Source: an uncultured Victivallales bacterium (GTDB taxonomy: Bacteria; Verrucomicrobiota; Lentisphaeria; Oligosphaerales; JAFGRS01). Taken from it: a DNA stretch of 64,000 bases. The stretch is taken from positions 19,756 to 83,755 of the forward strand of contig CAILUI010000053.1 of assembly GCA_903837355.1 (NCBI GenBank). Direction: 5' to 3'. The notes beneath the pieces were generated by a model. The model was not told where the DNA came from. It did not search any database and saw only the letters and a list, made by a program, of their open reading frames with translations. The translations under genes were made by a program, and so were the position numbers. The first letter of the stretch is position 1; each line of letters begins with the position of its first letter. This document shows positions 1-64,000 of the stretch, piece by piece.

Positions 1-6
1 CTATCT

Positions 7-66
7 CGCCCTTTCAGGGCTACGGACAATGGGGGGCCCCAACCCAGCCCGCTGGGCTGGGCTGAG
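7..66. repeat. Intergenic palindromic stem-loop pair
   Basis: GCCCT-TTC-AGGGC at 8-20, followed by CCCAGCCC-GCT-GGGCTGGG at 43-61; intergenic, at the left window edge. Confidence 0.5.
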
Positions 67-195
67 GGATTGCCGCACCCTTGGCGCTGATCCCCCGCGA
101 GCCGATCGTGAGGTTCTGCAAGGGTCTCATGCGACAGTGACAAGCCTGAATGGCGAGCGCCTATGGGCGCCCGCCCATGGCCCTGCGCTGACCCC

Positions 196-2249
196 TTACT
201 CGCACTGCCAGGCACTTAGGCCATGCATCGCGGCACCGCCTATGCCGCCGATCCGGCCGGTCGCGTTCTGCGGCAGGCTGTAGCACTCGATCAGGACGTC
301 GTCCAGGTAGACCTCCAGCAGCGTCTGTTTCAGGAGCAACCGGAAGCTCGCTGGGCTGGCGTAGGTCCGTTCACGGTCCACGGCTTTCTCCGCCTGGAAG
401 CCGGAGCCGTCCGGCTGCATGGGGCCCAGTTCGGCCCGCCCGCCGGCGAAGACTAGCAGCGCGACCCCAGCGCTTCCACGACACTCGATGTAGAGCCCCG
501 CAGGCGGGTCGTTCGCCGCAGCCGGGAGGGCCAGCGTACCCTCCACGACAACGCCGCGGTCGACGTCCAACGCGGTGGAGACCCAGGCGATCCGCCCGCC
601 GCCGGCAGGCACGGGCGCCGCCAGGGTCAAGCGCTCGTGCTTGAGCGCCTCGTTGCCCCGCCACCAGACCAGCCGTAGCGTTCCCTCCTCATCGACGGCC
701 GTGCCCTTCAGCGTGCCGAAGTAGACCTGCCCGTCGCGCGCCACCGAGTGGTGGTTGACCAGCAGCCCGTCCGGGGCCCGGTAGAAGCGCGAGAAGTAGG
801 TGTGGCCCGACAGCAGCCGCGGGTTCTTGCGCGCGGCCACAAAGGGCCCCTCGGGGCGATCGGCGACCAGCGTGACCATCAGGCCGCCGCTGCCGAACAT
901 CATATAGAAGCGCGTCCCGATCGGTTCGACCGCACCGACCTCGCCCTCCCCGACCCCCTCGACTCGGGGCGGCGGCAGCGCCTGCCAGGTCACCCCGTCC
1001 AGAGTCTCGCCAAAACCGAACCGCCCGCCGGTCTCCGGCTTGGGCGTGGCGGTCCAGTAACCGTACAGACCCCCGCCAGGCCGGGGAAGGGTCCAGATAC
1101 AGTCCCAGCGCCCGGCGGGCTCGTACCAGCGCTCGTCCTGGACGAACTCGTACTCCTGGCCCAGGCGAGTCCAGTGGACCAGGTCCTCAGAGGCAGCGAA
1201 GAAGATGGTCTGGCGCGGGCCCTTCCATTCGGAGAAGTTCATCTGGAACCTGCCGACGGCGGGGGCGCCGGGCGCCTGCCAGGTCGAACCGGTGCCCATC
1301 CAGGTCACCCCCCGGCCTTTGCGCAGGACCGGGCCGACCTCCTGCCAGTGCACGCCGTCGGGGGAGGTGGCCAGGGAGATGTTGTCCCACTGTCCGCGTG
1401 AGTTGGCGAGGGTGTAGAGATAGTGAATGCCGTCGCGGTGATAGAGCCACGTATCCCACATGTTGCCGGTGCGCTTCGCACGGGGCTTGAAGAACGCGGT
1501 TTGGATCGGCCAGGCCACGGTTTCATCCTCCGGTTCAACCCTGGGCAGATGCTTCTCGTCGCGGGCCGCCACCAGGTACCCGTCCCCTGCAAGGTGCAGT
1601 CGCCCCTGCTCCACATGCGCATCACCGACCAGCCTGACTGCGGTGAACGTCCCAGCGAGGTCCGCGGTCGAACCCTCAGCGAACGTCCACCAGGCCAGGG
1701 GCTGCCGTCCCGAGAGCGTCACCGGGGTCAGCGCCGCCACCTCGGCAGAACTCAGAGCCCCCGCGTAGATCCGGGCTTCGGCCACCGCCCCCTGCAGGAA
1801 GCCGATCTCGCCCATTGTTCCCAGGTAGCGTAACCCGATCAGCACGATCGCCTCCGCGCCGAAGGGCTGCGCTTGGCCGACCGTGTAGCCGGCATAGCGT
1901 TGCCCATTGCGGTAGAGGGTGATCGTGTTGCCTTGGTAGACCACCGCCACCTGCACCGGCGTTGGCGGGTCGGCCGTCTCCCTCGGATACGCCGCCTGTT
2001 CGGCCTCGCCCTGGGTCCGCCGGAAGAAGTCGCTGCCGGCCATCCACGCGCCCGGCCGCCGTTCCGCGAACACGATGGCGTCAAAGGCCTCCTTCTCCTG
2101 CACGGTCAGGACACTGCCAGCGCGCTGGTCGAGGCCGGCCAGGCAGACCCAGGCGACGAGGGTCTTGTCGACCAGCGGCAGCTCGGCGGCGCCCGCGGCA
2201 GCACCGTGGACGCAGGGGAGAGCGCACAGGCACAGGAGGTATTTCATGC
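196..2249 (-). CDS. Secreted LamG-like plus GH32/GH43-like beta-propeller glycosidase-type protein
   Basis: Long ORF; likely start MKYLLCLCALPCVHGAAAGA (signal peptide) inside the 745 aa ORF; N-terminal lectin-like segment (VQVAVVYQGNTITLYRNGQRYAGYTVG), then a propeller-like segment (GIHYLYTLANSRGQWDNISLATSPDGVHWQEVGPVLRKG). Confidence 0.75.
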
Positions 2250-2466
2250 GTAGGATCCCCAATGCGTGTTCAGCGGCCGTACCGATGGCGTGCCCTAACA
2301 TATACGCCCGTCCGCAACCGTGCCGGGAACATCGTATTGCCCTACTGAGAGCAGCCCAGGCCGCCCGGCAAGGCTCCAAGAGAGCTTCCGTGAGGCGACA
2401 ACTGGCGGTGCGTGTGCCAGTGCGCTGCGCCACGGATCCTGAATCCGCCCCGGTCGCCCGGCAACC

Positions 2467-2642
2467 CCTCAGTCAAGTCCGCAGCAGCCGGCTTTGCGGG
2501 CAGGCTTTGGAGGGCGAACCTCCCCAGCCTGCGTGCAGGCGGTGAGCCGTCCCCCGTCTCCGGCCTCTGGCCGGTGGCTCAGCGGCGCATGCGCGCCTGG
2601 GGAGCTTCGCCCTCCAGTGGGTCCGCGCAGACTTGACTGAGG
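2467..2642. repeat. MITE-like inverted-repeat element, copy A (core 2508-2616)
   Basis: Outer 13 bp inverted repeats CCTCAGTCAAGTC (2467-2479) / GACTTGACTGAGG (2630-2642); inner core bounded by TGGAGGGCGAA / TTCGCCCTCCA; flanked by direct repeat CGGTCGCCCGGCA (2451-2463 and 2648-2660). Related copies at 54293 and 62025. Confidence 0.8.
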
Positions 2643-2769
2643 CCTTACGGTCGCCCGGCAGCGCTCCTTGCCCCGCGCCCTCGCCGGCGCTATGCTCCCC
2701 GCCGTGGTCATCCCTGGGGTCGGCGTGTACCAGGCCGGTGCAGGTGGGGTGGCGCGACAGGAGAGAACC

Positions 2770-3861
2770 ATGCCCAACCCGGCTGATCTCAGGTGGCTGA
2801 ATGCAGGGATCCAAGGCGTCCAGGCCCGGCACCAAGAGCGCGTGGCCAGCCTCTACGCGGGCCGTCCCGGCGACGACGTTGTCGCCATAGCGGGGCGTTT
2901 CTTCGGCCGCTCCCATGGCCTGGCGGGAGTCAACGAGATTGACATGCTCCAACAGCCAGAGGCCTGGCTGGCCGATGTCCTTGGGGACATGGCTCGCCAT
3001 GGCCCGGAGGGCGCAGACCCGGTTACCTTCCGCCCCTTCGTCATCGAGATCGATCCATGGGGAGTGCACTTCGTGGACGCCCTGCTGGGGGCGCGCGTGT
3101 TCTTCCACGAGGGACAGGTCTGGTCCGACGAACTGCAGGCCGAGCCGGCGGAACTGCGGCTGCCCGACCTGACGCAGTCGAAGCTCCTGGCCGACACGAT
3201 CAGGCTGACGCATCTCGCCGTGGCAGCCACGGGCGGGCAGGTCTTCATCACCACGCCCGTGCTGAGCTGCCCCATCAACATCGGGATGAACCTGTTCGGC
3301 CAGCGCCTCCTCGTGGCCATGCTGCTGGCCCCCGATGCGGCCCAGCAGGCGCTGCGGGTCATCACCGCAACGCTACAGGAGTGCATCCGGGTGTTCGCCG
3401 CGGCCATCCCCGACCCGGTCCGCCGTGGCTCGGTCGCGGAGAACCGTTACGCTCCGAGTGGTTTCGGCTTCATCGATGGGTGCGCCACGCAACTGCTCTC
3501 GGCCGCCAACTACCGCGACTTCGTTGCCGAGCTGGACCGGGCCTGTCTGTCCAGTTTCCCGCACGGTGGAATGATGCACCTCTGTGGCGCGCACGCTCAG
3601 CACATCCCCACCTGGCGGACCTTCCGGGAACTGCGGGCCATCCAGATCAACGATCGGGCGGCTGAGGACTTGGAGCTGTATTTCCATGGATTGCGGGATG
3701 ACCAGCTCATCTACATCAGTCCCACCGCGACGATGACCATTGAGCGCATCATGGCGATCACCGGTGGAAACCGGATCGTCCTGCAGTGCGAGCTGGCGGC
3801 GGCCCGATCGCGGCAGCCACGGCCGACGGCAACGGAACCGCAGACGCCGACCCGGATGTGA
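2770..3861 (+). CDS. Uroporphyrinogen decarboxylase (URO-D)/MtaA-like family protein
   Basis: Start MPNPADLRWLNAGIQ after a GA-rich RBS-like stretch; HGGMMHLCGAHAQHI and the C-terminal QINDRAAEDLELYFHGLRDDQLIYISPTATMTIERIMAITGGNRIVLQCEL resemble URO-D-superfamily methyltransferases (HxC...C). Confidence 0.7.
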   Translation: MPNPADLRWLNAGIQGVQARHQERVASLYAGRPGDDVVAIAGRFFGRSHGLAGVNEIDMLQQPEAWLADVLGDMARHGPEGADPVTFRPFVIEIDPWGVHFVDALLGARVFFHEGQVWSDELQAEPAELRLPDLTQSKLLADTIRLTHLAVAATGGQVFITTPVLSCPINIGMNLFGQRLLVAMLLAPDAAQQALRVITATLQECIRVFAAAIPDPVRRGSVAENRYAPSGFGFIDGCATQLLSAANYRDFVAELDRACLSSFPHGGMMHLCGAHAQHIPTWRTFRELRAIQINDRAAEDLELYFHGLRDDQLIYISPTATMTIERIMAITGGNRIVLQCELAAARSRQPRPTATEPQTPTRM

Positions 3862-3865
3862 GCCT

Positions 3866-4090
3866 ATGCAAACCGTAGACGCGCCGACGCGCCGGTCGTT
3901 GATCTACGCGGACCGCTTCGAGGTCGTGGGAATGCAGGACGCAGCGCTCCTGGCCCGCACGGCAGGCACCTTCAGCGTCGCCCTCGAGGGCCGCGGCGTC
4001 TCTCCCGGCGGGACGATCAGGCTGAGCACGACACTCCGTAATCCCGACGGCGCCAGCGGGGCGGCGGCCGGATGGGCCGGTATCCCTTAG
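3866..4090 (+). CDS. Short hypothetical protein, possibly a fragment
   Basis: ATG five bases downstream of the preceding stop; MQTVDAPTRRSLIYADRFEVVGMQDAALLARTAGTFSVALEGRGVSPGGTIRLSTTL; stop overlaps the convergent stop of the next gene. Confidence 0.3.
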   Translation: MQTVDAPTRRSLIYADRFEVVGMQDAALLARTAGTFSVALEGRGVSPGGTIRLSTTLRNPDGASGAAAGWAGIP

Positions 4091-4470
4091 AGATTCTGCG
4101 CCTCAAGGGTGTCCAGACGGCGCTTGGCCTGGGCTGCCCATTCATGCTTTGGGTACTTCGACAGGAAGGCTTTGTACCAGGCGATGGCTTGGTCGCTCAC
4201 CTCGGCGCGCTCGTAGCAAAAGCCGATCCAGTAGGTCGCCTCGTCGACGCGAGGGCTGTTCGGCCAGGTCTTGATGGCGCGCTGGAGGAGAGCCACCGCC
4301 GGGGGGAAACGGGCCATGCGCATGCGCGTCCGCGCCGCGAAGTACACCGCCGGCTCAGCCCACTCCTTCTGGGGGGCAGCGAGCCCTTTGGTGGCCATGT
4401 AGGCGCTCAGTGGCAGGATGGAGAATACCGACCCGAGCACGACGGCCAGCAGGATGATCAGACTACGCAT
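4087..4470 (-). CDS. Membrane-anchored tetratricopeptide-repeat protein
   Basis: N-terminal TM segment, then TPR-like repeats (PAVALLQRAIKTWPNSPRVDEATYWIGFCYERAEVSDQAIAWYKAFLSKYPKHEWAAQAKRRL). Confidence 0.75.
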   Translation of the reverse strand: MRSLIILLAVVLGSVFSILPLSAYMATKGLAAPQKEWAEPAVYFAARTRMRMARFPPAVALLQRAIKTWPNSPRVDEATYWIGFCYERAEVSDQAIAWYKAFLSKYPKHEWAAQAKRRLDTLEAQNL

Positions 4471-4486
4471 CGTTCGTCTCCCGAAG

Positions 4487-5542
4487 CTACGGCAGGGTTA
4501 CGGCGCCGCCAGTCCGCGCGGACTCGTAGATGGCGTCGGTGATCTGCATCATGACCAAAGCCTGCTCGAGGCCGGTGGCCGGCGGCCGCTGCTGGCGCAC
4601 GGCGAGCGCGAAGTCCTCGATGACGAGGGCGCCGCCACCGCGCCCGCTGTCATTGCCTTCCCACAGCACCTGGCTGGTCACGCCCTGGGCCGCGGAGGCG
4701 GTGTCAAGGATCAGGCGGCGCTCAGCACTCCCGACCATCCCGAGGCGCAAGGCGCCCTGGGTACCGATGATCTGCCAGGCGGCCTCGGAGGCTATGGGCA
4801 TGAACTCGCCGCGCTCGATGGTCAGCACGCTGCCATCAGCCCCCGTAACCAAGGCGGCGAAATGCGCTTCGGCATCGGATTCGGGGGCGATATGACAACG
4901 GAACGTCGGCACGCAGGACCAGATCTGCGCCAGGACCGTGCGCGGCCGGAAGGCCCAGCCGGTCAGTCCGAGAATGTAGTCCAGGTCGTAACAGCTCCAG
5001 TTGGTCAGAATGCCCCCCGCGTTCATGCAGAAAGACTCCCGCCAGGGTGGCGGTGGCCGGTCGTTCTGCGGAGTTCCGGCCTGCAGCGCCCGCACGTGCA
5101 GCCGGCGGATCTCGCCCAGGGAGCCGTTCGCCAGAACCGCCTCCACGCGCCGCGCCGAGTCGTAGAATCGGTAGCGTGACGAGAAGCAGGCGCAGACCCG
5201 GTCGCCGCGCCGCGCCATGAGGGTGCGGACCTCGCGGGCGTTGTTGGCCACCGGCTTCTCGGTCAGGACGTGCTTGCCGCGGGCGAAGGCGCGCAGGGCC
5301 ATGGCCGTACGCGTCGACACCGGGTAGGCAATGATCACGGCCTCGACCTCGGGATCCTGGTCGATGAGCTCGCTGCCATCCTCGTAGACACGGGGAACGC
5401 CCTGAGCTTTCGCCCACTCGCGGCGCTCGCCGCGGAGGTCGGCCGCGGCGACGACCTTGACCAGCGCGCTGGCCATGGCGTCCTTGAGGTTGATGGAGCC
5501 AATCACGCCACAGCCGATCACACCTAACTTCAACGGTTCCAT
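4487..5542 (-). CDS. Gfo/Idh/MocA family oxidoreductase
   Basis: MEPLKLGVIGCGVIGSINLKDAM Rossmann motif; HVLTEKPVANNAREV (EKP motif). Confidence 0.9.
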   Translation of the reverse strand: MEPLKLGVIGCGVIGSINLKDAMASALVKVVAAADLRGERREWAKAQGVPRVYEDGSELIDQDPEVEAVIIAYPVSTRTAMALRAFARGKHVLTEKPVANNAREVRTLMARRGDRVCACFSSRYRFYDSARRVEAVLANGSLGEIRRLHVRALQAGTPQNDRPPPPWRESFCMNAGGILTNWSCYDLDYILGLTGWAFRPRTVLAQIWSCVPTFRCHIAPESDAEAHFAALVTGADGSVLTIERGEFMPIASEAAWQIIGTQGALRLGMVGSAERRLILDTASAAQGVTSQVLWEGNDSGRGGGALVIEDFALAVRQQRPPATGLEQALVMMQITDAIYESARTGGAVTLP

Positions 5543-5769
5543 GGTCCCTGAACTCCGGCTACGCGCCCTGCCAGCGCACGGCACCACGCCCGTCTGCGCT
5601 GACCTGCCGTCACGCTAGCACCGCGACCGCGGCGGCGCCAGTGGGAGAGACCGACGGCACCGCGGATACCGGCGCCGTTCCCCTGGGACCGCCGAGCGTC
5701 AACTCGGCTCTGACCGCGGTCAGGGCTGTTCCGTTTTCCCAACGACCATCGGTGTTGGTCACCGGCACG

Positions 5770-5862
5770 GTGAAAGCGTGAGAGCGTGATTGCGTAAGGG
5801 GTTACGGCGCGTGTGCCGGCCGTCTGCCACGAATCCACGCTTTCACGTTCTCACGCGCTCAC
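5770..5862. repeat. Inverted arrays of a GTGANNGC-type octamer
   Basis: 5770 GTGAAAGC-GTGAGAGC-GTGATTGC; 5836-5862 CACGCTTTCACGTTCTCACGCGCTCAC is its imperfect reverse complement. Confidence 0.6.
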
Positions 5863-6004
5863 CCGTAGCGGGAACCGCGATCTTGGAACCGCCCTGGGCC
5901 GCGGTCAGGGCGGCTGGCAGGCGGCGAATGCGGGTGCTATGCTGCATCCCACGACCCGCACGCGGGATAGTCCGCGACCGGCCCCAAGTCTGAGGGTGAT
6001 GGCC

Positions 6005-8368
6005 ATGACCGAACGAACGGCAAGGCTCCGGCAGCGCAGCCTCGAAGCGACGCCCTGCATCAGCGAAGAGCGCGCGTTGCTGCTCACCGCGTTCTTCCAG
6101 GCGCAGGCAGGTCGCTTCTCCATTCCCGTCCTGCGCGCCACCTCATTCGACGACCTGTGCCGGCGCAAGCAGATCTACCTGGGTGAAGACGAACTGATCG
6201 TTGGCGAGCGCGGGCCGTATCCCAAGGCGGTGCCGACGTACCCGGAACTCACCTGCCATAGCCTTCAGGACCTGGAGATCCTGAACTCCCGACCGAAGAC
6301 CAGCTACGCCGTGTCGCCAGCCTGCCTGAACGCGTACCGCGACGTGGTGATTCCCTACTGGCAGGGCCGCAGTATGCGCGACCGGATCTTCGCCACCCTG
6401 CCGCAGGAATGGCGAGCCGCGTACGGGGCGGGCCTGTTCACGGAATTCATGGAGCAGCGCGCACCCGGCCATACGGTGCTGGACGACAAGATCTACCGCA
6501 AGGGCTTGCGGGAGTTCAAAGCGGACATTGCCGCGAGCCTGGCGGCGCTGGACTACGCCAACGACCGGGAAGCCTGGGCGCGGCAGGAACAGTGGCGGGC
6601 CATGGATATCGCCTGCGACGCGCTGATCCGCTTCGCACACCGCCACGCGGACCTCGCCGAGCACCTGGCCGCACAGGAGCAGGACCCGCGGCGAGGGGCC
6701 GAACTGGCGAAGATCGCGGCGGTCTGCCGCCACGTGCCCGAACACGCCCCGCGTGATTTTCACGAAGCGCTGCAGAGCTACTGGTTCTACCACCTCGCGG
6801 TGATCACTGAGCTGAACGGCTGGGACTCGTTCTCGCCCGGGCACCTGGATCAGCACCTCGGCCCCTTCTACCAGCAGGGCCTCGCCAACGGCACGCTGAC
6901 GCCGGAGTCCGCACGCGAACTGCTGGAAGCGTTCTTTGTGAAGTTCAACAATCACCCTGCCCCGCCCAAGGTCGGCGTCACGGCCGCCGAAAGCGGGACC
7001 TACACGGATTTCGCGAATATCAACATCGGCGGACTGCTGGCGGATGGCAGCAACGGCGCCAACGCGGTCTCGGACCTCCTGCTCGACATCGTCGACGAGA
7101 TGCACCTGCTGCAGCCCAGTACCAACCTGCAGCTTTCGCGCCGGACCCCCGAGGCCCTGCTGCATCACGCCCTGCGCGTGATCCGCAAAGGCTACGGGTT
7201 CCCCTCGATCTTCAACACGGAAACGGTGATCGCCGAACAGATCCGGCAGGGCAAGACGCTGGCGGACGCCCGCGCTGGCGGCTGCAGCGGTTGCGTGGAG
7301 ACCGGCGCCTTCGGCAAGGAAGCGTTCATTCTCACCGGCTACTTCAATCTGGTCAAGACTCTCGAACTAGCCCTGCACGACGGCCTGGACCCGCGGACCG
7401 GCGTGCAACTCGGCCCGCGGACGGGGGCGCCGGAGACGCTGCTCACGTTCGATGACGTCTTCGCCGCCTTCCGAGCGCAACTGCAGCACCTCCTGGCCCT
7501 CAAACTGCGCGGCAATCAGGTCATCGAGCAGATGTACGCCGCGCTGATGCCGGCACCGCTGCTGTCGGTGATCACCGACGACTGCATCGCCACCGGCAAG
7601 GACTACAACGCCGGCGGCGCGCGCTACAACAACTCCTATATCCAGTTCGTCGGGATCGGCAGTCTCACGGATAGTCTCGCGGCGCTCAAGCAACTCTGTT
7701 TCGACGAGCCGGAACTCACGGTGCGGGATATGGTCGCGACGCTGGACCGCGATTTCGCCGGCGACGACGCCCGGCACCAGCAAGTGCTTCATCGCACCCC
7801 CAAGTACGGCAATGACGACGCCCGCGCCGACGACCTCATGGTGCGCACGTTCAATGTGCTGATCGAGGAACTCGACGGGAGGCCGAACAGCAAGGGCGGC
7901 GCGTACCGCGTGGAGATGCTGCCCACCACCTGCCACGTCTACTTCGGCTCCATCACCGGCGCCACGCCCGACGGCCGCAGGGCGGGCGCGCCGCTGTCCG
8001 AAGGCATCTCCCCCGTGCAGGGCGCCGACCGCAGTGGCCCCACCGCCGTGCTCAAATCCGCTGCCAAGATGGATCACGTCAAGACCGGCGGCACGCTGTT
8101 GAACATGAAGTTCAGCCCAACGGTACTGGCAGGTGAAGCCGGCATCGAACGCTGGGCGCAGTTGGTCCGGTCGTACTTCCGCCTGGACGGCCACCACGTC
8201 CAGTTCAATGTCATCGGCGCGGACACGCTGCGCGCAGCGCAACGTGAACCTGGGCTCCATCGCGACCTGATCGTGCGCGTTGCCGGCTACAGTGACTACT
8301 TCTGCGATCTCTCGCGCGAGCTCCAGGACGAGATCATAGGGCGGACCGAACACGACGCCTTGGCGTGA
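6005..8368 (+). CDS. Glycyl radical enzyme (PFL-like superfamily; Cys-x-Glu lyase/dehydratase/decarboxylase type)
   Basis: Thiyl-site motif GGCSGCVETGAFGKEAF and C-terminal glycyl-radical motif RVAGYSDYF, plus typical KGGAYRVEMLPTT...FGSITGATPDGRRAGAPLSEG...LLNMKFSP. Confidence 0.93.
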   Translation: MTERTARLRQRSLEATPCISEERALLLTAFFQAQAGRFSIPVLRATSFDDLCRRKQIYLGEDELIVGERGPYPKAVPTYPELTCHSLQDLEILNSRPKTSYAVSPACLNAYRDVVIPYWQGRSMRDRIFATLPQEWRAAYGAGLFTEFMEQRAPGHTVLDDKIYRKGLREFKADIAASLAALDYANDREAWARQEQWRAMDIACDALIRFAHRHADLAEHLAAQEQDPRRGAELAKIAAVCRHVPEHAPRDFHEALQSYWFYHLAVITELNGWDSFSPGHLDQHLGPFYQQGLANGTLTPESARELLEAFFVKFNNHPAPPKVGVTAAESGTYTDFANINIGGLLADGSNGANAVSDLLLDIVDEMHLLQPSTNLQLSRRTPEALLHHALRVIRKGYGFPSIFNTETVIAEQIRQGKTLADARAGGCSGCVETGAFGKEAFILTGYFNLVKTLELALHDGLDPRTGVQLGPRTGAPETLLTFDDVFAAFRAQLQHLLALKLRGNQVIEQMYAALMPAPLLSVITDDCIATGKDYNAGGARYNNSYIQFVGIGSLTDSLAALKQLCFDEPELTVRDMVATLDRDFAGDDARHQQVLHRTPKYGNDDARADDLMVRTFNVLIEELDGRPNSKGGAYRVEMLPTTCHVYFGSITGATPDGRRAGAPLSEGISPVQGADRSGPTAVLKSAAKMDHVKTGGTLLNMKFSPTVLAGEAGIERWAQLVRSYFRLDGHHVQFNVIGADTLRAAQREPGLHRDLIVRVAGYSDYFCDLSRELQDEIIGRTEHDALA

Positions 8369-8408
8369 GGGCTGGAACCTCCTCACGCCGGCGCGGCGTG
8401 GTTGGATC

Positions 8409-10532
8409 TCAGTCGCCTGCGCCGATCCAGAACGACCAGAGCTTGGCGTTGGTCATCACGAAGCGCAGGCGCAGCCCCGCACCGCTGGCTTCGGGAACCG
8501 TAGCGTGCAGGCCCCAGGACAGGCCGGCGGCGCTGGCGTCGCCGCTGCACGGCGTGCAGCGGGCAGCCTCGTAGCCCGGCAGTGGCGTGCCCTGGGCGTC
8601 GCAGACCTCCGCCCGCACGGAACCACCGGGGCCCGTCTGTGCATTCACGTGCAGCGGTCCCGGCGCAAAGTGGAGCGGCCGCGTCAGCAGCGTGCCCTCC
8701 TCCGCGCCGGCAGCCAGGGCGGCAAAGCCGTCGAGCCGTAGCGTCGCCAGGCCGATGTCGTAGGTGTGCGCCGCCACATGCGGGTGCGGCGAACCCGCGT
8801 ACAGCAGTAGAATGGCATCGTCCAGCACGACCAGCGAAGAAGCCGTGCGGATCTGGCGACGGTCGAAGCTGCCAGGTTCGCCGGTCGCCAGGAAAGGGGC
8901 GCCGAAAAATGGCCGTTCCCAGGCAAACCCGTCTCGGCTCACCACCAGTTCCGGCCAGGTGGTCGGGGTATCGGCCTGCCAGTCCGCCGATGCCGGCAGC
9001 GCCGGGAAGATCCACACCAGGCCCACGTAGAGCCCCTGGTACGGCGTGACGGAGAGGCTGTAGAACTGCCAGTTCCGCTCGCGGTCCGCGGGGGTGGGCA
9101 GGTAGACGGCAACGGGGGGACTCCAGGTCTCGAAGTCGCTACTTTCGGTCCGCGCGACCGAGCGCTGACCGCCGATGTACATCCTGACAAAAGCGACGTA
9201 CCGCCCCCGGTCGGCATCCCAGAAGGCACACTGTCCCGTGTCGCTGATGAACCCCGGCAAGACCGGGTTCCGCGCCGATGGCGTCCACTGGATCCCGTCC
9301 GGCGAGAAGGCGACATCGATGCCGGCCGGGCCGCGGGTCTGCGCCTCCGGGGTCACGGGAACCGGAAAGTCGGCAGTGAACAGCTTGTAGCGCCGGGCAG
9401 GGTCCGGATCGTGCTCATCCCGAAAGACGCTGGGACCATGGGGGGAATAGCGGCCGGGGTAGACGACGTTGGTCTTCTGCCCCGCGAACTCGACCAGGTC
9501 CAGGAGCGGCTTGCGCCAGTGCAGACCGCGGTCGCTGGACTCGGCATAGGCCATGAGGATTTCGTAGGGGCGGCTCATGGCCGAGTAGAAGAGCTGCAGG
9601 CGGCGGCCAGCCGGGTCCCAGACGGCACTGCCGTACAGCTCGCAGCGCGCCGCCTCCCAAGGGTACTCCCGCCGCAGGACAGGATTGAGGGGAGACTTGG
9701 TCGCTTCGCCCTGCACGCGCTGGAGCCTGGCGGTGCTCTCCAGCAGCCAGTCATCGAGGAACAACTGGCGCCGCGTGCCGATCGCCAGAGGTCCCTGGGG
9801 TGCCTGCTCGCGCGCAATAGTCATAGCAATACGCTCCCACTCGGCTTCACCGGTGCCCGCGCCGACCGGATGACCGAACAGGAGCCCGTAGTAGTTCAGG
9901 CTCGCGCACGGCGTCAGGTCGGCGATGCGGACGGTTAGCGGGGCACCAGGATCGCCTTCGATCGTCAGATCCAGGCAGTCGTCGTCCGGACCCGGCTTGC
10001 CGCGCTCCACCTGGAAACTGTAACTGCGCATGATATCGGCAGCCAGGCAGCGACGGGCGATGATCTCGCCCGCGCCGCTCCCCCCGAAGTCCAGGAACAG
10101 CACTTCGTCGTCATCCGGACCCGCCTCATGGAGCAGAAAACCCAAGCCAAAGCGTCGGTCCTGCAGGGAGGCCTGCACACAGACAGCGGCCGGCGAACCG
10201 GCCGCCGCCAGCACGCGCAAACGCACCTCGCAGCGCAGGCTGCAGGCGCTGTCCAACTCGCGCGGCGTGAAGGCCCGGAAATAGTAACGCCCATCGGCAA
10301 GCGGACTGTCGTCGACGGTACGCAACCGGGGACTCGCCGCCGCCGGGAAGTCCGCCTGCCCGAGGCCCGAGGACACAAAGCCCAGGGCGGGGATGGCGCT
10401 GGGCTCCTGCCCGCAGGCCGCCTCGTAGAGGAGCGCGAGGTCAGCCTCGGCTGCCAGTGCGGCATGGTCCGGGCCGCAGAAGCCGGCGACCAGAGCCAGT
10501 ATCGCCACCAGCGCATGCCGGGAGAAGCTCAT
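8409..10532 (-). CDS. Secreted beta-propeller (GH32/GH43/sialidase-like) protein
   Basis: Signal peptide MSFSRHALVAILALVAGFCGPDHAALAA; RQLFLDDWLLESTARL and repeated blade-like segments (SPDGIQWTPSARNPVLPGF). Confidence 0.7.
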   Translation of the reverse strand: MSFSRHALVAILALVAGFCGPDHAALAAEADLALLYEAACGQEPSAIPALGFVSSGLGQADFPAAASPRLRTVDDSPLADGRYYFRAFTPRELDSACSLRCEVRLRVLAAAGSPAAVCVQASLQDRRFGLGFLLHEAGPDDDEVLFLDFGGSGAGEIIARRCLAADIMRSYSFQVERGKPGPDDDCLDLTIEGDPGAPLTVRIADLTPCASLNYYGLLFGHPVGAGTGEAEWERIAMTIAREQAPQGPLAIGTRRQLFLDDWLLESTARLQRVQGEATKSPLNPVLRREYPWEAARCELYGSAVWDPAGRRLQLFYSAMSRPYEILMAYAESSDRGLHWRKPLLDLVEFAGQKTNVVYPGRYSPHGPSVFRDEHDPDPARRYKLFTADFPVPVTPEAQTRGPAGIDVAFSPDGIQWTPSARNPVLPGFISDTGQCAFWDADRGRYVAFVRMYIGGQRSVARTESSDFETWSPPVAVYLPTPADRERNWQFYSLSVTPYQGLYVGLVWIFPALPASADWQADTPTTWPELVVSRDGFAWERPFFGAPFLATGEPGSFDRRQIRTASSLVVLDDAILLLYAGSPHPHVAAHTYDIGLATLRLDGFAALAAGAEEGTLLTRPLHFAPGPLHVNAQTGPGGSVRAEVCDAQGTPLPGYEAARCTPCSGDASAAGLSWGLHATVPEASGAGLRLRFVMTNAKLWSFWIGAGD

Positions 10533-11263
10533 AGCGGCCCGCGGCCCCTCCCCGATCCACCGACCACACGAGTCCATTCCAGCGCGGCCCGTACGGGCCG
10601 GTGGTCGGAGGTCAGCCCGTCGGCGATAACCTCGACGGCTTCGACGCGCCAGGCTCCGGCAGGTCCGGCCAGGATGTAGTCAAGGCGCTCCGTCGGCGCG
10701 TCGGCGGGGTAGGTCGGCGGTCCGGCCAGGCTCGCGGCCGCCTGCCAGGCAGTTACCAGGCTCTGCACCAGCGCGCTGTCCGGGGTAGAGTTGAGGTCCC
10801 CGGCCAGGATGAAGGGGACGCCGCGCGCCGCGGCGGCCCGCTGGAGCAGCGGCAGGGCGAGCGCACGCTGGTCGGCGTCCAGGTCCAGATGGGTGGCGCA
10901 GAAGCGCAACGGCCGGCCGGCCCAGACCACGTCGACAGTCAGCAGACAGCGCGGCTCCTGGCCCGGCAGCGGCAGCACCGACCACGCCTCCACGGCCAGC
11001 CGGCTCAACACCAGAATGCCATACTGGCCGCCCTGGAAGGGGATGGCCGGCCCGAAGTATGGGCGCATGCCGGTGTGGCGCGCCAGGTCTGCCGCCTGGT
11101 CGATGTTACCGCTGCGGGTGCAGCCAACATCGACCTCCTGGATCGCCACCAGGTCGCAGTCCAAGGCGGCGATGACGGCGGCGCTACGGCCAAGGTCCAG
11201 CCGCTCGTCCAGGCCCAGGCCGTGGCGGATGTTGTAGGTGGCAATGCGGAGCGACATGGGCAT
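10529..11263 (-). CDS. Endonuclease/exonuclease/phosphatase family protein
   Basis: LRIATYNIRHG...IQEVD...CATHLDLDADQRALALPLL...ILAGDLNS...LDYILAGPA...SDHRPV motifs. Confidence 0.93.
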   Translation of the reverse strand: MPMSLRIATYNIRHGLGLDERLDLGRSAAVIAALDCDLVAIQEVDVGCTRSGNIDQAADLARHTGMRPYFGPAIPFQGGQYGILVLSRLAVEAWSVLPLPGQEPRCLLTVDVVWAGRPLRFCATHLDLDADQRALALPLLQRAAAARGVPFILAGDLNSTPDSALVQSLVTAWQAAASLAGPPTYPADAPTERLDYILAGPAGAWRVEAVEVIADGLTSDHRPVRAALEWTRVVGGSGRGRGPL

Positions 11264-11391
11264 GGAGTCTGGTTTGGGATGGACCGCAGCGTCCTAACCG
11301 TTGTCAGTCCAGCGCCAGGTGGACGGTTGTCGTGGTCGTCGTCGTGATCGGACCCGGTGTTATCGCGTGGCCCCGGCCGCGACGGCAGGCA

Positions 11392-11469
11392 CCACGACAA
11401 CGACAACGAGCACGAGAACAAGAACGACAACGACTACGACAACGACTACGAGAACGAGTACGAGAACGA
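11392..11469. repeat. Degenerate hexanucleotide array (minus strand TCGTNN)x13
   Basis: Exactly 78 bp of period-6 sequence (ccacga caacga caacga gcacga gaacaa gaacga ...) between leuS and the downstream minus-strand gene. Confidence 0.85.
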
Positions 11470-11504
11470 CAGAGGGTCATGGACCCTTGCCCGTCGGGCC
11501 GATC

Positions 11505-14093
11505 TCAGCGCACAACAATGTTGACCAGGCGGCCGGGCACGGCGATGATCTTGACCACCGTCTTGCCCTCCAGCAGCGCGCTGATCCTGGCATCGGCCCG
11601 GACAGCAGCCTCCATCTGCGCGGCGGTCACGCCGGTCGGCAGCATCATCTTGGCGCGCGGCTTGCCCTGGATCTGGATGACGATCTCGACTTCGGCCAAC
11701 TGCAGTTTGGAGCGGTCGCAGACAGGGTAGGGCTGGTGCGCCAGCGAGGTCGTATGGCCGAGACGTTGCCAGAGCTCTTCGGCCAGATGCGGCGCGTACG
11801 GCGCCAGCAGCAGGACGAAGGCTTCCATGGCCGCGCGCGGACGGGCCTCGGCCTTGCCAAACTCGTTCATGAACACCATCATCTGGCTGATCGCGGTGTT
11901 GAAGTTCAGGCTGGCCGTATCCTCCTCGACCTTGGCGATCGTCTGCTGCAGCAGGCGCTCCTGCTCGGGCGTCGCGGGCCGATCGCCGATCGCCTGCGAG
12001 AGGGCCCCGTCGGCACCGACGATCATCTTCCAGACCCGATGCAGGAAACGGTAGACGCCCTCGATGTCCCGCGTCTGCCAGGGCTTCATAGCTTGCAGCG
12101 GTCCCATGAACATCTCGTACAGGCGGAAGCTGTCGGCGCCGTACTCAGCCACGATCTCGTCGGGATTCACCACGTTCTTCAGCGACTTCGACATCTTTGC
12201 CGGGAACTCCGTGAGTTCCTCGCCGGTCGCTTTGCTGAAGAAGGCGCCGTCACGTTTCTCCACCTGGTCATTGGGGACCAGGGCCCCGCGGGCATCGCGG
12301 TAGGCCATGCCCAGGATCATGCCCTGGTTGATCAGGCGCTGGAATGGCTCCTTGGTGCTCACATAGCCGAGGTCAAAGAGGACCTTGTGCCAGAAGCGGG
12401 CATAGAGCAGGTGCAGAACCGCATGCTCGGCGCCGCCGACGTAGAGGTCCACCGGCATCCAGTAGCGTTCCTTGGCGGGATCCCAGGGTGCGGCGTCATT
12501 GTGGGCGTCGAGGTAGCGCAGGTAGTACCAGCACGAGCCGGCCCACTGCGGCATGGTGTGCGTCTCGCGGCGACCGCGCTGGCCGGTCTTGGGATCGACG
12601 TAGTCCAACCAGGCACCCGCGTTGGCCAGCGGCGACTCGCCGGTGCCCGAGGGAGTGATGTCGTCCATCTCCGGCAGCACCACCGGCAGTTCCTCATCGA
12701 GCAGCTTGATGGTACCGTCCGCCATGTGCGCGACCGGGAAGGGCTCGCCCCAGTAGCGCTGCCGACTGAACAGCCAATCGCGCAGTTTGTAGTTGACCAT
12801 GCGCCGGCCGATGCCCTGGCGCTCCAGCCAGTCGATGATGGTCGCGGTGGCGGCGGCTTGGGAGAGGCCGTTGAGGCTGACCTCGGCGTTGGCGCTGCAG
12901 ATCATGCGGCCCTCGCCCGGCCAGCAGGCCGCGCCGGCCAGCACGTCGGCCACCGTCACCCCGGCCGCGGCAGCCGCCTTGGCCTCGGGCTCCATGATGC
13001 AGCGGATGGCAATGCCAAAGCGCCGTGCAAACTCGAAGTCGCGAGTATCATGGGCCGGAACGGACATGATGGCACCGGTGCCGTAGCCCATCAGGACATA
13101 GTCGCTGATCCAGATCGGGATGCGCTCGCCGGTCACGGGGTTGAGGGCGCAGCGCCCCAGGAAAACGCCGGTCTTCTCGCGGCTCAGTTCGGTGCGGTCC
13201 AGGTCGCTCTTGACCAGGGCCTCTCGACGGTATGCCGCGACCGCCGCCGCCTGCTCGGGCGTGGTGATCTGCTCCACCAACGGGTGCTCCGGAGCGAGAA
13301 CCATGTAGGTGGCGCCAAACAGCGTATCCGGACGCGTGGTGTAAACCCGGATGGCGGCGTCCTGGCCGTCGACGCGGAAGTCGACTTCGGCGCCGGTGCT
13401 CTTGCCGATCCAGTTGCGCTGCATCTCCTTGATGCCTTCCGGCCAGTCCAGCCCCTCCAGATCCTCGAGCAGACGCTCGGCGTAGGCTGTGATCTTCAAC
13501 ACCCACTGTTTCATGGGTTTGCGGACGACCGGATGGTCGCCACGCTCGCTGCGCCCGTTGATGACCTCTTCGTTGGCGAGCACGGTGCCCAGGGCCGGAC
13601 ACCAGTTGACCGCGACCTCGTCGACGTACGCCAGCCCCTTCTTGTAGAGCTGGCAGAAGATCCACTGCGTCCAGCGGTAGTAGCCCGTGTCGGTGGTGTT
13701 GATCTCGCGATCCCAGTCATAGCTGAAACCGAACGACTGGATCTGCCGGCGGAAACTATCGATGTTCTTGCGGGTAGTGACCCGCGGCGGCGTGCCGGTC
13801 TGCATGGCGTACTGCTCAGCCGGCAGTCCGAAAGCATCCCAGCCCATGGTATGCAGGACGTTACGGCCCTTCATGCGCTGGTACCTGCAGAAGATGTCCG
13901 TGGCCGTGTAGCCTTCAGGGTGTCCGACATGCAGGCCAGCCCCGCTGGGGTAGGGGAACATGTCGAGCACGTAGAGCTTGGGACGGCTGGCGTCAAGATC
14001 AACGGCTTTGAAGGTCTTCTGGCTCAACCAGAATGCCTGCCACTTGGGCTCGATGACCGACGGATCATAGACCGCTACGCTGTCGCTCGCCAT
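11505..14093 (-). CDS. leuS: Leucyl-tRNA synthetase
   Basis: [68 protein letters not shown]; class I HIGH/KMSKS motifs. Confidence 0.98.
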
Positions 14094-14186
14094 ACCTGCC
14101 TCCATTGCCACACGCACCCCCCGCCAGGGCCAGCGCCCGCGGGGACAAACCCCGTAGTCTACCGCCGATTCCCCAAAGCGCCAGGT

Positions 14187-16733
14187 TCAGCGCTGCCACC
14201 GGATGCGTGCGCTTTCCAGCGGGATCGCGACCCCCGCGCAGTGCGGTATCACGCGCGCGGTGTAGTGCGCGGGCGGGCGGCTGGCCGGGACCGCGGCACT
14301 GTACATGTAGCCGCCGGCGGCGCCGGCCAGCGGACGCATGCGCTCCATCTGCTGCCGCACGGGGCCGGCCCCGTGGACGCCGTCGGCATAGAGTTCGACG
14401 CGCACAGCCTGAGGGTCGATCTCATTGAGGTAGACCGGGATGTCAAACTGATGCTGCTCGCCGTGAGTCTCCACGGTCGCTTCACCGAAGTGCAGCGTCG
14501 CCCACTTCTGTTCCAGGCTGCGCTGCCACTCGACCATCTCCCTGCCCCTGGCGCCGTCACGGGCGACGCGCGCCTGGTAGGCGGTCGCCGCCGGCAGGTA
14601 GTGCTGCTCGGTGTAGGCGCGCACCGTGCGTGTGGCGGAGAAACGCGGCGTCAACTGTGCCATGCTCTCCCGCATCCGAGCGACCCAGGCCGTCGGGATA
14701 CCCTGGGCGTTGCGGGCATAGAACTCCGGGATGACGTCCTGTTCGAGCCGCGTGTAGAGCATCTCGGCTTCGGCGGCGTCCCAGGCCGGATCGTCGCCGT
14801 GCTCCTGACCGTCGCCTAGCGCCCAGCCCACGGCGGGGCTGTAGGCTTCCGCCCACCAGCCGTCCAGTTCGGAGAGGTTAAGACCGCCGTTGACGAGCAC
14901 TTTCATGCCGCTGGTGCCGCACGCTTCCCAGGGCCGCCGCGGCGTGTTGATCCAAACATCAACCCCCTGCACCAGGTACTCGCTCAGCAGCATGTTGTAG
15001 TCACTGAAGAAGACCACATGACGGCGGGCGGCAGGCTGCTCGATGAACCGCGTCCATTGCTGGATCAGGGCCTGGCCGGCAGGATCCGCGGGATGCGCCT
15101 TACCGGCGAGGACGAGTTGCACCGGGCGCAGCGGGTTGCTCAACAGGCGCAGCAGCCGCTCGGGGTCGTGCAGCAGCATATTGGGGCGCTTGTAGGTGGC
15201 GAAGCGGCGCGCAAAGCCCAGGGTCAGGACATTGGGGTCGAACAGGTGGCGTGCTTCTTCCACCGCCTCGGGTGACGCCCCCGATGCGGCCCGCTGCCGG
15301 GACAGGCGCGTGCGGGCATAGTCCACAAAGGACTTGCTGGCGGCGATGCGGAACTGCCAGAGGCTGGCGTCGGAGACGCGGCGGATGTCCCGCTCCAGGG
15401 TCTCCGTCGTCCCCAGCCAGCGGTCCTTCCCACAGGCCTCCGTCCACAGATCGTCAGCCTCGGCCGAGTCCCAGGTCGGCATGTGGACGCCGTTGGTGAC
15501 GTGTCCGATCGGGACCTCGGCCGCGGGCCACTGCGGGAAGAGTGGCCCAAACAGGTGCCGGCTGACCTCCCCATGCAGGCGGCTCACGCCATTGACGGCC
15601 CCGCTCCCGCGGATCGCCAGGTAGGCCATGTTGAAGCTCTCCGCGGCGTCGTCAGGATTCCGGCGCCCCAGGGCCAGCAGTTCGTACAGCGTCAGGCCAA
15701 GCCGGTGCTCGGCATAGCGCCCAAGGTACTGCTCGATGAGGGCCGGGGAGAAGCGGTCGAACCCCGCGGTCACGGCCGTATGGGTAGTGAAGAGGTTCCC
15801 CGCGCGCGTGATGGCCAGGGCAACCGCGAAGGGCTGGTCCGTCTCCTCCATGCAGGCCCGCGCCCGCTCCAGAACGGCGAAGGCCGCGTGCCCCTCGTTC
15901 AGGTGACAGACGTCCGGCCGCAACCCGAGCGCCCGGAGCAAGCGCCAGCCGCCGATCCCCAGCACCAGCTCCTGCTTCAAGCGCAGCTCCGGACCGCCCC
16001 CGTAAAGCTCGCTGGTAATGCCCCGGTGCGCGGGGGAATTCGCCACGTCGTTGCTGTCCAGCAGATAGAGTTTCACGCGGCCGACCTGCACCTGCCAGGC
16101 GCGCAGCCAGACCGAGCAGCCGGGCAAGGCAACTTCCAGGCGCAGCCACTCGCCATTCGGGCGCCGCAGGGGCGTGATCGGCAGTTGCCCGGGATCGTTG
16201 TACGGGTAAAGGGCCTGTTGCGCGCCGTTCTGGTCGATCTCCTGGCGGAAGTAGCCCTGCTGGTAGAGCAGCCCGACGCCGACCACCGGCACGCCCATGT
16301 CGCTGGCCGCCTTGAGCTGGTCCCCGGCCACGTTGCCCAGTCCGCCCGAGTAGATCGGGAGGGCCTCGCTCAGCATGAACTCCATACTGAAGTACGCCAC
16401 ACAGGTCAGGGGCGCCTGCGGATGAGCCTGCTGAAACCACGCCGGCCCGGTCTCGGCCTGCTTCTTGGCCCGCAGGAGGGCGTCAACGCGCTGCCGAAAG
16501 GCGGGATCGGCCAGGACCTCCCGGACTTTCTCGCGGGAGGCAGTCTGCAGGACATCCCAGGGGTGGTGGGTCAGCTCCCACAGCACCGGATCAAGCTGCC
16601 GCCAGATAGGGTCGGTAGCATGGTCCCACGACCAGCGCATGTCCAGGGCCAGCGCCGTCAGGCAATCGAAGCCCTCGATGTCCGTGGGCAGGAAGCTGTT
16701 CAGAGGCGTGCAGGCGGGCATGGGTTCACTCAT
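14187..16733 (-). CDS. glgP: Alpha-glucan (glycogen/starch) phosphorylase, GT35
   Basis: VAYFSMEFMLSEALPIYSGGLGNVAGDQLKAASDMGVPVVGVGLLYQQGYFRQ; HLNEGHAAF; FARRFATYKRPNMLLHD; NTPRRPWEACGTSGMKVLVNGGLNLSELDGWWAEAY. Confidence 0.95.
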   Translation of the reverse strand: MSEPMPACTPLNSFLPTDIEGFDCLTALALDMRWSWDHATDPIWRQLDPVLWELTHHPWDVLQTASREKVREVLADPAFRQRVDALLRAKKQAETGPAWFQQAHPQAPLTCVAYFSMEFMLSEALPIYSGGLGNVAGDQLKAASDMGVPVVGVGLLYQQGYFRQEIDQNGAQQALYPYNDPGQLPITPLRRPNGEWLRLEVALPGCSVWLRAWQVQVGRVKLYLLDSNDVANSPAHRGITSELYGGGPELRLKQELVLGIGGWRLLRALGLRPDVCHLNEGHAAFAVLERARACMEETDQPFAVALAITRAGNLFTTHTAVTAGFDRFSPALIEQYLGRYAEHRLGLTLYELLALGRRNPDDAAESFNMAYLAIRGSGAVNGVSRLHGEVSRHLFGPLFPQWPAAEVPIGHVTNGVHMPTWDSAEADDLWTEACGKDRWLGTTETLERDIRRVSDASLWQFRIAASKSFVDYARTRLSRQRAASGASPEAVEEARHLFDPNVLTLGFARRFATYKRPNMLLHDPERLLRLLSNPLRPVQLVLAGKAHPADPAGQALIQQWTRFIEQPAARRHVVFFSDYNMLLSEYLVQGVDVWINTPRRPWEACGTSGMKVLVNGGLNLSELDGWWAEAYSPAVGWALGDGQEHGDDPAWDAAEAEMLYTRLEQDVIPEFYARNAQGIPTAWVARMRESMAQLTPRFSATRTVRAYTEQHYLPAATAYQARVARDGARGREMVEWQRSLEQKWATLHFGEATVETHGEQHQFDIPVYLNEIDPQAVRVELYADGVHGAGPVRQQMERMRPLAGAAGGYMYSAAVPASRPPAHYTARVIPHCAGVAIPLESARIRWQR

Positions 16734-16964
16734 GAGTTCCCTCCGAGGCTGTTCCGCACGGGCTCGCGTTCCTGGACGTTATCGTCCCGGGGGGCCGCCC
16801 CGCGGCGTCCGCGACGGCGTCTCACACCGCCGTAATCTCTACCGGCGTAGGCCGATCACCAACTGATATGGGGTGAAACCCTACGTCCCCACGATACATT
16901 GGCAGAGCCGGACGCCGACGCCGCGGCGCGTGGGTAGTCGCGGCTACGGGTGGCGTATCAGAGC

Positions 16965-18671
16965 ATGACCACAGCACGCAGACTACTGCCCTTCCTGAGG
17001 TGGTTTCCGCTGGATGCGGCAACCGTCCGCGCCGACTTTCTGGCGGGCGTAACCGTGTCGATGCTGCTGCTTCCGCAAGCCATGGCCTACGCGCAGTTGG
17101 CCGGCCTGCCGCCGCACTACGGCCTCTACACGGCCTTCCTGCCGACCATCGTGGCCGCGCTGTTTGGCTGGTGCAGCCAGCTCCATACCGGTCCGGTCGC
17201 CATGACCTCGCTGCTGACGGCCACGGTGGTGGCCGGCGTCTCGCAGGCAGCGCCCGAGTCGGAGGCCTACATCGCCACCGCCATCCTGCTGACCCTGCTG
17301 GCCGGACTGATCCGGCTGGCGATGGGGGCGCTGCGGCTGGCCGTGCTGGTGAACTTTCTCTCGCACCCCGTCGTGGTGGGCTTCACCAATGCCGGCGCCC
17401 TGATCATCGCCTCGTCGCAACTGGCGCCCTTGCTGGGCTTGCCCCACGGGCAACAAGGGCTGTATCTGCCAAGCCTGCTGCGGCTGCTGGGGCGCCTCCA
17501 TGAGTGCCAACCGGCGGCCCTCGGTTTCGGCCTGGCAGCGCTGGCGCTGATCCTGGCCCTCCGGCGTTGGCGCCCGCACTGGCCGGGGGTCCTGATCACG
17601 CTGGCGGTTGCCATTCTCCTGAGTTGGCTGCTCGGCTTCGAGAGCCGCTTGGGCGGGCAGGTTGTCGGGGCCATCCCGCGCGGCCTGCCCGCCTTCCGCT
17701 GGCCCCACGGTGAGTGGTCCGCAGCACCGCAACTGCTGCTGGGAGCGTTCGCCATCATGCTGGTCGGATCCATGGAGGTGGTGGCCATCTGCAAGACCCT
17801 CTCGGCGAAGACGAAAGAGCCGTTGGACCTGAATCAGGAACTGATCGGGCAAGGCCTGGCGGGAGTCGTCGGCAGCCTCTTCCAAGCGTACCCGGTGAGC
17901 GGCTCGTTCTCGCGTTCAGCACTGAACCTCTACGCCGGCGCCCGCACCGGGCTCTCGTCGGTGTTTGCGGGCCTGCTGGTGCTGCTCTCGCTGCTGTTCC
18001 TGACGCCACTGCTGTACTACTTGCCGCGGGCGGTGCTGGGGGCGGTGATCGTCGCCGCCGTGAGCGGGCTGGTCGATGCCGGCGCCATGCTGCGCATCTG
18101 GCGCACGAGCCGCTACGACGGTGTGGCGGCCTGGACGACCTTCGTCGCCGCCATCGTGCTGGCGCCGCGGGTGGTCGACGGCATCCTCGTCGGCGTCGGC
18201 CTGTCGGTCGCCTTCCATCTCTACCAACTCATGCGACCGCACGTTGCCATTCTGGCGCCCCACCCCGATGGCAGCCTGCGCGATGCCAGGCACCATCGGC
18301 TGCTTACGCACACCCAGATCCTGGCCATCCGCTTCGACGGCCGACTGGTCTTCGCCAATGCGTCGCATTTCCAGGAGTCGGTGCTCAAGGCCCTGGCGGA
18401 GCAACCCACGACACGGGTACTGCTGATCGTGGCCAGCGGCATCAACACCGTCGACGCCACCGGCGAGGAGATGCTGCGGCACTTGGTCAACGACCTCACC
18501 GCCAGTGGCCTGCGGGTGGCCTTTGCGGCCGTGCGCTGGCCGGTCCTGGACGTCTTCCAGCGCACCGGCCTGCAAGACCTGATCGGGGCCGCGAACCTCT
18601 TCGCCTCCCCCGAGGCAGCCTATGCGGAACTGACACGGCCACCGCCCATAGCGGACGGCGGTGGAATATGA
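16965..18671 (+). CDS. SulP family anion transporter with C-terminal STAS domain
   Basis: DFLAGVTVSMLLLPQAMAYAQLAGLPPHYGLYTAFLPTIVAALFG; GSFSRSALN; C-terminal STAS-like ILAIRFDGRLVFANASHFQESVL. Confidence 0.95.
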   Translation: MTTARRLLPFLRWFPLDAATVRADFLAGVTVSMLLLPQAMAYAQLAGLPPHYGLYTAFLPTIVAALFGWCSQLHTGPVAMTSLLTATVVAGVSQAAPESEAYIATAILLTLLAGLIRLAMGALRLAVLVNFLSHPVVVGFTNAGALIIASSQLAPLLGLPHGQQGLYLPSLLRLLGRLHECQPAALGFGLAALALILALRRWRPHWPGVLITLAVAILLSWLLGFESRLGGQVVGAIPRGLPAFRWPHGEWSAAPQLLLGAFAIMLVGSMEVVAICKTLSAKTKEPLDLNQELIGQGLAGVVGSLFQAYPVSGSFSRSALNLYAGARTGLSSVFAGLLVLLSLLFLTPLLYYLPRAVLGAVIVAAVSGLVDAGAMLRIWRTSRYDGVAAWTTFVAAIVLAPRVVDGILVGVGLSVAFHLYQLMRPHVAILAPHPDGSLRDARHHRLLTHTQILAIRFDGRLVFANASHFQESVLKALAEQPTTRVLLIVASGINTVDATGEEMLRHLVNDLTASGLRVAFAAVRWPVLDVFQRTGLQDLIGAANLFASPEAAYAELTRPPPIADGGGI

Positions 18672-18751
18672 ATGGACGGCGACAGCAACGCGGCGCGGAC
18701 CGGCCGGAGTGGATGCCACCCCCCGCCCCCGGCTTACTTGGAGGACTCGCC

Positions 18752-21298
18752 ATGCTGGATCTGCGACTCACCCACCTCCTTGCCGCCGGCCTCCTCGAAC
18801 TCGGAGTCCTGCAGGCTGCGGATGTCGTCCTGGTGGCCGACGGCCAGGCGCAGGCGCAAGTGGTCGTCAGTGACGCGACCCCGGCCGTGGTCCGTGCCGC
18901 CGTCGACGACCTGGTGCGGATCGTCCAGCGCAGCAGCGGCGCCACCCTGGTCGTGGTCGCGGAAAGCCAGAGCGACCGGGCCGCTACCCGAGTCCTGGTC
19001 GGTGACTGCCAGGCGCCGGCTGAGCTCGCGGCTGACCCCGCCCAGATCGGCGGCGACGCCGCCTATGCCGGCTATGTGCTGGCCTGCGGGCAGAACGTCG
19101 TCGTCCTGCGCGGCAACACCCCGCGGGGCACCGCCAACGCCGTCTACGGCTTCCTGCAGGACCAGCTCGGCGTGCGCTGGTTCATGCCGTCGGAAGCGTT
19201 CGAGGTCGTACCCGCGGCGCGGACGATCACCATCCCGGCACAGCGCCGGCTGGTCACCCCAAGTTTCGTCTGCCGCCTGGCCAGTGCCAGTTGGGGCGCC
19301 GACACCCTGGCCTGGGGCCGCCGCAACCGCTGGGACACCGACGAGGGCGGCTTCGCGGTACCCTACGCGGCCGGCTTCCGCCACTGGATGTACCAGGTCT
19401 TTCCCCCCAGCAAGTGGGGCACCACGCACCCGGAGATCTACCCGCTCCTGAATGGCAAGCGCGCCATTCCCGCGCAGGACGGCGAACAACTGGCCCAGCC
19501 TTGCACCGCCAACCCGGAGACCGTGCGCATCGCCATCGACACCGTCAACGCCTACCTCGACGCTCATCCCGACGTGCACACGTACCCCTTCAGCATCAAT
19601 GATAACAACACCTGGTGCGAGTGCGACCTCTGCAAGGCGCAGGACGTCGAACGACCGCTCTATCGCGGCCGGCGCATCTACTCCGACCGCTGGTTCACCT
19701 TCGTCAACGCCGTGGCCCGCGGCGTCCACGCCAAGCACCCCGGCATCTTCATCGGCTGCTTCGCCTACGCCGGCGTCGAGCTCCCGCCCCTGCGAATCGA
19801 GAGGATGGAGCCCAACGTCTTTGTGAACCTCACCCAGGACACGGCCCAGTACTTTGACGCCGACTACCGCCAGGTTGACTACGGTCTGATCGCGGCCTGG
19901 CAGCGCAAGTGCGCCCAGGTGGGCAAGTACGACTACTATGGCCTCGGGGCCCTGGCGCCGCGCTCCTTCCCACACCTGCTGGCCGCGGACCTGAAGGCGA
20001 TCCACGCCCTGGGCGTACGGGCCTTCCACAGCGAGCTCTTCCCCTACTGGGCCAACATGGGGCCGATGCTCTACGTGGCCAGCCGCCTGCTCTGGGACGT
20101 CAGCCTCGACCCGGACGCGCTGCTGGACGAGTTTTTCACCTCGGCCTTCGGCCCGGCCGCGGCCGAGATGCGTGCCTTCTACGCGGTCCACGAAGCGGCC
20201 TGGATGAGCCAGACCAAGGGTGAGTGGTTCGCTGGAATCGGCGATGCGGCTGGACAGATGGACGGCTACAGCGCGGCCCAGGTCGCGGCGGCGGCGGCGC
20301 ATCTGCGTGCGGCCCAGGCGCTGGCCGCGGACGACACCGTCCGCGCCCGCCTCCAGCTCATCGCCCGGGGCTATGCCTACCCCGATCTGCTGCTGTCCGG
20401 CTGGACAGCGGCCCGCGCCGTCACCCCGACGGCCGTCGCGTCAGCCGCAGCCGCCGGCGAGTTGACGGCGCAGTTGGAGGCACTGAGCCGGGCCCTCGAC
20501 GGCGAGGAGGCGGGCTGGCGGCAGAGCGTGCTGGAAGACCCGCTGGCGGACGCCTGGTACAAGGACGGCGCCCGCCCGACCATCCGCGGGCAGTGGCGAG
20601 CCCGGCTCCAGGGCGGACTGCTCAGCGGGCTGCAGACCCTGGGCGCCTGGTACCAGACCCCGGCCGGCGCCACGGCCCCCGTCGAGCAACAACAAGCCCT
20701 GCAACGACTCACCGCCGAGGGCCCGCTGGGGCTCCTCTGGCAGGCCATGCAGGGCACCTTGCAGCGTGGCCCGAACACCCTCCCCAACCCCGGTTTCGAG
20801 GACGGCGGCGCCGACCAACCGGGGCCGGCGGGTCCGCAGTGGCAGAGCAGCGGCAGCGTGGCCGGCTGGAGCACCTGGCAGGAGGACGCGGCGGCCGGCA
20901 CTTTCTTCAGGGACCGCGAGACCTGGCGCACGGGGACCGCATCCGGCGCCTTCCGAGGTGGCGGCTGCCTCTGCTACATCACCCGCATACCGATCGCGGC
21001 CGGGAAGACCTACCTGGCCGAGGTCTGGGCGCTGGCCCCCAGCACCCCCGCTGGCACTCGGGTCACGCTCGAAGTGCGCTGGAATGACGCCCAGGGACGG
21101 TGGTACACCGGCGCGCCCGACCTGTGTGTCGAGGCCAAGGGCACGGGCGCCTGGGAGCGCCTGCTGCTGCCCTTTGTCGCCCCCGCGGGCCCGACGCAGG
21201 CGGTGATCCTCCTGGTCGGTTACGGGATCGCCACCGACGCGGTGGTGCGCTACGACGATGCCTACACCGGCGAGGCGCAACCCGCACCGCCGCGCTGA
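18752..21298 (+). CDS. DUF4838-like secreted protein (alpha-glucuronidase-like N-terminal fold, C-terminal carbohydrate-binding-type domain)
   Basis: ADGQAQAQVVVSD...VLRGNTPRGTANAVYGFLQDQLGVRWFMPSEAFEVVP; NDNNTWCECDLCKAQD (CxCxxC); C-terminal NPGFEDGGA... module. Confidence 0.8.
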   Translation: MLDLRLTHLLAAGLLELGVLQAADVVLVADGQAQAQVVVSDATPAVVRAAVDDLVRIVQRSSGATLVVVAESQSDRAATRVLVGDCQAPAELAADPAQIGGDAAYAGYVLACGQNVVVLRGNTPRGTANAVYGFLQDQLGVRWFMPSEAFEVVPAARTITIPAQRRLVTPSFVCRLASASWGADTLAWGRRNRWDTDEGGFAVPYAAGFRHWMYQVFPPSKWGTTHPEIYPLLNGKRAIPAQDGEQLAQPCTANPETVRIAIDTVNAYLDAHPDVHTYPFSINDNNTWCECDLCKAQDVERPLYRGRRIYSDRWFTFVNAVARGVHAKHPGIFIGCFAYAGVELPPLRIERMEPNVFVNLTQDTAQYFDADYRQVDYGLIAAWQRKCAQVGKYDYYGLGALAPRSFPHLLAADLKAIHALGVRAFHSELFPYWANMGPMLYVASRLLWDVSLDPDALLDEFFTSAFGPAAAEMRAFYAVHEAAWMSQTKGEWFAGIGDAAGQMDGYSAAQVAAAAAHLRAAQALAADDTVRARLQLIARGYAYPDLLLSGWTAARAVTPTAVASAAAAGELTAQLEALSRALDGEEAGWRQSVLEDPLADAWYKDGARPTIRGQWRARLQGGLLSGLQTLGAWYQTPAGATAPVEQQQALQRLTAEGPLGLLWQAMQGTLQRGPNTLPNPGFEDGGADQPGPAGPQWQSSGSVAGWSTWQEDAAAGTFFRDRETWRTGTASGAFRGGGCLCYITRIPIAAGKTYLAEVWALAPSTPAGTRVTLEVRWNDAQGRWYTGAPDLCVEAKGTGAWERLLLPFVAPAGPTQAVILLVGYGIATDAVVRYDDAYTGEAQPAPPR

Positions 21299-21331
21299 GG
21301 TCAGGAAGAACCAGGACCAAGGAGCGTAACC

Positions 21332-21658
21332 ATGACGCAGTTGACCGTTGCGGATCTCCGCCCGGCAGGAGCCTACCTGCTACCCAACCTGCTCGGGAAG
21401 GCGGGCGTCGCCCACGGCGGGGTCCACGTCTTCAAACCTGGCGAGACCGCCCATCCCGAACCGCGGCACGTCCACGACGTCGACGAGGTCTTCATCTTCC
21501 TGCAGGGCCGGGGCGTCATCCCGATCGACGGTGTCGACTACCCGGTGCAGGCGGGGGACGTGGTCATCGTCGAGGCGGGCGAGGATCACCACACGCGCAG
21601 CTCCGTGGACGAACCGCTGGTGGCCGCCTGGTATGTCATGGACGGCCCACGCCGCTAG
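21332..21658 (+). CDS. Cupin-domain protein
   Basis: PRHVHDVDEVFIFLQGRGVIPIDGVDYPVQAGDVVIVEAGEDHHTRSS cupin motifs. Confidence 0.88.
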   Translation: MTQLTVADLRPAGAYLLPNLLGKAGVAHGGVHVFKPGETAHPEPRHVHDVDEVFIFLQGRGVIPIDGVDYPVQAGDVVIVEAGEDHHTRSSVDEPLVAAWYVMDGPRR

Positions 21659-22878
21659 ACGTACAGAAAGACGTAAATGGCGAAGGCCAGCGCGGCCAGC
21701 CCGGCGGCCGCGGCCAGGCTCCACAGCAGGTTGCGTTTCCGGGCGGCCATGGCAAAGGTCGAGATGATCACGGCCATCTGCGCCGCGAGCATGCCGTAGA
21801 AGAAGCGCTGACTGCGGACATGGCGACGTTCGGCGGCGATGTTGTTCTTGCGGACCTGCAGTTCATAGAAGTTGGCGATGGCCTGGTTGAGGCGCGCTTC
21901 GAGGTCGTAGCGGCCGGCGCCGCAACGCCAGCGCGCCGCCACGGCATCACGCTGGCACTGCCTGGCGTCGGCCTGGGCCTTGGCGCAGGCGACGGCGAAG
22001 GCCTCAGCCGCCTGGCCCAGCCGGGTGTCAGCCGTGGGCGGCACGGCCGCCGCCAGCCCGGCAACCGCCCGCGCCTCCTCCGTCAGCGCCGTCTGTCGGC
22101 TCAGCAGGGCCTCAATGCGCTCGGCCAGAACGTTGACCGGAGCGAAGCTGCCGTCGAAGGCCCGGGCGCGCTCAGTGGCCTCCCGCAAAGCTTCGGCTAA
22201 CGCCTCCGTGCTCACCGACGCCACCCGCGTCGCCAACTCAGCTTCCGGACGGCTTTCCTCGAGAGCCTTCAGCGTCGCCCCCAGCGCCGCGTCCACGGCT
22301 GGGGCGGGGCCGACCGCGGGAAGCGGGCCGCCACCCAGGATCTCCAGCGCCGCCGCATTGCCCGCTGCCGACAGCAGCGCGGCCAGGTCGGCCACCAGTG
22401 CCTCGGCCTGCGCCGCCCGCGGCGGGGCCGCCTTCACGTAGCTGTCCAGCGCCGCCGCCAACGCGCCCGCCGGGGCCGGGTCGAGCCCGTCCGGCGCGCT
22501 CAGCGCGGCCTGCAAACGGGCCGCGGCCGCGCGGCAGCGCTCGAGTCTGTCCGGCAGACCGCCCACGGCGCCACTCAGGCCGCCCGGAGTCAATCGACCG
22601 ACCTCGGCGGTGATCTGCAAGAACTCGCCCTCGGTCTTGAGGCCGATGCCGCGCAGGCGCTTGGCCTGGAAGAGACCCCACTGGTCACCCGCCTTGGACT
22701 GCTTCTGCGAGGCGAGCGAGCGCTGGTACTGGGCCCGGGTCATCTCGTTGGAGGCCAGCCCTGCCAGCATGGTGGCCAGGACGGTCATGACCACCGGCGT
22801 GGCCGCAAGCAGCTTGCCCCAAGGGGTCTGCGGGATGTCTGCCTTCAGGGCGTCTGGGATCGTCACCTGCATGCACAA
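21655..22878 (-). CDS. DUF4337-like membrane protein
   Basis: N-terminal TM then ASNEMTRAQYQRSLASQKQSKAGDQWGLFQAKRLRG; C-terminal TM segments. Confidence 0.65.
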   Translation of the reverse strand: MCMQVTIPDALKADIPQTPWGKLLAATPVVMTVLATMLAGLASNEMTRAQYQRSLASQKQSKAGDQWGLFQAKRLRGIGLKTEGEFLQITAEVGRLTPGGLSGAVGGLPDRLERCRAAAARLQAALSAPDGLDPAPAGALAAALDSYVKAAPPRAAQAEALVADLAALLSAAGNAAALEILGGGPLPAVGPAPAVDAALGATLKALEESRPEAELATRVASVSTEALAEALREATERARAFDGSFAPVNVLAERIEALLSRQTALTEEARAVAGLAAAVPPTADTRLGQAAEAFAVACAKAQADARQCQRDAVAARWRCGAGRYDLEARLNQAIANFYELQVRKNNIAAERRHVRSQRFFYGMLAAQMAVIISTFAMAARKRNLLWSLAAAAGLAALAFAIYVFLYV

Positions 22879-22937
22879 AACTCCATCACAGGCGTCCCAC
22901 AGGACGCCAAGGCGGCTAGGTACTCAGGCTGTAGACG

Positions 22938-23106
22938 GTTAGGTCCTAACTAAGACCCTACCGCCGCGCGCACGACGCAGCCCAATGCCGTTAAGTTTCT
23001 GGCCGCAGCCTCGGTTGCAGACGAACAGGTAGGTCGGTAATGTTGCGCGCAACATAAGGTCGGGGGTGCCGGTACCCGACCCCGATCGCCAGCCTGGCTG
23101 GCGATC
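22938..23106. repeat. Intergenic cluster of perfect palindromes
   Basis: GTTAGGTCCTAAC (22938-22950), ATGTTGCGCGCAACAT (23040-23055), GATCGCCAGCC-T-GGCTGGCGATC (23084-23106). Confidence 0.6.
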
Positions 23107-23142
23107 GACAACCGCCCCGCGCAGCCAAGCAGAACGGGGCAC

Positions 23143-23697
23143 TTAATGGCATTGCGGCGCCGCCCCCGGACCCGGCCAGTGCCGCAGCAGGGGCCCGGCC
23201 GCGCCGAACACCGGGTCGGCGGCCGGTACCGGCAACGCCGCGATCCGCGCACAGGCAGCCTCCAACTCGCCCGTCCTACCATAGCAGAGATCGGGGCGTT
23301 GCCCCTCAGGATAGGCCCCAACAACCGCGAAGTCGGCACTCGACGCCAGGCGTCTGTGCGCCACCCCCGCCGGGATCACCACGACATCGCCGGCAGCGAC
23401 CTCCAAGACCACTCCGCGCGGCCCACCAAACTGCACGGTCGCCGTCCCGCCGTACACCCCCAGTACCTCATGCGCCGTGCTGTGGTAGTGATGCACGCCG
23501 AAGACGCCGTCGCGCCAACTCCCGCCCCAGCCGTTGCCGGCAAAGCGCTGCTCAAAGGCCTCCGGATGCCCTAGCCCCTGCGGCAACGCGCCGCGCAGGG
23601 CGACCAGGGGCAGCAGGTCGTTGTTGGGGAAGCCATCACCCCCCGCCAATACCCGCACCGTGGTCAGCACTGAACCCAGGTCACCGTCCGACGCCAT
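23143..23697 (-). CDS. Cupin-fold protein (YjlB-like)
   Basis: FPNNDLLPLVALRGALPQ...WGGSWRDGVFGVHHYHSTAHEVLGVYGGTATVQFGGPRGVVLEVAAGDVVVIPAGVAH. Confidence 0.75.
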   Translation of the reverse strand: MASDGDLGSVLTTVRVLAGGDGFPNNDLLPLVALRGALPQGLGHPEAFEQRFAGNGWGGSWRDGVFGVHHYHSTAHEVLGVYGGTATVQFGGPRGVVLEVAAGDVVVIPAGVAHRRLASSADFAVVGAYPEGQRPDLCYGRTGELEAACARIAALPVPAADPVFGAAGPLLRHWPGPGAAPQCH

Positions 23698-23842
23698 AGA
23701 ACACTGTCCTTCCGCTGGCAAACCCGTAAGGTGCACGCCGCTGACCCCAGGCGCAAGGCGGGCTGCCGTTTTGATATCTTCTTAATGCCTGCGAGGGGTC
23801 TTTTGATTAACGCTTCCACCTGGACAGCAGGATATTAGGGAT

Positions 23843-24694
23843 ATGGAAACGCATGACATCATTCAGCTCCTGGCATACCTGGTCCTGCTGACGGCGTGCA
23901 CGCCGGTACTGGGCGGCTTCATGGCCAAGGTCCTCACTGGCGAGCCCACGGCCCTGACGTCGTGGCTGGCGCCGCTGGAGCGCTGTATCTACCGGGCGGC
24001 AGGCTGCGACCCCCTGACCGAGATGCGCTGGACGACCTACGCGGGAGCGCTGCTGGCCTTCAACGGCTGCGGTCTCGTGGCGGTGCTCGCGCTGCAACTG
24101 GCCCAGGGCATCCTACCGTTGAACCCCCAGCACCTGCCCGGGGTCCCGTGGGGGCTGGCGCTGAACACCGCGGTCAGCTTCATGACCAACACCAACTGGC
24201 AGGCGTATTCCGGCGAGGCCACACTCAGCTACCTGACGCAGATGCTGGGGCTGACGGTGCAGAACTTCGTCAGTGCCGCCACGGGCATCGCGGTGCTGCT
24301 GGCCGTGGCGCGCGGCTTCGTCCGGCGGGGCCTGGCCACCGTGGGCAACTTCTGGGCAGACGCGGTGCGTGCCGTCATCTATGTGCTGCTGCCGCTGTCC
24401 GTGGTCCTGGCCCTGGTACTGCTGGCGCAGGGGGTGGTGCAGACGCTGTCGCCGTACGTCACGGCCACCACCGCCGCCTCCAACGGCTCCGTGAACGCCA
24501 TGCACGACAGCCTCTCGCCGCTGGCCGGTCTGGTGGCACAGGTGAACCTGCTGCTGGGCGAAGTCGTGTTTGGCGGAGCAGGCGCGGGCCTGTACGGCAT
24601 GCTGATGTTCGTGCTGCTGACGGTGTTCATGGCGGGACTGATGGTCGGGCGAACCCCGGAAAGGGCGTCGCACAGCAGCAGACGGGCAGGCTGA
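23843..24694 (+). pseudogene. kdpA: Internally deleted and truncated potassium-transporting ATPase subunit KdpA
   Basis: Clear KdpA N-terminal half ([63 protein letters not shown]) joined at ~24455 to [67 protein letters not shown]; the middle with GTNGGGFFNANS and the remaining C-terminus are absent. Confidence 0.85.
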
Positions 24695-24984
24695 AGGTCT
24701 TCCTCGGCATGGCGGCCGGGGTGGGCAAGACCTACGCCATGCTCGAGGCCGCCCGCGAGCAGCAGGGCGAAGGCCGCGACGTGGTCATCGGCTACGTCGA
24801 GACCCACGGGCGACGGGAGACCGACGCCCTCACCCAGGGCTTGCCCAGCGTCCCGCGCCAGCCCCTCGTCCACCGTGGCATCACCCTCACCGAGATGGAC
24901 CTCGATGCGCTGCTGGCGCGCCGCCCGCAACTGGCCCTGGTGGACGAGTTGGCACACACCAACGCCCCGGGAGCCCGCCACCCG
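24661..24984 (+). pseudogene. kdpD: KdpD N-terminal fragment
   Basis: Frame of the 23896..25524 [56 protein letters not shown]...MDLDALLARRPQLALVDELAHTNAPGARHP, then abrupt loss of similarity. Confidence 0.88.
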
Positions 24985-25162
24985 AGTTCTCACCCACGGC
25001 CAGATCCTGCGCGAGGTCTGGGGGCCGGGCTATACCGAGCAAACACACTACCTGCGCGTCTACATGGCCCACCTCCGCAGCAAGCTCGAGGCGGTTCCCG
25101 CCAGCCCCAAGCTGCTGCTCACCGAGCCCGGCGTGGGCTACCGCCTGGCCGTCCGCGAGTAG
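24982..25162 (+). pseudogene. kdpE: KdpE C-terminal (winged-helix) fragment
   Basis: Frame of the 24875..25162 ORF: RVLTHGQILREVWGPGYTEQTHYLRVYMAHLRSKLEAVPASPKLLLTEPGVGYRLAVRE*, the OmpR-type DNA-binding domain end without its receiver domain. Confidence 0.87.
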
Positions 25163-25670
25163 CCCTTATTCTCCGGCAAGGCCTTCGGGCAAACCTTGGC
25201 CTGGCCCTGACCCGCCCCCCCCCTTCGGCGACGTCAAGGCAGAAATCCGCGCTGTACTTGACCTGCGCACAGAAGCGTCCTACATTTGCGCCATACCGGG
25301 TGAGAGTCTACCTGCTCGGTCCGGAGTCGGTAACCGTTCATCGCCCGGTTCAGAGCGACAGTGTGGCGTGTGAGAGTCAACCCGTGCGTCCGGAAAGGAG
25401 GTGGTGGGCAAGACGAGCCAAACACGGCTCGGCACGGCATCGGAGTTTCCGCGGCCTGAGACGCTGGGTCCACCGGGTCTGCCCGCTACGGCACCGGTGC
25501 GATGAGGTAGGCCAGACGGCTTGAGCCGCGGTCGACGGGCGCAGGCTCGCAGAGCGCAGCGGAAGTGTGTATGCTCCGGAGCCAACCTCCGGCATCGGTC
25601 CGTTGACGCGCAGTTCCCCGCAGTCTCGGAGTGTTCTCAAGAAACGATCAACATCGGGAGACGAGTTCGC

Positions 25671-26093
25671 ATGGGTAACAAACCGGTCATGGCGATTGTT
25701 CTGATCCTGGTCATCGTGGCGTGCGTCGCCTTCATGGTCCGCTCGGGCACCAAGAAGTCCGGCGGCGCGGCCAACTCCGGTCCTCAGGAGCGGGACCTGG
25801 TCTGTATGGCCTGTGAGAAGTCCTTCAAGGCCACCGTGAAGGACGAGGAGTGGATGCCCATGCAGATGCAGGGCAAGAACGCCTCCAAGAAGATGAAATG
25901 CTCGGCCTGCGGCAAGGACGAGGGTGTCGCTGCCCAGAAGTGCGGTAGCTGCGGCGCACTGGTACCGGCCGCCGGCATGATGGGTATGATGGGCCCGGGC
26001 TCCAAGGCCCCTGCCTGCCCGAAGTGCAAGAAGCCGCTGATGAGCGGGATGCCTGGCCAGGGTGCCCCGGCAGCGCCCCCGGCTGCCAAGTGA
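25671..26093 (+). CDS. Membrane-anchored zinc-ribbon protein
   Basis: N-terminal TM (MAIVLILVIVACVAFMV), then CxxC pairs: CMAC, CSAC, CGSC, CPKC. Confidence 0.8.
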   Translation: MGNKPVMAIVLILVIVACVAFMVRSGTKKSGGAANSGPQERDLVCMACEKSFKATVKDEEWMPMQMQGKNASKKMKCSACGKDEGVAAQKCGSCGALVPAAGMMGMMGPGSKAPACPKCKKPLMSGMPGQGAPAAPPAAK

Positions 26094-26171
26094 GCCAACG
26101 CTCCTGATCCGGTGGGCCTTGGCGGCAACGCCGTCCCGGGCCCACCTGATCGGGTCGGCTGCGGTCAACCG

Positions 26172-26200
26172 ACGGCAGGCTCACCCCCTGAGCCTGCCGT
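26172..26200 (+). terminator. Stem-loop terminator after the zinc-ribbon gene
   Basis: Perfect 12 bp stem ACGGCAGGCTCA-CCCCC-TGAGCCTGCCGT followed by TGCTTCGTTTC (weak T tract). Confidence 0.6.
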
Positions 26201-26280
26201 TGCTTCGTTTCTGGCAGAAGTGACGTCGGTGCGCCCTTCCGGGTGTTCGGCAGCGCCGGCGCGATGAAGGATGTGAGATC

Positions 26281-27138
26281 ATGACAGCGTTCCCGCGTAC
26301 GACCGTCGGCGGCGTCTCCGTGTCCCGCATGATCATCGGCACGAACTGGTTCCTCGGCTTCAGCCATACCTCGGCGGCCAAGGACGACTATATCAAGACG
26401 CATGTCATGGACCGCACCCGGATTGCGGACATCCTCGAGGTCTTCCTGAACTCCGGGGTCGACACGGTCATGGGACTGATTCAGCGGCCTCAGCTCTGGG
26501 AAGGCATCCAGGAGGCGCAGCAGCGCACCGGCAAGAAGCTGATCGTGGTCTCGACTCCCGGCATCCCGGTCAGCCCCGAGACGCCGCTCCAGGGCTTCGG
26601 CGCGGAAGCCGAGAAGATCCTCGACGAGGAGCAGCGTCTGGGCGCCACCTTCTGCTTCCCGCACCAAGGCACCACCGACGCCCTCGTCGACCGCTGCACG
26701 CGGCGCATCCGTCACCTCGACCAACTCAGTCGCATGATCCGCCAGCGCGGCATGGTCCCCGGCCTCAGCACGCACATGCCGGAGTCGATCATCTATGCCG
26801 ACGAAAGCGGCGCCGATGTCGAGACCTACATCTCGCTGTACAACTCGATGGGGTTCCTGATGCAGGTGGAAGTCGACTGGATTCACCACGTCATCACGCA
26901 CGCCAAGAAGCCGGTGATGACCATCAAGCCGATGGCGGCCGGGCAACTGCGGCCCTTCCAGGCCTTCAACTTCGTCTGGAATACGCTGCGTACCCAGGAC
27001 ATGGTCACGGTGGGCACCATGGCGCCGAAAGAGGCCCAGGAGTGCATCGACCTCTCACTGGGCATCCTGGAACGCCGCGACGCCGAGATCCAGCTCCAGG
27101 AAACGCGCTCCAAAGCCAGCATCAAACCCAAGGCCTGA
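26281..27138 (+). CDS. Aldo/keto reductase-like TIM-barrel protein
   Basis: FPRTTVGGVSVSRMIIGTNWFLGFSHTS...ILEVFLNSGVDTVMGL...KPVMTIKPMAAGQLRPF...MVTVGTMAPKEAQECIDLSLGIL. Confidence 0.6.
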   Translation: MTAFPRTTVGGVSVSRMIIGTNWFLGFSHTSAAKDDYIKTHVMDRTRIADILEVFLNSGVDTVMGLIQRPQLWEGIQEAQQRTGKKLIVVSTPGIPVSPETPLQGFGAEAEKILDEEQRLGATFCFPHQGTTDALVDRCTRRIRHLDQLSRMIRQRGMVPGLSTHMPESIIYADESGADVETYISLYNSMGFLMQVEVDWIHHVITHAKKPVMTIKPMAAGQLRPFQAFNFVWNTLRTQDMVTVGTMAPKEAQECIDLSLGILERRDAEIQLQETRSKASIKPKA

Positions 27139-27146
27139 ACCCGCCC

Positions 27147-28040
27147 ATGAAGATCCTCATCACCGGGGCCTGTGGCTTCATCGGCCGCAATCTGATCGCC
27201 GAGCTAGAGTCCGACCATGAGTTGCGACTGGTCGACAGCGTGGCTCCGGCGGCGGCCACCGTCTTCGCCGGCGGCCGCGACCGGCAGGCCGCGCCGCTGC
27301 GGACGCGCTGGCCCGCGGTGACGGCAGACATCAGCGACCTGGCGGCCCTGCGCCAGGCCTGCGAGGGTATGGATGCGGTCATCCATCTGGCCGCGGACCC
27401 CACCGGGTACGCCGACCGCGGCAAAGAGATCATGCAGGTCAATGTCGTCGGCACCTACGTCGTCCTCGATGCGGCGCGCCAGGCCGGGGTGCGGCGGGTT
27501 CTCTGCGCCTCCAGCATCAATGCCTTCGGCACCTTCTACTGGCGCCTGAGCGGCAAACCGGCGCCGTACACGTCGATGCCTTTGGACGAGTCCTTCGAGA
27601 CCGTGCCAGAAGACCCCTACAGCCTGAGCAAACGCTGCAACGAGGAAAGCTGCGCAGCCTTCACGCGGGCCTACGGCCTGACCACGGCGGCGTTCCGCTT
27701 CGCCGGCGTGTTCTCGGCGGAGCGCTATGAGACCTTCCGGCGGGACCTCCAGCCGACGGCGGCCTGGAGCGACGACCTCTACCAGTGGGTGCATGTCACC
27801 GACGTGGTCCGCGGCCTGCGCCGCGCCGTCGAGAGTCCGAGCCTGCCGACCTTCGGCGTCTACACCCTGGCGGCCGGCGATACGCGTTGCCCGGAGCCGA
27901 CCCTGGACCTCCTGCGCCGCTTCCGTCCAGACCTGGCCGCACAGGTCACGAGTCCCCTGCCCGGCCGGGCTCCGCTGCTGTCGATCGAGCGGGCCCAGCA
28001 GACCTTCGGTTACGCCCCGACCTTCCGCCTGGGTGCCTGA
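27147..28040 (+). CDS. NAD-dependent epimerase/dehydratase
   Basis: MKILITGACGFIGRNLIAELE; DAVIHLAADP; YSLSKRCNE (YxxxK). Confidence 0.93.
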   Translation: MKILITGACGFIGRNLIAELESDHELRLVDSVAPAAATVFAGGRDRQAAPLRTRWPAVTADISDLAALRQACEGMDAVIHLAADPTGYADRGKEIMQVNVVGTYVVLDAARQAGVRRVLCASSINAFGTFYWRLSGKPAPYTSMPLDESFETVPEDPYSLSKRCNEESCAAFTRAYGLTTAAFRFAGVFSAERYETFRRDLQPTAAWSDDLYQWVHVTDVVRGLRRAVESPSLPTFGVYTLAAGDTRCPEPTLDLLRRFRPDLAAQVTSPLPGRAPLLSIERAQQTFGYAPTFRLGA

Positions 28041-28060
28041 CTCGCCGCGGGTGAGCAAGC

Positions 28061-29098
28061 ATGACCCCACCGGCGTCCCGACGGGCCCGATTCAGCATCC
28101 GCGACGAGCGCGTTGGCCTGCGTCTCATGGAGATGCTGCTGTCGCGTTTCCCGTACCACACGGAAGAGGAATGGGCGCAGCGTCTGCACAGCGGTGCGGT
28201 CCTGATCAACGACCAACCCAGTTCGCCCACGCACGTCCTGGCGGCGGGCGACGTCATGGAGTACGACGCCGCCGACATCCCCGAACCCGCGGTCAGCCTG
28301 GCCGTCGATATCCTCTATGAAGACAGTGATATCATGGTGGTCGACAAGCCCGCCGGCCTGCCCTGCCACCCGGCTGGGCGCTTCTTCGAAAACACGCTCT
28401 CGGCTTTCCTGAAGCGGACCACGGGCAGCGCGACCCTGGAGCTGGTGAACCGACTCGACCGCGAGACCTCGGGCCTGGTCGTGGTCGGCAAACACCCGAC
28501 GGCCGCCCGCGCCTGCCGGCTGCAGTTCGAACGCCGGCAGGTCGAGAAGCGCTACACCGTTCTGGTCGAGGGCCACTTCCCCCCCGCCTGGCGCGCCACG
28601 GGTCGCCTCACACCTGACCCGGCCAGCCCAATCCGTCGGAAGTGCCGCTTCATCCCGGACGCGGACGCGGCGCCGCTTCAGCCTGGCCCAGCCGCCGCCT
28701 CCGGCAGCGGCGCCGACTGGGCCGACACCGAGTTCCGCTGGCGGGCCCAGCACGGGCCGATCAGTGAACTGGATGTGGTCCTGCACACCGGCCGTACCCA
28801 TCAGATCCGAGCCACGCTCGAGGCCCTGGGTTTCCCCGTGGTCGGCGACAAGCTCTACGGCGGCGATCCGACCGTCTTCCTGCGCTTCTGCCAAGACCGC
28901 CTGACCGACGCCGACCGACGCCGGCTACGCCTGCCGCGCCAGGCACTGCACGCGGCCGAGATCGCCTTCCGCCACCCCCGCACCGGCCAGTGCCTCACCT
29001 ACCGCGCCGAGTTGCCGGCCGACTTGCGCGAGTTCATCGCCCGCAGTGCCAGCCCGCATGGCCCGACTGGCACCGCGCCACTTGCGGCGCCACCTTAG
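28061..29098 (+). CDS. RluA-family pseudouridine synthase
   Basis: YEDSDIMVVDKPAGLPCHPAGRF...LELVNRLDRETSGLVVVGKHPTAAR; HTGRTHQIRATLEALGFPVVGDKLYGG. Confidence 0.95.
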   Translation: MTPPASRRARFSIRDERVGLRLMEMLLSRFPYHTEEEWAQRLHSGAVLINDQPSSPTHVLAAGDVMEYDAADIPEPAVSLAVDILYEDSDIMVVDKPAGLPCHPAGRFFENTLSAFLKRTTGSATLELVNRLDRETSGLVVVGKHPTAARACRLQFERRQVEKRYTVLVEGHFPPAWRATGRLTPDPASPIRRKCRFIPDADAAPLQPGPAAASGSGADWADTEFRWRAQHGPISELDVVLHTGRTHQIRATLEALGFPVVGDKLYGGDPTVFLRFCQDRLTDADRRRLRLPRQALHAAEIAFRHPRTGQCLTYRAELPADLREFIARSASPHGPTGTAPLAAPP

Positions 29099-29139
29099 GC
29101 TGCGGTACACGCTCGACAGTGCGCAAACGGAGATTGGCT

Positions 29140-31971
29140 ATGGTCCCCACCCTCAGACTCCTCGGCGCCGGGATGGGCCTGCTCGGCGGCGTGGCTCTGG
29201 CCGCGGAACCGATCACGGAGGCCGCAATGATCCTGAACACGCCCTCTGCCCGGATCGTCATTGATAGCGCCGGCTGCACCGCGGTCTTCGCCGACAGTGC
29301 GGGGACGAACTACGCGACAACCCCGCCGGCGCCTTTCGCCCGCCTGCGCCAGGCCGGCAAGGACTGCCCGGCGACACAGGCACGCCTCGTCGACGGCCTG
29401 CTGCATCTCGAGTTCGCCGCCGCCGGCGCCAGCGCCGACCTGCGCCTCAGCCAGCGCGCCGACTACACCCTCATCGAGGTCGTGGCTGTGACCGGCGATG
29501 GCATCGAGGAACTGGCCTTCATCGACATCCCCCTGGGACTCAAAGGCAGCCCCAACGAGCCGCTGGCGGCCTGCTGTCTGGCCCTCAACCTGCAGACTAA
29601 CGCCCGCGGCATACCGCAGGCCAGCTCCTCCCTCTGGGCCGCCTGCTACCCGCGCTTCGGTTTCGTGGGCGCGCAGGCTGCGCTCATTGCCTGTCCGCAG
29701 GCCGATCTGCGCCAGGTACTGCAGCGGGCGGTCACCGCCGCCCCCGACCTGCCGCACTCCCCCATCGGCGGCCCCTGGGCCCTCGACGGCGCCGACAATC
29801 GCCGCTCTTACCTCTTCGATTTCGGGGAACTCACCGAGGCCACGGTGGATGACTGGATCGCGTTGGCCCAGCGCCTGGGCATCACCCAGATCGACTTCCA
29901 TGGCGGGCGCTCGTTCCGCTTTGGCGACTGTGAGCCTGCCCCGGATCTGTTCCCGCGCGGCGTCGAGAGTATGAAGGCCGTCATCGACAAGCTGCACGCG
30001 GCCGGCATTCAGGCCGGCTTGCACACCTATGCCATGTTCATGGCCAAGACCTGCCCATGGGTCACGCCCGTCCCCGATCGCCGGCTCGGTAGTGACGCTG
30101 TCTTCACCCTGGCGGAAGACCTGTCCGCGGAGGCGACGGCCCTGCGCGTCGTCGAGTCCACCGCGGCCATGTCGACGGTGACCGGCTTCTTCGTGCGCAA
30201 CAGCACCACCTTCCGGATCGACGACGAGCTGATCACCTACAGCGCCGTCGCCAGCGCGACGCCCTTCGGCTTCCCCACCTGCCAACGGGGCGCCTATGGC
30301 ACCCGGCCGGCGGCCCATGCGCAAGGTGCCAAGGCCTATCATCTGCGCGAGTGCTTCGGGCTCTTCGTCGCCGACGGCGATTCGACGCTCTTCGCCGAGA
30401 CCGCCGCCAAGACCGCCGAGCTCTTCAACGCCGCCGGCTTCGACATGATCTACCTCGACGCGCTCGACGGCGGTGATACCGTCGCCGGTCGCGACGTCTC
30501 CTGGCACTACGAATCCAAGTTCGTCTTCGAGATCTGGAAACGCCTGCAGCGGCCGGCCATCATGGAGATGAGCACCTTCCACCACCACCTCTGGAATGTG
30601 CGCTCGCGCATGGGCGCCTGGGACCACCCCAACCGCAGCCACAAGCGCTTCATTGATCTGCACTGCCAGAGCAATGCGGCCCTCCTGCGCCAGTTTCTGC
30701 CCGGCCACCTGGGCTGGTGGTCCTTCAAGACCTGGCAGGGCCTCAACGGCGAACCCACGCACTCCGACGACATCGAGTACCTCTGCGCCAAGGCCATGGC
30801 TAACGACTGCGGCCTCTCGATCATGGGCATCAGCCCCACCACCGTGACCCAGGTACCGGCCCTGCCGCGCCTCGCCAGCATCGTCAGGAACTACGAGACC
30901 CTCCGGCAGCAGCGCTACTTCGCCGACTCGGTCAGGGAGACCTTGCGTGTGCCCGGCGCCGAGTTCACCCTCTTCCAGAACGCCGAGGGTACCTGGCAAT
31001 TCCGCCCGGTCGAGATCCGCAAACAGAAGGTCGTGGGACTGCAGGACGGCGGCGGCAGCACCTGGGCCGTCGACAACCGCTACGCCGCCCAGCCACTGGT
31101 CGTCCGCATCGAAGCCCTGCTGGCCGCCGGCCCCTATGCGGCCGCAGGCAACCCGACCCTGGCCGACGGCACCGCCGCCGACGCCTTTCCGCTACGCGCC
31201 TGCCAGCCAGGGATCACCGCGACCCTGGAGGCCGTCTCCGAGCCGGTGCAGGTCGGCACGCTCAGCGCCCGACTGACCGCCACCAACGCCACGGCATCGC
31301 CGCTGCGGTCCTGGTGCAAATTCGGCAAGACCTTCGCGCCGACGCTCGAACTCAGTGGCTACCCGGCGCTGGGACTGTGGGTCCATGGCGATGGCAGTGG
31401 CGCCGTGCTGAACCTGCAGCAGACCAGCCCGGAGCACATCTCGGGCGGTATCGCCGACCATTACGTCGTGCTCGACTTCCGCGGCTGGCGTTACGTGGAG
31501 TTGGTCGAACCGGAAGGCGAGCGCTATGCCGACTACGCCTGGCCCTACGGCAACCCCTACGCCATCTACCGCGAAGGCATCCTGCCGAATGCCGTGGAGT
31601 CCCTCAGCGTCTGGCTCAATCACGTCCCCGCCAACGGCTCCGCGGTCTGCCACCTGAGCCCGATCCAGGCCCTCCCGGCCATCCCGGCAACCTTCAAACG
31701 GCCCGCCATCACCCTCGGCGGCAAGACCATCACCTTCCCCGTCGACATCGCCACCGGCCAGTACCTCGAATACCGCGGCCCCGGTGACTGCCGACTCTAC
31801 GGCCAACGCGGCGAGGAACTGGCCAGCGTCATCCCGGAAGGCGAGGCGCCGACGCTCGCTCCCGGCGCCAACGCGCTACGCTTCGCCTGCGAGCCGCAGC
31901 CGGGCCTGAACCCGCGAGCCTACGTGACCGTCTTCGCCCAGGGCGAGCCCTTCGGCGAGCGCCGGCCGTGA
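29140..31971 (+). CDS. Large secreted TIM-barrel glycosidase-like protein
   Basis: Signal peptide MVPTLRLLGAGMGLLGGVALAAEP; barrel-like segments DFHGGRSFRFGDCEPAPDLFPRGVESMKAVIDKLHAAGIQAGLHTYAMF and GFDMIYLDALDGGDT. Confidence 0.65.
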   Translation: MVPTLRLLGAGMGLLGGVALAAEPITEAAMILNTPSARIVIDSAGCTAVFADSAGTNYATTPPAPFARLRQAGKDCPATQARLVDGLLHLEFAAAGASADLRLSQRADYTLIEVVAVTGDGIEELAFIDIPLGLKGSPNEPLAACCLALNLQTNARGIPQASSSLWAACYPRFGFVGAQAALIACPQADLRQVLQRAVTAAPDLPHSPIGGPWALDGADNRRSYLFDFGELTEATVDDWIALAQRLGITQIDFHGGRSFRFGDCEPAPDLFPRGVESMKAVIDKLHAAGIQAGLHTYAMFMAKTCPWVTPVPDRRLGSDAVFTLAEDLSAEATALRVVESTAAMSTVTGFFVRNSTTFRIDDELITYSAVASATPFGFPTCQRGAYGTRPAAHAQGAKAYHLRECFGLFVADGDSTLFAETAAKTAELFNAAGFDMIYLDALDGGDTVAGRDVSWHYESKFVFEIWKRLQRPAIMEMSTFHHHLWNVRSRMGAWDHPNRSHKRFIDLHCQSNAALLRQFLPGHLGWWSFKTWQGLNGEPTHSDDIEYLCAKAMANDCGLSIMGISPTTVTQVPALPRLASIVRNYETLRQQRYFADSVRETLRVPGAEFTLFQNAEGTWQFRPVEIRKQKVVGLQDGGGSTWAVDNRYAAQPLVVRIEALLAAGPYAAAGNPTLADGTAADAFPLRACQPGITATLEAVSEPVQVGTLSARLTATNATASPLRSWCKFGKTFAPTLELSGYPALGLWVHGDGSGAVLNLQQTSPEHISGGIADHYVVLDFRGWRYVELVEPEGERYADYAWPYGNPYAIYREGILPNAVESLSVWLNHVPANGSAVCHLSPIQALPAIPATFKRPAITLGGKTITFPVDIATGQYLEYRGPGDCRLYGQRGEELASVIPEGEAPTLAPGANALRFACEPQPGLNPRAYVTVFAQGEPFGERRP

Positions 31972-32022
31972 CCTGCGAACGACGCCGGCGGGCGCGACGG
32001 CAGGGCTGAGAGGCGGAGGGGC

Positions 32023-32136
32023 AAAGCGGTGTCAAGCCACCGGCAGTCCAAAGCTTGGCCTCGCGGCCGACGCAGCATGGAACCGAGTCCTGGCAATAGC
32101 CGGACTCCTTGGACTGCGGCGGCTTGACGCCGCTTT
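32023..32136. repeat. Long imperfect palindrome (about 29 bp arms) in a convergent intergenic region
   Basis: AAAGCGGTGTCAAGCCACCGGCAGTCCAAAG (32023-32053) versus CTTGGACTGCGGCGGCTTGACGCCGCTTT (32108-32136); reverse complements with about three differences. Confidence 0.75.
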
Positions 32137-32225
32137 CGTGCGGGCAACTGGACGTCAGAATGCGTTCGCTTGACGCCCATGGGCCAAGGCGCGGTACTGG
32201 CACCCCGCGCCGACCCCCGTCCGGT

Positions 32226-33395
32226 TCAGCCGATGCCCCGCGCGCACAGGCTACGGATCAACGGCGTGAGCGATTCCGGACCGCTGTCGCGGATCACAAA
32301 GCCCTCCTCGATCCGGTTGGAGCCGCCGGGGCTGCCGAACAGGCTGATGTCGGAGTTGACGCACATGCCGCTGCGCAGCGGGTAGACCGCCTTCTCGTCC
32401 GGGTAGGGGGACTCGGCCTCGGCCAGGCCGATTCCATGCATCGGCGGATAGACGTCGTAGGCCGAGAGCTGGTGCTGCTGGAACACCGCCTTGACGGCAC
32501 GCACCATCTCGCCGGAAATACAGCCGTCCTTCAGGTAACGGAGTTGCACGTTGGCCGCCTCGAACAGCGCCCCCAGGAAACGCTTCTGCGCCGCCGTGGC
32601 CGTGCCCGCAACGAAGGGGTACTCCGCGGTCGCCACATAGCCCTCGTACTGCACCGCCAGCGCCGCCATGATCATGTCGCCGTCGCGGATCACCTTGTCG
32701 GTCGCGCGGCCGATGATGGTGTCAGCGCGCTCGCCGCTGCCGAAGACCATGAAGGTGATCGCCTCGGCGCCGGCCATGCGCGCCGCGCCCTCGGCCACAC
32801 CGGCGGCGTAGACCTCGGTGTTGCCGGGAACGGCTGCCTGCAGCAGCTTCTCATAGCCGGCGCAGGCACAACGGCCGGCCTCTTTGAGGCAGGCGATCTC
32901 GGCGTCGCTCTTCACCAGGCGCAAGCCCTGCAGCACACTGGCCGCATCCACGATCTCGAGGCCGTCGAGCCCCTTCTGGATACGGTTGTAGATCGGCGTC
33001 GGCATGTCATACAGACCAACCAAGCCGAGACGCCGACCGCCACCAAGAGTCTCGCCCAGGATATCCTTGAACGAGGAGAACGTGGCCAGCGGGTAGTCGA
33101 TCTCCTCTGGCACACTGACGCAGGCGAACTCCTTCACATTGCGGATGTCGCCCCACGCCGACATCTCCCGCGCATACTTCTCACCCTCCGGAGCGCCCGC
33201 CAGAATGGGGTTGCCGCGGCGCGGAATGAAGCAGGCGCAGCGCTCGAAAATCGGCCAGTAGTTGCAGACGTAGCGCAGACTCTCTTTCCGGTACTCGTCG
33301 CCGTAGACCACCAGGCCGTCCAACTGCCGGCGCCCCAGTTCCTCCTGGATGCGACCGATGCGCGCGGCGAACTCCACCTTACTGATGCTGGCCAT
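32226..33395 (-). CDS. M24-family metallopeptidase (Xaa-Pro aminopeptidase/creatinase-like)
   Basis: RIGRIQEELGRRQLDGLVVYGDEYRKESLRYVCNYWP...LRLVKSDAEIACLKEAGRCACAGYEKLLQAAVPG...PPMHGIGLAEAE. Confidence 0.88.
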   Translation of the reverse strand: MASISKVEFAARIGRIQEELGRRQLDGLVVYGDEYRKESLRYVCNYWPIFERCACFIPRRGNPILAGAPEGEKYAREMSAWGDIRNVKEFACVSVPEEIDYPLATFSSFKDILGETLGGGRRLGLVGLYDMPTPIYNRIQKGLDGLEIVDAASVLQGLRLVKSDAEIACLKEAGRCACAGYEKLLQAAVPGNTEVYAAGVAEGAARMAGAEAITFMVFGSGERADTIIGRATDKVIRDGDMIMAALAVQYEGYVATAEYPFVAGTATAAQKRFLGALFEAANVQLRYLKDGCISGEMVRAVKAVFQQHQLSAYDVYPPMHGIGLAEAESPYPDEKAVYPLRSGMCVNSDISLFGSPGGSNRIEEGFVIRDSGPESLTPLIRSLCARGIG

Positions 33396-33493
33396 CGCGA
33401 TCTCCTTACCTGCGAAACGCTATTCCTTCTTCACCACAGAGGGCACAGGGAACACAGAGGCAAGAGACTGAAATGCCTGTTCGGGCAGCGCCC

Positions 33494-33668
33494 TTCACCG
33501 TTCACCCTTCACCGTTCACCCTTCACCGTTCACCCTTCACCGTTCACCCTTCACCGTTCACCCTTCACCGTTCACCGTTCACCGTTCACCGTTCACCGTT
33601 CACCCTTCACCGTTCACCGTTCACCGTTCACCGTTCACCGTTCACCGTTCACCCTTCACCGTTCACCC
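33494..33668. repeat. Heptanucleotide tandem array (TTCACCS)x25
   Basis: Exactly 175 bp of uninterrupted TTCACCG/TTCACCC units; minus-strand units GGTGAAC/GGGTGAA. Confidence 0.97.
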
Positions 33669-34770
33669 CGAGCTCCCCGCTGAGCGCCAGCAGGAAGTCA
33701 CGGTTATCCGCCGACACGTAGCGCATCGTGCCACCCATGCGACTGAAGGTCTTGCAGTAGCGCAAGTAGTAATCCGGCGACTCCACCGGCGGCTCACCGG
33801 TGGACCAGTCCCAGCGCGACTCGGCCAGATCCACCACCACGATGAAGTGATCGCGGATGCTCTGCCCGGCCTGCAGGGCCAGGTTCTGGCTCATCGACAG
33901 CGATTTCTCAAAGATCATCGGCGACATCACCGCCGAGCCCACCGAGAGATACACCCCGCCGCTGAGCCGCGAGACACTGTCGGCAAAGGACAGGAAGTCG
34001 CGCTGCGCGGTGCGGCCAACGGCCGCGACATGGTTCAGCGGATGCGTGTAGATGATGTCATGGCCGATCATCGGGTGCGCCGTGAACGGCACCCCCAGCC
34101 GGTAGGCGGCCGCCTGCACGCTGAAGCGCTTCCAGGCGTGCGGGACCTCGATCAGCCCCCGGGGCACCGTGTGGCGCTCCAGCACCGCCAGCAGATCGGC
34201 GGCGGCGGCGGCGTGCTCGGCCGCCTCCGGGGAGTCCGGGGCCGCGCGGATGGCGTCCAGCAACTCGTCGCGCCCAGGCACCAGATGACGGTCGTCGTGG
34301 ATCAGGCGACCGATGCTCTCGCCGTAACCCAGGCCATCGTAGGCACCCAGCAGCAGGGCCAGGTTGAGGTGGAACCCCGTCTCTTGCCAGAGGCCAAACC
34401 TGCCCCGCGCCGTGTTGCCCCGCACATCCTCGCTGGACTGCCCCAGGAAGGCGAACTCCCAGTCGTGGATGATGCCGGCGCCATTCGTGGCCAGATGCTG
34501 CAGCCAGCCCGCCTCGATGAGGCGGATAAGCACGGGCCCGAGCCCGTTCTTGATGGCATGCGCCCCAAACGCCAGGATCACCGGCCGCCCCTCAGACCGT
34601 GCCTGCCGCAGGCGCTGCGCCGTCTCCAACACCGCCGCCGCCGTCCGTGCCGATAGTGGCCCCGGGGCCGTCCCCGGCGGCACCTGGTCGCGCTCGATGC
34701 AGACCTTGTTCTCACGTTCCCGCAGGGGGTGGACAGCGAGCCGAGTGCGATCAAATTGTGGATACGGCAT
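33649..34770 (-). CDS. Deoxyhypusine synthase-like (NAD/FAD-binding fold) hypothetical protein
   Basis: PVILAFGAHAIKNGLGPVLIRLIEAGWLQHLATNGAGIIHDWEFAFLGQSSEDVRGNTARGRFGLWQETG; family call tentative; the 3' end lies inside the heptamer array. Confidence 0.5.
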   Translation of the reverse strand: MPYPQFDRTRLAVHPLRERENKVCIERDQVPPGTAPGPLSARTAAAVLETAQRLRQARSEGRPVILAFGAHAIKNGLGPVLIRLIEAGWLQHLATNGAGIIHDWEFAFLGQSSEDVRGNTARGRFGLWQETGFHLNLALLLGAYDGLGYGESIGRLIHDDRHLVPGRDELLDAIRAAPDSPEAAEHAAAAADLLAVLERHTVPRGLIEVPHAWKRFSVQAAAYRLGVPFTAHPMIGHDIIYTHPLNHVAAVGRTAQRDFLSFADSVSRLSGGVYLSVGSAVMSPMIFEKSLSMSQNLALQAGQSIRDHFIVVVDLAESRWDWSTGEPPVESPDYYLRYCKTFSRMGGTMRYVSADNRDFLLALSGELGVNGEG

Positions 34771-34865
34771 GGTCGTAAACGCCTCCGCAAGACACCAGGG
34801 CACAACGTACCCGCCGCAACCGCGGCTGTCGAGCGCGGAGCCGGGCCTTAGGCTCGGCGGTTCCC

Positions 34866-34888
34866 GCGGGCCGGCCTGGCCGGCCCGC
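34866..34888. repeat. 23 bp perfect palindrome
   Basis: GCGGGCCGGCC-T-GGCCGGCCCGC between divergently transcribed genes. Confidence 0.6.
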
Positions 34889-35194
34889 CGTCATACCGCG
34901 GGACTCGGCGCAGGTTGCAGGGCTCTCTATCCTGCCTGCGACCTGACAACGGCAGATGGTTCGTGCCATCTGTTCCACGCCGCCTGCTGCCGAGACCAGA
35001 GTGACCCTGAACTCACGGAACCCTGGCTCGCAACACTTGGCATGGCGCTGATATAGTGTGCGCTACGGCAATCCCACGAAGGGGTGCTGCGACGGCCGAG
35101 GGCATGGCGACCGGTTGACGACCGCTGCCGTTAGCCGCCCCGGCCAGATGGCGCGACGCACGGCCTGGTTCCACCACTGGCAATCACGAGGTGC

Positions 35195-36043
35195 ATGATG
35201 AGGTCTGGCCCCCGCTACATGATCCGCTGCGACATGGAAGGCGTCAGCGGCATCGTCAGTTACGCCCAGGCGGAACCCGGGCAATCGGAGTATGGCTTCG
35301 GCCTCCGCCAGTTCCGGGCGGACCTGCGCGCCTGCCTCGACGGGCTGATCGCCGGCGGGGCCGGGGAGATCGTGGTCTACGACGAGCATTACTACGGGCG
35401 CAACATCGACCCGGAGTGGCTGCCGCAAGGGGTCTCGTTCATCGCCGGCAAACCTCCTTACCGGGCCGACTGGCCCGGGGGGCTGGAGGCGGACTTCGCC
35501 GGCCTGGTCCTGCTCGGTTTCCACTCGAGATATGGTACGCTCGGTGGCCTGCTTCACCACACCTACGAGCTCGACATCCGCGACCTGCGCCTGAACGGGG
35601 TCTCCGTGGGTGAAATCGGCATGGAAACCGCTATCGCGGGAGACCTGGGCGTACCGCTGCTCCTGGTCACGGCGGACAGCGCCGGCTGCCGCGAAGCGGA
35701 AGCCTTGGTGCGGGGCGTGGCCGTCGTCGCGGTGAAGGATGCGCTGGGCGAGACCGGCGGGCTCTGCCACCCCCTCACCCTGACTACTGCCTGGATCCGC
35801 GAGGCCGCCCGCGCCGTGGTCACACAGGCACCCCAAACCAAACCGTGGTTCTGCGGTCCGGAGGTGACGATGGAGGTAAGCCTCAACCCGGGGCGCTACG
35901 CCACGACACTCCGCCGTGAGCATGCCGCCATGGTCAATGCCGCCGGCGACATGGTCTTGCGGGGTCCGACAACAACCGCGGTCTGGGCCGAGTACTGGCA
36001 GCGAAAACTCCACACTCAGCAGATCCTGGCCGCAACGCCCTAG
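35195..36043 (+). CDS. M55-family D-aminopeptidase (DppA-like)
   Basis: RYMIRCDMEGVSGIVSYAQAEPG; IVVYDEHYYGRNIDPEWLP; LLGFHSRYGTLGGLLHHTYE; VGEIGMETAIAGDLGVPLLLVTAD. Confidence 0.88.
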   Translation: MMRSGPRYMIRCDMEGVSGIVSYAQAEPGQSEYGFGLRQFRADLRACLDGLIAGGAGEIVVYDEHYYGRNIDPEWLPQGVSFIAGKPPYRADWPGGLEADFAGLVLLGFHSRYGTLGGLLHHTYELDIRDLRLNGVSVGEIGMETAIAGDLGVPLLLVTADSAGCREAEALVRGVAVVAVKDALGETGGLCHPLTLTTAWIREAARAVVTQAPQTKPWFCGPEVTMEVSLNPGRYATTLRREHAAMVNAAGDMVLRGPTTTAVWAEYWQRKLHTQQILAATP

Positions 36044-36118
36044 CCCAAACCGACTCCCGAAAGCAACACCGCGACCCCCAACCGCCAACCAGGGCAGAGA
36101 AGGAACCCGGTACCGCCC

Positions 36119-37036
36119 ATGGACACCCCGATCACCGAATACGCCCGCCTCGGTTTGGTTCACCACATGCTCTACCCGGACTGCGGCGAACATCCGACCG
36201 AGCATGTGGGTACGCTCAAAGCCATCGCCGCCCGCTCCGACATCGAGACGTTCGACTGCTGCCTACCCTACGACGAGGGCGCACGAGCTGAACTCATCCC
36301 AACGCTCAGGGCCTGCGGCAAAGTGGACCTCACCTTCGCCACCCATTTCTTCCCCCTGCGCAAGCTCTCCCTCTGCACGACCAGCGTCACTGAGCAGGCG
36401 CAGGTGCGCATGATCATGAGAGACATGGTCGCTCAGGCCGCGGCCAGCGGGGCTACAGGCTTCATCTTCGCGTCCGGTGGTCCGTCCCCGGACCGGGCCA
36501 CGCCGGCGCACCACGCCGCCTTCGCCTCGTTCTGCCGCTGGCTCTGCAACGAGCTCCGACCGCACGGCATCAGCGCCCTGCTCGAGCCCTTTGATATGAC
36601 CATCGACAAGAAGTTCCTCTATGGCCCGACGGTGGCGTGCGTAGCCCTGATTGAAGCCTTGCGCCCAGCGGTGACCAATCTGGGGCTCGAGCTGGACATG
36701 GCGCACCTGCCCTTGATGGGCGAGAGCTTCGAGCACGCCATCCGCGCCGCCGCGCCCCATCTCCGACGGGTGCACTTGGGCAACTGCGTACTCCGCGACC
36801 CGGCGCATCCGCGGTACGGCGACACCCACCCGCCGATGGGCTACCCCGGCGGCGAGATTGGCGAGCCGGAGCTGACCGACATCCTGCGCTTGCTCCTGGA
36901 CGTGGGCTTCCTCGACCGGAGGAGACGCGGCAACGTGGTCATCGAGATGACCCCATGGCCGGGCAAGACCGTGGACGAGACGGTCACCGATGCCTTCGCA
37001 CGGCTGCAGGCGGCCTGGAAATGCGTCCAGAGTTGA
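36119..37036 (+). CDS. Sugar phosphate isomerase/epimerase (xylose-isomerase-like TIM barrel)
   Basis: LLEPFDMTIDKKFLYGPT...NLGLELDMAHLPLMGESFEHAIRAAAPHLRRVHLGNC...VVIEMTPWPGKTVDE. Confidence 0.78.
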   Translation: MDTPITEYARLGLVHHMLYPDCGEHPTEHVGTLKAIAARSDIETFDCCLPYDEGARAELIPTLRACGKVDLTFATHFFPLRKLSLCTTSVTEQAQVRMIMRDMVAQAAASGATGFIFASGGPSPDRATPAHHAAFASFCRWLCNELRPHGISALLEPFDMTIDKKFLYGPTVACVALIEALRPAVTNLGLELDMAHLPLMGESFEHAIRAAAPHLRRVHLGNCVLRDPAHPRYGDTHPPMGYPGGEIGEPELTDILRLLLDVGFLDRRRRGNVVIEMTPWPGKTVDETVTDAFARLQAAWKCVQS

Positions 37037-37170
37037 CGTTCACACCCTGACTCCAGCACGGCCCGATCCGCACTGGTTCGAGCCTAGCACGCCACGGTCC
37101 TTGGCGATCCGAAGTACGAATGCGTTGACGGCAAAACCGATCCTGCGGGGGGATCAGGTCTTCCAATGGG

Positions 37171-39681
37171 TCACTCGAGCGTGTAGGCGGGATCGGGTTC
37201 GGCGGGGGTCTGATCCAGGCCACGCTGCCAGTTCCCCTCGTGGGTCCCCTCGAGGCGTTCGCCGTGGCGCAGGCGCTGCCAGATGTGGGCGACGTCAGCG
37301 GGCTCGTAGGGCCGCCAGATGAACTCGGCGCGCAGGCGGCGGGCGCCCAGCGCCAGCAGCTCGTCCAGGTGGTGCGACCAGCATAGCGGCGCGGCGTTGA
37401 CAATCACGGTCTGGCCATGATCGTTGATGGCCAGGAGCCGGTCCGAACGCCTGGACTCAAGCCGCATGCTGCCGGCGCCGCAGGTCGCATGATTGCCGCT
37501 GCAACCGCCGCGGGCACTGGAGAAGGCGCAGACGGCCGAGATGGCCAGGGGCGTATCCTGATAGATCAAGACGCGCGCGGTCTCGCCAAGGTGGGCCAGC
37601 AGGTGGGCCAGATTCTCGCGGCCGTCCTCGGGCGAGCAGGTCACGGAGCTGAAGCCGAGTTCCGCCAGCGCCGCGGCGGACAGCCGGTTGAGCACATACA
37701 ACGGCCAGCCTGCAGCCAGGTCGAGCGCCGCAGGATCGCCCAGGTAGCTGAGCCCGGCCAGGTTCGACACCTCCCAGCGCTGATAGCCGGCCGCGCGCAG
37801 ACGCTGAATACGCGGCTGGAGCAGCGCCGCCAGCGCCGGCCGGATCACCGCCGGCAAGGCCAGACGCAGGCGCTCACCCCCAACGCGCGCGGCAAGGTCG
37901 GCCACCGCCTGGTCCACCTCGGCATCGCTGAGGCGGTGGATGAACAGCGTGACCTGGGCCAGCGCCTGCAGGTCCTCGGCCGCCAGGCCTCCCAGGAACT
38001 CGGGCCGGTCGACGGCGATCTCCCAGGCGACCGGCGTCGGCGCGTCCGAGCCCTGGCCAAACCGCGGCGCCAGCGCCTGCTGAGCACGCTCGCACATGCG
38101 GCCCGCCAGGGCCTCATCGAGGCTGTTGACGACGCGCCGACGCAGTTCGTTGAAGTCCGCCATGCGGGCAAACCGGCCATCCGGGTTGGAGACCGCCACG
38201 CCGGCACAGGAGAAGACGGTACCACCGAGTTTCTGGAAGGCCTGCCGAGCGATTTCCAGCACGGCGGCAGGATCGCGCGCCGCCTCTGCCGACACCGCCG
38301 CCGGCAGCTCAGCGGTCGCGGTCAACTCCGGGCCGTTGCCCAACTGCAGCCGCGCCGTGGCCACCCAGGCTGCCGGCGTGCGAGTCACACTGAAGGACGT
38401 CGGTAGGTGCATCCCGTGGGCCCCCGGGCGCGGCACCGACCAGCGGTACGAGCGCTTGACCGCCTGCGAGGAGCCACAGTAGATGGGGGCGCCAACCGGC
38501 AGAGGCGGATGCCGCGCCGGCAGCGGCACCGCCACCCGGGTGCCGGGCTTAGCCTCAAACACACTGCGCCCATCGGCCTTCGCCGAGGACGGGCACAGAC
38601 GGATCTCCTCGACCCCGAAACCAAATGGCTTCTCGCGCTCCTGCAGATCCAGTTGCAGCCCGTCAAAGCGCTCCAGCGTACGCTCGCGGACCGTGAAGAC
38701 CAGCCATTCCGGCTCGCCGCGCACGACGGTATCGACAACTCCTACAGGCGCCCCGCGATGGCCGACAGTGGCGGGATCCGTCACCCCGCGCTCGCGCGTC
38801 GTTTTGACATGGAAGGACGTCCAAGGCCGACTGAAGACCGTCTTCACGTCGTGCTCAAGACAGCGACGTTCAGCGTCGTTCAGGGTGCCATCGAGGAGGG
38901 CACGGTAGTAGCGCGTGACCGTGGCAACATAGAGCGGGCTCTTCTTGCGCCCCTCAATCTTGAGCGAATGCACCCCCGCCTGACACAACGCCGGCAGAGC
39001 CTCCGCCAAGGCCAGGTCCTTCATCGACATCAGGGCCAGCGGAATCTGCCCATCGTCAACACGAAAAGCGTTGCGACAGAGATATGAACAGCAACCGCGG
39101 TTGCCGCTCGATCCGCGCAGGTGCGAACTCAGCAGACAGAGGCCGCTGTAGGCGTAGCACAGCGCGCCATGCAGGAAGACCTCCACCTCCAGATCAGGCA
39201 GCGCCGCCACCTCGGCGATCTCGGCGCTGGTCAACTCACGCGCCAGCACCACGCGGCGGATACCCAGACGGCGAAGCTGCGCCGCGCCCGCGGCGCTGTG
39301 GATCGCCATCTGCGTACTGGCGTGCAAACGCAGGGTCGGGAAGTGCTGGCGGGCCAACTGACAGAGACCAAGGTCCTGCACGATCAGCGCGTCGACCGCG
39401 ATCAACTCCAACTGCGCCAGCAGTTCGGCGACCGCAGGCAACTCGTGCTCCAGGAGAACCGTGTTAAGCGTGACATAGACGCGGCGGGCCGGGGTGAAGG
39501 CCGTGTGGGCGTAATCGGTCAGTTCGGCAACCTCGCCCAGATCGAAATTGGCAGCGTCGGCGCGGGCGCTGAAGCGCTTCAGGCCGAGATAGACCGCATC
39601 GGCGCCGTGCTGGAAGGCGGCATAACCCGCCTCCAGACTGCCGGCCGGCGCCAGCAGTTCAGGATGTCCACTGGATAGCAT
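37171..39681 (-). CDS. U32-family peptidase (collagenase-like)
   Basis: HPELLAPAGSLEAGYAAFQHGADAVYLGLKRFSARADAANF; LSSHLRGSSGNRGCCSYLCRNAF; HSLKIEGRKKSPLYVATVTRYYRALLD. Confidence 0.93.
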   Translation of the reverse strand: MLSSGHPELLAPAGSLEAGYAAFQHGADAVYLGLKRFSARADAANFDLGEVAELTDYAHTAFTPARRVYVTLNTVLLEHELPAVAELLAQLELIAVDALIVQDLGLCQLARQHFPTLRLHASTQMAIHSAAGAAQLRRLGIRRVVLARELTSAEIAEVAALPDLEVEVFLHGALCYAYSGLCLLSSHLRGSSGNRGCCSYLCRNAFRVDDGQIPLALMSMKDLALAEALPALCQAGVHSLKIEGRKKSPLYVATVTRYYRALLDGTLNDAERRCLEHDVKTVFSRPWTSFHVKTTRERGVTDPATVGHRGAPVGVVDTVVRGEPEWLVFTVRERTLERFDGLQLDLQEREKPFGFGVEEIRLCPSSAKADGRSVFEAKPGTRVAVPLPARHPPLPVGAPIYCGSSQAVKRSYRWSVPRPGAHGMHLPTSFSVTRTPAAWVATARLQLGNGPELTATAELPAAVSAEAARDPAAVLEIARQAFQKLGGTVFSCAGVAVSNPDGRFARMADFNELRRRVVNSLDEALAGRMCERAQQALAPRFGQGSDAPTPVAWEIAVDRPEFLGGLAAEDLQALAQVTLFIHRLSDAEVDQAVADLAARVGGERLRLALPAVIRPALAALLQPRIQRLRAAGYQRWEVSNLAGLSYLGDPAALDLAAGWPLYVLNRLSAAALAELGFSSVTCSPEDGRENLAHLLAHLGETARVLIYQDTPLAISAVCAFSSARGGCSGNHATCGAGSMRLESRRSDRLLAINDHGQTVIVNAAPLCWSHHLDELLALGARRLRAEFIWRPYEPADVAHIWQRLRHGERLEGTHEGNWQRGLDQTPAEPDPAYTLE

Positions 39682-39871
39682 ACTGGTGTCCTATACAAAC
39701 CACGCGAGGCAGCACCCACACGACCTCACCTTACCCTCGCAGACGCGATCTGCGAGGCGATGGCAGGAAGTCCACCGCCGGTTGACGCGGTCCGGGCGGC
39801 GGAGTAGCTTCACCTCACGCCAAGGAGATGACGGGCTTTACGGCCCAGCCCGCAGAGGAGAGCGACACACC

Positions 39872-42800
39872 ATGAGATCACGCCCGATGCCCCACGTCCT
39901 GGTGTCCGGCCTCGCGCTCACGGGAACGCTGAGCGTAGCCGCCGCGGACCTGGGCCGGCCCAACCTGGAACGCCAACTGGGCCAGCCGGCGGACATCGCG
40001 GCGAGCGCCTACCTGTACCGCGCCGACCGCCCGGCGGCGGCGAACCCGCCAGAGGCCTGGCTCCTGCTGGTGCAGCACGCCGGACTGCCCTACGACCAGC
40101 CCGCCGACATCGCCGCGCCGGCCGTGCGTCAGGCCCTCTGCGGTCTCCTCTGGGAAGAGGTGCGGCCACTGCGGCGCGTCGACCTCGAATGGCCCGCCAC
40201 CGCCACCGCCATCCCGCCGCCGGCTGAACTCATGCTGACCTGCTTCGACGCCACCGATGGCACGGCCCACACCTGGTGGAACCCACGGACTCTCCGCGAC
40301 GCCGGCAAGCCCGACGTGAGCCCTGACGGGCGCCGCTACAGCTACGTTATTCCGGTTGATACCTGGGGCTTGGTGGTGGCCCTGCGTGGCAACCAAGACG
40401 CCGCCTCGTACTCGGTACCGACGCTCCGCGCCCTGGTTCCGGACCCCTGGAAGCGGGCCGATCTGGAGATCGAGTGGGGCTTCGCTGACGCGACCGCGGG
40501 CCGCGACTACAGCGGTCGGATCGAGGGCTACGACGCCGTCATCGCCGACCTGCGCCCCCTGGCCGACGACCCGCACACCACCCTGACCGGCCCGCAGGCC
40601 TGGCTCTCACCAGGCCCGGGCGACGGTCGCCGGGGCGTACGCTTGAGCGTCCTCTACATGGGCACCTCGCGGTGGCGACAGGTCTGGCCCTATCACGCCC
40701 AACCCGAAGACGTGGCGCGTTCGATTCTGACTGTCTGGACCGCGGCCGGCAGCTTCTCCTTCCAGGTCGCCGACCTCGAGGCGGGACCAATCCTGGCGCC
40801 CGAGTACGGCTTCTTCGTGCGCGCGGCCGCCCTCTTCCAAGCCCCCGCCGACGCCACCGCGCAAGCGCTTCTCCCGACCACAGCTCCCCTGCTGCTGAGC
40901 GAGCGGATGGAGCAGATTCCGGGCGTGCCCAAGAGCCGCGGTTGGGCCAGCAGCACCATCCCCTGGTTCGGCGTCAACGCCGACACCGAAGCCGGCGTGG
41001 CCGGTAGCTTGACCCTGCCAGCCCGCAGCGCGGCCATGCATCCGTCGCCGACCCTCGACGTGGCCGTCGGCTGGCGCAGCCCTCTGGCGGGCCAGATCAG
41101 CATCCAGGCCAAGGTGGCGATGGCGGATTCGGCCGGCGGTAACGGCGTCGACTGGGCGCTGGTGCTGCAGACCGCCGCCGGGCGCCAGGTCCTGGCCGAG
41201 GGTGCAGTCGGCACGGGCGGCGCCCAGGCGATCCCGGGGCCGGCGGACGCGGGCAAACTGGCCGCCGTCGCCGTACAACCGGGCGACCTGCTGTCGCTGG
41301 TGGTCGGCGCCAAGGGCGGCGACCATGTCTGCGACACCACCGTTGTCGGTCTGGTGCTCACCGAAGTCGGCGGTCAGAAGCGCGTCTGGGACCTGACCCG
41401 AGACGTGCTGGACGACGTCCAGGCGGGCAACCCCCACGCCGACAGCCAGGGGCACGCCGACACCTGGCAGTTCCAGGCGGCGCCCACCGGCCAGTTGGCG
41501 CCGGCCCAGCCAACGCCCTCGGCCCCGCCCTTCAACCAGGCCTCCCCGGCCGTGACCGCCAAGGCCTTTGTGCGCGAGCTGGCCGGCCGGAATCTACAGA
41601 CGATCCGGCAGCGGGTCCGGCAGCACCCCGAACAGACCTGGGAGGGTGCCGTCGAGGCCATGCGCCCGGGCGAGGACCTGCCGCCCCATCCCACGCCGCC
41701 CTTTGGGCCGGCCATGCAGGTCGAGGTGCCCAGCGCCCGGCTCAGCGCCCAGTGGCAACTCGGCGCCTGGCATATCCTGCGGCACTCGGAGAAGGACGCA
41801 AACGGCACCTGGCACTTCAACGATTTCCCCTTCGGAATCCTCGCCTCTGAGACCTACATGCTCCTGCGCGCCCTGGACCTGCAAGGGATGCACCAGGAAG
41901 CCGCCGATGGCCTCGATCAGTGGCTGCGCCTGCCCACCGCCCCCACGGTCGTCCCCGGCCAGGGCGGTCACCACGGGTGGGCGCGGTCGGACCGGCCCCT
42001 GGGCCATTTCACCGATGGCCAAGGCTGCCTGACCCACGCCGAAGGCCCAGCCGGCGCCGGCGGACACATGGACGGCGTGCATAGCATGGGCCCCGGCGCC
42101 ATCGCCTTTGCCGCCGGCGAGCACTTCCTGCTGACCGGCGATCTCGACTGGCTCAGACCCCGCGCGGCGCGCCTGCTGGCCAATGCCGAGTGGATCCTCC
42201 GCCAGCGCCAGGTGCTGACCACCGTACTCCCGGGTGGGCAGCGCCTGTGGAGCAAGGGCCTGCAGCCGGCACATGTGGTGACCCCGGACAGCGAGTGCAT
42301 GCACATGCAGTTCTACGAGTCGGAGGCCTACTACTGGCTGGCTGTCGTGCGCACGGCCGACCTGGTCAGTCGCGTCGATCCCCCGGCCGGTGCCAGGCTG
42401 GCGGCGGCGGCGGCAGCCTACCGCCAGGACCTCCTGGAGGCCGTCGGGCGCTCGATCACGCTTACACCCGTGGTGGCGGTCCGCGACGGCACCTACCGCT
42501 CGTTCATTCCCTTCGCTCCCTATGTGCGCGGCTTCGCCGCCGGCGCCTGGGGCTGGCGCCGCTGCCAGGGGCACGTCGGGGCGCTCTACTGGGACACGGT
42601 GCAGTCCGCCGACCCGCTCGTCAGTCCCAGCGGCCTGCTGGCGCCCCTCGACCCACGGGTCCAGGGGCATCTGGACGTGCTGGAGGACCGCTTGCTGCTG
42701 GAGAACATGAAGGTCCACGCCCGCACGCCCGGCTATGACCCGGAGACGCACTGGTTTGCCCATGCCAGTTGGCAGTACCAGTGCGGCCTGGAGCGGCACG

Positions 42801-43312
42801 CCAACATCCATCTGGCGGCCGACGACGCCCCCAACGCCATCCGCAGCGTGCTCAACCAGTACGCCGTGGACATCATGCCCGGCGAGTACACCTTCCGCGA
42901 ACACACCACCGGCGGGCCGCCCGACAAGATCTACGAAGAAGCCTGCTTCCTCGAGCGCTTCCGGCAGTTGCTGGTCATGGAGGAGGGCGCGGCGCTCTGG
43001 CTGGCCCGGGCCACCCCGCGGGCGTGGCTGGCCCAAGGCGAGCGGATCGCCGTGCGGAACGCGCCGACCACCTTCGGCCCGGTCAGCTACGAGATCGTCT
43101 CGGACGTCGACCACGGTCGCATCGCCGCCACCCTGGAGATGCCTGCCCGCAACCCGCCGGCGGTGGTGCTGCTGCGCTTCCGTCACCCCGAGGCCGCGCC
43201 CAGCCGCAGCGTGACCGTCAACGGCAACGCGTGGACGGCGTTCGACCCAGCGGCGGAGTGCGTACGGCTGGAGGGAATGACGGGGAGAGTAACGGTCGAC
43301 GTGAGTTACTGA
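39872..43312 (+). CDS. Large secreted six-hairpin glycosidase-like protein
   Basis: Signal peptide MRSRPMPHVLVSGLALTGTLSVAAA; alpha-helical toroid-like C-terminal half (FGILASETYMLLRALDLQGMHQEAADGLDQWLRLP...LTGDLDWLRPRAARLLANAEWILRQRQ). Confidence 0.6.
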   Translation: MRSRPMPHVLVSGLALTGTLSVAAADLGRPNLERQLGQPADIAASAYLYRADRPAAANPPEAWLLLVQHAGLPYDQPADIAAPAVRQALCGLLWEEVRPLRRVDLEWPATATAIPPPAELMLTCFDATDGTAHTWWNPRTLRDAGKPDVSPDGRRYSYVIPVDTWGLVVALRGNQDAASYSVPTLRALVPDPWKRADLEIEWGFADATAGRDYSGRIEGYDAVIADLRPLADDPHTTLTGPQAWLSPGPGDGRRGVRLSVLYMGTSRWRQVWPYHAQPEDVARSILTVWTAAGSFSFQVADLEAGPILAPEYGFFVRAAALFQAPADATAQALLPTTAPLLLSERMEQIPGVPKSRGWASSTIPWFGVNADTEAGVAGSLTLPARSAAMHPSPTLDVAVGWRSPLAGQISIQAKVAMADSAGGNGVDWALVLQTAAGRQVLAEGAVGTGGAQAIPGPADAGKLAAVAVQPGDLLSLVVGAKGGDHVCDTTVVGLVLTEVGGQKRVWDLTRDVLDDVQAGNPHADSQGHADTWQFQAAPTGQLAPAQPTPSAPPFNQASPAVTAKAFVRELAGRNLQTIRQRVRQHPEQTWEGAVEAMRPGEDLPPHPTPPFGPAMQVEVPSARLSAQWQLGAWHILRHSEKDANGTWHFNDFPFGILASETYMLLRALDLQGMHQEAADGLDQWLRLPTAPTVVPGQGGHHGWARSDRPLGHFTDGQGCLTHAEGPAGAGGHMDGVHSMGPGAIAFAAGEHFLLTGDLDWLRPRAARLLANAEWILRQRQVLTTVLPGGQRLWSKGLQPAHVVTPDSECMHMQFYESEAYYWLAVVRTADLVSRVDPPAGARLAAAAAAYRQDLLEAVGRSITLTPVVAVRDGTYRSFIPFAPYVRGFAAGAWGWRRCQGHVGALYWDTVQSADPLVSPSGLLAPLDPRVQGHLDVLEDRLLLENMKVHARTPGYDPETHWFAHASWQYQCGLERHANIHLAADDAPNAIRSVLNQYAVDIMPGEYTFREHTTGGPPDKIYEEACFLERFRQLLVMEEGAALWLARATPRAWLAQGERIAVRNAPTTFGPVSYEIVSDVDHGRIAATLEMPARNPPAVVLLRFRHPEAAPSRSVTVNGNAWTAFDPAAECVRLEGMTGRVTVDVSY

Positions 43313-43342
43313 GATCCCGGCGGCGCCAGCGACGCACGCTCG

Positions 43343-44353
43343 TCAACGGGCGACGCAGCAGAGCTCACGGTGGTTCGACGGCAGGTGGCTGGCACGGACG
43401 TCGCGAAACCCCATCCGCCGGATGCGCGCCAGGGTCGCAGGGATCCCGTCGATGATCCGCTGATCGTTGAGCTTGAGGGTCAGCACGGCGCCGCGCAAGG
43501 TCCGGCGCAGGCGCGGCAGGAAGCGCTGGATGGCGTGCAGGGCGACTGGTGGGGCAAGATTCACGTCGAGCAGCAGCCAGTCCACACGCGGCGGCAGATC
43601 CTCCCAGCGCAGGGCGTCGATCTTGATCGGCAGATGCTCGACCCGCGCCGCGGCCGGACCGCGGTAGGCAAGCACGCCGGGGTTCATCGGCGCTGAATCC
43701 ACGCCCCACACGGTGACGCCGCGCCGCGCCAGCGCCAAGGCGGCGCCGCCCGGGGCGCTGCCGATTTCGAGGGCCACATTGCCGGGGCGCACATCGAGTC
43801 CGGCCCAGAGGATCGCCTCTTCGATCTTGGCGAACGCCCGCGACGGCGATTCGGGGGGCACGACCACCTCCGGCAGGCCGCCGGGCACCCCCCAGCGCCC
43901 GGCGCCATGCTGATGCAGGCCGACCAGGCACGGCTCGCCGGGCGCCACGACCACATCCACAACCAGATCGCCCGCCTGCGGCTGCGTCTCCGGGAGGAAG
44001 CGAGCGCCGGCCAACAGCGCTTCACGCAGGCGGGTGACCTCGGCGGCAGCGTCTGCCGCGGCCGGGTCGCGAGCGAAGACATGCAAGCGCAGGCCGGTCG
44101 CCGCCAGGCCAGGTTCGGCCCCCAGCAGGGCGGTCACATCCTCGGCGCTGGTGGCACGGCCCAGCGACGCCCCCCAGACGCGCGCAAACACCGCCTCGAG
44201 GTCGAGGGCGGCCGAGGTCGCCGTGTCGCTCACCCACGTCACCAGCCCCGGACGCGCAAAGGCGGGCCGCAAACGCGGCTGAGTGCGCGCGACGTCCGCC
44301 TTGAGCAAGCGTTCGGAGCCGACCTGGCAACAGGCGAAGGCGTGAAAGGACAT
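43343..44353 (-). CDS. RlmM-like 23S rRNA 2'-O-ribose methyltransferase (FtsJ-type)
   Basis: SRAFAKIEEAILWAGLDVRPGNVALEIGSAPGGAALALARRGVTVWGVDSAPM...DWLLLDVNLAP...VLTLKLND; C-terminal HLPSNHRELCCVAR. Confidence 0.75.
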   Translation of the reverse strand: MSFHAFACCQVGSERLLKADVARTQPRLRPAFARPGLVTWVSDTATSAALDLEAVFARVWGASLGRATSAEDVTALLGAEPGLAATGLRLHVFARDPAAADAAAEVTRLREALLAGARFLPETQPQAGDLVVDVVVAPGEPCLVGLHQHGAGRWGVPGGLPEVVVPPESPSRAFAKIEEAILWAGLDVRPGNVALEIGSAPGGAALALARRGVTVWGVDSAPMNPGVLAYRGPAAARVEHLPIKIDALRWEDLPPRVDWLLLDVNLAPPVALHAIQRFLPRLRRTLRGAVLTLKLNDQRIIDGIPATLARIRRMGFRDVRASHLPSNHRELCCVAR

Positions 44354-44512
44354 GGCGTTCGCCTATCCGTGATGGTGAGTTACGTTCCGAGCGACCAGCA
44401 GAAGATAGCCCCGGCACGGAGCGACGCAAGGCTTGGGCAAACCGTACTGGGAACCGGCACTGCGACTGTGTATGGTTCCGCTTGACACCCCAGCGCAACC
44501 GGAGGAGGGTCC

Positions 44513-45604
44513 ATGGGCAGATACCGCGTGGCACAGGTCGGAGTCGGGAGCCGTGGCCTGGTGCACCTCAACGGCTTCCTGGCCCTGCCAGACCGTTTCG
44601 AATTGGTGGCGGTCTGCGATCTCGATGCCGAACGACTGCGCGAGCGACTCGCGGGCAAGAACATCCCTGCCACCTACAGCGACGCCGAGCGCATGCTCGC
44701 CGAAACCCGACCCGACGTCTTCTGCTTTGTCACCCAACCCAACGTCCGCCTGGATATGGTGCGGCTGGCGGCGCGCTACGGAGTCAAGGGGCTGGCTTTC
44801 GAGAAGCCGATGGCCACATCACTGCTGGAGGCGGCAGAGATCCGCGACCTGTGCCGCGACCACGGCATCAAGGAGGTGGTCAGTCATCAGCAGAAGTACC
44901 TCACCTCCCTGCAGCGCGTCAAGCAGGTGGCGGAATCGGGTAGGATCGGGCAGGTGACGCAGATCGAGGCGCATTGCCAGGCGTGGCTGTCGCAGCTCGG
45001 GACGCACTACATGGACTACACCCTCTGGGCCAACGGCGGCCAGCGGGCGCGCTGGGTGGTGGGGCACGTGCATGGCCGCGGCAAACTCACCGACAGCCAC
45101 CCGTCACCCGACTACATGCTCGGCCATGTGCTGTTCGAGAATGGCGTACGTGCCACGCTCCAATGCGGCTATCTGGCCCCGGCCTATATGGGCAAACCGG
45201 CGTTCTGGGTCGACAACCGCCTGACTGTCTTCGGCACCCACGGCTACGCCTGGGGCGACACCGAAGGACGCTTCGGCGCGCTGACCCTGGACTCGGGTAA
45301 CCAGGTGCTGCACGAGGAGGGTCCCGGCTACGATGCGACAAAACCCGGATCCGGCTGGGCCACTCAGGAGCGCAGCCTACTGCAGCCGTTGTACTTGCGC
45401 GACCTGGCCGAGTGGCTCGACGACGCGGCCAAGGTCCACCCCTGCAACGTCGACATCAGCTACCACGGCTACGAGATCCTCGAAGGGCTGTGCCTCAGCG
45501 CCCTTGACCACACCCGGGTCGACCTGCCGCTCGACCCCCGGTCCGGCGCCGATATCCTGGCGCGGCTGAGTGCCGAGCTGCCGGAGACGCCGCCGCTCAG
45601 ATGA
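44513..45604 (+). CDS. Gfo/Idh/MocA family oxidoreductase
   Basis: RYRVAQVGVGSRGLVHLNGFLAL; LAFEKPMATSLLEAAEI (EKP motif). Confidence 0.92.
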   Translation: MGRYRVAQVGVGSRGLVHLNGFLALPDRFELVAVCDLDAERLRERLAGKNIPATYSDAERMLAETRPDVFCFVTQPNVRLDMVRLAARYGVKGLAFEKPMATSLLEAAEIRDLCRDHGIKEVVSHQQKYLTSLQRVKQVAESGRIGQVTQIEAHCQAWLSQLGTHYMDYTLWANGGQRARWVVGHVHGRGKLTDSHPSPDYMLGHVLFENGVRATLQCGYLAPAYMGKPAFWVDNRLTVFGTHGYAWGDTEGRFGALTLDSGNQVLHEEGPGYDATKPGSGWATQERSLLQPLYLRDLAEWLDDAAKVHPCNVDISYHGYEILEGLCLSALDHTRVDLPLDPRSGADILARLSAELPETPPLR

Positions 45605-45647
45605 CCGACTGCGACCCCGCGTAAACCACCAGAGGGAGGCGCCACAG

Positions 45648-46535
45648 ATGATCCGATTCGGCGGTCCGGTATTCGCAGATACGGTACGGGCGGCAGCCCC
45701 TGGTGAGAGCCATGGTGCGGCCGCCGACGACCCCGTCACCCTGGCCCGAGCCCATCGTGCCAAGGGCTTCACGGCCGCCTATGCACCCCACGTCCGCCTG
45801 GCTGACAAGGCCCGCATCCAGGCCATCCGCGCAGCCTTTGCCGCCGAGGGCGTCGTCATCGCTGAAGTCGGCTACTGGGACAACCTGGTCGACACCGATC
45901 CCGCGACCCGCGGCCGCAACCGCCAGTGTATGCTGGACGCCCTCGCCCTGGCCGAAGAACTCGGCGCCGCCTGCGCGGTCGATATCTTCGGTTCTTACTG
46001 CCACGGCAACGGTAACTCACAGCATGTGGCGGCCAACTTCAGCCAGGACGCCTTCGACGAGGCCGTTGAGATGGCCCGCTTCTTCATCGATACCGTCCAG
46101 CCGCACACCGCCTTCTTCACCTACGAGATCTTCCCCTTCAGCATCGTCGACTCCCCGGCTATGATCGCTACCCTCATCGCAGCCGTCGACCGGCGGCAGT
46201 TCGGCGTGCACCTCGACCTGGTGAACCTGATCAACAGCCCCCGCGCCTACTGGAGCAGCGGCGACATCATGCGCGAGTGCGTCCGACGCTTCGGTGACCG
46301 CATCGTGGCGGCCCACGCCAAGGACATCAAGATGAAAGAGCCGGCCATCAGCGTCATCCTCGAGGAAGTCATCCCCGGTCAGGGTGCCCTCGACATGGGT
46401 GCCTTCGTCCGCGAACTCCAGCGCCTGCCGCGCGTCATCCCCTTCATGATGGAACACCTGGCCTCCGAGGCCGAGTACGACCAGGCCGCCGCCTACATCC
46501 GACAGGTGGCCGCCGCCGACGGGATCCGCCTCTAG
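45648..46535 (+). CDS. Sugar phosphate isomerase/epimerase
   Basis: MIRFGGPVFA...FGVHLDLVNLINSPRAYWSSGDIMRECVRRFGDRIVAAHAKDIKM...EVIPGQGALDMGAFVRELQ. Confidence 0.82.
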   Translation: MIRFGGPVFADTVRAAAPGESHGAAADDPVTLARAHRAKGFTAAYAPHVRLADKARIQAIRAAFAAEGVVIAEVGYWDNLVDTDPATRGRNRQCMLDALALAEELGAACAVDIFGSYCHGNGNSQHVAANFSQDAFDEAVEMARFFIDTVQPHTAFFTYEIFPFSIVDSPAMIATLIAAVDRRQFGVHLDLVNLINSPRAYWSSGDIMRECVRRFGDRIVAAHAKDIKMKEPAISVILEEVIPGQGALDMGAFVRELQRLPRVIPFMMEHLASEAEYDQAAAYIRQVAAADGIRL

Positions 46536-46687
46536 GCACAATGGGCGCCAGGCCGAGCCCGTTGGCCAGGTGCGACGGCCACTGAATCGGGTCGTACGAG
46601 CGCTGACCGCGAGAGCTGCCAGGGCAAGCACCCCTGCCCTGCCCTGCAGGATCACGGCGCCACCGTCGACAACCAGCGGCCCGCGGG

Positions 46688-48415
46688 TCAGCGCCGCGGG
46701 CCTGGCGGCGGCGGCAGCGGTGGCCCGCTGGTCTGCAGATCCGGGCAGTTCTCGAGGCGCAGATCGGCGCCGACCTCGCGGAACTGGTTGTCGAGCAGGC
46801 GAACGCGGTCGACCCCGGTGATCGCAACGTCGCCCCAGATCTGGTTACGCTCGAACACTACCTCCTCGATGGCCGAGGGCCGGGTCGCACCCTCCTCACG
46901 GCCCGCCACCGAGATCGCCAAGCGCGGGTTGCCCCGCCCGCGGCGAAGCTCGGAATCGCGCACCACCACGCGACTCGGGAAAGGGCCCTCGACGCGCTCG
47001 CCGTAGAACCACAGTAGGGCCGTAACCCGGCAGGCCTCGAGAGTGACGGAGCTCTGGAGGCGGCAACTGTTCAGAATCGTGCAGCGGCGCAGGGTCGTGT
47101 CCGGATTGGTGGTCTCGGGTTCCCAGACCATCGCCCCGACCTCCAGGCCCGCGATAGGCCGGTCGAGGTCGAGGGTCACGGCGGAGACTGCCGGCTTGCC
47201 GTCAAGTCGGCGTTCGGTGGTCCAGCCGCTGACCCCCACGATGCGGGCGCTACCCAGCCGTGTTCGGGACGCGAAATCGGCGGCAGCCAAGGTGTTGCCT
47301 TCGTGCCACGGCATAGGCCCGAGCGGGAAGGTCTGCAACACCACCAGTCGCGTCGGGGTGACCCGTTCCTGCACGCTGCTGCAATGGGTGGAGATGTTGA
47401 AGGCGTCATCGTTCATGCCGGCCAGAATGCAGTCCTCCCAGAGCAGCGTGGCGCTGTTGCCTTTGACGTGAAAACCGTCCCGCCAGGTCGAGGTCAGTCG
47501 CCCGCTCCCCGGCGGCGGGCGGATATGCACACGCCGGAAGGTAACGTGACCGCGGTTACGGATCACCTCGACGCCGAACCAGGGGGCGGACCACACCTCC
47601 ACGTCCTCGAGAGTGACGGTGTCGTTGTCGCTGATGTCGAGGCAAGCCCCGGGACCATAGCGGTGCGCATTGCCCGGAACGGGGAGGCTGATGCGCCACG
47701 CCCCGGGCACGATGTCGGCAAACTCGCTGAATGCCGAAGTCGCCGTGACCCGCACCCGCCCGGGCCCACTCCCGGCCTCCATGCGCTCGATCCAGTAGTG
47801 ACGCCCCAGCAAGCCGTAGGCGCCTTCCTGCCAGAGCATGCCGAAGAAGGCCTGCTCGCCGTCCGCGTGCGTGGGTCCACCCAGCGCGCGCAGAGCCTCG
47901 CCGGGGCTGGTCTGGACATCCAGAGTGCGCTGCGCGGCGGCCACCGCGACGACCGTGCCGTCCACGAACGGCAGCGGCGCCACGTCGATGTTGAGACGGC
48001 AGAGGGTGATCTGCTCGGAGTGAGTCAGCCGCAGAAAGCGCAGATCCGGCGTCAGGAGAAACGTGCTGCCGCCGCCGTCGAGGGTCAGCCGGGAGGCCCG
48101 GTCCAGGGCAAACACATAACGTTCGGTGCCGGTGGCGACGCGAATGGTGCGGCCTGCCGGAAAGACGGCGCGTACCGGGCCCGCCGCGGCCGCGACCGCG
48201 GCCAGCAAACGCCGGATCGCCGGACCGTCGTCGTGAACCCCATCAGCCTGCAGCCCATACTCGGTAGCCGTCAGCACCGTGACCTCGGCAGCGGCACCGG
48301 CAGACCCCAGCAGCACACACATGGTCACCCCCGCCAACAGCCGGACCAGCCCAGCGCACCAGGCCTGCCGGCAACGGTAGAAACCAACGCCTTCGACCCT
48401 CGCCATCGACCGCAT
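46688..48415 (-). CDS. Secreted right-handed parallel beta-helix protein
   Basis: VTVLTATEYGLQADGVHDDGPAIRRLLAAVAAAAGPVRAVFPAGRTIRV (pectate-lyase-3-like start), then repeated helix-turn strands. Confidence 0.8.
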   Translation of the reverse strand: MRSMARVEGVGFYRCRQAWCAGLVRLLAGVTMCVLLGSAGAAAEVTVLTATEYGLQADGVHDDGPAIRRLLAAVAAAAGPVRAVFPAGRTIRVATGTERYVFALDRASRLTLDGGGSTFLLTPDLRFLRLTHSEQITLCRLNIDVAPLPFVDGTVVAVAAAQRTLDVQTSPGEALRALGGPTHADGEQAFFGMLWQEGAYGLLGRHYWIERMEAGSGPGRVRVTATSAFSEFADIVPGAWRISLPVPGNAHRYGPGACLDISDNDTVTLEDVEVWSAPWFGVEVIRNRGHVTFRRVHIRPPPGSGRLTSTWRDGFHVKGNSATLLWEDCILAGMNDDAFNISTHCSSVQERVTPTRLVVLQTFPLGPMPWHEGNTLAAADFASRTRLGSARIVGVSGWTTERRLDGKPAVSAVTLDLDRPIAGLEVGAMVWEPETTNPDTTLRRCTILNSCRLQSSVTLEACRVTALLWFYGERVEGPFPSRVVVRDSELRRGRGNPRLAISVAGREEGATRPSAIEEVVFERNQIWGDVAITGVDRVRLLDNQFREVGADLRLENCPDLQTSGPPLPPPPGPRR

Positions 48416-48738
48416 GCGCCCTCCCGGTCTTTCCACAGGCTCAATCCGACGGCCAGTCCGCAGTTCCCGAGCGTCGGCGAACCAGACGCTGACGCCACGC
48501 CCCGCCCCACCCCGTCAGGCAGACCACATGCTGACCTCGCTGCAATCTAGCCCCCGCAACCACCCTCTGCCCTGCTGCGAGTGTCCGACAAGGAGGTGAC
48601 GGCGGCGCCGGCCGACGCTATGGTGTTCGCAGGCTGGCCCCAGGCGACCCGTGCTGGCGGCACCCGAGACGCTGCCCTGCCGGGTCCCTTGGTCGTACTG
48701 GCGGCGTGGTCACCGAACTGAGGGTGGGATGGCGGCCC

Positions 48739-49740
48739 ATGAACGCGAAAGAGAACGCCCTGGCAATCCTGCGTTTCGGCCAGCCCGAACGGGTGGTCGG
48801 CGGCTTGCCGTGCCAAGGGCTGAGCTACTTCGGGGTTGACCACGAGAGCCTGGACGGCGACGGCGGCCATCATCTGCCGGTGGGCCGCCAGTGGACCGAC
48901 ATCTGGGGCACTACCTGGCACAAGGAGCATGAGGGCGTGATGGGCTTCCCGCGCGGCCACCCGATCACCTGCCTCAGCGACCTCGCGACCTACCCCTGGC
49001 CGGACCCGGATGACGAGCGCCTCTGCGCGCGCATCTACACGCAGGCAAGCGCGGCCTTCGACCGTGACACGCTCTTCCTCAGCGGCAGCCACCGCGACAC
49101 GCTCTGGGAGAAGTCATACATGCTCTGCGGCATGGAGCGCATGATGGAATGGCTCCTCTGCGAACCCCAGGCAGCCCAGGAAATCCTGCACCGTATCATG
49201 GATTTCCAGGTGGGCATGGCGCGCCACTACCTGGCTGCCGGCATCGAGGTCGCGCACTGCGGCGACGACCTCGGCACCCAATCGGCGCCGTTGCTTGCCC
49301 CCCGGCTGATCACGGAGCTCTTCGCCCCCGAGTACCGGCGGCTGTTCGACCTCTACCGCGCGCACGGCGTCATCGTCAGCTTCCACTCCTGCGGTCACAT
49401 CGAGCCCTTGCTGCCCCTGTTCATGGACCTGGGCATCGACTGCCTCAACCCCATCCAAGCCACCGCCAATGACCTGACCCGCGTGCGCCGGCTGACGCAA
49501 GGCCGAATGGCTCTGCAGGGCGGCATCTCCTCGGGACTCCTCGTCGGCGGCCCCGCCGCCGCGATCCGCGCCGAGGTGCGGCGGACGCTCTGGACGCTGG
49601 GGCGCGAGGGCGGTTACTTCTGCAGCCCGGACCAGGGGATGCCCTGGCCCGAGGAGCACATCCAGACCTTCCGCGAGGCGCTGGACCAGTGGGGACGCTA
49701 CCCCCTGCGCCCTGAGTCCATAGCGTTGACGGAGAACTAG
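48739..49740 (+). CDS. URO-D/MtaA-like family protein
   Basis: MNAKENALAILRFGQPERVVGGLPCQG; CGDDLGTQSAPLLAPRLITELFAPEYRRLFDLYRAHGVIVSFHSCGHIEPLLPLFMDLGIDCLNPIQ. Confidence 0.82.
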   Translation: MNAKENALAILRFGQPERVVGGLPCQGLSYFGVDHESLDGDGGHHLPVGRQWTDIWGTTWHKEHEGVMGFPRGHPITCLSDLATYPWPDPDDERLCARIYTQASAAFDRDTLFLSGSHRDTLWEKSYMLCGMERMMEWLLCEPQAAQEILHRIMDFQVGMARHYLAAGIEVAHCGDDLGTQSAPLLAPRLITELFAPEYRRLFDLYRAHGVIVSFHSCGHIEPLLPLFMDLGIDCLNPIQATANDLTRVRRLTQGRMALQGGISSGLLVGGPAAAIRAEVRRTLWTLGREGGYFCSPDQGMPWPEEHIQTFREALDQWGRYPLRPESIALTEN

Positions 49741-49777
49741 GAAACGGCAGGCTACGCGGCCGCCGCGGGAGTTCAGC

Positions 49778-51643
49778 ATGCACGTCGAGATCAGGCTCAC
49801 TGCCGTCGCGGCGCTGGCACTCCTGGCCGCCGCGAGCGTGACCGCCCAGATCTTGCCCAGCGGCGAACGACGCTACCCGCCGACACCCAGTGTCGTCGAC
49901 GTCACCCAACCGCCCTACAACGCCAAGGGCGACGGCAGCACCGACGACACCCAGGCCCTGCAGCTCGCCATCAACGAAAACACCGGGCGCCACCGCCTGC
50001 TCTACCTCCCCAACGGCACCTATCTCGTCAGCCGCACGCTGACCTGGCCCAAGAACTGGAAAGGCACCGAGAACTGGGGCCGGACCTTCCTTTGCGGCCA
50101 AAGTCGGGACGGCTGCACCATCCGCCTGCAGGATGCCACCTTCACCGATCCGACCAAACCCCAGGCCATCATGCGCTGCGGCGGCTTCGGGTCGGCAGAT
50201 TGGTTCCATAACTACGTCGAGAACCTGACCTTCGACGTGGGCCGTGGGAACCCCGGTGCGATCGCACTGCAGTTCTATTCGAACAACAGCGGCGCCGTGC
50301 GTGATTGCCGCTTTGTGGCGCGGGACAACGGCGGTGCCGTCGGCCTCGACCTGGCGCACTCCAACCTGAACGGACCCCTCCTGGTCCGGAACTGCGAGGT
50401 CGTCGGCTTCGGCCGCGGCATCACCACCGCCGGCGCCGTGAACAGCCAGACCTTCGAGCACATCACGCTGCGGGGCCAGCGCGAGGTCGGCCTGCAGAAT
50501 GAAGGACAGGCCGTCAGCATCCGCGGCCTGCGCAGCGACAACGCCGTGCCGGCCGTAAGCAGCTACGGGACGCTCGTGCTGCTCGAGGCCAAGCTGACCG
50601 GCCGCGCTGCCGCCAACCGCGCCCCCGCCATCGTCAACTACAACGGCGGCCACGTCCTGCTCCGCGCGGTCACCACCAGCGCTTACGGCCGTGCCCTCGC
50701 CGACCTGAGCACCCCAGACCTGGCGGCGGCCTTCCGCATCCAGGGCGAGGACCGACCCGGCAGCCTCGGCCCCGATATCGTGGAATACTGCAGCCAGACC
50801 CCCACCAGTCCCTTCCCGGCGGCGACGTACTCGCTGCGGCTGCTGGTACCGGAAACCCCAGAGATCCCCTGGGACGACCCACGCACCTGGGCCAACGTCG
50901 ATCGCTACGGCGCCGACCCGACCGGCCAGACCGATTCCGCCGCCGCCATCCAGAGCGCCCTGGACTCCGGCGCCACCACCGTCTTCCTGCCTGGAAGCTA
51001 CCTCCTGCGCGCCACCATCACCCTGCGCGGCAAGGTGCGCCGCCTCGTGGGCGTCGGCGGCATGATCAACTACGGCAAAGGCCTGCACCCCGACCTCCGC
51101 CTCGACGATGGCGACGCGCCCCTCGTGGCCATCGAGCACTTCGCCCACATCGCCGGCGGCCTGGAGCTCAACAGCCACCGCACCGTGCTGCTGCGCAGCG
51201 TCTCGGACTGCACCCTCACGAGCACGCCCGCGAGCTCCGGCGGCCAACTCTTTCTCGAGGACGTGTGCACCTCCGGACTGGCGCTGCGGGGCCAGCGTCT
51301 CTGGGCGCGGCAGCTCAACATCGAGAACGAGGGCACTCACCTCGCCAACGACGCCGGCGACCTGTGGGTCCTGGGCTACAAGACCGAGCGCGGCGGGACC
51401 CTCCTGGAAACCCGTGGCGGCGGGCGCAGCGAGATCCTGGGCGGCTTCAGCTACACCACGACCACCGGCGCCCTGGCCCCCATGCTCGTCAACGACGCCT
51501 CCGCGGTCTATGCCTTCCTCGCCGAGGTCTGCAACAACGGCGATCCGTTTACCGTTCTCGTCAAGGAGACACGCCACACGGAAACCAGGACTGTTGGCAA
51601 GGGTCAGGGCCACACCCGGCCCTACTCGGGCCACCCGGAATGA
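49778..51643 (+). CDS. Secreted pectate-lyase-3 superfamily beta-helix protein
   Basis: Signal peptide, PSVVDVTQPPYNAKGDGSTDDTQALQLAINENTGRHRLLYLPNGTYLVSRTL; second segment VDRYGADPTGQTDSAAAIQSALDSG. Confidence 0.85.
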   Translation: MHVEIRLTAVAALALLAAASVTAQILPSGERRYPPTPSVVDVTQPPYNAKGDGSTDDTQALQLAINENTGRHRLLYLPNGTYLVSRTLTWPKNWKGTENWGRTFLCGQSRDGCTIRLQDATFTDPTKPQAIMRCGGFGSADWFHNYVENLTFDVGRGNPGAIALQFYSNNSGAVRDCRFVARDNGGAVGLDLAHSNLNGPLLVRNCEVVGFGRGITTAGAVNSQTFEHITLRGQREVGLQNEGQAVSIRGLRSDNAVPAVSSYGTLVLLEAKLTGRAAANRAPAIVNYNGGHVLLRAVTTSAYGRALADLSTPDLAAAFRIQGEDRPGSLGPDIVEYCSQTPTSPFPAATYSLRLLVPETPEIPWDDPRTWANVDRYGADPTGQTDSAAAIQSALDSGATTVFLPGSYLLRATITLRGKVRRLVGVGGMINYGKGLHPDLRLDDGDAPLVAIEHFAHIAGGLELNSHRTVLLRSVSDCTLTSTPASSGGQLFLEDVCTSGLALRGQRLWARQLNIENEGTHLANDAGDLWVLGYKTERGGTLLETRGGGRSEILGGFSYTTTTGALAPMLVNDASAVYAFLAEVCNNGDPFTVLVKETRHTETRTVGKGQGHTRPYSGHPE

Positions 51644-51789
51644 CGGCTGCGCCCGAACAGGCAGGGCTGCTCCAGGAAACCCCTGTCGGCCTGGGGACGG
51701 CGGCACCCGTAGGTCACGGCTGCAACCGGCCCGCAAGCGGGCCAGACGTGACCCGGATGAGCGACCAGGAACTAGCGGAGCACCTCGCC

Positions 51790-53307
51790 ATGAGCACAAC
51801 CCACCCTCTCGCTCTGCCCGCCATGACCGCGGTGGCACTGGCGCTGGCCGGAGCGCCCGCGCACGCTGCGGACGTGCCCGTCGCCACGCCCCCGATCCGG
51901 GCGTTCTGCATCGACTTCAACTGGGGCGAGGGTGGGCCCAATGGCTTCGCCCCGCCCGGCCTCTGGGCCGACGCCTCGCCCGCGGCGCATGTGGCCTGGT
52001 ACGCCGGCCTCGGCTGCAACGTCATCCAGACGTTTGCCGTCTCCTGCAACGGCTATGCCTGGTACAAGGGCGGCGTCGTGCCCCCACAACCGGGACTCAT
52101 CGAAGACTTCCTCACCGATACCGTGCGCCTGGGCCACCGCCAGGGCCTGCTGGTGATGGGGTACTTCTGCGTCGGGGCCAACACGCGTTGGGGCCAGCTG
52201 CATCCTGAGCTCAGTTACGGCACCCCAAGCGCCCCGCACATCCCCTTCACGACTGCCTATCTGGATGACCTCGACGGCGCAATCGCCGACGCGCTCATCC
52301 GCACCGGTATGGACGGCTTCATGATCGACTGGGTGTGGAACCCGGGCGACCTGGACGGCGGTGCCCTGCGCTGGCTCGAGTGCGAGCAGCAGATGTACCA
52401 GGAGTTGTTCGCGGAAGCCTTTCCGGGCAAGGACCAGGTGTCCGCCGAACGCGAACTGGACTTCCGCCGGCGCGCCATCGCCCGCTGCTGGAGCCGCATT
52501 CGGAGCGCCGCCAGGCGCGCCAACCCGAAAGCCGTGGTCTGGCTGAGTTGCTGCAATGTGAACGCGCCCGTGCTGGCCAACTCAGGGCTCTTCCGCGAGG
52601 TGGACTGGCTGATGAACGAGGCGACCGATCCGGGCACGTTGGCCGCGGTCGCAGGAATGAAGGGCCCGCACACGCGCCTGATCCAATGCGTAGTCGGCTG
52701 GGGCGAAGCACACGATGCACGGCGGATTGTCACCGATCCCGCCAACCAGCATCTGGGCCTCTACGGCTTCGCCAAACCCGGACCCACCTCGCTGCCGCTG
52801 CCGCTGGCCGACTACCATGACCGTGACCTCGCCTCGTTCACGGGCAACGACCGCAACATCGCCGTGCTGGCGCGCGCTTTCACCGGTCGCTCCCTGGAAC
52901 TGGTCGTGACGCAGGATGACGACGGCCGCATCACGCTCCGGCCCGCCACGGCAACGCTGCACGGCAGCAGTCCGATCGTCATGGAGGGCCAGGTCGGGCA
53001 CTGGGGGAACCCCGACGACTCGGTGAGCTGGCTGGCCGACGTGCGCCAGCCGGGCCGCTTCACGGTGCAGGTCGAGTACGCCTGCGAACGGGACCTGGGC
53101 GGCAGTTCCTTCGTCATCGCGGTAGCGGGACAGGAACTCGGCATGAGGTCGGAAGAGACCGGCTCCTGGCGTACCTATCGGACGTTCCCAGCCGGCCCGG
53201 TCGAGGTGACCAGCGCCGGTCGCCAGACGGTCACGGTGCGGCCCGACCCCAAGACGCCCTGGCACGCCATCAGTCTGAAGTCGGTAACCCTCGTCCCGGC
53301 ACCGTGA
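51790..53307 (+). CDS. Secreted TIM-barrel glycosidase-like protein with C-terminal carbohydrate-binding-type domain
   Basis: Signal peptide MSTTHPLALPAMTAVALALAGAPAHAA; IRAFCIDFNWGEGGPNGFAPPGLWADASPAAHVAWYAGLGCNVIQTFAVSCNGYAWYK; GMDGFMIDWVWNPGD. Confidence 0.68.
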   Translation: MSTTHPLALPAMTAVALALAGAPAHAADVPVATPPIRAFCIDFNWGEGGPNGFAPPGLWADASPAAHVAWYAGLGCNVIQTFAVSCNGYAWYKGGVVPPQPGLIEDFLTDTVRLGHRQGLLVMGYFCVGANTRWGQLHPELSYGTPSAPHIPFTTAYLDDLDGAIADALIRTGMDGFMIDWVWNPGDLDGGALRWLECEQQMYQELFAEAFPGKDQVSAERELDFRRRAIARCWSRIRSAARRANPKAVVWLSCCNVNAPVLANSGLFREVDWLMNEATDPGTLAAVAGMKGPHTRLIQCVVGWGEAHDARRIVTDPANQHLGLYGFAKPGPTSLPLPLADYHDRDLASFTGNDRNIAVLARAFTGRSLELVVTQDDDGRITLRPATATLHGSSPIVMEGQVGHWGNPDDSVSWLADVRQPGRFTVQVEYACERDLGGSSFVIAVAGQELGMRSEETGSWRTYRTFPAGPVEVTSAGRQTVTVRPDPKTPWHAISLKSVTLVPAP

Positions 53308-53484
53308 GCCGGCGACTCCGGGAGACGGTGCACCGAGGGACCCAGTGGCCAGAGGCATCCATGTCCTGGCTGCCGCTCGAAGGCGGCTGGGCCATCCTGC
53401 AGACGCTCTCCGGCAGAGGCTACGGGCAGACGCTATCGTGGTGACCCGCGCCTGCCGGGAACTCGCTGTGGCTCCTGCCGCCGC

Positions 53485-53922
53485 TCAGCGTTTGTCCAAG
53501 GGGTACAGGCACCTGAGCCCCGGAAAGCGCAGGAAGTCGCGATCGGCCGTATGCACGACCGCGCGGTGGACGAGTGCAATGGCGGCGATCTGCGCATCCG
53601 TGACCAGGTTGCCGCCCGCCGAACCGGCGGCCACGAGCAACTCCAGAACGCGGTGTGTATGGTCCGCCTCGGGCTCGATGACCTGAGTGACACCCCGCGC
53701 CAGCCAGGAGACGATGTGGTCCGACACCTCGGGCAACGTCATCGGATCTGTGAAGGCACGGGGACTGGTCCCGAGCCGCACGAAGGCGAAGATGACCGGA
53801 TGCGTCAGGCCGACCGACTCGTTCCCAGAGAGACAGGCCTCCCACCAACGTCGAGCCTTCGCGTGGAAGGGACAGGCGCTGTCATAGGCGTAAAGCAGAA
53901 GATTGGCGTCAGGAACGATCAC
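53485..53922 (-). CDS. PIN-domain ribonuclease toxin (VapC-like)
   Basis: MIVPDANLLLYAYDSACPFHAKARRWWEACLSG; TDAQIAAIALVHRAVVHTADRDFLRFPGLRCLYPL; ATGA overlap with upstream antitoxin. Confidence 0.93.
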   Translation of the reverse strand: MIVPDANLLLYAYDSACPFHAKARRWWEACLSGNESVGLTHPVIFAFVRLGTSPRAFTDPMTLPEVSDHIVSWLARGVTQVIEPEADHTHRVLELLVAAGSAGGNLVTDAQIAAIALVHRAVVHTADRDFLRFPGLRCLYPLDKR

Positions 53923-54206
53923 GGCGTACGGTCGACCTCCCGCTGCAGGCGCCTCGTCGTCTCCAGGAAAGCGTCGACCTCGAACTCGTCGTTCACCTGG
54001 TTGAGCCGAGCGCTATCGATCCCCGCTCGCAGCCCGAGTGCCCGCGCCTTGACCGTGAACGGCGCCGCGGCCGCCCCGCCAGCCGCGCCGCCAAGGCCCT
54101 TCCGGATGGCCTGGTTCAGCGTGGCCTTGAAGCCCTTCCGGCTACGCTGCATGGCATCCCGCAGCAACTGCTCTGCATCTCGGTCGATGGTGACCGTCGT
54201 TCTCAT
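53919..54206 (-). CDS. VapB-like antitoxin
   Basis: MRTTVTIDRDAEQLLRDAMQRSRKGFKATLNQAIRKGL (RHH-type N-terminus) directly upstream of the PIN toxin. Confidence 0.88.
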   Translation of the reverse strand: MRTTVTIDRDAEQLLRDAMQRSRKGFKATLNQAIRKGLGGAAGGAAAAPFTVKARALGLRAGIDSARLNQVNDEFEVDAFLETTRRLQREVDRTP

Positions 54207-54268
54207 GAAAACGCATCATAGCATCACCATTCCCTGCTGTCAAGATGCTATGGCGGCGGCCGATATCG

Positions 54269-54447
54269 CCTCAGTGAAGTCTGCTCGACCCCTGGAGGGC
54301 GAAGCTCCCCAGGCGCGAACGCGCCGCTGAGCCACCGGCCAGAGGCTGGCGACGGGGGACGGCTCACCGCCTGCACGCAGGTCCTGCTGGCCAGCAGGAT
54401 TCGCCCTCCATAGCGTGTCGGCAGAGCCGGCGGCTCCAGCCTTCACT
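54269..54447. repeat. MITE-like inverted-repeat element, copy B (core 54293-54410)
   Basis: CCTCAGTGAAGTCTGC...TGGAGGGCGAAGCTCCCCAGGCGCGAACGCGCC...GGCTCACCGCCTGCACGCAGG...TTCGCCCTCCA; same order as the reverse complement of copy A. Confidence 0.8.
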
Positions 54448-57400
54448 CCGCTCTGCTGATCCGCACCGAGCCCACGGCCGGCGGGACGTTGGCGCCCGTG
54501 ACATCGAAGCGCAGATCCCCGCCGTTGCAGCGACCGGCGAACACCGCGTCGCTGACGGTACACTCATAGGTCTTCCACGTCTTCGTGTCCGTGAGCTGGA
54601 ACAGTCCCGCCGTCTTCCAGGCGCCAGGGGTGGCGGCATAGACGGTGATCGTGGCGTCGCTGGAATCGTAGCGGACGTCGAAACTGCCGGTACCTTCGTC
54701 GAAGTAATCGACCGCCATCTTCACCTGCGGCGCCTTGCCGTCCCTGAAACCGGGAAACTCGATCCTGTAGTACAGGAAATAGGTCTTTCCGGGAAGCTCC
54801 TTCAGGCTCACCCAGGCAGCCCGGCCGGCCCTCGTCACGGGAACGCAGTTCGATTCCGCACCGGTTTCCATCAGTGACAGGCCGGCAATCTGCTGCGGGT
54901 TGCTCAAAGTGACCGCAATGGTCGTGGCGTCGTCGGGAAGCTGCACACAATCCCGTGACCGCGCGTCGAAGCGCGAGTCGACGGTTCCGCCCGTGGCGTA
55001 GGGCTGGTCCAGGAGACAGCCGCGGGTCTGGATGGACCCACCGGGGCCCAGCGCGAAAGCCGGGTCGCTGCCGGCATTCCGGTCGAGGTACACATTGGTG
55101 AGCTCGATCCGCCCGCCCGCGGCACGGTGCGCGGCGTAGAGATTGAAGTGCCCCAACTCAAAGCGGATCGTCCCAGCCTGCGCGAGCACGGAATACTGCG
55201 GGTTCCCGCCCCAGTAACTGGTGTTGTACAGGGTCACCTCACCGGCGAAATCCCGGCCCGTCTCGAAGTAACCGCGCACGCTGCTCCGGTCGGGGTTGTA
55301 GACGTCGCACTGGGTGTTCACCAGGGTCAGCCCCGCGGCGCCCAGCCCGTCGAACACGATCCCGGCCAGCGAGCCGTCGGTACCGTGGCCGAGCACCAGA
55401 CCGCTGGCCCCCTTGCCGTTCTCCGTGATAAAGTGCAGGCCGATGCGCGCCGCGAAGTTGAAATTCTGGAACTGCAGCTCGTTCTCGCAATCGCCGAAGA
55501 CAAAGGCTTCGAGGTTGGCGTACTGAAACACCGCCGCTTTGAAGATGTCATTGCCGGGAACCGTGGCCAGGCTGTCCGGGTACGGCGAGCGCCACCAGTA
55601 GTGCGGGTTGAACATGGCGTTGCGCACCTGACCATTCCGCGCTCCGGCGCCGACGCGAATGCCAGTCCGCAACGGCGCCCCGGCGACGAAGTCCAGATAG
55701 TGATCGTCGCAGCGATACGAGGCGAAATCGGCCAGAAAGTACGGGTTCATCACCGTCGTGTTGATGACATAGACACCCGCGCCGCGGCCCTGGAGGGTGG
55801 GCGGATAGGGCACCTCGCTGAACTGCCTCTGCTCGGGGTAGTAGCAGGTCATGCCGCGGATGCCGCTCCGCTCCCGCAGCACGATGGCGGGCGCGCCGCT
55901 GGCTTCGCCGCGGCCGGCGTACAGCGCCAGCGTGCTGCCTTTGCCCATGGGATGATGCGGCACGTCATGCACGCCGCGCAACTCGACGTTGGGCGGAACG
56001 CTCAGATGGCCGCGTACACAGTAGATCCCACCGGGCAGGAAGACGGTCCCACCACCATCCCTCGCTGCGGTGTCCAGGGCCCGCTGCAGCGCCTCCGTGT
56101 CGTCGCTCGTGCCATCCTTCCTGGCGCCGAAGGCGGCATCCGTCACCACGTAAAGCGCGACGCGGGACGGGGTGTGGACCGGCGTGCCCGGATAGGCGAA
56201 CCGCGGTAGTCTGGACGCAGGCAGGGGCTCATCGGCCAGGGTGACGAACGTCGACGCGCTGCGGTTGACGAACCGCGGCGGGCCGTCGAACCGCGCGCCG
56301 GCCACGCTGGCAGCGTTGACCTCAGATTCAAGGACCAGGTGGTCGCCGCCGGTGGCGCTGAAGGCGCACCCGAGGAACACCGCATTGCCGGCCTGGCGCG
56401 TGACCGTGCCGGCGAAGCTGCAGTCCTGGAAGAGCGTCGCCGACGCGCGCTTGCCGCCGAGGCTGGCCGCCGCCTTGCTACCCTGGATCGTGCAGCTATG
56501 GCAGAAGAGCGCTGCGCTGAACGCCGCCTCGGTCTGGATGCCGACCTCGCCCTCGAACACGCAGTGCGTGAAGCCGAAACCCGGCTCGAGCGTCTCGACC
56601 AGCCGCAGCGCGGTCTGGCAACCCGTGAACGAACTGCCGTAGACCTGGCCGTTGGGCGCCCCCTTGTCGGAACTGAAGGTCTCCATGCCGGTGCGGTAGC
56701 CGCGGATGTCGAGGAAGGCGGCGTAGTTCCAGTCCACCCGGTACAGGCGGAACCCGGTGCCGTTCGCATACATCCACTGCGCGTGCGGGCCGCCCTTGGC
56801 GGGAGCGCCGGGCAGCCCGCTGTCGCTCCAGAAGTCCGGGTTGAAGCGAACCCACTCGATCCGCCCGATGTCGGAGATGTTCTCGATCCGGAGCCCGACC
56901 GCGAGCGGGGTGCCGTAGACCTGCTTAATGTAGAACAACTCGTTGAAATCCGGCCCAAAGCGGATGCCTTGGTACGGATTGACCAGAGTCACGTTCTCGA
57001 TGGTGTAGTTGTCACCAAACCCCTTCGCGTCCTTGATGCAGTACGGGTACGGCACGATCGCGTCGGCGACTTGTTCCGGGTACCAGATGGCAAGGTCCTT
57101 CAAGCCGGCACAGTAGGTGATACTGATGAACGGCTCGCCGTCCAGACGACCGCGCCCCGCATAGGCCTGCAGTACCGTGCCCACGAGCGGCCGCCCCGGC
57201 GTGGGCTCAGCCCACTCGCCGCGCAGGGTGACACTCACCGGAATGGTGAGGTTGCCCCGGAGCGCGTACCGCCCTGCGGGGGCGAACACCGTGCCGCCGC
57301 CCGCCGCCGCCATGGCGTCCAGCGCCATCTGAAACGCCACCGTGTCGTCACTCACCCCGTCGCCCTTGGCCCCAAACTCGGCAACGGTGTACCCGGCGAC

Positions 57401-58063
57401 CACGCCATCCGTGGTGGGGAACGCCGTCTCCTGGTGGCGCCACCGCAACCGCGGCAGGGCGCCGGCCAGCCCCGTCACCGCCGCAGTCACGACCATGGAA
57501 CCCACGGCGAAGCTGCCGCCGGCCGGGATCGTAAAGCGGAAATCGCCCCCGTGGCAGCGCCCGCTGAACTGGGCATCCGCAACCGTCAGCGTCACCGTCT
57601 TCCAGGTTCCCGTGTCCTCGAGATAGATCGGCTTCCCAGATTTGAACGCGCCGACCGCCTCGCGGGTGAGGCGGATGAGCGCGTCGCTCGAGTCGTACTG
57701 GAAGTCAATCGTTCCCGTCCCCGCGTCGAAGTACTCGACCCTGATCGCGAGACCTGGCATGGCGCCGTTTCGGAACGCCTCCTGGGTGGCCACGACGTAC
57801 ATGAACCCACTGGTGGCGACTCCGGGGGTGGCGGGCAGACTGACCACTGCCTCGCGTCCGCCCCGGGTCACCACCTCCAGCCGTTGTTCGACCTCCTCCG
57901 TGAGGATCCGCAGCCCCTTGTCCCCCGCTTGGTCGCCAAGGCTGAGACTAGCCTCAGGCGCTGGTTCCTGAGCCGGGCCGCGGGAGGGCAGTGCTACGAA
58001 CGCCAGCGCCAGCAGCAGACTGACCGGCAAGGCAGTGAAACAGCGATTACGGCGACTCCACAT
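54443..58063 (-). CDS. Giant secreted protein with two pectate-lyase-3 beta-helix domains between two copies of another module
   Basis: Signal peptide MWSRRNRCFTALPVSLLLALAFVALPSRG; EFGAKGDGVSDDTVAFQMALDAMAAAGGGTVFAPAGRY and AFGARKDGTSDDTEALQRALDTAARDGGGTVFLPGGIY; duplicated YFDxGTGxxDxxYDSSDA...WKT...GRCxGGDxRF modules at both ends. Confidence 0.88.
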   Translation of the reverse strand: MWSRRNRCFTALPVSLLLALAFVALPSRGPAQEPAPEASLSLGDQAGDKGLRILTEEVEQRLEVVTRGGREAVVSLPATPGVATSGFMYVVATQEAFRNGAMPGLAIRVEYFDAGTGTIDFQYDSSDALIRLTREAVGAFKSGKPIYLEDTGTWKTVTLTVADAQFSGRCHGGDFRFTIPAGGSFAVGSMVVTAAVTGLAGALPRLRWRHQETAFPTTDGVVAGYTVAEFGAKGDGVSDDTVAFQMALDAMAAAGGGTVFAPAGRYALRGNLTIPVSVTLRGEWAEPTPGRPLVGTVLQAYAGRGRLDGEPFISITYCAGLKDLAIWYPEQVADAIVPYPYCIKDAKGFGDNYTIENVTLVNPYQGIRFGPDFNELFYIKQVYGTPLAVGLRIENISDIGRIEWVRFNPDFWSDSGLPGAPAKGGPHAQWMYANGTGFRLYRVDWNYAAFLDIRGYRTGMETFSSDKGAPNGQVYGSSFTGCQTALRLVETLEPGFGFTHCVFEGEVGIQTEAAFSAALFCHSCTIQGSKAAASLGGKRASATLFQDCSFAGTVTRQAGNAVFLGCAFSATGGDHLVLESEVNAASVAGARFDGPPRFVNRSASTFVTLADEPLPASRLPRFAYPGTPVHTPSRVALYVVTDAAFGARKDGTSDDTEALQRALDTAARDGGGTVFLPGGIYCVRGHLSVPPNVELRGVHDVPHHPMGKGSTLALYAGRGEASGAPAIVLRERSGIRGMTCYYPEQRQFSEVPYPPTLQGRGAGVYVINTTVMNPYFLADFASYRCDDHYLDFVAGAPLRTGIRVGAGARNGQVRNAMFNPHYWWRSPYPDSLATVPGNDIFKAAVFQYANLEAFVFGDCENELQFQNFNFAARIGLHFITENGKGASGLVLGHGTDGSLAGIVFDGLGAAGLTLVNTQCDVYNPDRSSVRGYFETGRDFAGEVTLYNTSYWGGNPQYSVLAQAGTIRFELGHFNLYAAHRAAGGRIELTNVYLDRNAGSDPAFALGPGGSIQTRGCLLDQPYATGGTVDSRFDARSRDCVQLPDDATTIAVTLSNPQQIAGLSLMETGAESNCVPVTRAGRAAWVSLKELPGKTYFLYYRIEFPGFRDGKAPQVKMAVDYFDEGTGSFDVRYDSSDATITVYAATPGAWKTAGLFQLTDTKTWKTYECTVSDAVFAGRCNGGDLRFDVTGANVPPAVGSVRISRAE

Positions 58064-58270
58064 GGTCTCTCCCTCTGAGTTGGTTCCGTCACACCCCACC
58101 GGCGGGCCGCGCTCCTCGTCAAGATAGCGCCCCACGGCGCCATCTGCTTGGCCAGCCCTCATCAGCGCCGCAACTGGCGACGGCAGACAAGTGGGGCCAT
58201 GTTGACGACCGGCTCGCCTGCGCCCATCCGGCGAACCCATGAAGGCGAGAGACCGGCAAGGAGAGGGACC

Positions 58271-61200
58271 ATGAAGCTCGGAATGCTGCTGTTCGCGCTG
58301 GCGACCGTGACCGGCTGGGCCGCCCCGGCCTGGCACCAGGACCTCTATCTCGGCAACGACGGCTTCTGGCGGCAACGCTTCCCCATCGTTATCAGTAACC
58401 CCGGCGTGCGGGATCTGGTCGGCGAGTCAGTGGCGCTGCCGGTCGGCGACGCGCCGGGCCAGGTGCCGTTGGCCGGCTCTCTGGCCGATGGCCTCCGCCT
58501 CTGCACCGAAAGTGGCGCCGAGTTCCTCTGGGCCATCAGCGGGCCGGACGGCAAAGCGGTCCGCCGCGGACCGGTGCCGGCGGGCAGTACCCTCTTCGTT
58601 CCCGTCGAGTGCCCGGCCGGCGGCCAGGCCACCCTCTACCTCTATGTCGACAACCCCGCCGCCTGGCCCGTGGCCGACTTCCTCAAAGCCGCCCGCGGAC
58701 TGCGCAACGGCGGCTTGGAAGAGGGCAGCGGCGACGTCCCCAGCGAATGGACCCACGACAGCAACGATGACGCCCACCGGACCTTCTGGGTCACCGAGAC
58801 CCCGCACGCCGGCAAACGCTGCCTGAAGACCGTCGTCGCCGCCACTGCCGAGGCCAGTTGGATCGCCACGCGGCAACAGAGCATCCAGATCGTCGGTGGG
58901 GCGAAGTACCGCATGCAGGCCTGGGTGAAGGCGGAGGGTGTCAAGGGCGACACGGGCTGGTACATCCACGTCGGTAACGCGCAGAACATGATGATCATCA
59001 GCCCCATGCTCATCGGCGGCGAAGGCACGTACGACTGGAAGGAAGTCAGCACCGAGTTCACCGCACCGGCCGATGCCGATACCGCTGACCTGGGCACCGT
59101 CCTGCGCGGCACCGGAACGGCCTGGTTCGACGACGTCTCGCTGACGCTGCTCGACGCGACCGCCGTCACGATCACAGCCCGCGCCCTGCCGCCCGAACTC
59201 ATCCCCCTCCAGCAGGAACTGGGGGCGACGGCGCCCTGGCCGACCGGCGCCGACACCGAGGGCTGGGATTTCCGCTTCCCCGTCCATGCCATGAACCTCG
59301 GCGACCAGGCCCTCGACAGCGGCCTCACAGCCGTCGACATCTCGGGTGCCGTCGCCCGCCTCAACCGGCGCGTCGACGCCAGCGCGGTCCGGGTCATGGC
59401 CGGCAGCCAACCGCTGGAGTCGTACCGCCTGGGCGACCTCCTGCTCTTCCGCCAGCGCGTCGAACCGCGCACGCGGCAGACGCTCCACGTGTACTTCCAG
59501 GTAGGCAAGCCCGCTCCGGCCACCGCCGGCCAGCCCGGCGCCCGCCAGTATGCCGCCAACCCAGCCCTTCCCGGCGGCGAGACCCACGAAGCCATCACCA
59601 GCATCGCCCGGGCTGAGTACGCCCGCCTCCTGGAAAACCCGCTGAACCGGGTCCGTAACCCGAGCTTCGAGCAGGGCGAGGCCCTGCCCGACGCCTGGGC
59701 CGGCGGCGCCGAGGGCCAGCGCCCCGCCGGCGCACAGATGGCGACAAGCACCCCCGGACTCTTCGGCCAGCGCGGCGCGCGCCTGGTCATCCCGGCCGAC
59801 TCCCAGCCAGCCTGGACCGGCTGGCGTCAAGACGTGCCGGTCCTGCCCGAGAAGACCTACCTCTATTCGGCTTGGCTGAAGTGCGAGAACCTGGTCGGCG
59901 GACTCCAGCTCCACGCCCACTACCGCAATGCCCAGGGCGAGCTCTGCAAAGACCGCCAGCATACCAGCATCGGGCCCGCCATCGCCGGGAACACCGACTG
60001 GACCCTCCTCAGCGGCCTCTTCAGCATGCCGCCGGACATCGCCACCTTCCAACTCCACCTGACCATGCTGGCCACGGGAACCGCCGAGCACGACGGCGTC
60101 CTGCTCACCGAGGTCGTCCCCGCCCGCCTCGGCGCCCTGCAGACAAGACTGCCGGCAACCGTCAGCGGCCCGCTGGCCTGGCCGGTCAACGCCGTCGTCA
60201 AGGTCTTCCGCGATGACACCCCGCCTGTCGCAGTGCCGCCAGCCCGGATCACCGTCGCGCGCAACGAGCACGAACCGCTGCAGGTGGCGCTGCGCAGTCC
60301 CCAGGCGCTGGCCCAGGTGACCGTCAGCGTCGAAGCGCCCGTCGGCCCCGGCGGCGCCCGGCTGGCAGACCTCACGATCGGTGTGGTCGGCTACGTCCCC
60401 ATCGACAGCAAGACCAACTACTACAGCTCCAAGAGCCCGGCCTGGCACCGCAAGTTCCCCGGGGCGGACGGTGCCTCCGACGGCTGGCCAGGCTGGTGGC
60501 CGGATCCCATCCTGCCGCGGCAGAGCTTCGACCTCGCCGCTGACGCCACCCAACCCGTCTGGGTGACCTTCGCCGTACCCAAGGACGCCGCTCCGGGAGA
60601 CTATGCCGGTACCGTGCGCTTCAGCGCCGCCGGCAAGCCGGTGGCCGAGTTGCCCTTCACCGTGCACGTCTGGGACCTCGCCCTACCCGACGAAATGCAC
60701 CTCAAGGCGATCTACGACTGCCGCCAGGACGGCGCCCTCTGGCAGGTCCCCGGCAAGTCCCCCGACGAGACCCGCCAGGCCTTCTGGCGCTTCATGGCCG
60801 AACACCGGGTCTGCCCTGACTCGATCCGCCCCGAACCCAGTATCCGCTATGAAAACGGCCAGGTGGTGGCCGACTTCGCCGCCTTCGACAAGGCCGCGAC
60901 GTACTACTTCGACGAACTGAAAATGCCGCACGCCTACACGCCCTGGTTCTTCTACGGCTTCGGCTGGGGCCACCCGACCGCCGACCGCTTCGGCCAGGCC
61001 CCCTACGAAGGCAAGTACCCCTACGAGGGCGTCGACCGCCGCGTCCTGCGCCCGGAGTTCAAACAGGCCTACCAGGCGTGTCTCAAGGTCTACTGGGAGC
61101 ACATGAAGGCCAAAGGTTGGGCGAGCAAATGCGTGCTCTACATCTCCGATGAACCCTTCGACAACCAGCCCCACATCCGCGAGCAGATGAAAGCCCTCTG

Positions 61201-61879
61201 CGCCATGATCCACGACGTCGATCCGGCCATCCCCGTCTACTGCAGCACCTGGCACCACCAACCCGAGTGGGATGGCTACCTGAATGTCTGGGGCGTCGGT
61301 CACTACGGCGTGGTCCCGGCCGAGAAACTGGCTCAGCTCAAACAGGGCGGTGCCCGCGTCTGGTGGACCACCGATGGCCAGATGTGCACGGACACCCCCT
61401 ACGCCGCCGTCGAACGCCTGCTGCCGCACTACTGCTTCAGATACGGCGCCGACGCCTACGAGTTCTGGGGCGTCGACTGGCTGACCTACGACCCCTACGA
61501 ATTCGGCTGGCACTCCTACATTCACCAGAGCGGCCAACCCGGCGAGTCGTACTACGTCCGCTACCCCAACGGCGATGGCTTCCTCGCCTACCCAGGCTCG
61601 CCCATCGGCCACCCCGGCCCGGTCACCTCCGTGCGCCTGGAACAGGCCCGCGAAGGCGCCGAGGACTACGAATACCTCTACCTGCTGCGCGAACGCATCG
61701 CTGCCGCCAAGGCCGCCGGACGCGACACCGCCGCCGCCGCGACCGCCCTCGCGACGGCCCAGGACCTGGTCACCATCCCCAACGCCGGCGGCCGCTTCTC
61801 AACCCGCATCCTGCCCGACCCCGACGCCGTCTTCGCCGTCAAGGAAGGCGTGGCCACCGCCATCGAAGCCCTGCGCTGA
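58271..61879 (+). CDS. Secreted DUF4091-like glycoside hydrolase with carbohydrate-binding modules
   Basis: Signal peptide MKLGMLLFALATVTGWAAPAW; NGGLEEGSGDVPSEWTH and NPSFEQGEALPDAWAGG modules; C-terminal YPNGDGFLAYPGSPIGHPGPVTSVRLEQAREGAEDYEYLYLLRERI. Confidence 0.88.
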   Translation: MKLGMLLFALATVTGWAAPAWHQDLYLGNDGFWRQRFPIVISNPGVRDLVGESVALPVGDAPGQVPLAGSLADGLRLCTESGAEFLWAISGPDGKAVRRGPVPAGSTLFVPVECPAGGQATLYLYVDNPAAWPVADFLKAARGLRNGGLEEGSGDVPSEWTHDSNDDAHRTFWVTETPHAGKRCLKTVVAATAEASWIATRQQSIQIVGGAKYRMQAWVKAEGVKGDTGWYIHVGNAQNMMIISPMLIGGEGTYDWKEVSTEFTAPADADTADLGTVLRGTGTAWFDDVSLTLLDATAVTITARALPPELIPLQQELGATAPWPTGADTEGWDFRFPVHAMNLGDQALDSGLTAVDISGAVARLNRRVDASAVRVMAGSQPLESYRLGDLLLFRQRVEPRTRQTLHVYFQVGKPAPATAGQPGARQYAANPALPGGETHEAITSIARAEYARLLENPLNRVRNPSFEQGEALPDAWAGGAEGQRPAGAQMATSTPGLFGQRGARLVIPADSQPAWTGWRQDVPVLPEKTYLYSAWLKCENLVGGLQLHAHYRNAQGELCKDRQHTSIGPAIAGNTDWTLLSGLFSMPPDIATFQLHLTMLATGTAEHDGVLLTEVVPARLGALQTRLPATVSGPLAWPVNAVVKVFRDDTPPVAVPPARITVARNEHEPLQVALRSPQALAQVTVSVEAPVGPGGARLADLTIGVVGYVPIDSKTNYYSSKSPAWHRKFPGADGASDGWPGWWPDPILPRQSFDLAADATQPVWVTFAVPKDAAPGDYAGTVRFSAAGKPVAELPFTVHVWDLALPDEMHLKAIYDCRQDGALWQVPGKSPDETRQAFWRFMAEHRVCPDSIRPEPSIRYENGQVVADFAAFDKAATYYFDELKMPHAYTPWFFYGFGWGHPTADRFGQAPYEGKYPYEGVDRRVLRPEFKQAYQACLKVYWEHMKAKGWASKCVLYISDEPFDNQPHIREQMKALCAMIHDVDPAIPVYCSTWHHQPEWDGYLNVWGVGHYGVVPAEKLAQLKQGGARVWWTTDGQMCTDTPYAAVERLLPHYCFRYGADAYEFWGVDWLTYDPYEFGWHSYIHQSGQPGESYYVRYPNGDGFLAYPGSPIGHPGPVTSVRLEQAREGAEDYEYLYLLRERIAAAKAAGRDTAAAATALATAQDLVTIPNAGGRFSTRILPDPDAVFAVKEGVATAIEALR

Positions 61880-62024
61880 ACACCCACACCCCTGCCTGCG
61901 GGACGCTCTGTGCATGGACCAACCCGTGGCCACCATCGGTCCGCCGCCGCCCTCCGCCGACCCTGGCCGCCCGATCATGTCAGGATGGAACCCCGAAAGG
62001 GCGCGAAAGACGGGCGCTTGCCCT

Positions 62025-62110
62025 TGGAGGGCGAAGCTCCCCAGGCGCGCACGCGCCGCTGAGCCGCTGGCCGCCGGCCGCCGGCCGGATCTCCCAAACG
62101 GCTCACCGCT
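62025..62110. repeat. MITE-like inverted-repeat element, copy C (right end missing)
   Basis: TGGAGGGCGAAGCTCCCCAGGCGCGCACGCGCCGCTGAGCCG...CGGCTCACCGCT, ending abruptly at the start of the RHS-like ORF. Confidence 0.75.
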
Positions 62111-62989
62111 ATGGACCTCGTCGATGCGGGGACCGCTGCCGTCCTGGCCACTTACGAGTACGGTCCCTTCGGCAACACCCTCGTCGCCCCCGACCCCCCG
62201 GCCGACACCAACCCCATCCGCTTCCCGACCAAGCCCGCCGAGGCAGCCCGTCTGCCCGGTTCTGCCGCCGGTCCCGATCTCTACTACTACGGCCGTCGCT
62301 ACTACAGCCCGGGTCTGGGGCGGTGGACCAGCCGAGATCCGATTGGGGAGGATGGCGGGATCAACCTCCAGGCTTTCGTCCGCAACTCAGCACTGGGCAG
62401 CTTCGACGCTGTGGGCCTCTACGGGTATAACACGTCATTGACCGACAGCAATGACGTAGAGACCCGCTTCAGTAACTCGAGGCCCATCTGGCGGACGTGT
62501 AGCGGGCGAACCGTACGCGTGGGCGATATCGCGCTCGTCAAAGCCTACGTCGATGCCAATCTGACCACTCCGGCAGGCTGGGTTGAGCCGTTCATCACCG
62601 ATGCATCAGGGGCGATCCCTGGAGGACTCCCCGGGGGGCAGATCGGCGAACTCAGAAACCCTACGTATCTGGGAGCCGGTATCGTCATGAGGTTCACCCC
62701 AAGCGCGTCTTGCTGTCCCTGTGTGCACTCCGGCTGGCAGCAACGCATGGTCGCTCCCACGCCAGGTCCCGACTATGCATACCGTGAGACAGCGAGCGCG
62801 TACGATTTCCCCGGGACGATCTACCCCCTTGCCACCGCAGGGAGCGCGACCCACACGTATGCCCTGGAGTTCGTATGCGACGGGGAAGTGCGCGCGTCTG
62901 TCTCGTGGGGGTACACTACGACCATCACCTACCCTCACGGGGCCGCCACGACCGCTTCCGCAACCGTCGATCTGTTCGTCTCTTACTAG
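62111..62989 (+). CDS. RHS core C-terminal fragment with unknown C-terminal domain (detached RHS tip)
   Basis: LVDAGTAAVLATYEYGPFGNTL...LYYYGRRYYSPGLGRWTSRDPIGEDGGINLQAFVRNSALGSFDAVGLYGYN is a canonical RHS core end; about 180 aa of unrelated C-terminus; the rest of the RHS barrel is absent. Confidence 0.88.
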   Translation: MDLVDAGTAAVLATYEYGPFGNTLVAPDPPADTNPIRFPTKPAEAARLPGSAAGPDLYYYGRRYYSPGLGRWTSRDPIGEDGGINLQAFVRNSALGSFDAVGLYGYNTSLTDSNDVETRFSNSRPIWRTCSGRTVRVGDIALVKAYVDANLTTPAGWVEPFITDASGAIPGGLPGGQIGELRNPTYLGAGIVMRFTPSASCCPCVHSGWQQRMVAPTPGPDYAYRETASAYDFPGTIYPLATAGSATHTYALEFVCDGEVRASVSWGYTTTITYPHGAATTASATVDLFVSY

Positions 62990-63204
62990 CGGGAGCGCGT
63001 TTCATGCGATCGGGAGCGGTGGAGCCCAGCTTGGGCAGCAGGGCCCCCGCGACGCCTGTCGCTGACACGCACCACGCGGGACCTTTGTGCGCAGGGCACG
63101 GGGAGCGGGACGAACACAGCAAGTCGGGTCTCTTGAGCAAGCAGTCGCCCCTGCCGCGGTTCTGGCTCATCGGGCAGCTTGGCGAACAGGCGAAGGACGG
63201 AGCA

Positions 63205-63675
63205 ATGTCCACCGCACCGCGCGAGTCCGGCGTGCATCACACTCTGTATCGCTATGTCGGCGTGAACCTCCTCATGGGGGTGGTTGTCGCGCTTCTGTAC
63301 TCGCGGGAGTTCTATGAGTTCATGTATGTAAGACTGCCCTTCCGGTGCTTTCCCGACAGATCACATGTGTCCCTGATGCGGTTAGTGTGGTTCTTGTCAT
63401 TCCTGCTCGTAGTGCTGGGGGTTGCGGCCATCGGTTTCGTCTGGTTCCGCGTACACTGGCGGGCGCTAATGCCCTGCACTTTCCGGTGTGCGTGGCTTCT
63501 CAAGGCCACGTTCCTCCTTGCCTGGGCCGTTCTGGTGTCGGCTATCCTCTTCTCGAAGGCAGTGGCCGCACCAGTCCTGGGATTGCTTGTCAGATGCTTC
63601 TTCTACGGACACTCCTTCTTCGCGTGGCTTGGGAACACATACGCGCAAGTCTACGACCGCCTTCTGCCGCAGTAG
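63205..63675 (+). CDS. Small multi-TM membrane protein
   Basis: MSTAPRESGVHHTLYRYVGVNLLMGVVVALLYS...LVWFLSFLLVVLGVAAIGFVWFRV...WLLKATFLLAWAVLVSAILF...; several hydrophobic segments. Confidence 0.55.
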   Translation: MSTAPRESGVHHTLYRYVGVNLLMGVVVALLYSREFYEFMYVRLPFRCFPDRSHVSLMRLVWFLSFLLVVLGVAAIGFVWFRVHWRALMPCTFRCAWLLKATFLLAWAVLVSAILFSKAVAAPVLGLLVRCFFYGHSFFAWLGNTYAQVYDRLLPQ

Positions 63676-63853
63676 CAGCACGGCAGCATCCAGGGCCGCC
63701 GCACTCCCCATGCTTGCCAAGGCATGCGCACCATCCTATCTTGGTGCCATGGAAGGGACAGCACACCCGAAACCCCGGCACCCCCGAACTCGCGGCACCC
63801 CCTGGTCTCTGGGGCGCCGGAACGTGCGGCCCGCGAACGTCGGTGTAGTAGCG

Positions 63854-64000
63854 GGCCGTCGCTACTACAGCCCCGGATTGGGCAGGTGGGTGTCGAGGGA
63901 TCCGATTGGGGAGAGGGGAGGATCGAACCGGTTTGCATTTCCGGCGGGCGATCCCATTGACCGGACTGACGTCCTCGGGTTAGTTGGCCCGGGGTGGCCC
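63854..64000 (+). pseudogene. Second RHS core end, running off the window
   Basis: Frame reads GRRYYSPGLGRWVSRDPIGERGGSNRFAFPAGDPIDRTDVLGLVGPGWP; no RHS-like sequence and no start codon immediately upstream. Confidence 0.8.

Follow-up and report, generated by a model that had tools for sequence, protein, structure and literature searches.

A TGGAG-tagged REP family with a share of its copies carried in GTAA-ended MITEs

A short sequence with nested inverted repeats recurs in a 64-kb window, the whole stretch of DNA that was analysed, and its copies raise the question of what kind of repeat they represent. The earlier note on this DNA had described three copies of a MITE-like element, A, B and C, and all three are present as described. 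The sequence TGGAGGGCGAAGCTCC is matched exactly at 2601-2616 (minus strand), 54293-54308 (plus strand) and 62025-62040 (plus strand), with a one-mismatch copy at 2508-2523 (plus strand). At up to three mismatches the window holds seven matches against 1.4 expected, and none of 100 shuffles reaches seven. The recurring core belongs to the REPs (repetitive extragenic palindromes): it is an imperfect palindrome with a TGGAG tag, enclosed by MITE ends in some copies and bare in others. The window belongs to a 9.6-Mb, 466-contig assembly (G000); G001 is a genome of a sister genus in the same family. The features in the window are:

2461-2648: copy A, complete MITE with two inverted REPs; ends common to full-length copies in the genome, perfect 9-bp flanking duplication
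2452-2460: left target duplication of copy A, GGTCGCCCG, identical to 2649-2657
2649-2657: right target duplication of copy A, GGTCGCCCG, identical to 2452-2460
2461-2482, plus strand: left terminal inverted repeat of copy A, GCAACCCCTCAGTCAAGTCCGC, read from the sequence; end motif found 28 times in G000, 19 times in G001 and 0 times in the control
2627-2648, minus strand: right terminal inverted repeat of copy A, GTAAGGCCTCAGTCAAGTCTGC on the minus strand; sequence and end-motif matches
2508-2548, plus strand: REP of copy A, ACC/GGT stem type; a 41-mer within the covarying set
2576-2616, minus strand: REP of copy A, AGC/GCT stem type; frame as in the covarying 41-mers, read from the sequence
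54269-54284, plus strand: remaining left terminal repeat of copy B, CCTCAGTGAAGTCTGC; sequence and pattern match
54293-54333, plus strand: first REP of copy B, AGC/GCT type; sequence, exact member of the 41-mer set
54361-54410, minus strand: second REP of copy B, a 50-base variant with an extra TCCTGCTGGCCAGCAGGA hairpin; sequence
62025-62065, plus strand: copy C, single REP without terminal repeats; sequence, exact 41-mer member, DNA fold giving the REP stem
62100-62109, minus strand: copy C, fragment GGCTCACCGC of a second, inverted REP; sequence

Copy A is an intact MITE of 188 bp; its terminal inverted repeats are GTAAKSCCTCAGTSAAGTCYGC, and its 9-bp target duplication is perfect. Its ends coincide with those of full-length copies elsewhere in G000, and it has the attributes by which MITEs are recognised, namely terminal inverted repeats of 15-30 bp, short length, no coding capacity and a target duplication identical at nine of nine positions. 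The element had been placed at 2467-2642; its ends are indeed conserved, but in copy A they lie slightly further out. It is located between a gene on the minus strand (196-2433) with laminin-G and weak GH43 matches and a predicted gene that starts at 2668 on the plus strand. Copy B is a degraded relative of copy A, with a degraded right end and no identified target duplication. Both copies contain two REPs arranged head-outward, as in REPINs and BIMEs. Copy C, which had been taken for a truncated MITE, turns out to be a bare REP core without MITE ends plus a REP fragment, and it ends directly ahead of an ORF starting at 62111 on the plus strand. No transposase was seen in the window, as had been reported, and no Rfam family matched anywhere in its 64 kb. 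The recurring peptides over the copies are explained simply by translation of the repeat. In the 50-base REP variant, found at 54361-54410 and at other G000 loci, an 18-base perfect hairpin, TCCTGCTGGCCAGCAGGA, replaces the unpaired CCTCCCCAG; REPs of this length number 11 in the G000 sample.

The REP has the layout TGGAG / GGC / GA / stem / loop / stem' / GA / GCC / G. The earlier note had named as its refutation a genome with only three copies and no terminal conservation. That possibility is itself refuted, since a 20-base core has 307 matches in G000 at up to three mismatches, against 4 for the reversed control, and full-length copies share their ends. The frame TGGAGGGCGA-N4..34-TGAGCC has 328 exact matches in G000 and 0 in the control, its conservation being partly built into the search pattern. 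The usual G000 REP is 41 bp long and contains an inner stem as well as a TCCCCA that is unpaired on one side. The TGGAG tag is found in nearly all copies, and the tandem GA/GA mismatch in the stem is nearly invariant. The family has the high copy number, extragenic location and inverted pairs and clusters of REPs and REPINs, and it is a 20-50 bp imperfect palindrome kept as a hairpin, as judged by covariation, folding and stem swaps between genomes; its tag is not of the GTAG (GYRG/GTMG) type. Only 17 of 100 REPs lie mainly within predicted genes, compared with 86% of random positions, according to our own dicodon gene model. The flanking gene pairs are oriented -- in 31 cases, -+ in 14, ++ in 13 and +- in 12, so that convergent pairs are not in excess. 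Singles account for 27 of the 69 REP clusters in G000 and pairs for 26, 18 of them head-outward, while the rest are arrays. Direct tandem arrays with periods of 47-64 bp were observed at C462:58028-58480, C97:44434-44645, C112:1-338 and C327:120-479, several of them at contig ends.

The earlier note had predicted a multi-stem fold of the MITE. Among 48 distinct 41-mers, standard pairs occupy 97.9% of cells, against 79.6% (maximum 83.0%) with partners shuffled, a shuffling that does not preserve relatedness. Several pairs show two-sided changes, such as GC/CG/TA at 12-35 and GC/TA/AT at 23-30, and stem swaps within the constant frame recur between the families of the phylum (AGC/GCT, ACC/GGT, ACG/CGT, AAG/CTT, ATCCCGC/GCGGGAT). 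A single REP folded as DNA gives the predicted stem, including the GA/GA internal mismatch. Because shuffles reach folding energies at least as good, covariation, and not energy, is the evidence for the hairpin. The core of copy A (2497-2616) does fold strongly, with z of -4.8 and -6.4, a fold made up in large part by its inverted REP pair. The two REPs of copy A differ at covarying stem positions, which shows selection on each of them individually. The REPs are thus conserved as individual hairpins and not as one multi-stem MITE fold.

The MITE ends are inverted repeats of about 22 bp, GTAA...TTAC, and are common to other copies. The end motif was counted in G000 (28), G001 (19), G002 (4) and G042 (2), with 0 in all controls, and it is absent from the other 44 genomes searched. 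From G000, G001 and G002, 26 candidate elements bounded by these ends and carrying a REP-like motif were collected, with ends beginning GTAA or GCAA. Target duplications are mostly of 8 bp: eight candidates have a perfect 8-bp duplication, three, including copy A, a perfect 9-bp one, and two match at 7 of 8 positions, whereas mispaired flanks used as a control match at 7 of 8 or better in 1.6% of cases. The duplicated fraction is a lower bound, because some candidates are alternative or loose end pairings. About half of the candidates show no target duplication, and therefore some end pairings are old or spurious. In G042, a 78-bp AT-rich stretch (L209:1442-1519) is bounded by GTAA...CTTCACTGAAGCATTAC, and its flanks match at 7 of 8 positions. 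It contains no REP and may be a distant MITE that has these ends.

These ends and the REP core had been treated as one element. The outer arm is present in copies A and B, but arm and core are separable modules. Both end remnants are retained in 12 of 62 REP clusters in G000 (0 in the control) and one end in 15 (few in the control), while 35 have none. In G001, the same ends and perfect 8-9 bp duplications enclose that genome's own REPs in other arrangements: one element type contains two heads-inward TGGAGGGCGAAGCTCCTGCTGAGCC units (145 bp), another a second REP-like family, TGGAGCGCGAGCGTnCCGCGAGC (104-136 bp), and a further element holds several tandem units of this second family without a duplication. 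The hairpins between similar ends in G002 are different ones; elements with GTAATGCCTCAGTCGAGTC ends and other hairpin repeats inside, such as CCCAGGGCGTTGCCCTGGGC, are seen at L236:251-584 (G002) and L237-L239, and since several sit at contig ends they appear to be a multi-copy repeat. Conversely, the REP frame with other covarying stems is found in further families of the phylum without these terminal repeats, and none of these MITE ends accompanies the REPs and REP pairs of G315, G255, G257 and G363 in the loci read. In these four genomes a G follows GAGCC in 94% of cases and conservation then falls, which marks the boundary of the REP unit. BIME-like arrays in G255 (C172:21554-21744 and C240:4-153) are made up of the stem types AGCTTGCT and ACTTTACGT/ACTTCACGT in alternation, regularly spaced and oppositely oriented. 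Each module is therefore found without the other, as solo REPs elsewhere and as the same ends around different REPs in G001, yet the two are repeatedly combined, be it that REPs may insert into MITEs or that MITE ends may arise around REP pairs. The MITE reading holds for copy A, with its terminal inverted repeats, perfect duplication and genome-wide copies, but does not fully describe the family, whose REP core is mostly without MITE ends and common across the phylum. Outside these genomes, viral contigs matched neither motif and plasmids gave no match to copy A. Four single-copy pattern matches in named genomes of unrelated organisms were judged to be chance.

It is likely that two layers are nested here, with a REP family inside and, outside it, a non-autonomous MITE that carries one, two or more REPs. 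The REPs are dispersed between genes singly, as REPIN- or BIME-like inverted pairs and in tandem arrays, and may be, or have been, processed as single-stranded hairpins by an HUH-type enzyme. The MITE, with its inverted ends of about 22 bp, duplicates 8-9 bp of target upon insertion. A DDE transposase supplied by another source, IS66-like to judge from the end sequence and the length of the duplications, may act on the ends of the MITE, and MITE transposition would provide one route for REPs to new intergenic sites.

An account with one MITE family only, in which solo REPs are the surviving cores of end-decayed MITEs and have no mobility of their own, draws on the 12 clusters with both end remnants and the 15 with one, and on the resemblance of copy B to a decaying intermediate. 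It is nevertheless unlikely in view of the 35 clusters of G000 without a recognisable end, and of REPs with the same frame and the same boundary in G315, G255, G257 and G363, where the loci read have no such ends. That the REPs are chiefly RNA elements, terminators or mRNA stabilisers under intergenic selection whose spread is incidental, seems very improbable. Their extragenic location and covarying stems would fit this explanation too, and tandem GA pairs are stable in RNA, but no Rfam family matches, convergent gene pairs are not enriched around REPs, and REP/BIME expansion typically produces tandem arrays and inverted pairs.

Among the loci and families searched, no enzyme that moves either layer was found. 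Y1_Tnp loci were read in 17 genomes, of which 13 carry REPs: 13 loci in G000, others in six relatives and, from ten further genomes, 30 of 52 matches. None of the loci read is flanked by these REPs. By this flanking test, the family is neither a RAYT-associated REP (REPtron) nor a demonstrated RAYT substrate, though it resembles such a substrate. Y1 genes at L179 (G255) and L182 (G005) lie between inverted repeats of their own that are unrelated to the TGGAG REPs, and are candidates for separate REPtrons or TIR-flanked Y1 genes. Genes adjacent to REPs in G315, inspected by eye, appeared ordinary and no transposase was recognised among them. For the outer layer, no IS66 transposase (PF03050) was found in G000-G003, and the one PF03050 gene of G042 is without these ends; the IS66 assignment of the MITE ends can serve as a lead only. 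Among the 100 end matches listed, no convincing inverted pair at 1-4 kb points to an autonomous element. The transposase with matching terminal repeats that the earlier note had proposed to look for was not found in searches of the IS66 and Y1 families in these assemblies. As the assemblies are fragmented and have repeats at the ends of contigs, movers may be missing from them.

Taken together, the findings describe an unusually tagged REP family that extends across the phylum and for which no RAYT has come to light; in two genera, part of it travels within GTAA-ended MITEs. A wider possibility, put forward tentatively, is a two-tier mobile system, in which GTAA-ended MITEs would be vehicles for whichever REPs a genome holds, and a DDE transposase would spread RAYT-less REPs. 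In the sister genus the REPs so carried might be of the TGGAGGGCGA and TGGAGCGCGA types, and in a third genus they might be other hairpins. How REPs lacking a RAYT spread has been posed as a question for CGTC-tagged REPs (PMC3733652), and the presence of REPs, in two genera, inside elements that have clean target duplications offers one concrete route. With stems that are swapped across the phylum while the frame TGGAGGGCGA...GAGCCG stays constant, the family amounts to a natural covariation experiment, and it predicts the contacts of a recognising protein: the tag, the GGC/GCC base stem and the tandem GA mismatch.

GTAG-tagged REPs, REPINs and BIMEs (PMC3733652, PMC3116915, PMC2817692) are, like the TGGAG REPs, short imperfect palindromes with an unpaired tag at one end, extragenic, present in hundreds of copies as inverted pairs and arrays, and interchangeable in their stems. 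The TGGAG family differs from the GTAG/GTRG REPs in its tag, and no REP-flanked tyrosine transposase was found for it among the loci read. REPs of E. coli depend on the unpaired tag and on a conserved two-base stem mismatch (PMC8266576), to which the GA/GA mismatch may be likened. The CGTC-tagged REPs likewise have no dedicated transposase adjoining them and set a precedent, although their tag, stem and hosts are different (PMC3733652). IS66-family MITEs are recognised by ends that begin GTAA and by 8-bp target duplications (PMC11946415). MITEs of the copy A type resemble them in ends that begin GTAA or GCAA, in duplications mostly of 8 bp and in the lack of coding capacity, but some of their duplications are of 9 bp, their interior consists of REPs, and a search of G000 and its three family mates turned up no IS66 transposase. 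Composites of a REP and an unrelated stem-loop in Pseudomonas (PMC3733652) similarly join REPs with other inverted repeats in many copies; those composites also flank tyrosine transposase genes, whereas here GTAA ends enclose the REPs and duplicate 8-9 bp.
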